A stretch of 30,021 nucleotides of DNA from a virus: IMG/VR virus record IMGVR_UViG_3300037502_001122, positions 1 through 30,021 of that record. One strand, given 5' to 3'. A program made the position numbers and the translations under genes. Of the stretch, positions 1-30,021 are shown in pieces; within the stretch, counting starts at the first letter, position 1, and each line of letters begins with the position of its first letter. A model generated the notes under the pieces. It had not been told where the DNA came from, searched no databases, and was given only the letters and a program-made list of their open reading frames with translations.

Positions 1-30
1 ATACCGCGCTAAAATTTTGGAGTTTTTGAA

Positions 31-402
31 ATGGAAAACGGCCCCGCCTTCGACCCGCCCGCATACCTAAGCCCTTTGTCCAGAATCATTTGGGCTGAGA
101 CGGTCCAAGCACTGCAAGAGCAGGCGAGTCTAGGACTTAGCCCAACGCTTGACCGTCACATCATGGAGTGCTACGTGAACGCTATGTGCAGATTGCGCAA
201 GGCGTATGCGGAATTGGAGCAGAGCGGGCACGTGCTGGCGAATTCGCGGGGCAACCTATACCGGAATCCCTACTCCACCATCGCGAAGGAAACCGAGCAG
301 ACCGTTTTGCAGCTTGGTACGCGGCTAGGCTTGAATCCACGGGCCCGGCAGATACTCGGCGCGAAGCTGACCGGCGACGATGCCGAGTTCGACGAAGACT
401 GA
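31..402 (+). CDS. terS: Phage terminase small subunit, P27-like
   Basis: The 123-residue protein most likely recognises phage DNA and hands it to the large terminase for packaging. It resembles the P27 family: a helical body, a conserved central stretch (GHVLANSRGNLYRNPY) followed by a T-V-LG-R-GLNP-AR region near residues 92-106, and an acidic tail. Length is typical for the family. A GGAG ribosome binding site lies at 19-22, eight bases before the ATG. Its TGA overlaps the start of the large terminase (TGATG), so translation is probably coupled. The assignment rests on sequence pattern and on the adjacent large terminase. Confidence 0.85.
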   Translation: MENGPAFDPPAYLSPLSRIIWAETVQALQEQASLGLSPTLDRHIMECYVNAMCRLRKAYAELEQSGHVLANSRGNLYRNPYSTIAKETEQTVLQLGTRLGLNPRARQILGAKLTGDDAEFDED

Positions 403-2159
403 TGCGCCTTACCCCGCCCTTTATTCAGCCTGAATGGGCTACACTTACCACGCCACGCGCCGATTGGTTAGATGGTGTGTGGGATTATGCGCGGGGGAAA
501 GGGGGAGATCTGCATCCCGACTACGCGCAGGCGGTGGAGATTGCCCGTAGTCAAGGCTGGAATCCGTGGTGGATTCGGACCATTGGCGATGTGGACGCGG
601 TGGTGAATCATGGTTGCTGGTTTAGCGAGCCGCACGCGCTACGTGTCTGCGAGTTTTTCAAGAAGTGGATTCGTGTATCCAAGGGCGCGGCGGCGGGTAA
701 GCCGATCCCGTTAATCGACTGGCAAGTGTACGACTTCCTTTCCCCGTTGTATGGCTGGCGCCGTGCCGATGGCCGGCGGCGGTTCACTCGTGGCGGGTTA
801 TGGATTGCAAAGAAGAACGGCAAGAGTACGCTTAGCAGTGGGCTTGCACTTTACCACCTCATGCGCGATGGCGAGGCAGGGCCGGAAGTCTACACGGCGG
901 CGGGGGACCGCGCACAGGCTAGCATCATCTACGACGAAGCCTCCCGCATGGCTAAGGCTTGCGATGCAATGGCGTCCCGGCTGCGCTTTGTTAACTCTAA
1001 GAAGACCATCACGTATGCCAAGAACGAGGGCAAGTTTACCGCGCTATCCGCAGAGGCCACGCTCCACGAGGGCATTAACGCCAGCCTGATTCTATTCGAC
1101 GAATTGCACGTACAGAAAAGCCGCGTGCTATGGGATACTCTGGCAGGCTCGCAAATTGCCAGAGAGCAGCCGTTATTCCTGAGCATGTCCACCGCAGGCG
1201 TATACGATCCGCTTTGCATTGGGTGGGAAGAATGGCAGCGCGGCCAACAGATACGCGAAGGGTCTGCCTTTGACCCGTCTTTCTTCAGCTTGTGCTACAC
1301 CGCCGGCGAGAAGGCAGACGCGAACAGCGTAATCTCGTGGAAGCGGGCGAACCCGTCAATTAATATGACGGTGTACGAAGATAACCTGAAGGAAATCCAC
1401 CTAGCGGCACAGGTCAATTCCGCGAAGATGGATCAGTTCAAACGCTACCATCTGAATATTTGGGTGCGCGGATTCAACCGTTGGATGGACATGGCGCATT
1501 GGAACGGCCTGGCCGAAGAGTACACAGCAGACGATTTGGCCGGCATGAAGTGCTACGGCGGGCTTGACCTTGCGTCCACAAACGATATCAATGCCCTTGT
1601 GCTTCTATTCCCCGGTGAAGTGTGGCGCATCCTGTGCTACTTCTGGCTGCCCGAGGAGAATATTAGCGAGCTGCAAGATCAGCACGCCGCACCATATGAC
1701 GAATGGCACAAGGCCGGATTGCTGCGCCTGACCGATGGCAACCGTTGCAACTATCAGGAAATACGAGCAGACATCAACGAGCTTGCGGAGAAGTTTGATA
1801 TTCAGGAAATCCGCTTTGACCCTTACAACGCCAGCAACCTTGTGTCGGAATTGGCGAACGATGGCTTGATAATGGTTGAGCAATCGCAGGGTAAGCGGAA
1901 CTTATCCCCGCCGACCAAGAGTCTTGAAGTTGCAATCATGCGCGGCGAGATAGCGCACAACGCCAACCCGATCATGGATTGGATGATGGGCAACGTCCAA
2001 GTCACCTACGACATGGACGAAAACGTAAAGATGGTCAAGGCATTCAGGAACATCAAGTACAAGATTGATGGGCCGGTTGCTTTTGTGATGGCACATGCTG
2101 GGGCTACGTGTGAAGAGAACTACTATGCGGAATCAACACAAGGATTGATTATTCTATGA
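402..2159 (+). CDS. terL: Phage terminase large subunit (ATPase-nuclease)
   Basis: This 585-residue protein is the packaging motor: an N-terminal ATPase drives DNA into the prohead and a C-terminal RNase H-like nuclease cuts the concatemer. Visible motifs are Walker A AKKNGKST (about residues 136-143), Walker B LILFDE (229-234), and nuclease acidic residues in GGLDLAST (D389), RFDPY (D473) and KIDGPVAF (D557). The reading frame is open upstream to 168, but the ATG at 402 overlaps the stop of the small terminase and gives the normal family length and N-terminus, so the upstream extension is rejected. Motif order matches the HK97-like Terminase_1 family. Confidence 0.95.
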   Translation: MRLTPPFIQPEWATLTTPRADWLDGVWDYARGKGGDLHPDYAQAVEIARSQGWNPWWIRTIGDVDAVVNHGCWFSEPHALRVCEFFKKWIRVSKGAAAGKPIPLIDWQVYDFLSPLYGWRRADGRRRFTRGGLWIAKKNGKSTLSSGLALYHLMRDGEAGPEVYTAAGDRAQASIIYDEASRMAKACDAMASRLRFVNSKKTITYAKNEGKFTALSAEATLHEGINASLILFDELHVQKSRVLWDTLAGSQIAREQPLFLSMSTAGVYDPLCIGWEEWQRGQQIREGSAFDPSFFSLCYTAGEKADANSVISWKRANPSINMTVYEDNLKEIHLAAQVNSAKMDQFKRYHLNIWVRGFNRWMDMAHWNGLAEEYTADDLAGMKCYGGLDLASTNDINALVLLFPGEVWRILCYFWLPEENISELQDQHAAPYDEWHKAGLLRLTDGNRCNYQEIRADINELAEKFDIQEIRFDPYNASNLVSELANDGLIMVEQSQGKRNLSPPTKSLEVAIMRGEIAHNANPIMDWMMGNVQVTYDMDENVKMVKAFRNIKYKIDGPVAFVMAHAGATCEENYYAESTQGLIIL

Positions 2160-2341
2160 ACAAGGCAGAGGATTATCAGGCGATCGAAGTACTTCCCCGT
2201 TGCCGGAAGTGTGGCAAGTCTTCCATGCGGTGCTACGGCAACATTCACGGCGTGGTCCGGTATCGGCTGTGCGAGGGGTGCGGGCATCGGGAGAAGTTCA
2301 CAGTAGTCTATTGCGACACGGTACGAGTCACCGTTAAGTAA
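2156..2341 (+). CDS. Small zinc-ribbon protein
   Basis: A 61-residue protein with two CxxC pairs (C16/C19 in CRKCG and C39/C42 in CEGCG), the layout of a zinc ribbon that could bind nucleic acid or a protein partner. Its ATG overlaps the terminase stop (ATGA), so it is co-translated with the packaging genes. Small zinc ribbons occur beside terminase genes in many phages, and a packaging or transcription role is possible, but nothing here proves one. Its TAA runs into the first copy of a 17-bp repeat. Confidence 0.75.
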   Translation: MNKAEDYQAIEVLPRCRKCGKSSMRCYGNIHGVVRYRLCEGCGHREKFTVVYCDTVRVTVK

Positions 2342-2357
2342 TTCCAGATTGCATAGC
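2341..2357 (+). repeat. 17-bp direct repeat, copy 1 (upstream of portal)
   Basis: ATTCCAGATTGCATAGC occurs here and again, identically, at 3687-3703. Both copies begin on the last base of a stop codon and both are followed by 43 bases before an ATGAG start. The two gaps flanking the portal gene are therefore equal in length (59 nt) and share the same 5' end. I see no further copy in the window. Confidence 0.85.
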
Positions 2358-2400
2358 GAGACGATTGATAGATTGCCGGTAGCGTGCAATGCTACGCGGC

Positions 2401-3687
2401 ATGAGTACAAACCCATCTCTACAAGATACATTCGCAGCCAAGGTTGTCCAGCTTAGGACAATCGAGCGGGCGCAAAAGGCGGAACAGCGCGGGGCACATC
2501 CTGCAAGTGAATCCGAAATCATGCGGCTGCTACTTGGCACGGATAAGAAGGGCGGTATTACTGTCAACGAATACAGCGCGTTATCTTCGCCAGCTGTGCT
2601 CGCAGCCGTCACGAATATTCAGCAGACGATTGCCATGCTCCCGCTTAACGTGTACCGCCGCAATGATGACGGTACGAAGGTGCGGCAAGCCAACCACCCA
2701 GTAGAGCGCGTACTTAAAAGCGAGTGGAACCCGGTACAGACCGCGTACGATGGCAAGTGTGTATTCGCAGCCAACCTAATCTTGCGCGGCGGGGCATATG
2801 CCCAACAGATACGCAGCAACGGTGGCGACCTTCTGGAATTGTGGAACATCTCCAGCAACCGTGTGAGCGTGAAGCGTAGCGGGCGCGAATTGATATTTGA
2901 AGTCACAGAGGATAACCAGAAGACCAAGGTTATACCCCGCGAAGAACTGTTCTACGTCAACGGCTTCCGGCTGGAAGGCTGGCAGGGGCTTAGTCCAGTT
3001 GAGATTGGCGACCGCATTATTGGTATTGGCCTAGCCCTTGACTATTTCAAGCGGACATTCTTCCAGAGCGGCGGTAATATGCGGATGGCGTTAGAGTTTC
3101 CTGGCAGGCTGACACCGGATGTTATAACACGGCTGAAGGACACGTGGGGTTCGATGTATGCCGATGATACCGACCCTTCCCGCGTGGCAGTGCTGGAGAA
3201 CGGCGCACAGGCCAAGGTGATCGGTGTGTCACCTGACCAGATGCAGATGACCGAGGCGAACATTAGCCACGTTCAAGACGTGTCGCGTATGTTCAATATT
3301 ACCCCTAGCCGCATCCACGAGCATAGCAATTCGACGCTGACCAACATCGAACACCAAGCGATTGAATACGCTCAGTACACAATCGGGCCGCTTGTCACGA
3401 ACATTGAATCATCCATCAATATGCAACTCTTCACGCCAGCCGAAAAGGCGCAGGGCTACTTCGCAGAGTTTAATATGGAAGGTTTGCTGCGAGGCGACAC
3501 GCAGTCCCGCTTTACCGCATACGGGCAGGCTATCAAAGACGGGTGGATGACGCGCAACGAAGTCCGCGCCCGCGAAAATCTAGATAGCCTGAACGGTTTG
3601 GATACTCCATTGATGCCGTTGAACATGGCCCCTGTAGATGAAGACGGTAACGTGGTGGGGCTTGATACTGGCAACGACAATGCTTGA
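2401..3687 (+). CDS. Phage portal protein (HK97 gp3-like)
   Basis: The 428-residue protein forms the dodecameric portal ring at one capsid vertex, through which DNA enters and to which the neck attaches. It follows the phage_portal family pattern: an N-terminal extension, a conserved SSPAVLAAVTNIQQTIAMLPLN-type segment, a wing with ILRGGAYAQQIR, a central GLSPVEIGDRIIGIGLALDYF motif, the helical VQDVSRMFNITPSRIHE segment, and a disordered C-terminus. An in-frame ATG at 2389 is an alternative start. I prefer 2401 because its distance from the upstream repeat equals that of the protease start from the second repeat. Neither start has a strong ribosome binding site. Confidence 0.92.
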   Translation: MSTNPSLQDTFAAKVVQLRTIERAQKAEQRGAHPASESEIMRLLLGTDKKGGITVNEYSALSSPAVLAAVTNIQQTIAMLPLNVYRRNDDGTKVRQANHPVERVLKSEWNPVQTAYDGKCVFAANLILRGGAYAQQIRSNGGDLLELWNISSNRVSVKRSGRELIFEVTEDNQKTKVIPREELFYVNGFRLEGWQGLSPVEIGDRIIGIGLALDYFKRTFFQSGGNMRMALEFPGRLTPDVITRLKDTWGSMYADDTDPSRVAVLENGAQAKVIGVSPDQMQMTEANISHVQDVSRMFNITPSRIHEHSNSTLTNIEHQAIEYAQYTIGPLVTNIESSINMQLFTPAEKAQGYFAEFNMEGLLRGDTQSRFTAYGQAIKDGWMTRNEVRARENLDSLNGLDTPLMPLNMAPVDEDGNVVGLDTGNDNA

Positions 3688-3703
3688 TTCCAGATTGCAT
3701 AGC
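3687..3703 (+). repeat. 17-bp direct repeat, copy 2 (downstream of portal)
   Basis: This is identical to 2341-2357 and directly overlaps the portal stop codon. The bases just after it form a short hairpin (ATAGCA at 3700-3705 with TGCTAT at 3712-3717). The repeat could be a translational or processing element, or a scar from modular exchange of the portal gene. Confidence 0.85.
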
Positions 3704-3746
3704 AGTTCCATTGCTATCTATCTCGATTCATGCGATAAGGTGAACT

Positions 3747-4397
3747 ATGAGCGATAGGCAACACATATATTGCGATGCAGAATTCCGCGCCGAGGGCGAT
3801 GCTAATGGTATGCGCCTTGTCGGCTATGCTGCTGTGTTCGATACAGAAACCACTATAGGTGGCATGTTCCGCGAAGTGGTTAAGCCTGGCGCGTTCAAGA
3901 AGACTATCAAGGACAAGGCCGATGTGCGAGCGTTGTTTAACCACGATTCCAATATCGTGTTAGGCCGCACCAAAAGTGGTACATTGAAACTGTCTGAGGA
4001 TGAGCGCGGGCTGAAAGTCGAAGTTGACCTACCCGACACACAGCAGGCGCGTGACCTATACAAACAGATTGAACGCGGCGACATTGACCAGATGAGCTTT
4101 GGCTTTAACGTGGTCAAAGACTCGTGGACCCGCGCACAGAATGAAAACGAACTGCCACTCCGCGAATTGCGGGAGTTGCGATTGTTTGATGTATCGCCGG
4201 TAACCTTTCCGGCCTACGCCACCACGGAAGTACAGGCCCGTAGCCTTGTAGAATCGGCTGGCCTTTTGCAGTCTGACAGCACTCCAGAGCCGGAGGCCGA
4301 TACGGTCAACCACTCGCCCGAGCCGCAAGACCCGCACGTTGAGCGAGCCATGAAGTTGATTGAATTGGAAACCGAACTATTGGAGATAGAACTATGA
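3747..4397 (+). CDS. Prohead maturation protease (S78, HK97 gp4-like)
   Basis: This 216-residue serine protease is packaged in the prohead and removes the capsid scaffold domain. The sequence shows the catalytic histidine in FNHDSNIVLGRT (H66) and the serine in the QMSFGF motif (S117), followed by the RELRELRLFDVSPVTFPAYATT segment typical of the family. The last roughly 40 residues are acidic and proline-rich and probably act as an interaction or cleavage tail. A weak AAGGTG ribosome binding site precedes the ATG. The stop overlaps the capsid start (ATGA), which couples protease and capsid synthesis. Confidence 0.95.
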   Translation: MSDRQHIYCDAEFRAEGDANGMRLVGYAAVFDTETTIGGMFREVVKPGAFKKTIKDKADVRALFNHDSNIVLGRTKSGTLKLSEDERGLKVEVDLPDTQQARDLYKQIERGDIDQMSFGFNVVKDSWTRAQNENELPLRELRELRLFDVSPVTFPAYATTEVQARSLVESAGLLQSDSTPEPEADTVNHSPEPQDPHVERAMKLIELETELLEIEL

Positions 4398-5620
4398 CTA
4401 TCAAGGAACTGAACGAAAAGCGGGCGGCACTAGTCGCACAGTCCCGCGCACTTCTGGAGCGTGCCACTTCTGAGGGCCGCGCCATGAGCGAAGAGGAAAA
4501 GGCCAACGACACGCGTATTTGGAATGATATCCAGAGCTTGCGCGAACAGGCCGACCGCCTGAAGGGTATCGAGGCTAATGAGGCGGAACTGAACGCCCGC
4601 GCCAATGAGCCGGTAGATGCTGATGACGCCCGCGTGCAGAATTCCCCGCGTAGCGACCTGCGCTCCAGCAAGGAGTATCAGGAAGCGTTCAACGGCTACC
4701 TGCGCACCGGCAACATGGAACACGCCGAAGCGCGTGCCGTCTTGCAGGCTGACAGCGACACTGGCGGCGGTTACTTCCTGCCGACCCAGAACACGTCCAA
4801 CATCATTCAGGCGTTGGATAATCAGTTGTTCTTTCGCCAGCTTGCGACCGTCATTCAGGTGAACAACGCTAACAGCGTGGGCACCGTGAGCCTTGACGCT
4901 GACCCCGCCGATGGCGAATGGACCGGCGAAATCTCTTCGACCTCCCTTGATACCACGATGGCGTTTGGCCGCCGTGAGCTCAAGCCCGCGTTGATTGCCA
5001 AGCGCATCAAGATTTCTCAGAAGCTTCTCCGCAACCTGCCGACGATTGAATCGTTTGTGCAGGAACGGCTTGCCTACAAACTGGCCGTCCCGATGGAAAA
5101 CGCATTCCTGAACGGCACCGGCGCGAATCAGCCACTCGGTATCTTCACCGCTTCCGCGAATGGCATTCCTGCTTCCAGCACGTATGACATCTCGACCGAC
5201 AACACCGGCACCGCGATTACCGCCGATGGCCTCAAGAACTGCAAGTATTCGCTTGCGGCTCAGTACCGCCGTGGCGCCTCGTGGATGTTCCACCGTGACG
5301 CCATCAAGATCATATCCAAGCTGACCGATGGCCTTGGCGGATACCTGTGGCAGTCCGGCATCGCGGCTGGCGACCCTGACCGCCTGTTGGGCCTTCCGGT
5401 GTACGAGTCCGAGTATGTGCCGAACACCTTCACCTCCGGCCTTTACGTTGGTGCGCTGGGCGATTTCAAGCAGTACTACATTGCCGAATCGCTTGCCATG
5501 AGCGTGCAGCGTCTGACCGAACTCTACGCCGAAACTTCGCAGGTCGGATACATCATCCGCGCCGAAGTTGATGGTATGCCCGCCCTGCCCGCCGCTTTCC
5601 GCCGCGTGAAGCTCGGCTAA
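4394..5620 (+). CDS. Major capsid protein, HK97 fold
   Basis: A 408-residue capsid subunit. Residues 1 to about 75 are highly charged and helical, matching the HK97 delta (scaffold) domain. A linker follows, and the shell domain starts near residues 118-130 (ADSDTGGGYFLPTQ). Conserved capsid segments include the VQERLAYKLAVPMENAFLNG spine-helix region and the A-domain stretch WMFHRDAIKIISKLTDGLGGYLWQ. Cleavage by the upstream protease probably occurs between about residues 100 and 120, but the site cannot be read from sequence. The start overlaps the protease stop. A 438-codon antisense frame here is a shadow of this high-GC gene. Confidence 0.95.
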   Translation: MTIKELNEKRAALVAQSRALLERATSEGRAMSEEEKANDTRIWNDIQSLREQADRLKGIEANEAELNARANEPVDADDARVQNSPRSDLRSSKEYQEAFNGYLRTGNMEHAEARAVLQADSDTGGGYFLPTQNTSNIIQALDNQLFFRQLATVIQVNNANSVGTVSLDADPADGEWTGEISSTSLDTTMAFGRRELKPALIAKRIKISQKLLRNLPTIESFVQERLAYKLAVPMENAFLNGTGANQPLGIFTASANGIPASSTYDISTDNTGTAITADGLKNCKYSLAAQYRRGASWMFHRDAIKIISKLTDGLGGYLWQSGIAAGDPDRLLGLPVYESEYVPNTFTSGLYVGALGDFKQYYIAESLAMSVQRLTELYAETSQVGYIIRAEVDGMPALPAAFRRVKLG

Positions 5621-5648
5621 CCCAACAAACAGAAAAGGAGTTTCACTC

Positions 5649-6092
5649 ATGGAACAGCTTTCCAAGAACGTCCTTCCGGTGCTGGTGATTACGCCCGCCG
5701 CCGGTGTGGCTGGCACCACTGACATTGAATCGACCATCGTTGACACCGCCGGTTATCACGGCGTGCAGTTTGTCCTGCAGATGGGCGCGATTACGTCCGG
5801 CGCGGTAACGTCTGCCTACGTGCAGCAGAATACCGCCAACAGCACTAGCGGCATGGCTACCCTTGCCGGTACGACTGCCACCATTGCCGACGATGACGAT
5901 GGGCAGTATGTGGTGATTGACGTGGCCCGCCCTGCTGAGCGTTACGTTCGCCTCGTGGTTGACCGTGGCACGCAGAATGCGGTTGTGGCGGCGGCTCATG
6001 CCTTCCTCTACAACCCTGCGGTTGCGCCCGTCACGAACAGCGACACCGCGCACCATTCCACCCTCTCGGTGGTAAGCCCCGCCGAAGCCTAA
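5649..6092 (+). CDS. Putative virion protein downstream of capsid
   Basis: The 147-residue protein is rich in Ala, Thr and Val with predicted beta structure and no cysteines. It starts with a conserved-looking segment (LPVLVITPAAGVAG) and ends in a flexible tail. A strong AAAAGGAG site precedes the ATG. Its place directly after the capsid gene is where decoration and other head proteins are often encoded, and its composition suits an abundant structural protein. I do not recognise a named family, so a head-decoration role is inference from position only. Confidence 0.7.
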   Translation: MEQLSKNVLPVLVITPAAGVAGTTDIESTIVDTAGYHGVQFVLQMGAITSGAVTSAYVQQNTANSTSGMATLAGTTATIADDDDGQYVVIDVARPAERYVRLVVDRGTQNAVVAAAHAFLYNPAVAPVTNSDTAHHSTLSVVSPAEA

Positions 6093-6107
6093 CATTTCCT
6101 CCGCCTA

Positions 6108-6138
6108 GGGGCTGGCTGTTTCGTCCGCAGCCAGCCCC
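6108..6138 (+). other. Perfect 11-bp hairpin between head genes
   Basis: GGGGCTGGCTG (6108-6118) pairs perfectly with CAGCCAGCCCC (6128-6138) around a 9-nt loop. No T-run follows, so it is not a classical intrinsic terminator. It sits between the two genes after the capsid and could protect the 3' end of an abundant head transcript or attenuate downstream genes. Confidence 0.7.
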
Positions 6139-6165
6139 GCCATACAACACAAAAGGAGCCATCAA

Positions 6166-6801
6166 ATGGCAGCGAATACGAATATATACTTTGACCAAGG
6201 CGGCGATGCTCTAACCGTTGCCAGTGGTGCGACCTTGACGGTTGAAAGCGGCGGCACGATCAACATTGAGAGCGGCGGCACGTTGTCTTACAACAGCGTC
6301 GAAACCTCCCGCAAGCTGTCTAGCCTTACCGCCGATGGTGCGAACTTTGGCGGCACGGGCGCGAATGCCGAAGCCGTCATGGGTTCCGGCACGATTACGA
6401 TCCCCGCGTCCACACTTGCGGCTGGCGATGTGGTCCGGTTCACGGCGCATGTTGCTGTGCCTACCACGGTATCTACCGATACCCTGCGCGTGCGCGTGCG
6501 GGTTGGCGGCGTGAGCGGAACAGCCATCTTCGACAGTACCGCCGTTGACGTGGCAAATGATGACTTCTTCCGTATCTCCGGTGGAATCACCTTCCGCACT
6601 GTTGGCGCGACCGGTACCGCGTTGGCCGTGGTTGATGCAGCCGCTACTGTTGCTGGCACCTTCACGCCAACCGACACGCAGATCACAGCCCTAACCGACC
6701 TTGACACCACCGCCTCGCTGACCGTTGTGGTGACGGCTGTTTGGTCCACGCAGAGCGCGAACGTTGCCAAGCTGCAAGAGCTTAACGGATACCTGAACTA
6801 A
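6166..6801 (+). CDS. Virion surface or fibre-like protein with Gly/Ser beta repeats
   Basis: The 211-residue protein begins with short repeats of the form SGATLTVESGGT and IESGGTLSY (residues about 18-42), the pattern of small beta-helix or fibre shafts in phage virion proteins. A C-terminal beta-rich domain of about 150 residues follows, which may be a jelly-roll. It has a good AAAAGGAG site. Its location in the head block favours a head fibre or decoration protein over a tail fibre, but that is inferred from position and composition. Confidence 0.7.
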   Translation: MAANTNIYFDQGGDALTVASGATLTVESGGTINIESGGTLSYNSVETSRKLSSLTADGANFGGTGANAEAVMGSGTITIPASTLAAGDVVRFTAHVAVPTTVSTDTLRVRVRVGGVSGTAIFDSTAVDVANDDFFRISGGITFRTVGATGTALAVVDAAATVAGTFTPTDTQITALTDLDTTASLTVVVTAVWSTQSANVAKLQELNGYLN

Positions 6802-7040
6802 TGACCACCGTCATTCTGAAAACCATTTATGCGGGGCCGATGGGAAACTTTCCTATCGGCCACCCGCTGGAATTGCCAGAGGAAGCCGCGCAGCAGTTGG
6901 TTGACGGTGGCTATGCTGACCGCGTGACCATCGAAGTCATTCCAGACGATGTGCCGGAGCCGGTGGAGATTGAAACGGCGATGGTGGATCCCCAGGTTGA
7001 AACCGCAATGATTCCCAAAGCCAAAGGCCGCAAGGGCTAA
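6801..7040 (+). CDS. Small conserved phage head-block protein
   Basis: The 79-residue protein has an N-terminal segment (LKTIYAGPMGNFPIGHPLELPEEAAQQLVDGGYAD) typical of small proteins found between capsid and connector genes in many siphophages. In these a K-x-x-Y-A-G-P start and an L-V-x-x-G-Y-A core are common. The C-terminal 30 residues are acidic then basic and probably disordered. The start overlaps the previous stop (TAATG). Its molecular role is unknown; a head-completion accessory is possible. Confidence 0.7.
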   Translation: MTTVILKTIYAGPMGNFPIGHPLELPEEAAQQLVDGGYADRVTIEVIPDDVPEPVEIETAMVDPQVETAMIPKAKGRKG

Positions 7041-7042
7041 TC

Positions 7043-7858
7043 ATGAATCTCTACGTACACAGCGGAACTTTTAAGACGGCGAACGGAATCAGCGGCACGT
7101 CTAACGATGCCGAAATTCTGCGCTGCCTTGAGGCTGTGTCGCGTGAGGTGGACGATTATTGCAACCGGCATTTCTACACCGAGACCGGAACGCGCTACTT
7201 CACCGCCACCACGCCAGAGAAAGCAAACGTTGATGACCTAATCAGCGTCACGAGTCTTTACCTTGACGTGGACGATGAGGAAACGTGGACGGAACTATGG
7301 ACCGAGGGCACGGATTTCACTTTGCAGCCGTTGGGCGGATATCCCTATACGCGCATCCACAAGAAGCGCGGCGGCGATAAGTTGTTCTATGCCTTCCCCA
7401 ATGCCTTGAAGGTTGCTGGCGTGTTTGGCTACGGCGATGGCACGTCGAACCCATGGAAGAGCGCGGGCATTACCGGCACTGTTGCCACCACGAGCGGAAC
7501 AACGTTGACTGTTAGTCAAGCTAGCGTGCTCTACGCGGGCCAGACGATAAAGCTAGGCACGGAACAGATGTACATCTCCGCAATCAGCGGCACGTCTGCC
7601 ACCGTAACCCGCGGCGTCAACGGAACCACGGCATCCACTCATTCCGCAGCAACCATCTACACAGCGCAATATCCGGCGCAGGTGGTGGACACGGTTCTAT
7701 TTCTTGCAAGCGGGGCGTTCAACCTTCGCCAAAAGCGCGGGCTAAAGGACATTATGATCGGTGAGTACCGCGAAACCCTTGTGTGGGATGACCGTAGCCG
7801 CGATGCAATCCCGTCCATGCTTGGTCGTCTCGTACGCCCGACCATGTGCGATGTTTAG
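7043..7858 (+). CDS. Head-tail connector (adaptor) with inserted domain
   Basis: A 271-residue protein of the gp6/gp15-like adaptor type that sits below the portal. The helical adaptor is visible at residues about 18-55 (NDAEILRCLEAVSREVDDYCNRHF), continues through the VTSLYLDVDDEETWTEL region, and closes in a C-terminal helix pair (QVVDTVLFLASGAF...). Between residues about 145 and 206 lies a compact beta domain (TTLTVSQASVLYAGQTIKLG...VTRGVNGTTASTHSAATIY) that the simplest adaptors lack. A similar module occurs in the 13986 protein. The gene lies three bases after the previous stop. Confidence 0.8.
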   Translation: MNLYVHSGTFKTANGISGTSNDAEILRCLEAVSREVDDYCNRHFYTETGTRYFTATTPEKANVDDLISVTSLYLDVDDEETWTELWTEGTDFTLQPLGGYPYTRIHKKRGGDKLFYAFPNALKVAGVFGYGDGTSNPWKSAGITGTVATTSGTTLTVSQASVLYAGQTIKLGTEQMYISAISGTSATVTRGVNGTTASTHSAATIYTAQYPAQVVDTVLFLASGAFNLRQKRGLKDIMIGEYRETLVWDDRSRDAIPSMLGRLVRPTMCDV

Positions 7859-7870
7859 GAAATTTGAATC

Positions 7871-8209
7871 ATGAGCCTCGTGGGCTTTAGGTCGATGCTG
7901 GTACACACTTGCGATGTGCTACGTCAAGGCGCGGGCAGTGCTACCGCGCACGGGCATAGCGCGGGCACGTTCAGCACGTTCATTGATGACATGCCTTGCC
8001 GTTTCATGGAAAACACCGGGCAGGAAATGCTTGACCCTGAATACATCAACGTCAAGACGTGGCGCGTATTCTGCGAGTCCGGCCAAGGCATCACGTTTGA
8101 GGACCGGCTGAGCTACGGCGGGCAGACCTACGAAATACTAGACGTGGTGTCCGATGTGGCAGGCGCAAGCGAGATCACCCGCATAACGGCAAAACTGGTT
8201 ACGGCATGA
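7871..8209 (+). CDS. Head-tail joining (head closure) protein
   Basis: The 112-residue protein matches the small beta-barrel head-tail joining family. It has an N-terminal HTCDVLRQG segment, a central DMPCRFM stretch, a DR-SYGGQTYEILDVVSD motif and a C-terminal strand ending in TRITAKLV. Such proteins plug the portal-adaptor stack after packaging and bind the tail. The order adaptor, closure, gp10-like, terminator is the usual siphovirus order. Its TGA overlaps the next ATG. Confidence 0.82.
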   Translation: MSLVGFRSMLVHTCDVLRQGAGSATAHGHSAGTFSTFIDDMPCRFMENTGQEMLDPEYINVKTWRVFCESGQGITFEDRLSYGGQTYEILDVVSDVAGASEITRITAKLVTA

Positions 8210-8709
8210 TTAAGGATGGAACAAAGGCGGGACAGGCCCGCGCAGGGCTGGTGCTGAATCGTTCTACCATCAACAATGCCGCATTCCAAGATATGGCCGA
8301 TGCGTCAACCAGAGAGTTGAAGAAGATCGGCGCGGGCTTGGTAAAGGAAGTCACGAACAAGGCACCAAAGGCCAAGCGGCGCAGCAAGAACAGCAAGCTC
8401 TACGGGCGCATCAAGAGCGCAAAGACCAAGTTAGCGGCGGCGGGCAGGCGAGAGAAGAAATTCAAGGACGGCAAGCGGGCATGGTCGTTTGTAACCGAGC
8501 GAATCGTACTCCGCACGCCGTTCTACGCATACATGATTGATAAAGGTTGGAACGCGGCGACCGGGCCGCGCACGAAAGTTGAAAAGGGTAAAGGGTTCCG
8601 CGCTCGTAAGCGGGCGCAGAAGTGGGACAGGGCATCTAAAGGCGGTGGTGTATTTGTCAAAGGCACAGGCTTTATCACGGATACCATTCGCAAAAGGGCC
8701 GCAGGATGA
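8206..8709 (+). CDS. HK97 gp10-like neck or tail-completion protein
   Basis: The 167-residue, strongly basic protein is rich in lysine and arginine (KAPKAKRRSKNSKLYGRIKS) and carries a conserved segment (RIVLRTPFYAYMIDKGWNAATGPRT) like that of gp10-type neck proteins, in which a Y-x-x-x-x-E/D-K-G motif is common. These proteins help attach the tail to the connector. The start overlaps the closure gene (ATGA) and the stop overlaps the next gene. Assignment is moderate and supported by gene order. Confidence 0.72.
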   Translation: MIKDGTKAGQARAGLVLNRSTINNAAFQDMADASTRELKKIGAGLVKEVTNKAPKAKRRSKNSKLYGRIKSAKTKLAAAGRREKKFKDGKRAWSFVTERIVLRTPFYAYMIDKGWNAATGPRTKVEKGKGFRARKRAQKWDRASKGGGVFVKGTGFITDTIRKRAAG

Positions 8710-9098
8710 ATGTAGAGTCAAACATGTTCGATGTACTAAAGGCAATCAGTTATGACATTCCTTCCATGGTTGGCATTATCATCGCAATTATGTTTTTCCT
8801 GCGCCATTTGCGTTTCTTGGCTGAGAATAACAAGGCAGACCGAGAGGCGAACCGCGATGTTATGGTTGAGGTTGCCAGCGTATTGAAAGACAACGCCCGT
8901 GCGCTTGGCTCTGCCTCTGAGGCGTTCCACGGCGCGGAAGAGTTTATCCGGCGAGCGCAGCAGAATGAAGACAAGTTGAAGGCTTGCATTGAGAAGAATA
9001 GCAACATCATCGACCGCGCTATATCGACGATTGACAAGGCGGAACACACTATGAATCGCGTGGAAGTCCTAATCAAAGGCGAGTATCACAATGCCTGA
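8706..9098 (+). CDS. Single-pass membrane protein with long coiled coil
   Basis: The 130-residue protein has one hydrophobic segment (about residues 18-34, PSMVGIIIAIMFFLRHL) followed by about 95 residues of charged helix with heptad spacing. That suggests a membrane-anchored coiled coil. It lies inside the head-tail gene block, overlapping its neighbours on both sides, which is odd for a membrane protein. The shape recalls inner-membrane spanins or some holins, but positive residues follow the membrane segment and it is far from the endolysin. I do not recognise a family and the role is open. Confidence 0.7.
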   Translation: MNVESNMFDVLKAISYDIPSMVGIIIAIMFFLRHLRFLAENNKADREANRDVMVEVASVLKDNARALGSASEAFHGAEEFIRRAQQNEDKLKACIEKNSNIIDRAISTIDKAEHTMNRVEVLIKGEYHNA

Positions 9099-9507
9099 CC
9101 TGATTCCACTTTCACTTAAAATTTTAATCGAGCTTCTGAACGTATCCGGCAGTGAGGTTAAGACCTTGTGCGGAAGCCGCATCTACGGCACGTTCACCGA
9201 GGACTTCACAAACACATCACCCGGCATTGTGCTTTCCACCGTTGGCGGCTTTGACTATCCAGACATGCCGATCCAAAGCGTGCAGGTGGAATTCCGGTGC
9301 TACGGCGGCGCGAATGATGACGGCTCTGGAGCGAGCGAGACTTATCAGGCTCTTTGTAACCGTCTCAAAGATGTGTTTAACGAGACCACCGCCAGCGGGC
9401 GCGTGCTTTCTTGCGTTCAGGATACCACCGAGCAACTAGCAATTGAAGATGCGACCTTATGGGCTGTGAGCAGTTCCACTTGGTCGATACTGATAGCAAC
9501 AGCCTAA
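9091..9507 (+). CDS. Tail terminator / tail completion protein
   Basis: The 138-residue protein sits between the neck genes and the tail tube gene, where phages encode the terminator that caps the tail and joins it to the head. It resembles the DUF3168/gpU-type pattern: an N-terminal helix, GSRIYGTF, a strand with SPGIVLSTVGG, an FRCYG core strand, a long helix (ASETYQALCNRLKDVF) and a C-terminal W-x-x-x-x-x-T-W strand. The start overlaps the upstream gene by 8 bases. Assignment is moderate, from pattern plus position. Confidence 0.72.
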   Translation: MPDLIPLSLKILIELLNVSGSEVKTLCGSRIYGTFTEDFTNTSPGIVLSTVGGFDYPDMPIQSVQVEFRCYGGANDDGSGASETYQALCNRLKDVFNETTASGRVLSCVQDTTEQLAIEDATLWAVSSSTWSILIATA

Positions 9508-9521
9508 AAGGAGATACTCTT

Positions 9522-10136
9522 ATGGGAACCACGTCGAATGTAATCAGCGGCCCGGCTAAGCTGTGGTACGCAACCGCAGGGACCGCCCTGCCCGCTTCAC
9601 TCGATAGCGATGCCGATGCCATTCTTGCCGATAGCGTTTGGACCACGGCGACCTACACGGAGCTTCCGTTCACGATTGACGGCGGCACCATCGAGCTGTC
9701 CACCGAGAATTTCAAGCACATGGTCAATGAGTGCCTTGGCCCGATTGGCGCGACCATTCAGGGCATCGAGGGCCGATTGACTGTGGAGCTTGCGGAATCC
9801 AGCACCACGGCGCAGCTTTTGGGCAACGCGAACGGCAAGAATACCACCGTTGCGGCGGGCGCATCGCAGGTTGGCAAGACGGAATTCTCGCTTGATATGA
9901 GCGACAATTCCCCTGCCTTCTACACAATTGCGATTGCCACGCTGACCGGCGGCGGCAAGTCCGATATCTGGATTTGTCCCAAGGTTGCGGCATCCGGCAC
10001 CGTTGGCACGCCGTTCAAGAAAGGCGCCATCCGCGTTATCCCGATCACCTTCGATATCTACGAAGATCCCGATGCCGCTGATACGCAGAATCGCTTCTTC
10101 CAGCGTCACTACATGACCGCCGTCCCGACCAGCTAA
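9522..10136 (+). CDS. Major tail tube protein
   Basis: A 204-residue beta-rich protein placed between the tail terminator and the tail chaperones, the usual place of the major tail protein. The sequence has tube-protein features: an N-terminal arm (SGPAKLWYATAGTALP), a TYTELPFTIDGGTIELS segment, and a long C-terminal strand region (KKGAIRVIPITFDIYEDP). The frame is open upstream to 9459, but the ATG at 9522 follows a strong AAAAGGAG site within 17 bases and does not overlap the terminator gene. Strong translation fits a highly expressed structural protein. Confidence 0.85.
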   Translation: MGTTSNVISGPAKLWYATAGTALPASLDSDADAILADSVWTTATYTELPFTIDGGTIELSTENFKHMVNECLGPIGATIQGIEGRLTVELAESSTTAQLLGNANGKNTTVAAGASQVGKTEFSLDMSDNSPAFYTIAIATLTGGGKSDIWICPKVAASGTVGTPFKKGAIRVIPITFDIYEDPDAADTQNRFFQRHYMTAVPTS

Positions 10137-10148
10137 GGACTATCAACC

Positions 10149-10385
10149 ATGATTCAGTTTTCCTTCGACAGCAAGGGTAACGTGAATATAGTAGCGACCA
10201 GCGCGGAGGGGGTTTCGGCCCTCTCCGGCTGGCCTGCCGATATCACCCTAACCCGTGACGATAGTGGTAACTACTCCGGCAAGGTGCCGGTAACCAAGAA
10301 GGCGGAAACCAATGACGGACCTGATGTACAAAGTGGAGACGAAGCCGGAGCCGGAGATGCTGGAACTCCCGCGAAGCGGAAGTGA
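10149..10385 (+). CDS. Small hypothetical protein overlapping the tail chaperone
   Basis: The 78-residue protein has a short beta-like N-terminal half (MIQFSFDSKGNVNIVATS...) and a hydrophilic, Gly/Asp-rich tail ending in KRK. Its 3' end overlaps the start of the next gene by 74 bases in another frame, which is longer than other overlaps here. It may be a small tail-block protein. I recognise no family. The overlap means either a genuine dual-coded stretch or that the chaperone starts a little later than called. Confidence 0.6.
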   Translation: MIQFSFDSKGNVNIVATSAEGVSALSGWPADITLTRDDSGNYSGKVPVTKKAETNDGPDVQSGDEAGAGDAGTPAKRK

Positions 10386-10785
10386 AATCCTAGCCGGCAA
10401 TCCATACGCTTTGAAGTTTGGCGACCGCGAAGTTGAATTCAATCCGCCTACGGTCCGCCGTGTGCGACAGATACGCTTAGCCCTAGCCAAGAGCGAGATG
10501 GCCGTCCGCGCATCCATTAAGGCAGTACAGGAAGCCCCCGGCGATGCTGACGCTATTCAGGCCAGCTTGCAGGCGCAGTCTGACCACATGGACTCGATGT
10601 TTGAGCAGTTTCCCGAAATCCCGTATCAGGAACTACTTGATGACCCCGCAACCACCGAGGCGCAGATATACGATGCCTACGAGGCTTTGCAGAAAGTCAT
10701 CATTGACCCTTTAACACAGCGGGCGATGGCAGCGAGGGCAGCGATAGCGGCCAACCGTCGCCCGGTGGAGCCGATGGACAACTAA
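10312..10785 (+). CDS. Tail assembly chaperone, upstream (G-like) product
   Basis: The 157-residue acidic/helical protein sits between the tail tube and tape measure genes, the conserved place of the G/GT chaperones that coat the tape measure during tail assembly. It has the typical compact core (PYALKFGDREVEFNPPTVRRVRQIRLAL) and a helical C-terminal half. A second in-frame ATG at 10324 is possible. A -1 frameshift signal at 10707-10764 lies near its 3' end, so a minority of ribosomes should make a longer fusion. The predicted fusion is 245 residues: 134 codons from this frame and 111 from the next. Confidence 0.8.
   Translation: MTDLMYKVETKPEPEMLELPRSGSEILAGNPYALKFGDREVEFNPPTVRRVRQIRLALAKSEMAVRASIKAVQEAPGDADAIQASLQAQSDHMDSMFEQFPEIPYQELLDDPATTEAQIYDAYEALQKVIIDPLTQRAMAARAAIAANRRPVEPMDN
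10707..10764 (+). promoter_or_regulatory. Programmed -1 ribosomal frameshift signal
   Basis: The heptamer CCCTTTA at 10707-10713 is read as C-CCT-TTA in the chaperone frame and fits the X-XXY-YYZ rule; slipping back one base gives CCC-TTT. A 6-nt spacer follows, then a stem of CGGGCGA (10720-10726) with TCGCCCG (10758-10764), extended by TGGC (10727-10730) with GCCA (10750-10753) across a 4-nt bulge. The -1 frame has a TGA at 10704-10706, immediately before the heptamer, and is then open to 11048. Such signals between siphovirus chaperone genes are well known; the exact site is inferred. Confidence 0.85.
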
Positions 10786-11048
10786 GCGAGGCGCAGTTAG
10801 CCGATGTGTTGATGGAGAGGTATAAAGTCCCGTTCCATGTGTACGAGACCGAATGGACATTTGAACAATTCTGCTACCTGATTCAAGGCATCAAAGCGAA
10901 CAACGAAGCGCAGAAAGCCGCGATGGATGATGCGCGGGGTGAACGTGACTACCACACGCCACATTCCCGACATGACGCGCAAGAGTTTGATACCTTGAAA
11001 CAGTACATCCCCGACACCGCCCGCAATGAGGCGCAATATAAGGCGTAA
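10713..11048 (+). CDS. Tail assembly chaperone, downstream (T-like) frame, made by -1 frameshift
   Basis: This frame encodes the C-terminal part of the GT-type fusion. It begins with a Gly/Ser/Asp-rich linker, then LSEAQLADVLMERYKVPFHVYETEW and a helical domain ending in ARNEAQYKA. The usable frame starts right after the slippery heptamer and has no ATG before the conserved part. A GTG at 10806 could start an independent 80-residue product but lacks a convincing ribosome binding site. It lies just before the tape measure gene, as T domains do. Expression as a fusion is inferred from the signal and gene order. Confidence 0.82.
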   Translation, partial: NTAGDGSEGSDSGQPSPGGADGQLSEAQLADVLMERYKVPFHVYETEWTFEQFCYLIQGIKANNEAQKAAMDDARGERDYHTPHSRHDAQEFDTLKQYIPDTARNEAQYKA

Positions 11049-11050
11049 CA

Positions 11051-13177
11051 ATGGCCCGTAACCTGACACTCGGCGTTGCTGAATACGTACTCATGCTCAA
11101 GGATGAGATGAGCAACGTGGCGTCTACCGCCTTTGACAAGGTGGAAGGCAAGGGCAGCGCGTTGTCACAGCGTTTCGGCGCGGTTGGCATTGCTGCTACG
11201 GCGATGGGGGGCGCGATTGTTGGGGCATTGGGCATGGCGGTATCGAGCGCGGCGGAATCTGAGCAGGCGATGGCACAGCTTGACGCCGTTTTGAAGTCCA
11301 CCGGCGGCGCGGCGGGCATGACCCGCGATGAGTTGACCGGCTTGGCCGATTCGTTGCAGAAAGTCACCACGTACGACGATGAGGCCATCATAGGCGCGGA
11401 AGCCTTGATGCTTACCTTCACCAAGGTTGGCAAAGAGGTATTCCCCGAGGCCATCGGCGCGGTGCTGGATATGAGCACGGCACTAGGGCAAGACTTGCAA
11501 TCCAGCACGGTGCAGCTTGGCAAGGCGTTAAACGACCCGATCAAGGGTATCACCGCGCTTTCCCGTGTTGGCGTGTCGTTCAGCGAGACTCAGAAAGAAA
11601 CCATCAAAACGATGGTGGAAACCGGCAACGTGCTGGGGGCGCAGAAAATCATTCTTGCCGAGCTTTCTATGGAGTTTGGCGGCAGCGCAACGGCGGCGGC
11701 GGATACTTTGAACGGCGCACTCAGCCAGCTTGGAAATTCGTTTGGTAACCTCATGGAAGCCATCGGCGCGGCGTTGCTTGGCGGTGAGGCCGAGGGCGGC
11801 GGGCTAAAAGGCTTTGTGCAGGATGTGCGCGATACAGTGGATTCTGTCACCGATTGGATCGAGGCGAACCCAATGCTTGCGAGCACATTAACTTGGGTGG
11901 CTGCATCGGTTGGTGCTGTTCTTTTGGTGCTCGGTCCATTGCTGACTCTTTTGGCTAATGTAGCGACCATCGGAGTGTTTTCTAAGGCTCTTTTGGGACT
12001 CGGATCAGCCGCTAGTTTGGCCGCTGGTGGTGGCGCAACCATAGCGGGTGGAGCGGGCGGAGCAGCACTTGCAGCCGGTGGTGGAGCGGCCCTTGCTGGT
12101 GGCGGTGGTGGGCTTGCCGCTTTTGGTTCCGCATTGATGAGTGCTACGGTTTTGGCTGGTACGGCTGCTGTTGGTATCGGTGTGGCAACCGTTGCGCTTG
12201 GCGCCGTGGCAATCGCCGCGTACAAATACTATGAGGCCACCGTAGATCTTGAAGAATCGCAGAACCGCCTTGACGCCACTGAAGAGCAATACATCGAAAC
12301 CCTCAAAGAAAAGGGCGTGGTAATCGACGAAACCCGCATGGCGTCGATGAACGAGGCGGAACAGCGGGCTTACCTTGCCGCGCAAGAGACGGCAGAGCGA
12401 GAAGCACTAGCCCGCGCATGGTTTACCTATTTCATGGAGCGCACCGAGAGCGAAACCGAATTTGCCCGCATGAAGAACCTGATGCTAAATCAGGCCATCG
12501 ACGCGGAAGAGGCCGCTTTCCTTGTGTCCAAAGGTATCAGCGCAGACAAAGTGCAGATGATTATGAAGGCCAGCGAGGAAGAGACGGATACGATACTCCG
12601 CGAACTAGGCTACCAGAAGAATGAATCAGAGATTACGCACCAAGCTATCACATCATCCGCACAAGGCGCGGCGATGGACCGGCAGAATGCGTTCATTGAT
12701 ACCGGCCTTGAAATAGCCAAGAGCGAACAACAGCTTGCAGAAGTAACCGTTGGCGTTTGGGATGGTGTTATCGAGACCATCAAAAGTTATACCGCATGGA
12801 TTTGGCCGCAGTTGCAAGACATTAGCCGATTCATGGCGGATATGCTGTTGCCGAATTACCTTAGCGATTACTACATGCCATCAGCCCCCGCGCCCGGCCT
12901 TGCCACCGGTGGGCTAGTCAAAACTTCCGGCATCGTGAACGTTCACAAGGGCGAACGCATCTTTCTGCCTGCTGGTTCCGATGTCGTTCCGGCGCGGCAT
13001 TCAAGGCAAGTTGACGCGATGGTAAGCGGTGGCGGTGGTGGTGATATCAGCATCAACATCGGCAGCGTGTCCATTGCAAACAATATGGACGTGCGCGAAG
13101 TGGGCAGGCAGCTTGGCCGCGAAGTCAAAAAGCAAATGAGAATGCGCGGCGTGTCGCCAGCGTTTGGAGGCGCATAA
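11051..13177 (+). CDS. Tail tape measure protein
   Basis: The 708-residue protein sets tail length and is ejected during infection. Residues about 1-240 are the tape measure core, with helical segments (AESEQAMAQLDAVLKSTGGAAGMT, GAEALMLTFTKVGKEVFPEAIG) of the TP901/phage_tape family. Residues about 275-400 are hydrophobic and extremely Gly/Ala-rich and probably insert in membranes. A coiled-coil stretch follows, and the C-terminus has the common ATGGLV-x-x-x-GI-NVHKGER-FLPAG motif. At roughly 0.15 nm per residue a tail near 100 nm is expected. It begins three bases after the chaperone stop. Confidence 0.95.
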   Translation: MARNLTLGVAEYVLMLKDEMSNVASTAFDKVEGKGSALSQRFGAVGIAATAMGGAIVGALGMAVSSAAESEQAMAQLDAVLKSTGGAAGMTRDELTGLADSLQKVTTYDDEAIIGAEALMLTFTKVGKEVFPEAIGAVLDMSTALGQDLQSSTVQLGKALNDPIKGITALSRVGVSFSETQKETIKTMVETGNVLGAQKIILAELSMEFGGSATAAADTLNGALSQLGNSFGNLMEAIGAALLGGEAEGGGLKGFVQDVRDTVDSVTDWIEANPMLASTLTWVAASVGAVLLVLGPLLTLLANVATIGVFSKALLGLGSAASLAAGGGATIAGGAGGAALAAGGGAALAGGGGGLAAFGSALMSATVLAGTAAVGIGVATVALGAVAIAAYKYYEATVDLEESQNRLDATEEQYIETLKEKGVVIDETRMASMNEAEQRAYLAAQETAEREALARAWFTYFMERTESETEFARMKNLMLNQAIDAEEAAFLVSKGISADKVQMIMKASEEETDTILRELGYQKNESEITHQAITSSAQGAAMDRQNAFIDTGLEIAKSEQQLAEVTVGVWDGVIETIKSYTAWIWPQLQDISRFMADMLLPNYLSDYYMPSAPAPGLATGGLVKTSGIVNVHKGERIFLPAGSDVVPARHSRQVDAMVSGGGGGDISINIGSVSIANNMDVREVGRQLGREVKKQMRMRGVSPAFGGA

Positions 13178-13984
13178 ATGGCGCGTTCACTACATTTCAA
13201 CGGCACCGACCTGAGCGGGGCTAGTTACGGCGTGACCGTGCTTAGGCACGCTGTGAGCTTCACAGCGGCCCCGCGTGTCGAGCGGTACATGATTGGCAAC
13301 CGGCAGGGCGGATTCAGCCAGGGTGGATTTCTAGGCGCACGGCAGATTAGCTGTGACTGCATCGTGACGGCATCAAGCAATGATGACTTGGACGATAAGC
13401 TAGATGCGATCAAGTTGCTCATGGACCCCCGCGCAGGGGATAAGTCTATCCGGTTTGACCACATGAACGACCGGTATTACCTTGGCCGCATTGATGGGGA
13501 TATCGACTTTGACTATGTAGGCCCGAATTCCGCGTTGATGGAATTGCGGTTCACTTGCGCCAACCCTTCCGCGTACGCGCACAGCGAGACCACGCAATCA
13601 ATCACCATCGACGCCAGCCCAGATACAAACGCGGTGCCCGCTTCCGGTTCACTTGCCGGCACGGATTACACCTATCCCGTGTGGAAGATTCAGAACACAA
13701 GCGGCGGCACGCTATCTTCCGGCATCACGATTAACAACGCCACCACCGGCGAAATCATCCAAGTGGACTACGTGCTAAGCAATGGGCATTACATGCGCAT
13801 TGACAGCTCCCGGCAGCGGGTTGAAACATCTACTGATAACAGTACGTGGACTTCCCGTATGACTTCGATTAACACAAACTATACCCGATTCCCGCGCCTT
13901 AAACCGGCGGTATCAAATTCCATCATCGTCACCGGCGCGAATGGTTGCGCCTTGACCGTCACCTATCGAGCGAGGTTCCTCTAA
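13178..13984 (+). CDS. Distal tail protein (Dit-like)
   Basis: The 268-residue protein follows the tape measure gene directly, where Dit is encoded. The N-terminal belt domain has typical segments: FNGTDLSGASYGVTVL, a GGFSQGGFLGARQISCDCIV strand region, and the DDLDDKLDAIKLLMDPR helix, then SIRFDHMNDRYYLGRIDGDIDFDY. The C-terminal half is a beta domain resembling the carbohydrate-binding-like second domain of Dit proteins. Dit forms the hub that joins tail tube and tip. The gene shares no bases with its neighbours but is spaced by only one or two. Confidence 0.85.
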   Translation: MARSLHFNGTDLSGASYGVTVLRHAVSFTAAPRVERYMIGNRQGGFSQGGFLGARQISCDCIVTASSNDDLDDKLDAIKLLMDPRAGDKSIRFDHMNDRYYLGRIDGDIDFDYVGPNSALMELRFTCANPSAYAHSETTQSITIDASPDTNAVPASGSLAGTDYTYPVWKIQNTSGGTLSSGITINNATTGEIIQVDYVLSNGHYMRIDSSRQRVETSTDNSTWTSRMTSINTNYTRFPRLKPAVSNSIIVTGANGCALTVTYRARFL

Positions 13985-13985
13985 C

Positions 13986-14981
13986 ATGGCGACTACTTTT
14001 AAGACCCACACCAACAACGCGATCAGCACGCTGGATACCGGCATTGATGACAACGATTTGTCTATCGAGGTGGCAGCGGGCGAGGGTGCGCTATTCCCGA
14101 CTGGCCCATGCTGGATTACGCTGTTCGATGATGACGTGACCACGGGCGAAATTGTACTCGTGGACAGCCGGACAACGGATACATTCACGGTCAACGCCAG
14201 CGGTCGCGGGGCGCAGAATACCATCGCGCAATCTTGGACGGCGGGCGTTAACGTTCAACTGCTTATGACCGCAGGCGGCATAGAACAGATTCAGGACGCG
14301 ATTAACAATATCGAGGATGGAACTACCACCCTCACCACCGTGACGGCCTCTGGCGCCATTGCAGGGGCTTCTGTGACGGCTACGAACGCGCTTACCGGCG
14401 CATCGGCGGTAATCGGCGGTGGCTACGGCTCTACCGGCGCGACGATTAGCAGCGCGGGCGTGATTCAGGCCAACGGGGCGATTACCACGGATGGCGCGTT
14501 GACGGCTGACAGCGCGGTAATTGGCGGCGGGTATGGCTCCACCGGATGCACCATTTCAAACGCGGGCGCGATATCGGCGGATGGCGCGTTGACCATCGGC
14601 GGCGCGTCAACCCTAACCGGCGCCGTGGCGTGTAGCGATGATATCACCGTTGCTAAGTTCCTCAAGCTAACCATCGCAGACGCGACCATTTCGAGCGGGG
14701 CTATCACGGCAACAACGTCAAGAATGCGCGTTGATACGGAAGCGGCGGCGGCAACGGATGATCTTGACACGATCAACGGCGGCGAAGATGGCGCGTTGCT
14801 GTTCCTTAGTACCGCGAACTCTTCCCGCGATGTGGTGGTCCGGCACCTTGGCGGCGGCACAGGCAACATTCGACTTGATGGCGCGGCAAACTACACGCTT
14901 GCCAACACATCTGGGCGCGTGCTTTTGATGTATAATTCCGCGCAGTCTATTTGGGCTGAAATTTCCCGCAGCACCAACTAG
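13986..14981 (+). CDS. Fibre-like minor tail protein with repeats
   Basis: The 331-residue protein starts with a small beta domain (DNDLSIEVAAGEGALFPTG...ASGRGAQNTIAQSWTAGVNVQLL) also seen inserted in the connector protein. A short coiled segment and a tandem-repeat shaft follow (IGGGYGSTGATIS... and IGGGYGSTGCTIS...). The C-terminal domain (GALLFLSTANSSRDVVVRHLGGGTGNIRLDG...ISRSTN) resembles terminal domains of phage tail fibres. It lies between Dit and Tal, so it is probably part of the tail tip or a side fibre. Function is inferred from architecture. Confidence 0.78.
   Translation: MATTFKTHTNNAISTLDTGIDDNDLSIEVAAGEGALFPTGPCWITLFDDDVTTGEIVLVDSRTTDTFTVNASGRGAQNTIAQSWTAGVNVQLLMTAGGIEQIQDAINNIEDGTTTLTTVTASGAIAGASVTATNALTGASAVIGGGYGSTGATISSAGVIQANGAITTDGALTADSAVIGGGYGSTGCTISNAGAISADGALTIGGASTLTGAVACSDDITVAKFLKLTIADATISSGAITATTSRMRVDTEAAAATDDLDTINGGEDGALLFLSTANSSRDVVVRHLGGGTGNIRLDGAANYTLANTSGRVLLMYNSAQSIWAEISRSTN
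14406..14600 (+). repeat. Tandem 108-bp coding repeat in fibre shaft
   Basis: Two in-frame units start at 14406 and 14514, 108 bp (36 codons) apart. Each begins SAVIGGGYGSTG or its close match, and continues TIS-AG-I-A-GA-T-DGALT. Synonymous differences between copies (GGTGGCTACGGC versus GGCGGGTATGGC) show the duplication is not recent. Such repeats build trimeric fibre shafts. Confidence 0.75.
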
Positions 14982-14990
14982 GGTTGCCAC

Positions 14991-16877
14991 ATGCTGAATT
15001 CACAACCGCTTAATACGTACAGCCTAAATTACGGCGTTACACCACCCGCAGCGGGCGCAGGGACTACGTACAGCGATACGAGCCTTGAGCCCTACCGCCT
15101 GCAATTGCACGACCACAACGGCGATTTACTAGCCGTCCTGAATGGATGGGTGGATGGCACGTGGGAACGTAAGGTTAACGAGCCGGAAGTGCTGACCTTT
15201 GTTCATTCCGTGGTTGGCGACGATTCCACATCGCAGGCGTGGGGCGGACTGCTGACTGAGTTGGTTTACCCCAACTTCGTGTATCTCTTTGAAGGTGACA
15301 GCACGACCGCTAAGCAGAAATTCCGCATTATGGAGACGGAATACACGATTGACGTTGGCGGCATGTTGCAGGTTAAAGCGTACTCTATCCTTGAGCAGCT
15401 GGGCCGCGAAATTGTGACCAATTACAGCACGCAAGGCGAAGGTGACGAGACCGACCCCGGCAAGACGGTAACGCAGGTTGTGCAGGCGTTGCTTGCGGAG
15501 CAGGCGCAGACGTTGACGGTATCCTTGAAGAGCATAGCCCCTAGCGTGCGGAATCAGGTATTCAAGGGTAAGTTTGAGAACAAGACCATACTGCAATGCC
15601 TGAAAGACCTGATCTCGATTTACGGCGGATATATCACCACCGACAACAACCGCCGCTTAACGTGGAGCGCGTACACAGCGATTGGTGAAGGCCACCGGAT
15701 TAACCTTGATCTGAACGCGATCCAGATTCGCAAGCGGGTGGATTACACCGACCTTGCGAACGTGGTACTTGTGGCGGGCTACGGAACCACAAACGATACC
15801 CGTATACTTGCTAACGTGAACGACCCTACGAGCATCGGGCAGTATGGCGTCATTGCGACCATTATCAAGGACCAATCCGTTACAAGCGCGGAGGCGGCGG
15901 AAGAGCTTGCCGAAAAGGAGCTTGAACGCCGGAAGCAGCCGCGCATCTACTACGATGTGGACGCGATAGACCTTAGCAAAGTGCAGAATGGGGAGGATTT
16001 TGCCTATGAGGCAAACGCATTCACCATCGGCCAGCGCGTGCGGATTATCGGGCGTGAGATTGAATTCAGCACACATATTCAGAGCATTGAAGTTGACCTT
16101 GTAAACCCGGCTGGCATCCGCATCGAGGTGTCCAATCCTGATGTTGGTACGGGGCTTGACGGGCTGAATAGTGTTGACTCAACCGATAACGATTCGATTC
16201 AAGAAATCGTTGCGGAGATTGCCGACCTGCTAGACGATTTGCAAGGCGACCGTGGCGAGCTTGAGAGCGTGCGCAAGTCGCTTGACCCGATACCGGATGA
16301 CCTGACTGCTGTGATGACTTGGGACACAGAGAGCAATGAAGGGAACATGCCCGAAAAGATAGCAGATGCACTTGATGTGCCATACGGCGATATCGACCAA
16401 GTGGACGATATGAAAGATGGTATTGTTGAGACGGTCATTGACGCAATCAATGACCCAACTAATCCAAATCATGGCGGCATTGTTGATGCTATCGGCGAAG
16501 TTGGAACGCTACTAAAATTTGCACAAATTCAAGCGGTATTTATGGACCATTTGGAGTGCATCATCTTTGACCAATTAACGCAGACAACCACGGGCGGTAC
16601 CATATACGTTGCAAAACCATACCTCTTGCAGCAATCGCCATACTTTGGGGAAACGATTACCTACATCGACGGCGAGGAGTTGCAGTATAGCTTTGACACT
16701 GAATTCCCAGAGTACAAAAGGACGCATAATAACGGCATAGAGACTGGAGAATTTTACATCACGCCAAATTACTACATAGGCGAGATCATCATGATTGCAG
16801 GCATTTATAACGAAATCGACGGAACGGGCTACGATTACATCGAAGTCAACTCGGCAAGGCATTGGGCGCAAATATGA
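14991..16877 (+). CDS. Tail-associated protein (Tal-like, gp27-like hub)
   Basis: A 628-residue protein after Dit and the fibre gene. Residues about 30-390 follow the pattern of phage minor structural/Tal N-terminal domains (LEPYRLQLHDHNGDLLAVL, a LQVKAYSILEQLGREIV segment, LKDLISIYGGYITTDNNRRLTW, a YTDLANVVLVAGYG strand). They end in an AFTIGQRVRIIGREIEFSTHIQSIEVD barrel. Residues 410-460 are acidic and helical. From about residue 500 the DNA becomes AT-richer and the sequence (VAKPYLLQQSPYFGETITYIDGEEL...) looks unrelated to the hub, suggesting an exchanged tip domain. No catalytic motif for wall hydrolysis is evident. Confidence 0.8.
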   Translation: MLNSQPLNTYSLNYGVTPPAAGAGTTYSDTSLEPYRLQLHDHNGDLLAVLNGWVDGTWERKVNEPEVLTFVHSVVGDDSTSQAWGGLLTELVYPNFVYLFEGDSTTAKQKFRIMETEYTIDVGGMLQVKAYSILEQLGREIVTNYSTQGEGDETDPGKTVTQVVQALLAEQAQTLTVSLKSIAPSVRNQVFKGKFENKTILQCLKDLISIYGGYITTDNNRRLTWSAYTAIGEGHRINLDLNAIQIRKRVDYTDLANVVLVAGYGTTNDTRILANVNDPTSIGQYGVIATIIKDQSVTSAEAAEELAEKELERRKQPRIYYDVDAIDLSKVQNGEDFAYEANAFTIGQRVRIIGREIEFSTHIQSIEVDLVNPAGIRIEVSNPDVGTGLDGLNSVDSTDNDSIQEIVAEIADLLDDLQGDRGELESVRKSLDPIPDDLTAVMTWDTESNEGNMPEKIADALDVPYGDIDQVDDMKDGIVETVIDAINDPTNPNHGGIVDAIGEVGTLLKFAQIQAVFMDHLECIIFDQLTQTTTGGTIYVAKPYLLQQSPYFGETITYIDGEELQYSFDTEFPEYKRTHNNGIETGEFYITPNYYIGEIIMIAGIYNEIDGTGYDYIEVNSARHWAQI

Positions 16878-17764
16878 GTTTGCAGGGTTTTGGTGGAAGG
16901 AATTTGCAAGGCATCTATGGTGTTTTGCAGGGGTTTGGAGATCGTGTTTTGCGCGGTTCAAGTCCTGAGCATTTGTTTATTTATGATGATAATGTTTACG
17001 TAATAGACACCGAAACGCAATCAGTTAAAATTTATTCAACTACTGGCACAAAAGTTGATGAATTTTTTGTTGATTCTAGGCCTGACCAAGCTGTGCCTAG
17101 CATAATCAGCACAATGAAAGGCTTTAATAAGATTTATGCTGATTCCACAAGAATAATTGTTGGCCTTCTAAATTATAGCATTGTTCTTAATAATACAGGT
17201 GTTGAAATTAGCAATTCTTATGGCACAGGAAGTGGCATATTTTATGATGAAGAATTTTATATTCCCACTTCTGGCAATCCAAACACTGTAATAGTCAAAG
17301 ACATTAATGGAGTTACAGATAGAACCTTTAGTATGGGGGGTAGATTTAATAACAGGGGTTTTGATGTAAAAGATGGGTTTGTTTATTTTGTTGGTGAGCG
17401 GTCGCGCAGTTTTGGATTAGCGACTGTTTTAATGAAAATATTTGACACATCAGGAAGTTTAATTGATGAGTTTGAGTATTGGGAAAAGCCGGGATTTCCG
17501 CCGCCTTCTGATGAGATAGGTTTGCATCAACCTTATTTCGTTGCGCACGGTAATTATGTTCATTCTGGGATGTACACCAATCAAGATGTGTATAGAAATT
17601 CAACTGCTACTGGTATAGATGTTAATAAGTTTTCAATAAACGAGCAGCGAAGATGGGTTGCATGGTATAACAACGAGCTTTATTATACTACACCAAGCGC
17701 AAGCATAATTGTATGCAACGACACAACTGGCGACGTTGTGCGAGAATGGTCAACCATAGATTAG
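16874..17764 (+). CDS. AT-rich putative receptor-binding / tail-tip protein
   Basis: A 296-residue protein, the last tail gene before the lysis genes, a common position for receptor-binding proteins. The N-terminus has a short repeat (LQGFGGRNLQG, VLQGFGDRVLRG) that may attach it to the tip. The rest is a run of beta-strand blades (LFIYDDNVYVIDTETQSVKIYSTTG, GLLNYSIVLNNTG, DGFVYFVGERS, WYNNELYYTTPSASIIV) resembling a beta-propeller. Base and codon use are much more AT-rich than in either neighbour, pointing to recent transfer. The ATG at 16874 overlaps the Tal stop; an in-frame TTG at 16862 is less likely. Receptor binding is inferred. Confidence 0.75.
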   Translation: MSLQGFGGRNLQGIYGVLQGFGDRVLRGSSPEHLFIYDDNVYVIDTETQSVKIYSTTGTKVDEFFVDSRPDQAVPSIISTMKGFNKIYADSTRIIVGLLNYSIVLNNTGVEISNSYGTGSGIFYDEEFYIPTSGNPNTVIVKDINGVTDRTFSMGGRFNNRGFDVKDGFVYFVGERSRSFGLATVLMKIFDTSGSLIDEFEYWEKPGFPPPSDEIGLHQPYFVAHGNYVHSGMYTNQDVYRNSTATGIDVNKFSINEQRRWVAWYNNELYYTTPSASIIVCNDTTGDVVREWSTID

Positions 17765-17776
17765 AAAGGCCAGCCC

Positions 17777-18175
17777 ATGAACGACCTATCCGACATACTG
17801 ACAAGCGAGACCGTACTCACCGCGCTAGGCGTCTTTGTTGGCGTTGTTTGGAGCGTGGTCAAGGGCAGCGAGATATACAGCCGCCGCACCAATGCCGTAA
17901 CGCGGTTTATTATCCGCATTATTGAGGGCGCGGTGGCGTACACGTACACGAACGCAGTGCGCCAGTGGAAGGAAGAGAACGGCGGGAAGCTGTTACCGGA
18001 ACAGAAGGGCGTGGCCGTGGCGTTGGCGACCGCGAAGGCTAAGGAGGTGGCGGAAATCTACGGGCTGGAAGATAACCCGCTCATTTCGGAGCCTGCCATC
18101 ATCGAAGCCGAAATCGAGAAGGCTGTCACGCGACTCAAGAATCGCGGCAAGGGCGGCGCGGTGCGCGTGCCATGA
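17777..18175 (+). CDS. Putative holin
   Basis: The 132-residue protein has one clear N-terminal hydrophobic segment (about residues 13-32, VLTALGVFVGVVWSVVKGSE). A second amphipathic stretch (VTRFIIRIIEGAVAYTYTNAV) and a charged helical C-terminal half follow. It is preceded by an AAAGG site and its stop overlaps the endolysin start (ATGA). Membrane proteins in this place usually permeabilise the inner membrane to release the endolysin. No holin family is recognised by sequence, so the call rests on topology and position. Confidence 0.65.
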   Translation: MNDLSDILTSETVLTALGVFVGVVWSVVKGSEIYSRRTNAVTRFIIRIIEGAVAYTYTNAVRQWKEENGGKLLPEQKGVAVALATAKAKEVAEIYGLEDNPLISEPAIIEAEIEKAVTRLKNRGKGGAVRVP

Positions 18176-18720
18176 GTGAGGCATTCAACGCGGCCCTGCT
18201 GCGGACTAAAGAGTTTGAGGGCGGCTGGAGCAACGACCCCCGCGACAGGGGCGGCGCGACAAAGTACGGCATCACGCACAAGACGTGGGAGATGTGGTTA
18301 CGCAATCCCGCATCCTTCAAGTATGGCAAGCTGCCCGAATCGGTGGCGGATATCGCGTGGAATATGGCGGTGCCGATTTACAAGACTCTGTATTGGGATA
18401 CGTGCCGGTGTGACGAATTGACGGATACGAACCTGGCCGCCCGCGTGTTTGACTTCGCGGTCAACAGTGGCAGCGGGCGAGCGGTGAAGGCGTTGCAGCA
18501 AGCCTACAATCGCATCAGGCCGGAAGAATGGCAAGAGCTGAAAGAAGATGGACTCATTGGAAGTGTTACCCTGCAAGCCGTCAACCGCGCATCTGGAAAG
18601 TACCCCGGCGCGATGCTTGCCTCATTCAATTATTCCCGCGCTCGATACTATGAATCCATTGTTCAGAATAGCCCATCTCAACGGGCGTTCATTCGCGGAT
18701 GGTTCATGCGGTGCCTGTGA
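18172..18720 (+). CDS. Endolysin, glycoside hydrolase 108 type
   Basis: A 182-residue peptidoglycan hydrolase. The N-terminus shows the GH108 signature FEGGWSNDPRDRGGATKYGIT, with the likely catalytic glutamate at E16. It continues to a region with AARVFDFAVNSGSGRAVKALQQAYNR and a C-terminal peptidoglycan-binding-like part (DGLIGSVTLQAVN). Length is normal for single-chain phage lysozymes of this family. There is no signal peptide, so release would need the upstream holin. It probably cleaves glycan strands of the host wall at the end of infection. Confidence 0.92.
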   Translation: MSEAFNAALLRTKEFEGGWSNDPRDRGGATKYGITHKTWEMWLRNPASFKYGKLPESVADIAWNMAVPIYKTLYWDTCRCDELTDTNLAARVFDFAVNSGSGRAVKALQQAYNRIRPEEWQELKEDGLIGSVTLQAVNRASGKYPGAMLASFNYSRARYYESIVQNSPSQRAFIRGWFMRCL

Positions 18721-18739
18721 AAACTAGGGCCATCATCTA

Positions 18740-19006
18740 ATGGACAAGGTGAAGATCGGCGCGTTGACCTACACCGTTGCCGATGCACCTATACCCGACT
18801 GCGGCCTTATCGACTACGAGGCGCAGACCATCGTTATCAAAAAGGGCATGAGTAAAGACGCCCGCGCCGTCACGATGTGGCACGAGGTAATCCACGGCAT
18901 CTTGTACAACATGGGGCACGTCAACCATGATGAAATAATCGTTGACGGAATCGCGCATGGCGTAGTACAGTGCTTGCGGGATAATCCACAACTGAGAGGG
19001 AGGTAA
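18740..19006 (+). CDS. Small HExxH protein (ImmA/IrrE-like metallopeptidase)
   Basis: The 88-residue protein contains WHEVIHGIL (H48, E49, H52), the zinc-binding HExxH motif, preceded by AQTIVIKKGMSKDARAVT and followed by a histidine-rich helix (HVNHDEIIVDGIAHGV). Such short proteins are common in phages and resemble the catalytic core of ImmA/IrrE peptidases, some of which cleave repressors. It is smaller than a full ImmA domain, so enzymatic activity is uncertain. No helix-turn-helix partner is adjacent. Only a weak ribosome binding site is visible. Confidence 0.75.
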   Translation: MDKVKIGALTYTVADAPIPDCGLIDYEAQTIVIKKGMSKDARAVTMWHEVIHGILYNMGHVNHDEIIVDGIAHGVVQCLRDNPQLRGR

Positions 19007-19010
19007 TGGA

Positions 19011-19274
19011 ATGGCAAACACGCAACAAGAGATTGCCGAGGAGTGCTTGGCAATATCGGAGATGCTCTGCGAGAAGAACCGGAAGTACGGTGATTCGGCT
19101 TTAAATCCTGTTCGGGTGTTTTCGCGGTGTGATGCTTATGAGCAGATCAACGTGCGGATTGACGACAAGTTATCGCGGTTGCGGTCTGCGCAGGGGGATG
19201 ACACGGAGGATGCGGAGATGGACCTTATAGGCTATCTGATTCTCAAGCGTATTGCGAAACGGCGCACGGCATGA
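19011..19274 (+). CDS. Nmad1/DUF1599-like protein
   Basis: The 87-residue helical protein has the family signature LCEKNRKYGDSALNPVRVFS followed by INVRIDDKLSRL and MDLIGYLILKRIA. That pattern is seen in phage proteins assigned to nucleotide modification associated domain 1 (DUF1599). The family is linked to nucleotide handling, but its reaction is not established to my knowledge. A GGGAGG site lies 7 bases before the ATG, and the stop overlaps the next gene. A methylase-like gene lies about 2 kb downstream. Confidence 0.75.
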   Translation: MANTQQEIAEECLAISEMLCEKNRKYGDSALNPVRVFSRCDAYEQINVRIDDKLSRLRSAQGDDTEDAEMDLIGYLILKRIAKRRTA

Positions 19275-20551
19275 CGAACAAGAAGGGCATCAAGAGCGCG
19301 GACGTGTGGGAGGCATACCGGCAATGCGGCACGGTGCGCGGGGCGGCGCGGATTGTGGGGATATCGCAAAAGACGGCAAGATACCACATTGACAAGATGG
19401 ATAAACCACCACAAGCGATGCCAAGCGCGGGGGCGCACACTGGCGAGTCATTCAGCGTAGAGCAATCCACCACGGCGCAGACAATCACATCAGTCTCCAA
19501 TACCGTTAGAACGCTCGAGGATGCCCTGAGAGCGGCGAACGTGGACGATCTGGTATGGGAAGTGGACAGGCACACGATCAACAAGTGGGACATGGCGCGG
19601 GGCAATCAGGCGGACACGTGGGACGCCATCGAATTATGGCAAGTCAAGGTATGGTTGAAGCGGCGGAAGCAATCCGCATTCGTTGACCCGCTCCAAAGCC
19701 TTATTGACGCCATCAAGGCCAAAGGCATTCCTAAACCTAAGATTGAACGCGCCATTACGGGCGAACGGCATCTGCTAGTGCTTGGCTTATTCGATGCGCA
19801 TTTCGGCAAGCTGGCATGGGCGGCGGAAACCGGCAATGATTACGATTTGAACATCGCGGAAACGGTATTTGCGAATGCCTTCCATGACCTTGTATCAAAC
19901 ATCAAAGGCTACTCGATAGACTCCATTGTGATACCGATAGGTCAAGACTTCTTCCACACCGACAATCCGCAGAATGCCACCGTTAACGGTACTCTGCAGG
20001 ATGTGGATGGGCGGCGGGCGAAGATGTTTGACGTTGGCACGCGGGCCATGATTCACTGCATCGACTGCGCATTGAAGGTCGCGCCGGTCAAAGTTTTCTA
20101 CTCGCCAGGCAATCATGACCGTGAAACCTCGTGGTATCTAACCCGTGTGATTGATGCCTACTACCACCACAACGCCGATGTGCGCGTGGACGCAGCCCCA
20201 ACAACCCGCAAGTACATTGAATATGGTGTAACCCTGCTAGGTTTCGACCACGGGGACATTGTGAAGCCTGAGAAGCTGCCTAACTTGATGGCGGCGGAAC
20301 AGCGGGAGGCATGGGGGCGCGTGCAATACACCGAGTGGCTGACAGGCCATTATCACAAGGTTAAGGAACAACAGTTCACATCGGCGGATACGCACGGGGG
20401 GACGGTGGTTAGGACACTACCCTCCCTGAGCGGCACCGATGCTTGGCACTACCGGAACGGCTTTGTGCACGGGCGGCGAGCTGCGGAGGCTTACCTATAC
20501 TCGCACACCAATGGCTACGTGGGCCATTTCAACGCAAACATAAGGAGCTAG
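19271..20551 (+). CDS. HTH domain plus metallophosphoesterase
   Basis: A 426-residue two-part protein. Residues about 8-45 (SADVWEAYRQCGTVRGAARIVGISQKTARYHIDKM) form a helix-turn-helix DNA-binding domain. After a linker, residues 168-426 form a calcineurin-like phosphoesterase with metal ligands in FDAHFG (D175, H177), GQDFFHT (D226), GNHD (N281, H282), FDHGD (H327) and TGHYHK (H360, H362). All key residues are present, so it is probably an active nuclease or phosphatase targeted to DNA. This fusion is frequent in phages with unknown function. It overlaps the Nmad1-like gene and ends the long upstream transcription block. Confidence 0.88.
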   Translation: MTNKKGIKSADVWEAYRQCGTVRGAARIVGISQKTARYHIDKMDKPPQAMPSAGAHTGESFSVEQSTTAQTITSVSNTVRTLEDALRAANVDDLVWEVDRHTINKWDMARGNQADTWDAIELWQVKVWLKRRKQSAFVDPLQSLIDAIKAKGIPKPKIERAITGERHLLVLGLFDAHFGKLAWAAETGNDYDLNIAETVFANAFHDLVSNIKGYSIDSIVIPIGQDFFHTDNPQNATVNGTLQDVDGRRAKMFDVGTRAMIHCIDCALKVAPVKVFYSPGNHDRETSWYLTRVIDAYYHHNADVRVDAAPTTRKYIEYGVTLLGFDHGDIVKPEKLPNLMAAEQREAWGRVQYTEWLTGHYHKVKEQQFTSADTHGGTVVRTLPSLSGTDAWHYRNGFVHGRRAAEAYLYSHTNGYVGHFNANIRS

Positions 20552-20555
20552 ACAC

Positions 20556-20666
20556 ATGGACCTAATCGCATTCTTAACGCCGTGGTTTGAAGCTGGATTC
20601 GCCATCGGAGCGAGCGAAGTTTTCCAAATTTTGCTTGCCCTGCTGTGGGCATTCCTTGGCTATTGA
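20556..20666 (+). CDS. 36-residue hydrophobic peptide
   Basis: A short frame MDLIAFLTPWFEAG... ending LLALLWAFLGY is preceded by an excellent ribosome binding site (AAGGAG, about 9 bases upstream) and starts 5 bases after the previous stop. Roughly residues 14-34 are hydrophobic enough to span a membrane. Small membrane peptides in phages can act as holin partners, superinfection factors or toxins, but nothing here distinguishes these. Its stop codon lies inside the -35 element of the promoter at 20663. Confidence 0.6.
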   Translation: MDLIAFLTPWFEAGFAIGASEVFQILLALLWAFLGY

Positions 20667-20691
20667 CATGCGCGGCGTGACCGCGTAAAGT
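20663..20691 (+). promoter_or_regulatory. Sigma70-like promoter P1
   Basis: A perfect -35 TTGACA (20663-20668) is followed by a 17-base spacer and a -10 TAAAGT (20686-20691; four of six consensus bases). The start would be near 20698. The next gene is 170 bases away with a terminator between, so the transcript is probably short. Confidence 0.65.
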
Positions 20692-20697
20692 AGCGAC

Positions 20698-20767
20698 ACC
20701 CTTCCAGTGGGCGCAATGCCCACCCTCTGCCAGCCCCGTAGGTTACTCCCGCCTGCGGGGCGTTTTT
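20698..20767 (+). ncRNA. Putative ~70-nt small RNA
   Basis: The segment between promoter P1 and the terminator at 20733-20767 holds no gene with a ribosome binding site. The predicted transcript has a first hairpin (GTGGGC at 20707-20712 with GCCCAC at 20718-20723, loop GCAAT), a short single-stranded stretch, then the terminator hairpin and T-run. That is the layout of a small regulatory RNA. It might instead be only a terminated leader. The 3' half is shared with the terminator duplicated at 22307. Confidence 0.5.
20733..20767 (+). terminator. Intrinsic terminator, copy 1
   Basis: GCCCCGTAGG (20733-20742) pairs with CCTGCGGGGC (20752-20761), ten pairs including one G-U, around a 9-nt loop, followed by GTTTTTG. 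It closes the small transcript from P1 and any read-through of the late block, just upstream of promoter P2. Confidence 0.9.
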
Positions 20768-20793
20768 GTGGGCGAAAAAAGTTTGCAAGGGGA

Positions 20794-20822
20794 TTGACTT
20801 GTGCACCGGAATTAGGTATAGT
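20794..20822 (+). promoter_or_regulatory. Sigma70-like promoter P2
   Basis: The -35 TTGACT (20794-20799), a 17-base spacer and the -10 TATAGT (20817-20822) give a strong match to sigma70 consensus. It drives the unit at 20871-22246. The leader hairpin AGCGGC/GCCGCT (20834-20850) lies between start and ribosome binding site. Confidence 0.85.
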
Positions 20823-20833
20823 ATGGACATGCA

Positions 20834-20850
20834 AGCGGCGTGGGGCCGCT
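20834..20850 (+). other. Leader hairpin, copy 1
   Basis: AGCGGC (20834-20839) pairs with GCCGCT (20845-20850) around a 5-nt loop near the 5' end of the P2 transcript. It is conserved in copy 2 at 22410-22426. A nine-codon frame (MDMQAAWGR) reads across it, but its first ATG lies right at the -10 element, so translation is doubtful. The hairpin probably protects the mRNA 5' end. Confidence 0.65.
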
Positions 20851-20870
20851 AAGCAAACGGGAGACACGAG

Positions 20871-21068
20871 ATGAAAATTCAGATTACCTACACACACAAC
20901 AGTGGCCGCAGCATCATCAACACGCGCAATGTCATTGATTGTGGCTCGGGCTACGTTCAGTTGAGCCGCACATACTTCACTGATTGCGGGCGCGCTTGCG
21001 GTAACGTAGGCAACTACTCGATGAGCATCGAAGATTACTGCGCAGAGACCGGTTTCTACATAGCCTAA
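20871..21068 (+). CDS. Small hypothetical early protein
   Basis: The 65-residue protein has four cysteines (in VIDCGSGY, FTDCGRACG and DYCAE) and a mixed alpha/beta look (MKIQITYTHNSGRS...YVQLSRTYF). It is the first gene after promoter P2 and has a GGGAGA site in the shared leader. No family is recognised. Its position next to a strong promoter suggests early expression, as is usual for small host-takeover proteins. Confidence 0.65.
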   Translation: MKIQITYTHNSGRSIINTRNVIDCGSGYVQLSRTYFTDCGRACGNVGNYSMSIEDYCAETGFYIA

Positions 21069-21111
21069 CCACCATGGGGGCGCGCATCGTACACGCGCAG
21101 GGAGACACGAT

Positions 21112-21285
21112 ATGAACGAGCTATACAAATACAAGAATCCAGTCGACGAAGGCGAAGCTGCCGATAGGCTTGAACTGATTGAAGATCGCCAAGTGCGCGG
21201 GTTGTTTCGCTCGGTTGTGCATTGCACAGATTGGCGCATCCAGCCTACTGTTTGCCTGCTCATTGAAGATGTGGAGAAAGCTTGA
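21112..21285 (+). CDS. Small hypothetical protein
   Basis: A 57-residue protein starting MNELYKYKNPVDEGEAADR and ending LLIEDVEKA. It has a clear GGGAGA site and is preceded by a small GC-rich hairpin (GCGCG...CGCGC, about 21080-21098), the same arrangement as the duplicated leaders. Its stop overlaps the methylase-like start (TGATG). No family is recognised. A truncated frame with a similar start (MNERYNR) and ribosome binding site occurs at 22272. Confidence 0.65.
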   Translation: MNELYKYKNPVDEGEAADRLELIEDRQVRGLFRSVVHCTDWRIQPTVCLLIEDVEKA

Positions 21286-22049
21286 TGCGGGTGCTTGTCA
21301 ATTTTGAGCGTAGCGGCATTGTACGCGATGCTTTTGCTGAACTTGGGCATGATGCGTGGAGTTGCGATATTGTGCCTAGCATGCGCGGTGGCAAGCATTA
21401 CCAGTGCGATGCGCGTGAAGTATTACACCTCGGTTGGGACTTGATGATCGCACACCCGCCGTGCACTTACCTTTGTTCAAGTGGTTTGCATTGGAACACC
21501 CGACGACCTGGACGACAGGAATTAACTGAACAATCACTTGATCTTGTGCGGGATATGTTCGACGCGCCTATCCCGCGAATCTCACTTGAAAACCCAATAG
21601 GGTGTATCAGTACCCGCATTCGTAAGCCTGACCAAATCATACAGCCGTGGCAGTTTGGAGATGACGCCAGCAAGCAGACATGCCTTTGGTTGCAAAGCCT
21701 TCCTAAGCTGCAAGCGACGACAATTGTTCCCCCTAAAGGCTGGTCAACCGTCAAGTACGCGACAGACTGCATACCTTGCGAATGTTGCGGCGAACCGTAT
21801 TGCAAGGAATGTGACTGCCACTATACGGACTGCGATTGCATTGGGCCATCACAGGACGAAGCGCAGTACGCCAAAGTCAATGGATTCCTGTTTGCGCGCC
21901 TAAGCGGCACTGGTCGGCCTGTCTGGAGCAATCAGACCGCAAGCGGACAGAATAAACTAGGACCATCGCCAGAACGCGCAATGTTGCGCAGCTTGACCTA
22001 TTCTGGGATAGCGCGGGCAATGGCTGAGCAATGGGGAGTGTCAGCATGA
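21285..22049 (+). CDS. Cytosine-C5 methyltransferase-like protein
   Basis: The 254-residue protein has an N-terminal nucleotide-binding-like segment (MRVLVNFERSGIVRDAFAELGHDAWSCDI) and then HPPCTYLCSSGLHW (PPC motif IV, with C60 as the possible nucleophile). ISLENPIG follows (ENP motif VI, residues 102-104). These are core motifs of C5 cytosine methylases, but the usual target-recognition region is absent. In its place residues 162-185 hold nine cysteines that could bind zinc. It may modify phage DNA or a nucleotide. The ATG at 21285 overlaps the previous stop and is preferred over TTG at 21282. Confidence 0.78.
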   Translation: MRVLVNFERSGIVRDAFAELGHDAWSCDIVPSMRGGKHYQCDAREVLHLGWDLMIAHPPCTYLCSSGLHWNTRRPGRQELTEQSLDLVRDMFDAPIPRISLENPIGCISTRIRKPDQIIQPWQFGDDASKQTCLWLQSLPKLQATTIVPPKGWSTVKYATDCIPCECCGEPYCKECDCHYTDCDCIGPSQDEAQYAKVNGFLFARLSGTGRPVWSNQTASGQNKLGPSPERAMLRSLTYSGIARAMAEQWGVSA

Positions 22050-22246
22050 CCTACAAATTAACAAGTTGTGAAATGGTCTTTACACCTGGCGTTATAAAGT
22101 GGATAGTTGAAGGCGTTGCGCCTTTCAACAAGTCCAAGGCTGTTAATATTTTGCGGGAAACCTACAAGGTGCCAGACAAAGCCTGCAAGAAAATTATCAA
22201 GGGTCAGTATGATGTTCAGGGTGATTGCGTAATTGTTACAGTCTGA
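22046..22246 (+). CDS. Small hypothetical protein
   Basis: The 66-residue protein (MTYKLTSCEMVFTPGVIKWIVEG...) has a helical middle rich in lysine (SKAVNILRETYKVPDKACKKIIKG) and a C-terminal strand, GDCVIVTV. The ATG at 22046 overlaps the methylase-like stop and has a GGGAG site; an in-frame ATG at 22031 would lack one. DNA is more AT-rich than average here. No family is recognised. It is the last complete gene before terminator copy 2. Confidence 0.65.
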   Translation: MTYKLTSCEMVFTPGVIKWIVEGVAPFNKSKAVNILRETYKVPDKACKKIIKGQYDVQGDCVIVTV

Positions 22247-22271
22247 ATCAGGCACAACAGGAGACCACGAG

Positions 22272-22301
22272 ATGAACGAGCGATACAACAGGATTGCTGG
22301 A
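22272..22301 (+). pseudogene. Truncated gene start fused to cassette copy 2
   Basis: After an AGGAG site, ATGAACGAGCGATACAACAG begins a frame MNERYNRIAG closely resembling the start of the 21112 gene (MNELYKYKN). It then runs straight into the duplicated terminator. The frame continues across the terminator and promoter to a stop near 22370, which is not plausible coding sequence. It looks like a recombination junction where the cassette cut off a gene. Confidence 0.6.
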
Positions 22302-22306
22302 TGCCA

Positions 22307-22341
22307 GCCCCGTAGGTTACTCCCGCCTGCGGGGCGTTTTT
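22307..22341 (+). terminator. Intrinsic terminator, copy 2
   Basis: GCCCCGTAGG (22307-22316) pairs with CCTGCGGGGC (22326-22335), followed by GTTTTTG. It ends the transcript from P2 (20871-22246) just before promoter P3. Confidence 0.9.
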
Positions 22342-22369
22342 GTGGGCGAAAAAAAGTTTTGCAAGGGGG

Positions 22370-22398
22370 TTGACATGCGCACCGGAATTAGGTATAGT
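22370..22398 (+). promoter_or_regulatory. Sigma70-like promoter P3
   Basis: A perfect -35 TTGACA (22370-22375), a 17-base spacer and -10 TATAGT (22393-22398). This is the best promoter match in the window. It drives the 22447 gene and probably the leader of the first HNH gene. Confidence 0.88.
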
Positions 22399-22409
22399 AT
22401 GGACATGCA

Positions 22410-22426
22410 AGCGGCGTGGGGCCGCT
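22410..22426 (+). other. Leader hairpin, copy 2
   Basis: AGCGGC (22410-22415) pairs with GCCGCT (22421-22426) upstream of the GGGAGA ribosome binding site of the 22447 gene. It is identical in sequence to the hairpin of copy 1. Confidence 0.65.
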
Positions 22427-22446
22427 AAGCAAACGGGAGAGATAAG

Positions 22447-22644
22447 ATGAGCACAGCGGAACTTACTACCGGCGACTTCATTCAGGTTAACTGGACTGAC
22501 CGCACATTCTTTGGGCAGGTGCTTGATGTGCAAGATACCTTTAGCGGTGAAGATGGTGCCCGCCGTGTGCAGTTGGAACTTAACCCCGAAACACACGCTA
22601 CGGGTTGGTTTGTCATCAACCCCAACGAATTTGAGCTTGTATAA
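22447..22644 (+). CDS. Small hypothetical early protein
   Basis: The 65-residue beta-rich protein (LTTGDFIQVNWTDRTFFGQVLDVQDT... and WFVINPNEFELV) has the look of a small SH3-like or Tudor-like barrel, where a GD-x-x-x-V-x-W strand opens the fold. It is the first gene after promoter P3 and uses the GGGAGA site in the duplicated leader. No family is firmly recognised, and function is unknown. Confidence 0.65.
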   Translation: MSTAELTTGDFIQVNWTDRTFFGQVLDVQDTFSGEDGARRVQLELNPETHATGWFVINPNEFELV

Positions 22645-22679
22645 CTTGCAGACGCGCTGCGTCGATGAAAAGGAGTGAG

Positions 22680-22709
22680 ATGGATACGAAGCACACGCCG
22701 GAGCCTTAA
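22680..22709 (+). pseudogene. 5' remnant of a MDTKHTPEP-type phage gene
   Basis: A strong AAAAGGAG site precedes ATG and nine codons (MDTKHTPEP), then TAA. Phage proteins of unknown function often start with this kind of sequence and end in a segment such as CAGINPEAVPEMLEAL plus AALAKA. That C-terminal part is found in frame at the 3' end of the HNH gene at 22882. The remnant therefore probably belongs to a gene whose middle was replaced. Confidence 0.6.
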
Positions 22710-22752
22710 ATAATTGCTTGAAGATTTATCGGATTATTGATAAGCTACCAGA

Positions 22753-22860
22753 GCAACAACCGAATGCCATTAAAGGAACCCTATAAGATGCTTACTACGT
22801 CCGCGATCCACGCCTTTATGGCAGGTTGTTGCAAACCGGGTCGCGGGCGTTCTTTTTTTT
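22753..22860 (+). promoter_or_regulatory. HNH leader 1: mutually exclusive helices with terminator
   Basis: Helix A pairs 22753-22776 with 22813-22832 (GCAACAACC/GGTTGTTGC, GCCAT/ATGGC, AAAGG/CCTTT; 19 pairs). The terminator helix pairs 22798-22809 with 22838-22849 (12 pairs, two G-U) followed by TTCTTTTTTTT. The terminator's 5' arm lies in the loop of helix A and its 3' arm outside. The five bases between A and the 3' arm cannot span a 19-pair helix, so the two should exclude each other. This is the logic of an attenuator. Confidence 0.65.
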
Positions 22861-22892
22861 GCAACTTAAAAGGAAAAAGAAATGCCCGGTAA
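22788..22892 (+). CDS. Leader ORF upstream of first HNH gene (34 codons)
   Basis: The frame MLTTSAIHAFMAGCCKPG... begins 9 bases after an AAAGGA site and runs across both helices and the terminator T-run. It ends at a TAA that overlaps the HNH start by 11 bases. The ribosome binding site is itself paired in helix A. Translation would melt helix A and the terminator, so the peptide may be a by-product of regulation. Coding status is unproven; a chance frame is possible. Confidence 0.4.
   Translation: MLTTSAIHAFMAGCCKPGRGRSFFCNLKGKRNAR
22799..22860 (+). terminator. Intrinsic terminator before first HNH gene
   Basis: CGTCCGCGATCC pairs with CGGGTCGCGGGCG-side bases at 22838-22849 and is followed by a run of eight T after TTC. 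The long loop contains a small GGTT/AACC hairpin. It is a strong conditional terminator within the leader. Confidence 0.7.
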
Positions 22893-23424
22893 ACAAAAGC
22901 GATGCAAAGATGGATATGGCGTTAAAAGTTTAGAGATGCTACGTATTGCTAAAGATCGAGGGATGCACCTTAATGCCGATGGTAAGATTGTGTTGCCTAA
23001 CGGTAAGGTTGCAAACTCTAAGCCACAATGGGGAAGAAGTCGTATTAACCTCGGAATCAATGGAGTAGCTTGCACTATTCAAACTGCACGCGCTGTGTGT
23101 TTCTTGGCGTGGGGTGAACCTCCCACAAATAATAGTGTTGCTGATCATATAGATGGTGACACTTTAAACGACCACCCATCTAACCTTAGATGGGCGACTT
23201 ATGGAGAAAATATGCTGAATAATAAATTTACGCGTGTAAAAACACGAGAACAAAAATGTGTAGAGTACTGCGCGGGCATCAACCCCGAGGCCGTGCCGGA
23301 GATGTTGGAGGCGTTGCGGGCGATAATCTCAGTGCCAGCGGAGCAATTCGCAAACGCTAGACAATTCCAAGCGTGGTGCGAACTGAAATCCCGCGCCGCG
23401 CTCGCCAAGGCGGAGGGTAAGTGA
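22882..23424 (+). CDS. HNH endonuclease fused to C-terminus of a resident phage protein
   Basis: A 180-residue chimera. Residues 1 to about 125 form an HNH homing-type endonuclease with VADHIDGDTLNDHPSNLRWATYGENMLNN (H89, D91, N96, N101, N110), preceded by a basic DNA-binding part. From about residue 126 (CVEYCAGINPEAVPEMLEALRAI...AALAKAEGK) the protein matches the C-terminal half of a common phage protein of unknown function, and base composition changes from AT-rich to GC-rich near 23257. The fusion keeps frame. It probably nicks DNA lacking the insertion and spreads by recombination; that is inferred from the family. Confidence 0.82.
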   Translation: MPGKQKRCKDGYGVKSLEMLRIAKDRGMHLNADGKIVLPNGKVANSKPQWGRSRINLGINGVACTIQTARAVCFLAWGEPPTNNSVADHIDGDTLNDHPSNLRWATYGENMLNNKFTRVKTREQKCVEYCAGINPEAVPEMLEALRAIISVPAEQFANARQFQAWCELKSRAALAKAEGK

Positions 23425-23657
23425 TGAACGTTGAAAAACTTTACAAGATATTTCCAAACGCATTAGTTTCTATGGATATCAAGCACGGGTTACGAACAAA
23501 CCCACGAATGCACGATCCAAATGATTTTGTGAGCATTAATGTTGCGTGGTCTATGACTGGTCAAGGACCATCTACAATTGAGGCACTTTTAGACCTTGCA
23601 GACCAAATCAAGCATTGCATAGAACGAGCTGAAAAGTTTGTAAAGGATGGTAAGTGA
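23424..23657 (+). CDS. Small hypothetical protein, AT-rich
   Basis: The 77-residue protein (MNVEKLYKIFPNALVSMDIKHGL...) has a C-terminal helix (ALLDLADQIKHCIERAEKFVK). It starts on the overlapping stop of the HNH fusion (TGATG) and its stop overlaps the next start. Codon use is AT-rich like the HNH part and unlike the following genes, suggesting a shared origin with the incoming DNA. No family is recognised. Confidence 0.65.
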   Translation: MNVEKLYKIFPNALVSMDIKHGLRTNPRMHDPNDFVSINVAWSMTGQGPSTIEALLDLADQIKHCIERAEKFVKDGK

Positions 23658-23911
23658 TGGACAACTTCCACGTATACGAGCATCTAGGCACCCGCGTATG
23701 GCAGCACGTATCCGCGCCGGTATGGGTGCGGGAATACACGGGGCAGGATATCTACACTCCGACCCGTTACGGCGCGTACAAGTCAATCGAGCGCGTACCA
23801 GAGGGCCACAAGCCGTGGACCGTCAACAACGTGCGCGTAGCACCGATGGCGACCAACCTGCAAGCGGCACTGAATGCGGCTATCGAAGCTGCGGAGGAGT
23901 TTGAATGTTAG
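23657..23911 (+). CDS. Small hypothetical protein
   Basis: The 84-residue protein starts MDNFHVYEHLGTRVWQHVSAPVWVREYTG and ends in a helix (LQAALNAAIEAAEEFEC). An aromatic-rich beta half and a helical end suggest a small alpha/beta fold. Start and stop overlap the neighbouring genes. No family is recognised. Base composition returns to the GC-rich norm of the phage here. Confidence 0.65.
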   Translation: MDNFHVYEHLGTRVWQHVSAPVWVREYTGQDIYTPTRYGAYKSIERVPEGHKPWTVNNVRVAPMATNLQAALNAAIEAAEEFEC

Positions 23912-24123
23912 ACCCGACCACCGGCATAACCGCCGCCGATATCGAGCAGGCCAAGCGCGAATTTGAACGTGCCCGCTTTGAGAAGATGCAGCGAATCACG
24001 GATGAGTTTCGAGAAAAGTACATCATCAAGGATGAACATTGCATGTTGGAAAAACGGGCATACGACCTGCTGCAACGGGCAAAGGCGCGGGTGCGCCGGA
24101 ACAGCGAAGGGATGGGAGGATGA
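23905..24123 (+). CDS. Small helical hypothetical protein
   Basis: The 72-residue protein is almost entirely charged helix (ADIEQAKREFERARFEKMQRITDEFREKYI...RAYDLLQRAKARVRRN) and likely forms a coiled coil. It overlaps the previous gene by 7 bases and the next by 4. No catalytic motif or family is visible. Confidence 0.6.
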   Translation: MLDPTTGITAADIEQAKREFERARFEKMQRITDEFREKYIIKDEHCMLEKRAYDLLQRAKARVRRNSEGMGG

Positions 24124-24422
24124 CATTCGACATCATCGCGGGCATAGCATTAGGCGCAATGAGTACCATCCTGCTACTCGTGCTGTTTGACAAGCCCGCA
24201 ACGCGGACGGAGGATGACGAACTACGCGACCGGCTGGCGAACGAGGCTGTTGACTACTGCGAGCACAAGCGGCTAAATCGCATGGAGTCCTTCCAGCGGG
24301 CCAAGTGGGATCGCTATGTGGCGACCGCTCAACAAGTCGAAGAACTGGCAAAACCGGATGCACCGGAGCCAATCATGAGCCAACTGCGCCGAATGATTGC
24401 GCACGTGAGGAGTGGGAAATGA
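24120..24422 (+). CDS. Small membrane-anchored protein
   Basis: The 100-residue protein begins with a hydrophobic segment (about residues 4-23, DIIAGIALGAMSTILLLVLF), followed by charged helix. The ATG at 24120 is preceded by GGGAGG and overlaps the previous stop; the frame is open further upstream to 24039 but has no signal there. The shape, one membrane segment plus a helical tail, is shared with the 8706 protein without sequence similarity. Function is unknown. Confidence 0.65.
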   Translation: MTFDIIAGIALGAMSTILLLVLFDKPATRTEDDELRDRLANEAVDYCEHKRLNRMESFQRAKWDRYVATAQQVEELAKPDAPEPIMSQLRRMIAHVRSGK

Positions 24423-24694
24423 AAACCAAAACCATGCGGCACAAGTCATCAAGGATGGCCGGGCGCGACCGTGGCGGGCTGGAGAAGTCATTAGCGGTGG
24501 CTGCTAAGCTGGAAGTCATCAAGGACGTTATGGATCGGTACGATGAGGTTCTCAGTATCGCGGGCGGGTTTGCTGGCAGGCCGGTAACACCACGCTTGAC
24601 AGTTGCCGATCAGGAAGATTTGATTATGGCCCGCGCCGTTCTCCAAGAGCTTTGGGACGATGTGAATTCACGGGCTGCTAGGATAGCGACATGA
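24419..24694 (+). CDS. Small hypothetical protein
   Basis: The 91-residue protein has a basic N-terminus (MKTKTMRHKSSRMAGRDRGGLEK) and two predicted helices (KSLAVAAKLEVIKDVMDRYDEVLSI and ADQEDLIMARAVLQELWDDVNSR). The ATG at 24419 overlaps the previous stop with a GGAGTGGG site. An upstream extension to 24305 reads another gene in the wrong frame and is rejected. No family is recognised. Confidence 0.65.
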   Translation: MKTKTMRHKSSRMAGRDRGGLEKSLAVAAKLEVIKDVMDRYDEVLSIAGGFAGRPVTPRLTVADQEDLIMARAVLQELWDDVNSRAARIAT

Positions 24695-24879
24695 AGCGGC
24701 GGACCTGCCACCCGATCTATTGCCACCCGTTCACCGATGGCGCGAACGTTACTGCCGTGGAGTATCACGCGCTAATTGACGCGGCCTTGAAATCAGGCAT
24801 CGCGGGGATCTACTGGGCAAACAAACGGATTGCAGCCGGGCGGGAAGCGGCAATTCGGAACGTCTACCACCCAAACTAG
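24691..24879 (+). CDS. Small hypothetical protein
   Basis: The 62-residue protein starts MKRRTCHPIYCHPFTDGANVTAVEYHALIDAALKSG, with a Cys/His cluster (C6, H7, C11, H12) that could bind a metal. It overlaps the previous stop (ATGA). No family is recognised and the Cys/His pattern does not match a standard zinc finger. Confidence 0.6.
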   Translation: MKRRTCHPIYCHPFTDGANVTAVEYHALIDAALKSGIAGIYWANKRIAAGREAAIRNVYHPN

Positions 24880-24887
24880 GAGGTGCT

Positions 24888-25094
24888 ATGGATATCGCAG
24901 ATGTACTCATGGGCGAGGATGTGGACAAGGTTGTATTCACGCGGGGCCGGATACCGTGTCGGGTGACGGGCGGCACAATAGGCGCGTATGAGGTTGGGCT
25001 GTATCAGGATGGGCTTCTCGTTGGGCACGGGAAGAACGTGGACTTCGACCGCGCCTTTGATGCAGCCGTTGAGGATATAGGGGATAGGCTATGA
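24888..25094 (+). CDS. Small hypothetical protein
   Basis: The 68-residue protein (MDIADVLMGEDVDKVVFTRGRIPCRVTGG... ending FDAAVEDIGDRL) looks like a small beta sheet with a C-terminal helix. It has a near-perfect AGGAGGT ribosome binding site, the best in this run, so it may be highly expressed or restart translation for the recombination genes. Its stop overlaps the nuclease start. No family is recognised. Confidence 0.65.
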   Translation: MDIADVLMGEDVDKVVFTRGRIPCRVTGGTIGAYEVGLYQDGLLVGHGKNVDFDRAFDAAVEDIGDRL

Positions 25095-25909
25095 TCAACA
25101 AGCCCAACATGCACCAATCGCAGGTTTGGCTTGCGCTTAACTGCGGCATGGCGTACTACCACCGATACGTTAGGATGATTGCCCGCCCGCCGTCTGTGCG
25201 GATGGTCGAGGGGACAGCGGTTCACAAGGCCGGCGAACTCAACCTATTGCACAAGATTGAAGAGGGACAACTACTGCCAGAATCGGACGTGCTGGACATT
25301 GCCCGCGATGCCCTAAATGAATCATGGCAGGCGGAAGGGGTGCAGCTATCGGAGGATGAAAAGACCGTAGGCGCGGCAAAGGTACAAGGGCAGGCCATAG
25401 ACGCATCCGTGCGGATGGCGCAGGTGGAACACCGCAACCTAGCCCCAGCTATCAATCCTTCACACGTAGAGCGGCGATTCAGGATCGAGCATCCTGATTT
25501 GCCGTTCAATATTCAGGGCACCATTGACACGCAGGAAGTCAACGGCAACATCAGGGACCGCAAGACTTCGAAGAAAACCCCGCCCGCATCCAAGGCGCAT
25601 ACTTCCAGCCAACTGAGCTTGTACGCGCTGGCAGTGAAAGCCCTTGATGGAAAGGCACCGGAAACGCTGTATCTCGATACCATCGTAGACTTGAAGAGCG
25701 GGCCGCACATTGTGACTTACGAGACCACACGAGACGTTCAGGACTTCGCAATGGAGCTTGACCGGATGACGCGGGTATACGAGGCGATAGGTAAGGGCGT
25801 GTTTCTGCCGTGCAATTCTGACAATTGGATGTGCCAGCAGAAGTATTGCTCCTACTGGCAGGATGAGTGTGAGTTTGGCCGCCGTGGCCGCAACAGAATG
25901 GACAACTGA
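25091..25909 (+). CDS. Cas4/RecB-like PD-(D/E)XK exonuclease with putative Fe-S cluster
   Basis: A 272-residue nuclease. Visible core residues are GTAVH (H45), a glutamate in HVERRF (E127), GTIDT (D146), RDRKT (D156, K158) and the QLSLY motif (Q174, Y178), the order of the RecB/Cas4 superfamily. A cysteine near the N-terminus (C18) and three near the C-terminus (C248, C253, C260; also C241) match the pattern that holds an iron-sulphur cluster in Cas4 and AddB. It probably resects double-stranded ends. The adjacent gene may be its annealing partner. There is no CRISPR array or other Cas gene nearby. Confidence 0.85.
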   Translation: MINKPNMHQSQVWLALNCGMAYYHRYVRMIARPPSVRMVEGTAVHKAGELNLLHKIEEGQLLPESDVLDIARDALNESWQAEGVQLSEDEKTVGAAKVQGQAIDASVRMAQVEHRNLAPAINPSHVERRFRIEHPDLPFNIQGTIDTQEVNGNIRDRKTSKKTPPASKAHTSSQLSLYALAVKALDGKAPETLYLDTIVDLKSGPHIVTYETTRDVQDFAMELDRMTRVYEAIGKGVFLPCNSDNWMCQQKYCSYWQDECEFGRRGRNRMDN

Positions 25910-25919
25910 AAAGGGAATC

Positions 25920-26786
25920 ATGATGCAAGACACCACTCCAAACGTTGAAGTAATGCCGATACCGCACGGCAATAACCTGGCGACGATTGACCGCGCCGAA
26001 ATTGACATGCAGATCGCCACCGCGAAGCAATACCCGCGCAGCGTATCGGCCTGTCTGGACAACGCACGCGCCTTGATTAAGATGGACAAGGAGTCCGCAC
26101 AACAGGCGTTCTACCTGCTCGACTTCTACGACAAGAGTAAGCCCATCATCGGGCCGTCTATCCGCATGGCTGAAATCCTTGCGGGGTGCTGGAAGAATAT
26201 CCGATATGGAAGCCGCCCGTTGGAGATTACCGACAGCACGGTGGTTGCGCAGGGCTACTGCTATGACTTGGAAAACAATGTGGCGTTCACAGCCACGAAG
26301 ACCAAAAGCATCCTTGACAAGCGCGGGCAGCGGTTCAAGCCGGACCTTGTGGTGAAAATCATGCTTGCCACGCAGGCTATTGCGGAACGTGACGCCATTC
26401 TGAAAGTCATTCCCCGCGCCTTTGCGAACAACCTTGTGGAAGAGGCAATGAACGTGGCAGAGGGTGGCGAGAAGTCTATGCAGGAACGGCAGGACGATGC
26501 TGTGAAATTCTACACCGGCAAGGGCATCACCGCGGAAAGGCTGTGCGCGTGGCTGGGTGTGGACGATGTGAGGGATATCAGCCTCAAGCATTTGCAAGTA
26601 CTCCGCGCCTTGGCGAACAGCATCAAGGACGGCGTGACCACGATTGAGGAAGCGTTCAAGGACGATAGCCGGGTGGTGGTGGAGAAGGCTACCATTAACC
26701 TTGATGAAGTGGCACCAACAAAGGAACAACCCACAAATGCCGGGCACAGTGGCGAGGATGCGCCGAAGCCGGAGGGTAAGAAGTGA
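25920..26786 (+). CDS. Putative phage recombination / annealing protein
   Basis: The 288-residue protein has a conserved-looking core, KQYPRSVSACLDNARALIKMDKESAQQAFYLLDFYDKS..., GPSIRMAEILAGCWKNIRYG, TKTKSILDKRGQRF, LATQAIAERDAILKVIPRAF. It then has a charged disordered tail ending KPEGKK. This type is common beside phage exonucleases, and that pairing suggests an annealing or recombination mediator working on the single strands they produce. I cannot assign it to RecT, Erf or Sak by motif. ATG at 25920 is used (25923 is possible); the frame is open upstream without signal. Confidence 0.6.
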   Translation: MMQDTTPNVEVMPIPHGNNLATIDRAEIDMQIATAKQYPRSVSACLDNARALIKMDKESAQQAFYLLDFYDKSKPIIGPSIRMAEILAGCWKNIRYGSRPLEITDSTVVAQGYCYDLENNVAFTATKTKSILDKRGQRFKPDLVVKIMLATQAIAERDAILKVIPRAFANNLVEEAMNVAEGGEKSMQERQDDAVKFYTGKGITAERLCAWLGVDDVRDISLKHLQVLRALANSIKDGVTTIEEAFKDDSRVVVEKATINLDEVAPTKEQPTNAGHSGEDAPKPEGKK

Positions 26787-27241
26787 TTGCGATCGACCCG
26801 GGATCACTTGGCTGTATAGTATTCGACACCCGCAGCGGCCTTGAGGTTGTCCGTATGCCCATGACCGAGCGTGGCAAGAAGCGCGTGCTAGACGCTGACG
26901 GCCTGATAGAAATCATCATGGCGGCGCGTGGGAGTGGTAGCACGATTTGCGTTCTGGAAGATGTTGGCGTCCACATGGCGGGAAACAACGCGCAATCGTC
27001 GGCAACCTTCGCGTATACCTGCGGCATGACGTATGGCATCCTGCGGGCGTGCGGCGTTGGCGTGCGGCTTGTGCCTCCGAAAGTCTGGCAGGCGTGGCTA
27101 GGCGTCAAACCGGGTGGCGACAAACTGGAGCGGAAGCGGGCTATCAAGGCCAACGTGCAGGCCCGCTTTCCTGAAATCAAGGTGATTAACGACACGGCGG
27201 ATGCGCTGGGCATCTACGCGTACGGCATCGGGCAGTTATGA
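26783..27241 (+). CDS. RuvC-like Holliday-junction resolvase
   Basis: A 152-residue RNase H-fold nuclease. Four acidic positions in RuvC order are visible: D5 in IAIDPG, E59 in VLEDVG, and D137 and D140 in NDTADALGIYAYG. The LVPPKVWQAWLGV and K-rich helix before the last motif are typical of phage RuvC-like resolvases. It likely trims branched DNA before packaging and completes recombination started by the two upstream genes. It uses a GTG start within the previous stop, with a GGAGG site. Confidence 0.85.
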   Translation: MIAIDPGSLGCIVFDTRSGLEVVRMPMTERGKKRVLDADGLIEIIMAARGSGSTICVLEDVGVHMAGNNAQSSATFAYTCGMTYGILRACGVGVRLVPPKVWQAWLGVKPGGDKLERKRAIKANVQARFPEIKVINDTADALGIYAYGIGQL

Positions 27242-27441
27242 CCACCGACCGCGCCAGATACTACGAGATGACCCGGCTGATTCTGGTGCCGAAGCTGGAC
27301 GCGCTGACCGGCGCGGCCCGTGAATGGGTGGAGGAGCGGGCTGGCATCCGGGAGCATTGCGGCGGGGCATCGCGGGAGGTTGCGGAGGCGGAAGCCCTTG
27401 TTGACTTCGCGTATTTTCGGGCGGGCAAGGAACGAAAGTAG
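27238..27441 (+). CDS. Small hypothetical protein
   Basis: The 67-residue, charged helical protein (MTTDRARYYEMTRLILVPKLDAL... ending FAYFRAGKERK) overlaps the resolvase stop (ATGA). No family is recognised. Its stop is at the promoter of the following unit, so it closes the recombination operon. Confidence 0.6.
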   Translation: MTTDRARYYEMTRLILVPKLDALTGAAREWVEERAGIREHCGGASREVAEAEALVDFAYFRAGKERK

Positions 27442-27470
27442 TTGCCCGCACACTAGCAACGTGGTATATT
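27442..27470 (+). promoter_or_regulatory. Sigma70-like promoter P4
   Basis: TTGCCC (27442-27447; four of six), a 17-base spacer and TATATT (27465-27470; five of six) give a plausible promoter. Its start near 27477 coincides with the 5' edge of the structured leader. Confidence 0.65.
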
Positions 27471-27474
27471 AGGC

Positions 27475-27598
27475 GTGCCGCTGAACCCGGCACAAGACAG
27501 AAAGGTAAAATCAATGTCACTTATACCCCCGTCAAGAGGCTACTTGCGTCACCTTTCCGCAAGTGTGCCGGTTCAGCTTGGCGGGGGTTTTCTGTCTT
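27475..27598 (+). promoter_or_regulatory. HNH leader 2: interlocking helices with terminator
   Basis: Four helices can be drawn. Helix a is 27480-27493 with 27565-27577 (13 pairs, one bulge). Helix b is AAGACAGAAA 27494-27503 with 27589-27598. Helix c is 27525-27536 with 27577-27588 (12 pairs, one G-U). Helix d is ACTTGCG 27542-27548 with 27558-27564. The 3' arms d, a, c, b are contiguous with no unpaired base. Helix c is followed by TTTTCTGTCTTT, a terminator-like tail. Helix a encloses the 5' arm of c and abuts its 3' arm, so a and c should exclude each other. A hairpin at 27475-27493 competes with a. Confidence 0.6.
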
Positions 27599-27612
27599 TG
27601 GAGAACGCCTAA
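27514..27612 (+). CDS. Leader ORF upstream of second HNH gene (32 codons)
   Basis: The frame MSLIPPSRGYLRHLSASV... follows a GAAAGG site, crosses helices c and d and the T-rich tail, and stops in TAATG so that its last base is the first base of the HNH start. The layout repeats that of the first HNH leader (34 codons) with no sequence similarity. It may be a real peptide or a translated sensor whose ribosome position sets the RNA fold. Coding status is unproven. Confidence 0.45.
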   Translation: MSLIPPSRGYLRHLSASVPVQLGGGFLSLENA

Positions 27613-27974
27613 TGCAACCATTGTCGAAAAAGTTTAGGATGCGTATTTATGCAAGAGATAATTATCAGTGCCGATTGTGTGGACGGAAAATGGATATCGT
27701 AAAGGATTACGACAGCCTATCTGTTGACCATATTTTGCCAATTTCTCGTGGTGGAAGTGATGATTCAGACAATCTACAAACAGCCTGTAAGTCTTGCAAC
27801 TCTCGCAAAAACACAAAGACGATGGAAGAGTATTTTCAATACAAGCATAAACGGTACAATCAACAGTTTTTTGATTTGATTACAAAAGACTTTCAAAACT
27901 TCATTGATTCCGGCGGGAATCACTTTGATTATTCAGTTTCAATAAAACACCTACTCACAAAGGAGGGGTACTAA
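27612..27974 (+). CDS. HNH endonuclease
   Basis: A 120-residue free-standing HNH nuclease of the HNH_1/McrA type. It has a structural zinc site (C20 and C23 in CRLCG, C59 and C62 in ACKSCNSRK) and the catalytic segment SVDHILPISRGGSDDSDNLQTACKSCN (D39, H40, N54). The rest is a helical, AT-rich tail. Base composition is far more AT-rich than the flanking genes, which points to transfer. A GGAG site overlaps the end of the leader. It may be a homing endonuclease or serve in packaging; its place by the replication genes favours the former. Confidence 0.88.
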   Translation: MQPLSKKFRMRIYARDNYQCRLCGRKMDIVKDYDSLSVDHILPISRGGSDDSDNLQTACKSCNSRKNTKTMEEYFQYKHKRYNQQFFDLITKDFQNFIDSGGNHFDYSVSIKHLLTKEGY

Positions 27975-27976
27975 TA

Positions 27977-28903
27977 ATGGCAGGCTATTCAAAGCTAGAC
28001 TGTGGAATCATTGACTCCAGCCTTTGGGAAATGCCGCACGAGTATCTCCGTGTCTGGATTGCAATGTTGGCAAAAACAGACGCAAACGGATATGTGAGGG
28101 TGGCAGCCCCGGCAATGGCGCGGCTGTGCCACTTGACGCGGGAAGAGTTCGACCGCATCATAGACGTATACTGCGCTCCTGACCCAGAAAGCCGCACGGC
28201 AGACAACGAGGGCCGCCGTTTGGAAAAGGTAGAGGGCGGATGGTTGATTTTGAACTACTTAAAGTATCGCGAAGGATTGAAGCAACCAGACCTAAGTACA
28301 GACAGAGTAAGGAGATATAGGGGAAAGCAAAAAGAGTGTAACGGTTCTACCGTTTCAGAAACGGATGAAACGATTTGTAACGCCTATGCAGAAGCAGAAG
28401 CAAAGGCAGAAGCAAAGGCAGATCCAAAGGCAAAAGCAAGTAAGAAGAAGAACACCCCCCTACCCCCAAAAGGGGGAGTGTCTGGAAATCTGCATCCGTG
28501 TGGCTTGCCAATTGATGTGCTTTGGAAAGCGGCCTTTGAGGATTTTTGGGATATCTACCCAAAGAAGCGCGGCAAAGACCCAGCCAACAAATCATGGAAC
28601 AGGCTCAAGGGCGACGAGAAGCTATTCTGCAAAATTTACAATGCTGTTGTGGAGTGGAGCGAAACCGAAGATTGGCAGAAGAACGATGGCCAGTTCGTGC
28701 CAAACGCCAGCACGTTTTTGAATCAACGCCGGTGGGAGGATGAGATACCCCCGCCGAAACCTGTTGACCGCACAGACCCAAAATGGATGGCTGAGAACGA
28801 CGATTACACAGCCGTTGGAGGCACGATGGGTGCTACCAACGAACGTTATGATGCACTTGCGGCCATTTTCGGGTGGTATGACAAAGATCGGACCGATGAA
28901 TGA
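27977..28903 (+). CDS. Replication initiator-like protein (phage O/DnaT-like)
   Basis: A 308-residue two-domain protein. Residues about 1-110 (YSKLDCGIIDSSLWEMPHEYLRVWIAMLAKTDANGYVRV...) form a winged-helix replisome-organiser-like domain. A charged Ala/Lys/Glu repeat links it (about residues 137-158) to a C-terminal part (FEDFWDIYPKKRGKDPANKSWNRLKG... PNASTFLNQRRWEDE) common in phage helicase loaders and O-like proteins. It likely binds the phage origin and recruits the helicase encoded next. An AGGAGG site lies in the end of the HNH gene. Iteron-like DNA repeats lie in its linker. Confidence 0.75.
   Translation: MAGYSKLDCGIIDSSLWEMPHEYLRVWIAMLAKTDANGYVRVAAPAMARLCHLTREEFDRIIDVYCAPDPESRTADNEGRRLEKVEGGWLILNYLKYREGLKQPDLSTDRVRRYRGKQKECNGSTVSETDETICNAYAEAEAKAEAKADPKAKASKKKNTPLPPKGGVSGNLHPCGLPIDVLWKAAFEDFWDIYPKKRGKDPANKSWNRLKGDEKLFCKIYNAVVEWSETEDWQKNDGQFVPNASTFLNQRRWEDEIPPPKPVDRTDPKWMAENDDYTAVGGTMGATNERYDALAAIFGWYDKDRTDE
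28337..28476 (+). other. Candidate replication origin inside the initiator gene
   Basis: Within 46 bp there are five copies of an (A/T)AACG motif on both strands: TGTAACG at 28337 and 28376, GAAACG at 28358 and 28367, and an inverted CCGTTTC at 28350. They include the 15-bp palindrome CCGTTTCAGAAACGG (28350-28364) and the inverted pair AACGG/CCGTT (28340-28354). A purine-rich GCAGAA/GCAAAG repeat (28388-28450) and the hairpin CCCCCAAAAGGGGG (28463-28476) follow. Lambda carries its origin iterons at the same place, inside the O linker. Function here is inferred. Confidence 0.5.
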
Positions 28904-30021
28904 CCTACGACACCGCCAGCGAGAAACGAGACCGGGCCGCGCTGGAAAGCCTACTCCGCGAACACGGCGCGGTATTTCACGGCAAGGAATGCCGCTGCCC
29001 GTTCCATGATGACAAGACCCCATCCGCGGGCATCTTCCAAGATAACGACGGTTTTTGGCGGTTCAAGTGCCAAACGCAATCCTGCGGCGTGACCGGTGAT
29101 ATCTTCGACATCGAGGCCCGCATCAAGTGTAAGACGGTGGCAGACGTTCTACGAGAACGCAGAGAGGCGGCAAACGTGACAAATCAGCCCGCAGGCAAAG
29201 AGCCGCCAAAGATGTTTGCAACCATCGAACAGATGGAACAGGCCACGCACCTGACCAACCCCGCGGGCCGGTGGGAATACGTGAACCCTGACACCGGCGC
29301 GATTGACCTAATCGTGTACCGCGTGGAGCGTGACGGCAAGAAATCCTTCCGGCAGGCATCCCAACGGCCAGGCGGCTGGGTACTCCAAACCAACGAGGGA
29401 CCGCGCCCTCTCTACAATCGCGCAGGAATCGCTACAAAGCCCGTGGTGCTGTTTGTGGAGGGGGAGAAGGCCGCTGATATGGGTATTGCCGTTGGTGTGC
29501 CTTGTACGACCTTACCGGGCGGCGCAGAGACGAGCAAGAATCCCCACATCGACTATTCCCCGCTCATAGGCAAAACGGTCTACCTTTGGCCGGATAACGA
29601 CATTGCCGATGGCGACAAAGTTCCTGCTGGCACCGCGCACATGCAACGGGTGGCCGCATCGCTGGAGGCTTTGGGCATCGAGGCCCACATGGTGGACATT
29701 GCCGCGCTAGACCTACCGCCAAAAGGCGACCTTGAGCAATTCCTTGCCAGAGTAGACGGAGACGCCAAAGAGAAGAAGCGCGCCGTGTGGGAAGCGATGA
29801 AGCAATGCACATCCACCGGAATGCACCATCAATTCATGGAAGCGATGAAGGGTATCCAGCGGGCCGCACCGTTGCCTTGGAAGCGGCTGCAAGAGCTTTC
29901 TAAATTCGCCACGCCGGGCATGGTGTCGATTTTGGTAGGTGAGCCAGGCGCAGGCAAGTCATTCTTCCTGATTGAATGCGCGTTGTACTGGCACGAGCTT
30001 GAAATCCCGTTCGCCTTCTAC
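28900..30021 (+). CDS. Bifunctional primase-helicase, partial at 3' end
   Basis: At least 374 residues are in the window and the frame is open to its end. A zinc-binding primase module is at residues 31-62 (CRCPFHDDKTPS, then FKCQTQSCG; C31, C33, H36, C57, C62). A TOPRIM domain lies at about 182-235 (VVLFVEGEKAAD with E188, WPDNDI with D232 and D234). A RecA-like helicase domain begins with Walker A GEPGAGKS (347-354). This is the T7 gp4-type plan: priming and unwinding in one chain. The ATG at 28900 overlaps the initiator stop, so the two are co-translated. Confidence 0.9.
   Translation, partial: MTYDTASEKRDRAALESLLREHGAVFHGKECRCPFHDDKTPSAGIFQDNDGFWRFKCQTQSCGVTGDIFDIEARIKCKTVADVLRERREAANVTNQPAGKEPPKMFATIEQMEQATHLTNPAGRWEYVNPDTGAIDLIVYRVERDGKKSFRQASQRPGGWVLQTNEGPRPLYNRAGIATKPVVLFVEGEKAADMGIAVGVPCTTLPGGAETSKNPHIDYSPLIGKTVYLWPDNDIADGDKVPAGTAHMQRVAASLEALGIEAHMVDIAALDLPPKGDLEQFLARVDGDAKEKKRAVWEAMKQCTSTGMHHQFMEAMKGIQRAAPLPWKRLQELSKFATPGMVSILVGEPGAGKSFFLIECALYWHELEIPFAFY

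Follow-up and report, generated by a model that had tools for sequence, protein, structure and literature searches.

A structured RNA leader of common plan and unrelated sequence ahead of phage replication genes

The two leaders described here, designated leader 1 (W1) and leader 2 (W2), lie in a 30,021-nucleotide stretch of viral DNA (IMG/VR record IMGVR_UViG_3300037502_001122; hereafter, the window) and are, as judged by folding statistics, real folded RNA elements. Comparison with related loci indicates that leader 2 belongs to a widespread group of RNA switches that share one plan, have unrelated sequences, and stand ahead of phage DNA-replication genes. With moderate confidence, we interpret leader 2 as a conserved pseudoknotted 5' leader of phage replication operons that would combine transcriptional attenuation with a leader open reading frame (ORF) coupled by translation to the next gene. 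Such control would resemble that exerted by pseudoknot and leader peptide on the Rep genes of I-complex and IncL/M plasmids, with a terminator added. Repressors and protein antiterminators are usually taken as governing these operons; if many uncultivated phages carry a covarying, sequence-free RNA switch ahead of their replication genes, it would add a level of control that is convergent with plasmid copy-number RNAs. We found no published description of such a leader.

RESULTS

Two leaders of one plan

Both leaders contain an AAAGG site, an ORF, the segments A, T5', A', and T3', a U-rich tail, and an overlap between the ORF stop and the next start (Table 1). The original prediction had listed all of these parts and was also correct that the shared plan comes without sequence similarity. 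The folding exceeds chance: the minimum free energy z score is -5.0 for leader 2 (0 of 200 shuffles) and -2.8 for leader 1 (2 of 200 shuffles). When the upstream stretch was shuffled 60 times, the A:A' match of leader 1 was reached by 0 of the 60 shuffles and the best ungapped A:A' helix of leader 2 by 5; the significance of leader 2 derives mainly from covariation.

Table 1. Features of the two leaders and the genes behind them, in window coordinates
Feature	Position	Strand	Details
A, leader 1	22753..22761	+	GCAACAACC; no surrounding P1 hairpin
AAAGG, leader 1	22772-22776	+	sequence
Leader 1 ORF	22788..22892	+	34 codons, ATG 22788 to TAA 22892; 11-nt overlap with HNH start at 22882
Terminator-like hairpin, leader 1	22797..22860	+	T5' 22797-22809, A' 22824-22832, T3' 22838-22850, U tract 22851-22860
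A', leader 1	22824-22832	+	GGTTGTTGC; pairs with A, 9 bp
HNH gene behind leader 1	22882..23424	+	Pfam HNH_3, 1.9e-7; AT-rich HNH part, then GC-rich C-terminal part
Predicted sigma-70-type promoter, leader 2	27442..27470	+	TTGCCC-17-TATATT, TG precedes -10; consensus match
P1, 5' hairpin, leader 2	27475..27493	+	GTGCCG-CTGAACC-CGGCAC; 7-nt loop 27481-27487 is A
AAAGG ribosome-binding site of leader 2 ORF	27501..27505	+	inside A-rich spacer; sequence
Leader 2 ORF	27514..27612	+	32 codons; stop overlaps HNH start by 1 nt (TAATG)
T5', 5' arm of terminator-like hairpin, leader 2	27525..27536	+	T helix 12 bp
Small hairpin within T loop, leader 2	27542..27564	+	ACTTGCG...CGCAAGT
A', leader 2	27570..27576	+	GGTTCAG; complements P1 loop, abuts T3' on its 5' side
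T3' and U-rich tail, leader 2	27577..27599	+	T3' 27577-27588; tail TTTCTGTCTTT
HNH endonuclease gene behind leader 2	27612..27974	+	Pfam HNH, 1.2e-15; between leader 2 and replication gene
Replication-initiation gene	27977..28903	+	PHROG 9474, 1.7e-24; constant partner of the leader

Most of A in leader 2 doubles as part of P1, which begins at the predicted transcription start. The promoter matches the consensus at 9 of 12 positions, is the sole promoter-like site within 27380-27640, and has a -10 box ending 4 nt before P1. The wider A region (27480-27493) and A' region (27565-27577) can form 13 bp with one bulged C; the computed energies are -9.8 kcal/mol for P1, -20.2 for the helix T formed by T5' and T3', and -20.3 for A:A'. 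It had been proposed that A:A' and T cannot both form. The order A, T5', A', T3' is that of an H-type pseudoknot, and the connecting loops of leader 2 are about 31 and 28 nt, so incompatibility of the helices does not follow, and mutual exclusion is not upheld for this leader. Since A:A' is topologically compatible with T, it is not required to act as an antiterminator. In leader 1, A:A' is lengthened by a second 5-bp block (GCCAT 22766-22770/ATGGC 22818-22822), and exclusion is conceivable there because this extended helix, if it forms, leaves 8 nt to cross it.

Leader 1 has a T helix of 13 bp and the tail TCTTTTTTTT; it is without relatives, P1, or a good promoter match (best, 7/12). It is probably a looser version of the leader 2 plan, minus P1. 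Its A' has 18 matches with at most one mismatch on the two strands of the window, A and A' themselves included, versus 9.6 expected.

Covariation in two orthologous sets

Orthologues of leader 2 with the same layout occupy the same spot ahead of the replication-initiation operon in two further phage contigs, L001 and L002, whose replication-initiation proteins are 85% and 82% identical to that of the window over the N-terminal 120 amino acids. The predicted promoters are TTGACA-18-TAAATT in L001 and TTGACA-17-TACAGT in L002, and the -10 boxes end 5 and 6 nt before P1, respectively. We counted base pairs on composite alignments that were hand-cut and hand-joined and hold 3 to 4 distinct sequences each. 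In W2/L001/L002, 98.5% of cells are paired and 10 of 22 pairs have changed on both sides (shuffles, 3.4); structures shifted by 1 to 3 columns pair at no more than 45.5%. All 10 compared pairs of T are kept, 6 of them with changes on both sides; all 6 pairs of A:A' are kept in all three sequences, 2 with such changes; and P1 is present in both orthologues, with changes on both sides at two pairs. Helix B of the leader 2 fold (AAGACAGAAA/TTTCTGTCTT) was dropped, as neither L001 nor L002 keeps it.

A second orthologous set (L128, L129, L135, and L150) gives a similar picture: 96.4% of cells are paired, 8 of 28 pairs have double changes (shuffles, 2.0), all 17 T pairs are kept in all members, and A:A' has 2 double changes. 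In either set, compensatory changes fall in T as well as in the A:A' pseudoknot. Covariation and a recurrent leader ORF, both of which the original prediction called for, do occur in related loci. The structured leader that it described combines a terminator-like hairpin, an upstream helix that competes with this hairpin or forms a pseudoknot, and an ORF that stops on the next start codon; such a leader is real, recurs, and covaries.

Recurrence across phage replication loci

Among 102 non-redundant phage replication loci, we found at least 13 sequence-unrelated examples immediately ahead of early genes. Pairing between the P1 loop and A' is seen in at least 13 families, and it covaries in the two orthologous sets. 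The loops vary (CTGAACC, CTGGAAC, CTGCAAC, CGTAAGAA, CGGGAAA, and others). When a U tail was required, 18 leader-position matches were obtained on the coding strand of the replication loci, none on the opposite strand, and none in 1.02 Mb of unrelated phage loci. When it was not required, a U tract (at least 5 T in 8) was present in 17 of 38 coding-strand leader-position matches versus 0 of 82 controls of similar size, drawn from the opposite strands and the unrelated phage loci; the control loci came from a search of viral contigs with the P1-loop DNA pattern, which itself yielded chance matches only. Promoters, U tracts, and spacings were called by consensus. The -10 boxes end 4 to 8 nt before P1 in W2, L001, L002, L149, L156, L128, and L202; the spacers are 47% A (27% contig-wide); and the next gene starts about 5 to 65 nt beyond T or its U tract. 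The GC-rich hairpin and the U tract behind it lie between promoter and first gene, the arrangement expected of an intrinsic attenuator.

The family has no counterpart in the collections that we searched. Nothing reached the Rfam gathering score in the window, in either leader, or in 13 related loci (matches to RybB and SpR10 were far below threshold), and the covariance model of C4 antisense RNA (RF01695) had no gathering-score match in the window or the 13 loci. Nucleotide and protein searches of cultured phages with both leaders, two replication-protein N termini, and the L149 replication protein returned no leader relatives.

Leader reading frames

An ATG-started ORF reads through T in 7 of 15 elements, versus 1.5 expected. 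The ORF stop overlaps the next start in six elements, by 11 nt in W1 and L002, 1 nt in W2, and 4 nt in L129, L216, and L202; a 16th element, L207, has a 4-nt ATGA overlap, read from the sequence. Six elements (L131, L149, L154, L156, L157, and L166) have no ATG-started leader ORF through T, and L001 has a counterpart of the leader 2 ORF only from a TTG codon; leader translation therefore cannot be the universal trigger. The leader peptide was rejected as the conserved item, given these ORF-less elements and peptides that have in common only GC-rich and Phe stretches, which arise from T3' and the U tract. Spacer length correlates with T length (rho 0.55, P = 0.05), which fits, as a suggestion only, a spacer that needs to span T.

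DISCUSSION

Sequence comparison shows a transcript with a predicted start at P1 that continues through an A-rich spacer, often carrying a start codon, into T and its U tract. A', just 5' of T3', pairs with the P1 loop in a loop-loop or H-type pseudoknot. In our model, because A' leaves the polymerase ahead of T3', the P1:A' contact would form first and then set whether, or how fast, T closes. T itself may be an intrinsic terminator that attenuates the operon. By starting in the spacer and translating across T, a ribosome would keep the terminator from acting and then pass to the following start codon; if there were no such ribosome, a leader RNA of about 110 nt would be released. Termination, readthrough, and leader translation are steps that we infer from this arrangement. 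The outcome would be that replication genes are rationed and that HNH genes lodged behind the leader come under the same control. The model poses a testable question: whether the P1:A' contact or leader translation decides termination.

A bolder form of this model, which we hold only tentatively, is that an architecture-conserved, sequence-free leader class, in which a 5' hairpin pairs with a terminator loop and a translation-coupled ORF spans the arrangement, rations replication genes in many unrelated phages. The released RNA would also feed back on newly made transcripts, either to sense genome copies or to signal immunity. If so, plasmid-type control of replication by RNA would have been built on a terminator and overlooked for lack of a conserved sequence; such a class would escape Rfam-style surveys because homology searches cannot find it.

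It is possible, although rather unlikely, that feedback or immunity is the primary function. The terminated leader (P1 plus T) would then persist as a stable small RNA. Pairing of its P1 loop in trans with the A' of nascent transcripts would raise termination, and the leader RNA would in this way keep count of genome copies or prevent superinfection, like P4 CI RNA, P1 C4 RNA, and Gifsy-1 IsrK. The RNA would have suitable ends, with a 7-nt loop exposed on its 5' hairpin and a terminator on the other side; A and A' can pair in trans as well as in cis; and their sequence is wholly different between phages, as for a specificity determinant. There are also precedents: in P4, RNA-guided premature termination keeps the replication genes off, and in Gifsy-1 a terminated leader RNA targets its own readthrough mRNA (PMC4825925). 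However, pairing in cis is far faster than in trans, no second copy of the leader 2 A' that could serve as a trans target exists in the window, and lysogeny of these phages is unproven. P4 CI and P1 C4 resemble our leaders in that each belongs to the leader of a phage operon, which in P4 holds the replication genes, and contains segments complementary to one another; P4 also shows premature termination. The leaders described here differ in having one A/A' pair pseudoknotted with the terminator and no C4 match in Rfam, and their action in trans is hypothetical. IsrK shares a prophage promoter, a short terminated RNA plus a readthrough mRNA, and an upstream small ORF that is coupled to the gene behind it, but its short RNA works in trans on the readthrough mRNA, and a pseudoknot is not mentioned in PMC4825925.

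We consider it unlikely that the element is a translational switch only, in which T is no working terminator and leader-ORF translation together with the pseudoknot opens the ribosome-binding site of the next gene. This is the mode of the Rep leaders of the I-complex (ColIb-P9, IncB, and IncK) and IncL/M plasmids, and the order of parts is that of IncL/M, in which a 5' stem-loop is followed by a leader peptide, a pseudoknot, and the coupled replication gene (PMC8125031). As in the phage leaders, the loop of the plasmid 5' stem-loop forms a pseudoknot with sequence shortly before the next gene, and a replication initiator is under control. In the plasmids, the leader peptide is translationally coupled to the next gene; an overlapping ORF that could provide such coupling is present in W1, W2, L002, L129, L216, and L202 and absent from six other elements. 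In L131, L128, and L154, moreover, the start codon is about 11 nt past T3', which may thus cover the ribosome-binding site. Against this stand the consistent U tract and the position of the ribosome-binding site, which lies outside T in W2, L001, L002, and leader 1. In a consensus scan, none of the elements had an antisense promoter that scored clearly better than shuffles. Unlike the plasmid leaders, the phage leaders have an A' stem that is a U-tailed terminator-like hairpin, several are without a leader ORF, their loops have no conserved UUGGCG-type motif, no plasmid Rep gene follows, and there is no sequence relation. The pT181 countertranscript and trp-type leader-peptide attenuators likewise have a leader terminator governed by RNA pairing or a translating ribosome, but here A pairs with the terminator loop rather than an arm, and the peptides are without common regulatory codons.

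A riboswitch or protein-binding leader, in which T is controlled through binding of the pseudoknot by a ligand or by a protein from phage or host, is improbable: pseudoknots next to terminators are frequent in riboswitches and ribosomal-protein leaders, but the families have no common conserved unpaired sequence and no Rfam match.

The original prediction, an attenuator dedicated to HNH nucleases, is scarcely tenable, since HNH genes follow only 3 of 16 elements (both window leaders and L204), 12 of 16 precede other identified reading frames, and in L001 and L002 non-HNH genes stand directly behind the leader, ahead of the same replication gene. Most of the remaining elements stand ahead of replication initiators, methylase/helicase genes, or small genes of unknown function; among the downstream genes are those for lambda-O-like or PHROG 9474 replication proteins and other early genes. 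From this gene order, the nucleases behind both window leaders are passengers, and homing nucleases may thus shelter behind a pre-existing regulated leader. A protein search with the HNH gene behind leader 1 found no relatives; its residues 137-180 weakly match PHROG 1273 (E = 0.0065).

Results

Both leaders in the window, one before each HNH gene (see the table), carry the short ORFs, helices, U-rich tails and stop-start overlaps of the original prediction, which had read them as possible attenuators for the HNH genes. Leader 1 contains an A:A' helix, in which an upstream segment (A) pairs with a downstream one (A'), of 9 bp plus an additional 5-bp block, and a U-tailed, terminator-like hairpin, T, of 13 bp with a 28-nt loop; its ORF overlaps the HNH gene by 11 nt. 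In leader 2, the T helix has 12 bp and a 40-nt loop. The window, a phage virus record of 30,021 bases, runs from terminase, portal, protease, capsid, tape measure and endolysin genes into early genes, and no Rfam family matches either leader or the window.

Specificity for HNH genes did not hold. L001 and L002 in IMG/VR encode close relatives of the replication protein behind leader 2, and the leader 2 layout stands directly upstream of both with little sequence in common; there the intervening gene encodes an unrelated protein of 169 or 82 aa, not an HNH protein. Judged from these orthologues, therefore, leader 2 is part of the replication operon and its HNH gene is a passenger.

In these three leaders, the -10 box of a predicted promoter ends 4-6 nt before P1, a 5' hairpin of 5-6 bp with a 7-nt loop (A; CTGAACC in leader 2, CTGGAAC and CTGCAAC in the other two), of which 6-7 bases pair with A' (GGTTCAG, GTTCCA and GTTGCA, respectively), each abutting the 5' side of the 3' arm of T (T3') without a gap. 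In composite alignments of joined, hand-cut segments (three distinct sequences), 98.5% of cells were paired, compared with only 36-46% when partners were slid by 1-3 columns, and 10 of 22 pairs showed double-sided changes (shuffle mean, 3.4), including 2 of 6 in A:A' and 6 of 10 in T. A second orthologous set aligned in this way (L128, L129, L135 and L150; four distinct sequences) kept T at 17/17 in every row and had 8 double-change pairs (shuffle mean, 2.0), 2 of them in A:A'. Both proposed helices thus carry compensatory changes in two sets of related loci. Mutual exclusion of the two helices is not established, since A and T have the layout of an H-type pseudoknot and the leader 2 loops are long enough to accommodate both. 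L149 and L156 have a 15-nt P1 hairpin, GAGTCGGGAAAACTC, and A' in common, while their T helices differ almost completely; because an inner stem there presents A' in its apical loop, the P1:A' contact would be a loop-loop kiss. Across all elements, the spacer between P1 and T is 47% A (contig mean, 27%).

With the conserved portion of the replication protein as query, searches collected 55 and 80 viral loci, and 102 non-redundant replication loci (675 kb) were scanned for 5' hairpins that pair with the loop of a hairpin carrying a U-tail. At a score of 36, there were 20 matches on the coding strand, versus 4 on the opposite strand and an average of 3.7 in each shuffle. At a score of at least 34, 18 of 22 coding-strand matches stand just before an ORF start, versus 0/11 on the other strand and 0/21 in unrelated phage loci totaling 1.02 Mb. 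With no U-tail required, at least 5 T in 8 were still present in 17/38 coding-strand matches and 0/82 in control sets of similar size. The matches include some near-identical copies. Distinct examples are leader 2, L001, L002, the L128 set, L129, L131, L149, L154, L156, L157, L202, L204 and L216; inspection added looser elements (leader 1, L166 and L207). L208, one of the 18, looks like a false positive and was left out of the count.

The next gene, assigned for all elements but L157, is a replication initiator (L131, L149, L166), a methylase or helicase-methylase gene (L154, L202), an HNH gene (leaders 1 and 2, L204) or a small gene without assigned function (L128, L129, L156, L207, L216, L001, L002). 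Small first genes in four loci (see the table) encode proteins of similar size (59-67 aa) with no Pfam or PHROG match where searched.

Of 15 elements, 7 have a frame that starts at an ATG within or beside the spacer and continues through T (1.5 expected from shuffles). The stop of this leader ORF overlaps the next start in six (leader 1 and L002, 11 nt; leader 2, 1 nt; L129, L216 and L202, 4 nt), and a 4-nt ATGA overlap can be read in L207. The frame runs on in L204, stops early in L128 and needs a TTG start in L001; none through T was found in L131, L149, L154, L156, L157 or L166. Predicted translation coupling of the leader ORF is thus common, not universal.

Coordinates of leaders and associated features
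Feature	Locus	Position	Remarks
Leader 1	Window	22753-22882	AAAGG site, 34-codon ORF, U tract
HNH gene	Window	22882-23424	Behind leader 1
Leader 2	Window	27475-27612	32-codon ORF, U-rich tail, TAATG overlap
HNH gene	Window	27612-27974	Behind leader 2
Replication protein gene	Window	27977-28903	PHROG 9474
Duplicated cassette	Window	20728-20874, 22302-22450	~94% identical
HNH gene	L204	2305-2619	Follows a leader of the same type; unrelated contig
Small first gene	L182	3310-3504	
Small first gene	L129	3118-3309	
Small first gene	L216	3244-3423	
Small first gene	L207	3263-3466	
Leader	L149	3182-3327	
Leader	L156	2987-3100	

Discussion

At the sequence level, the comparisons establish a conserved architecture, covariation that includes the pseudoknot, a U tract, a location at a predicted transcription start and coupling overlaps. 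In the mechanism that we propose, T would terminate transcription, P1:A' would form before T3' emerges and tune T, and a ribosome in the leader ORF would override T and then reinitiate on the next gene.

The nearest functional analogue is the Rep leader of I-complex and IncL/M plasmids. In these plasmids, a leader peptide is coupled to the replication gene, whose translation needs a pseudoknot, and there is an antisense RNA I (PMC8125031; PMC10724649). Unlike these, the phage leaders have a different loop motif and an added predicted terminator, and consensus promoter scanning revealed no antisense control. By analogy, therefore, the phage leader would work like the plasmid leader but is not a member of that group. 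In phages, premature termination guided by RNA, or a terminated leader RNA, has a precedent in the P4 CI RNA. The Gifsy-1 IsrK leader is another (PMC4825925). We found no description of the present arrangement in the open-access literature.

The position immediately downstream of such leaders may be one that homing nucleases favor. In leader 1, the HNH gene that follows has a chimeric look, with an AT-rich HNH part until ~23255 and then a GC-rich part containing 44 residues with a weak match to PHROG 1273; the pattern resembles that of an HNH gene inserted ahead of a resident phage gene and joined to it.

Two further elements were observed. Ahead of two early genes in the window, the duplicated cassette has a terminator, CCCCGTAGGT...GCCTGCGGGG, after which come a consensus promoter and the 5' hairpin AGCGGC-GTGG-GGCCGCT. 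In L147, L146, L141, L161 and L155, short direct repeats, TAACGCAAAC / CCGTAACG, possibly iterons, directly precede the start of the replication gene; repeats of this type occur in many relatives without the pseudoknot leader.
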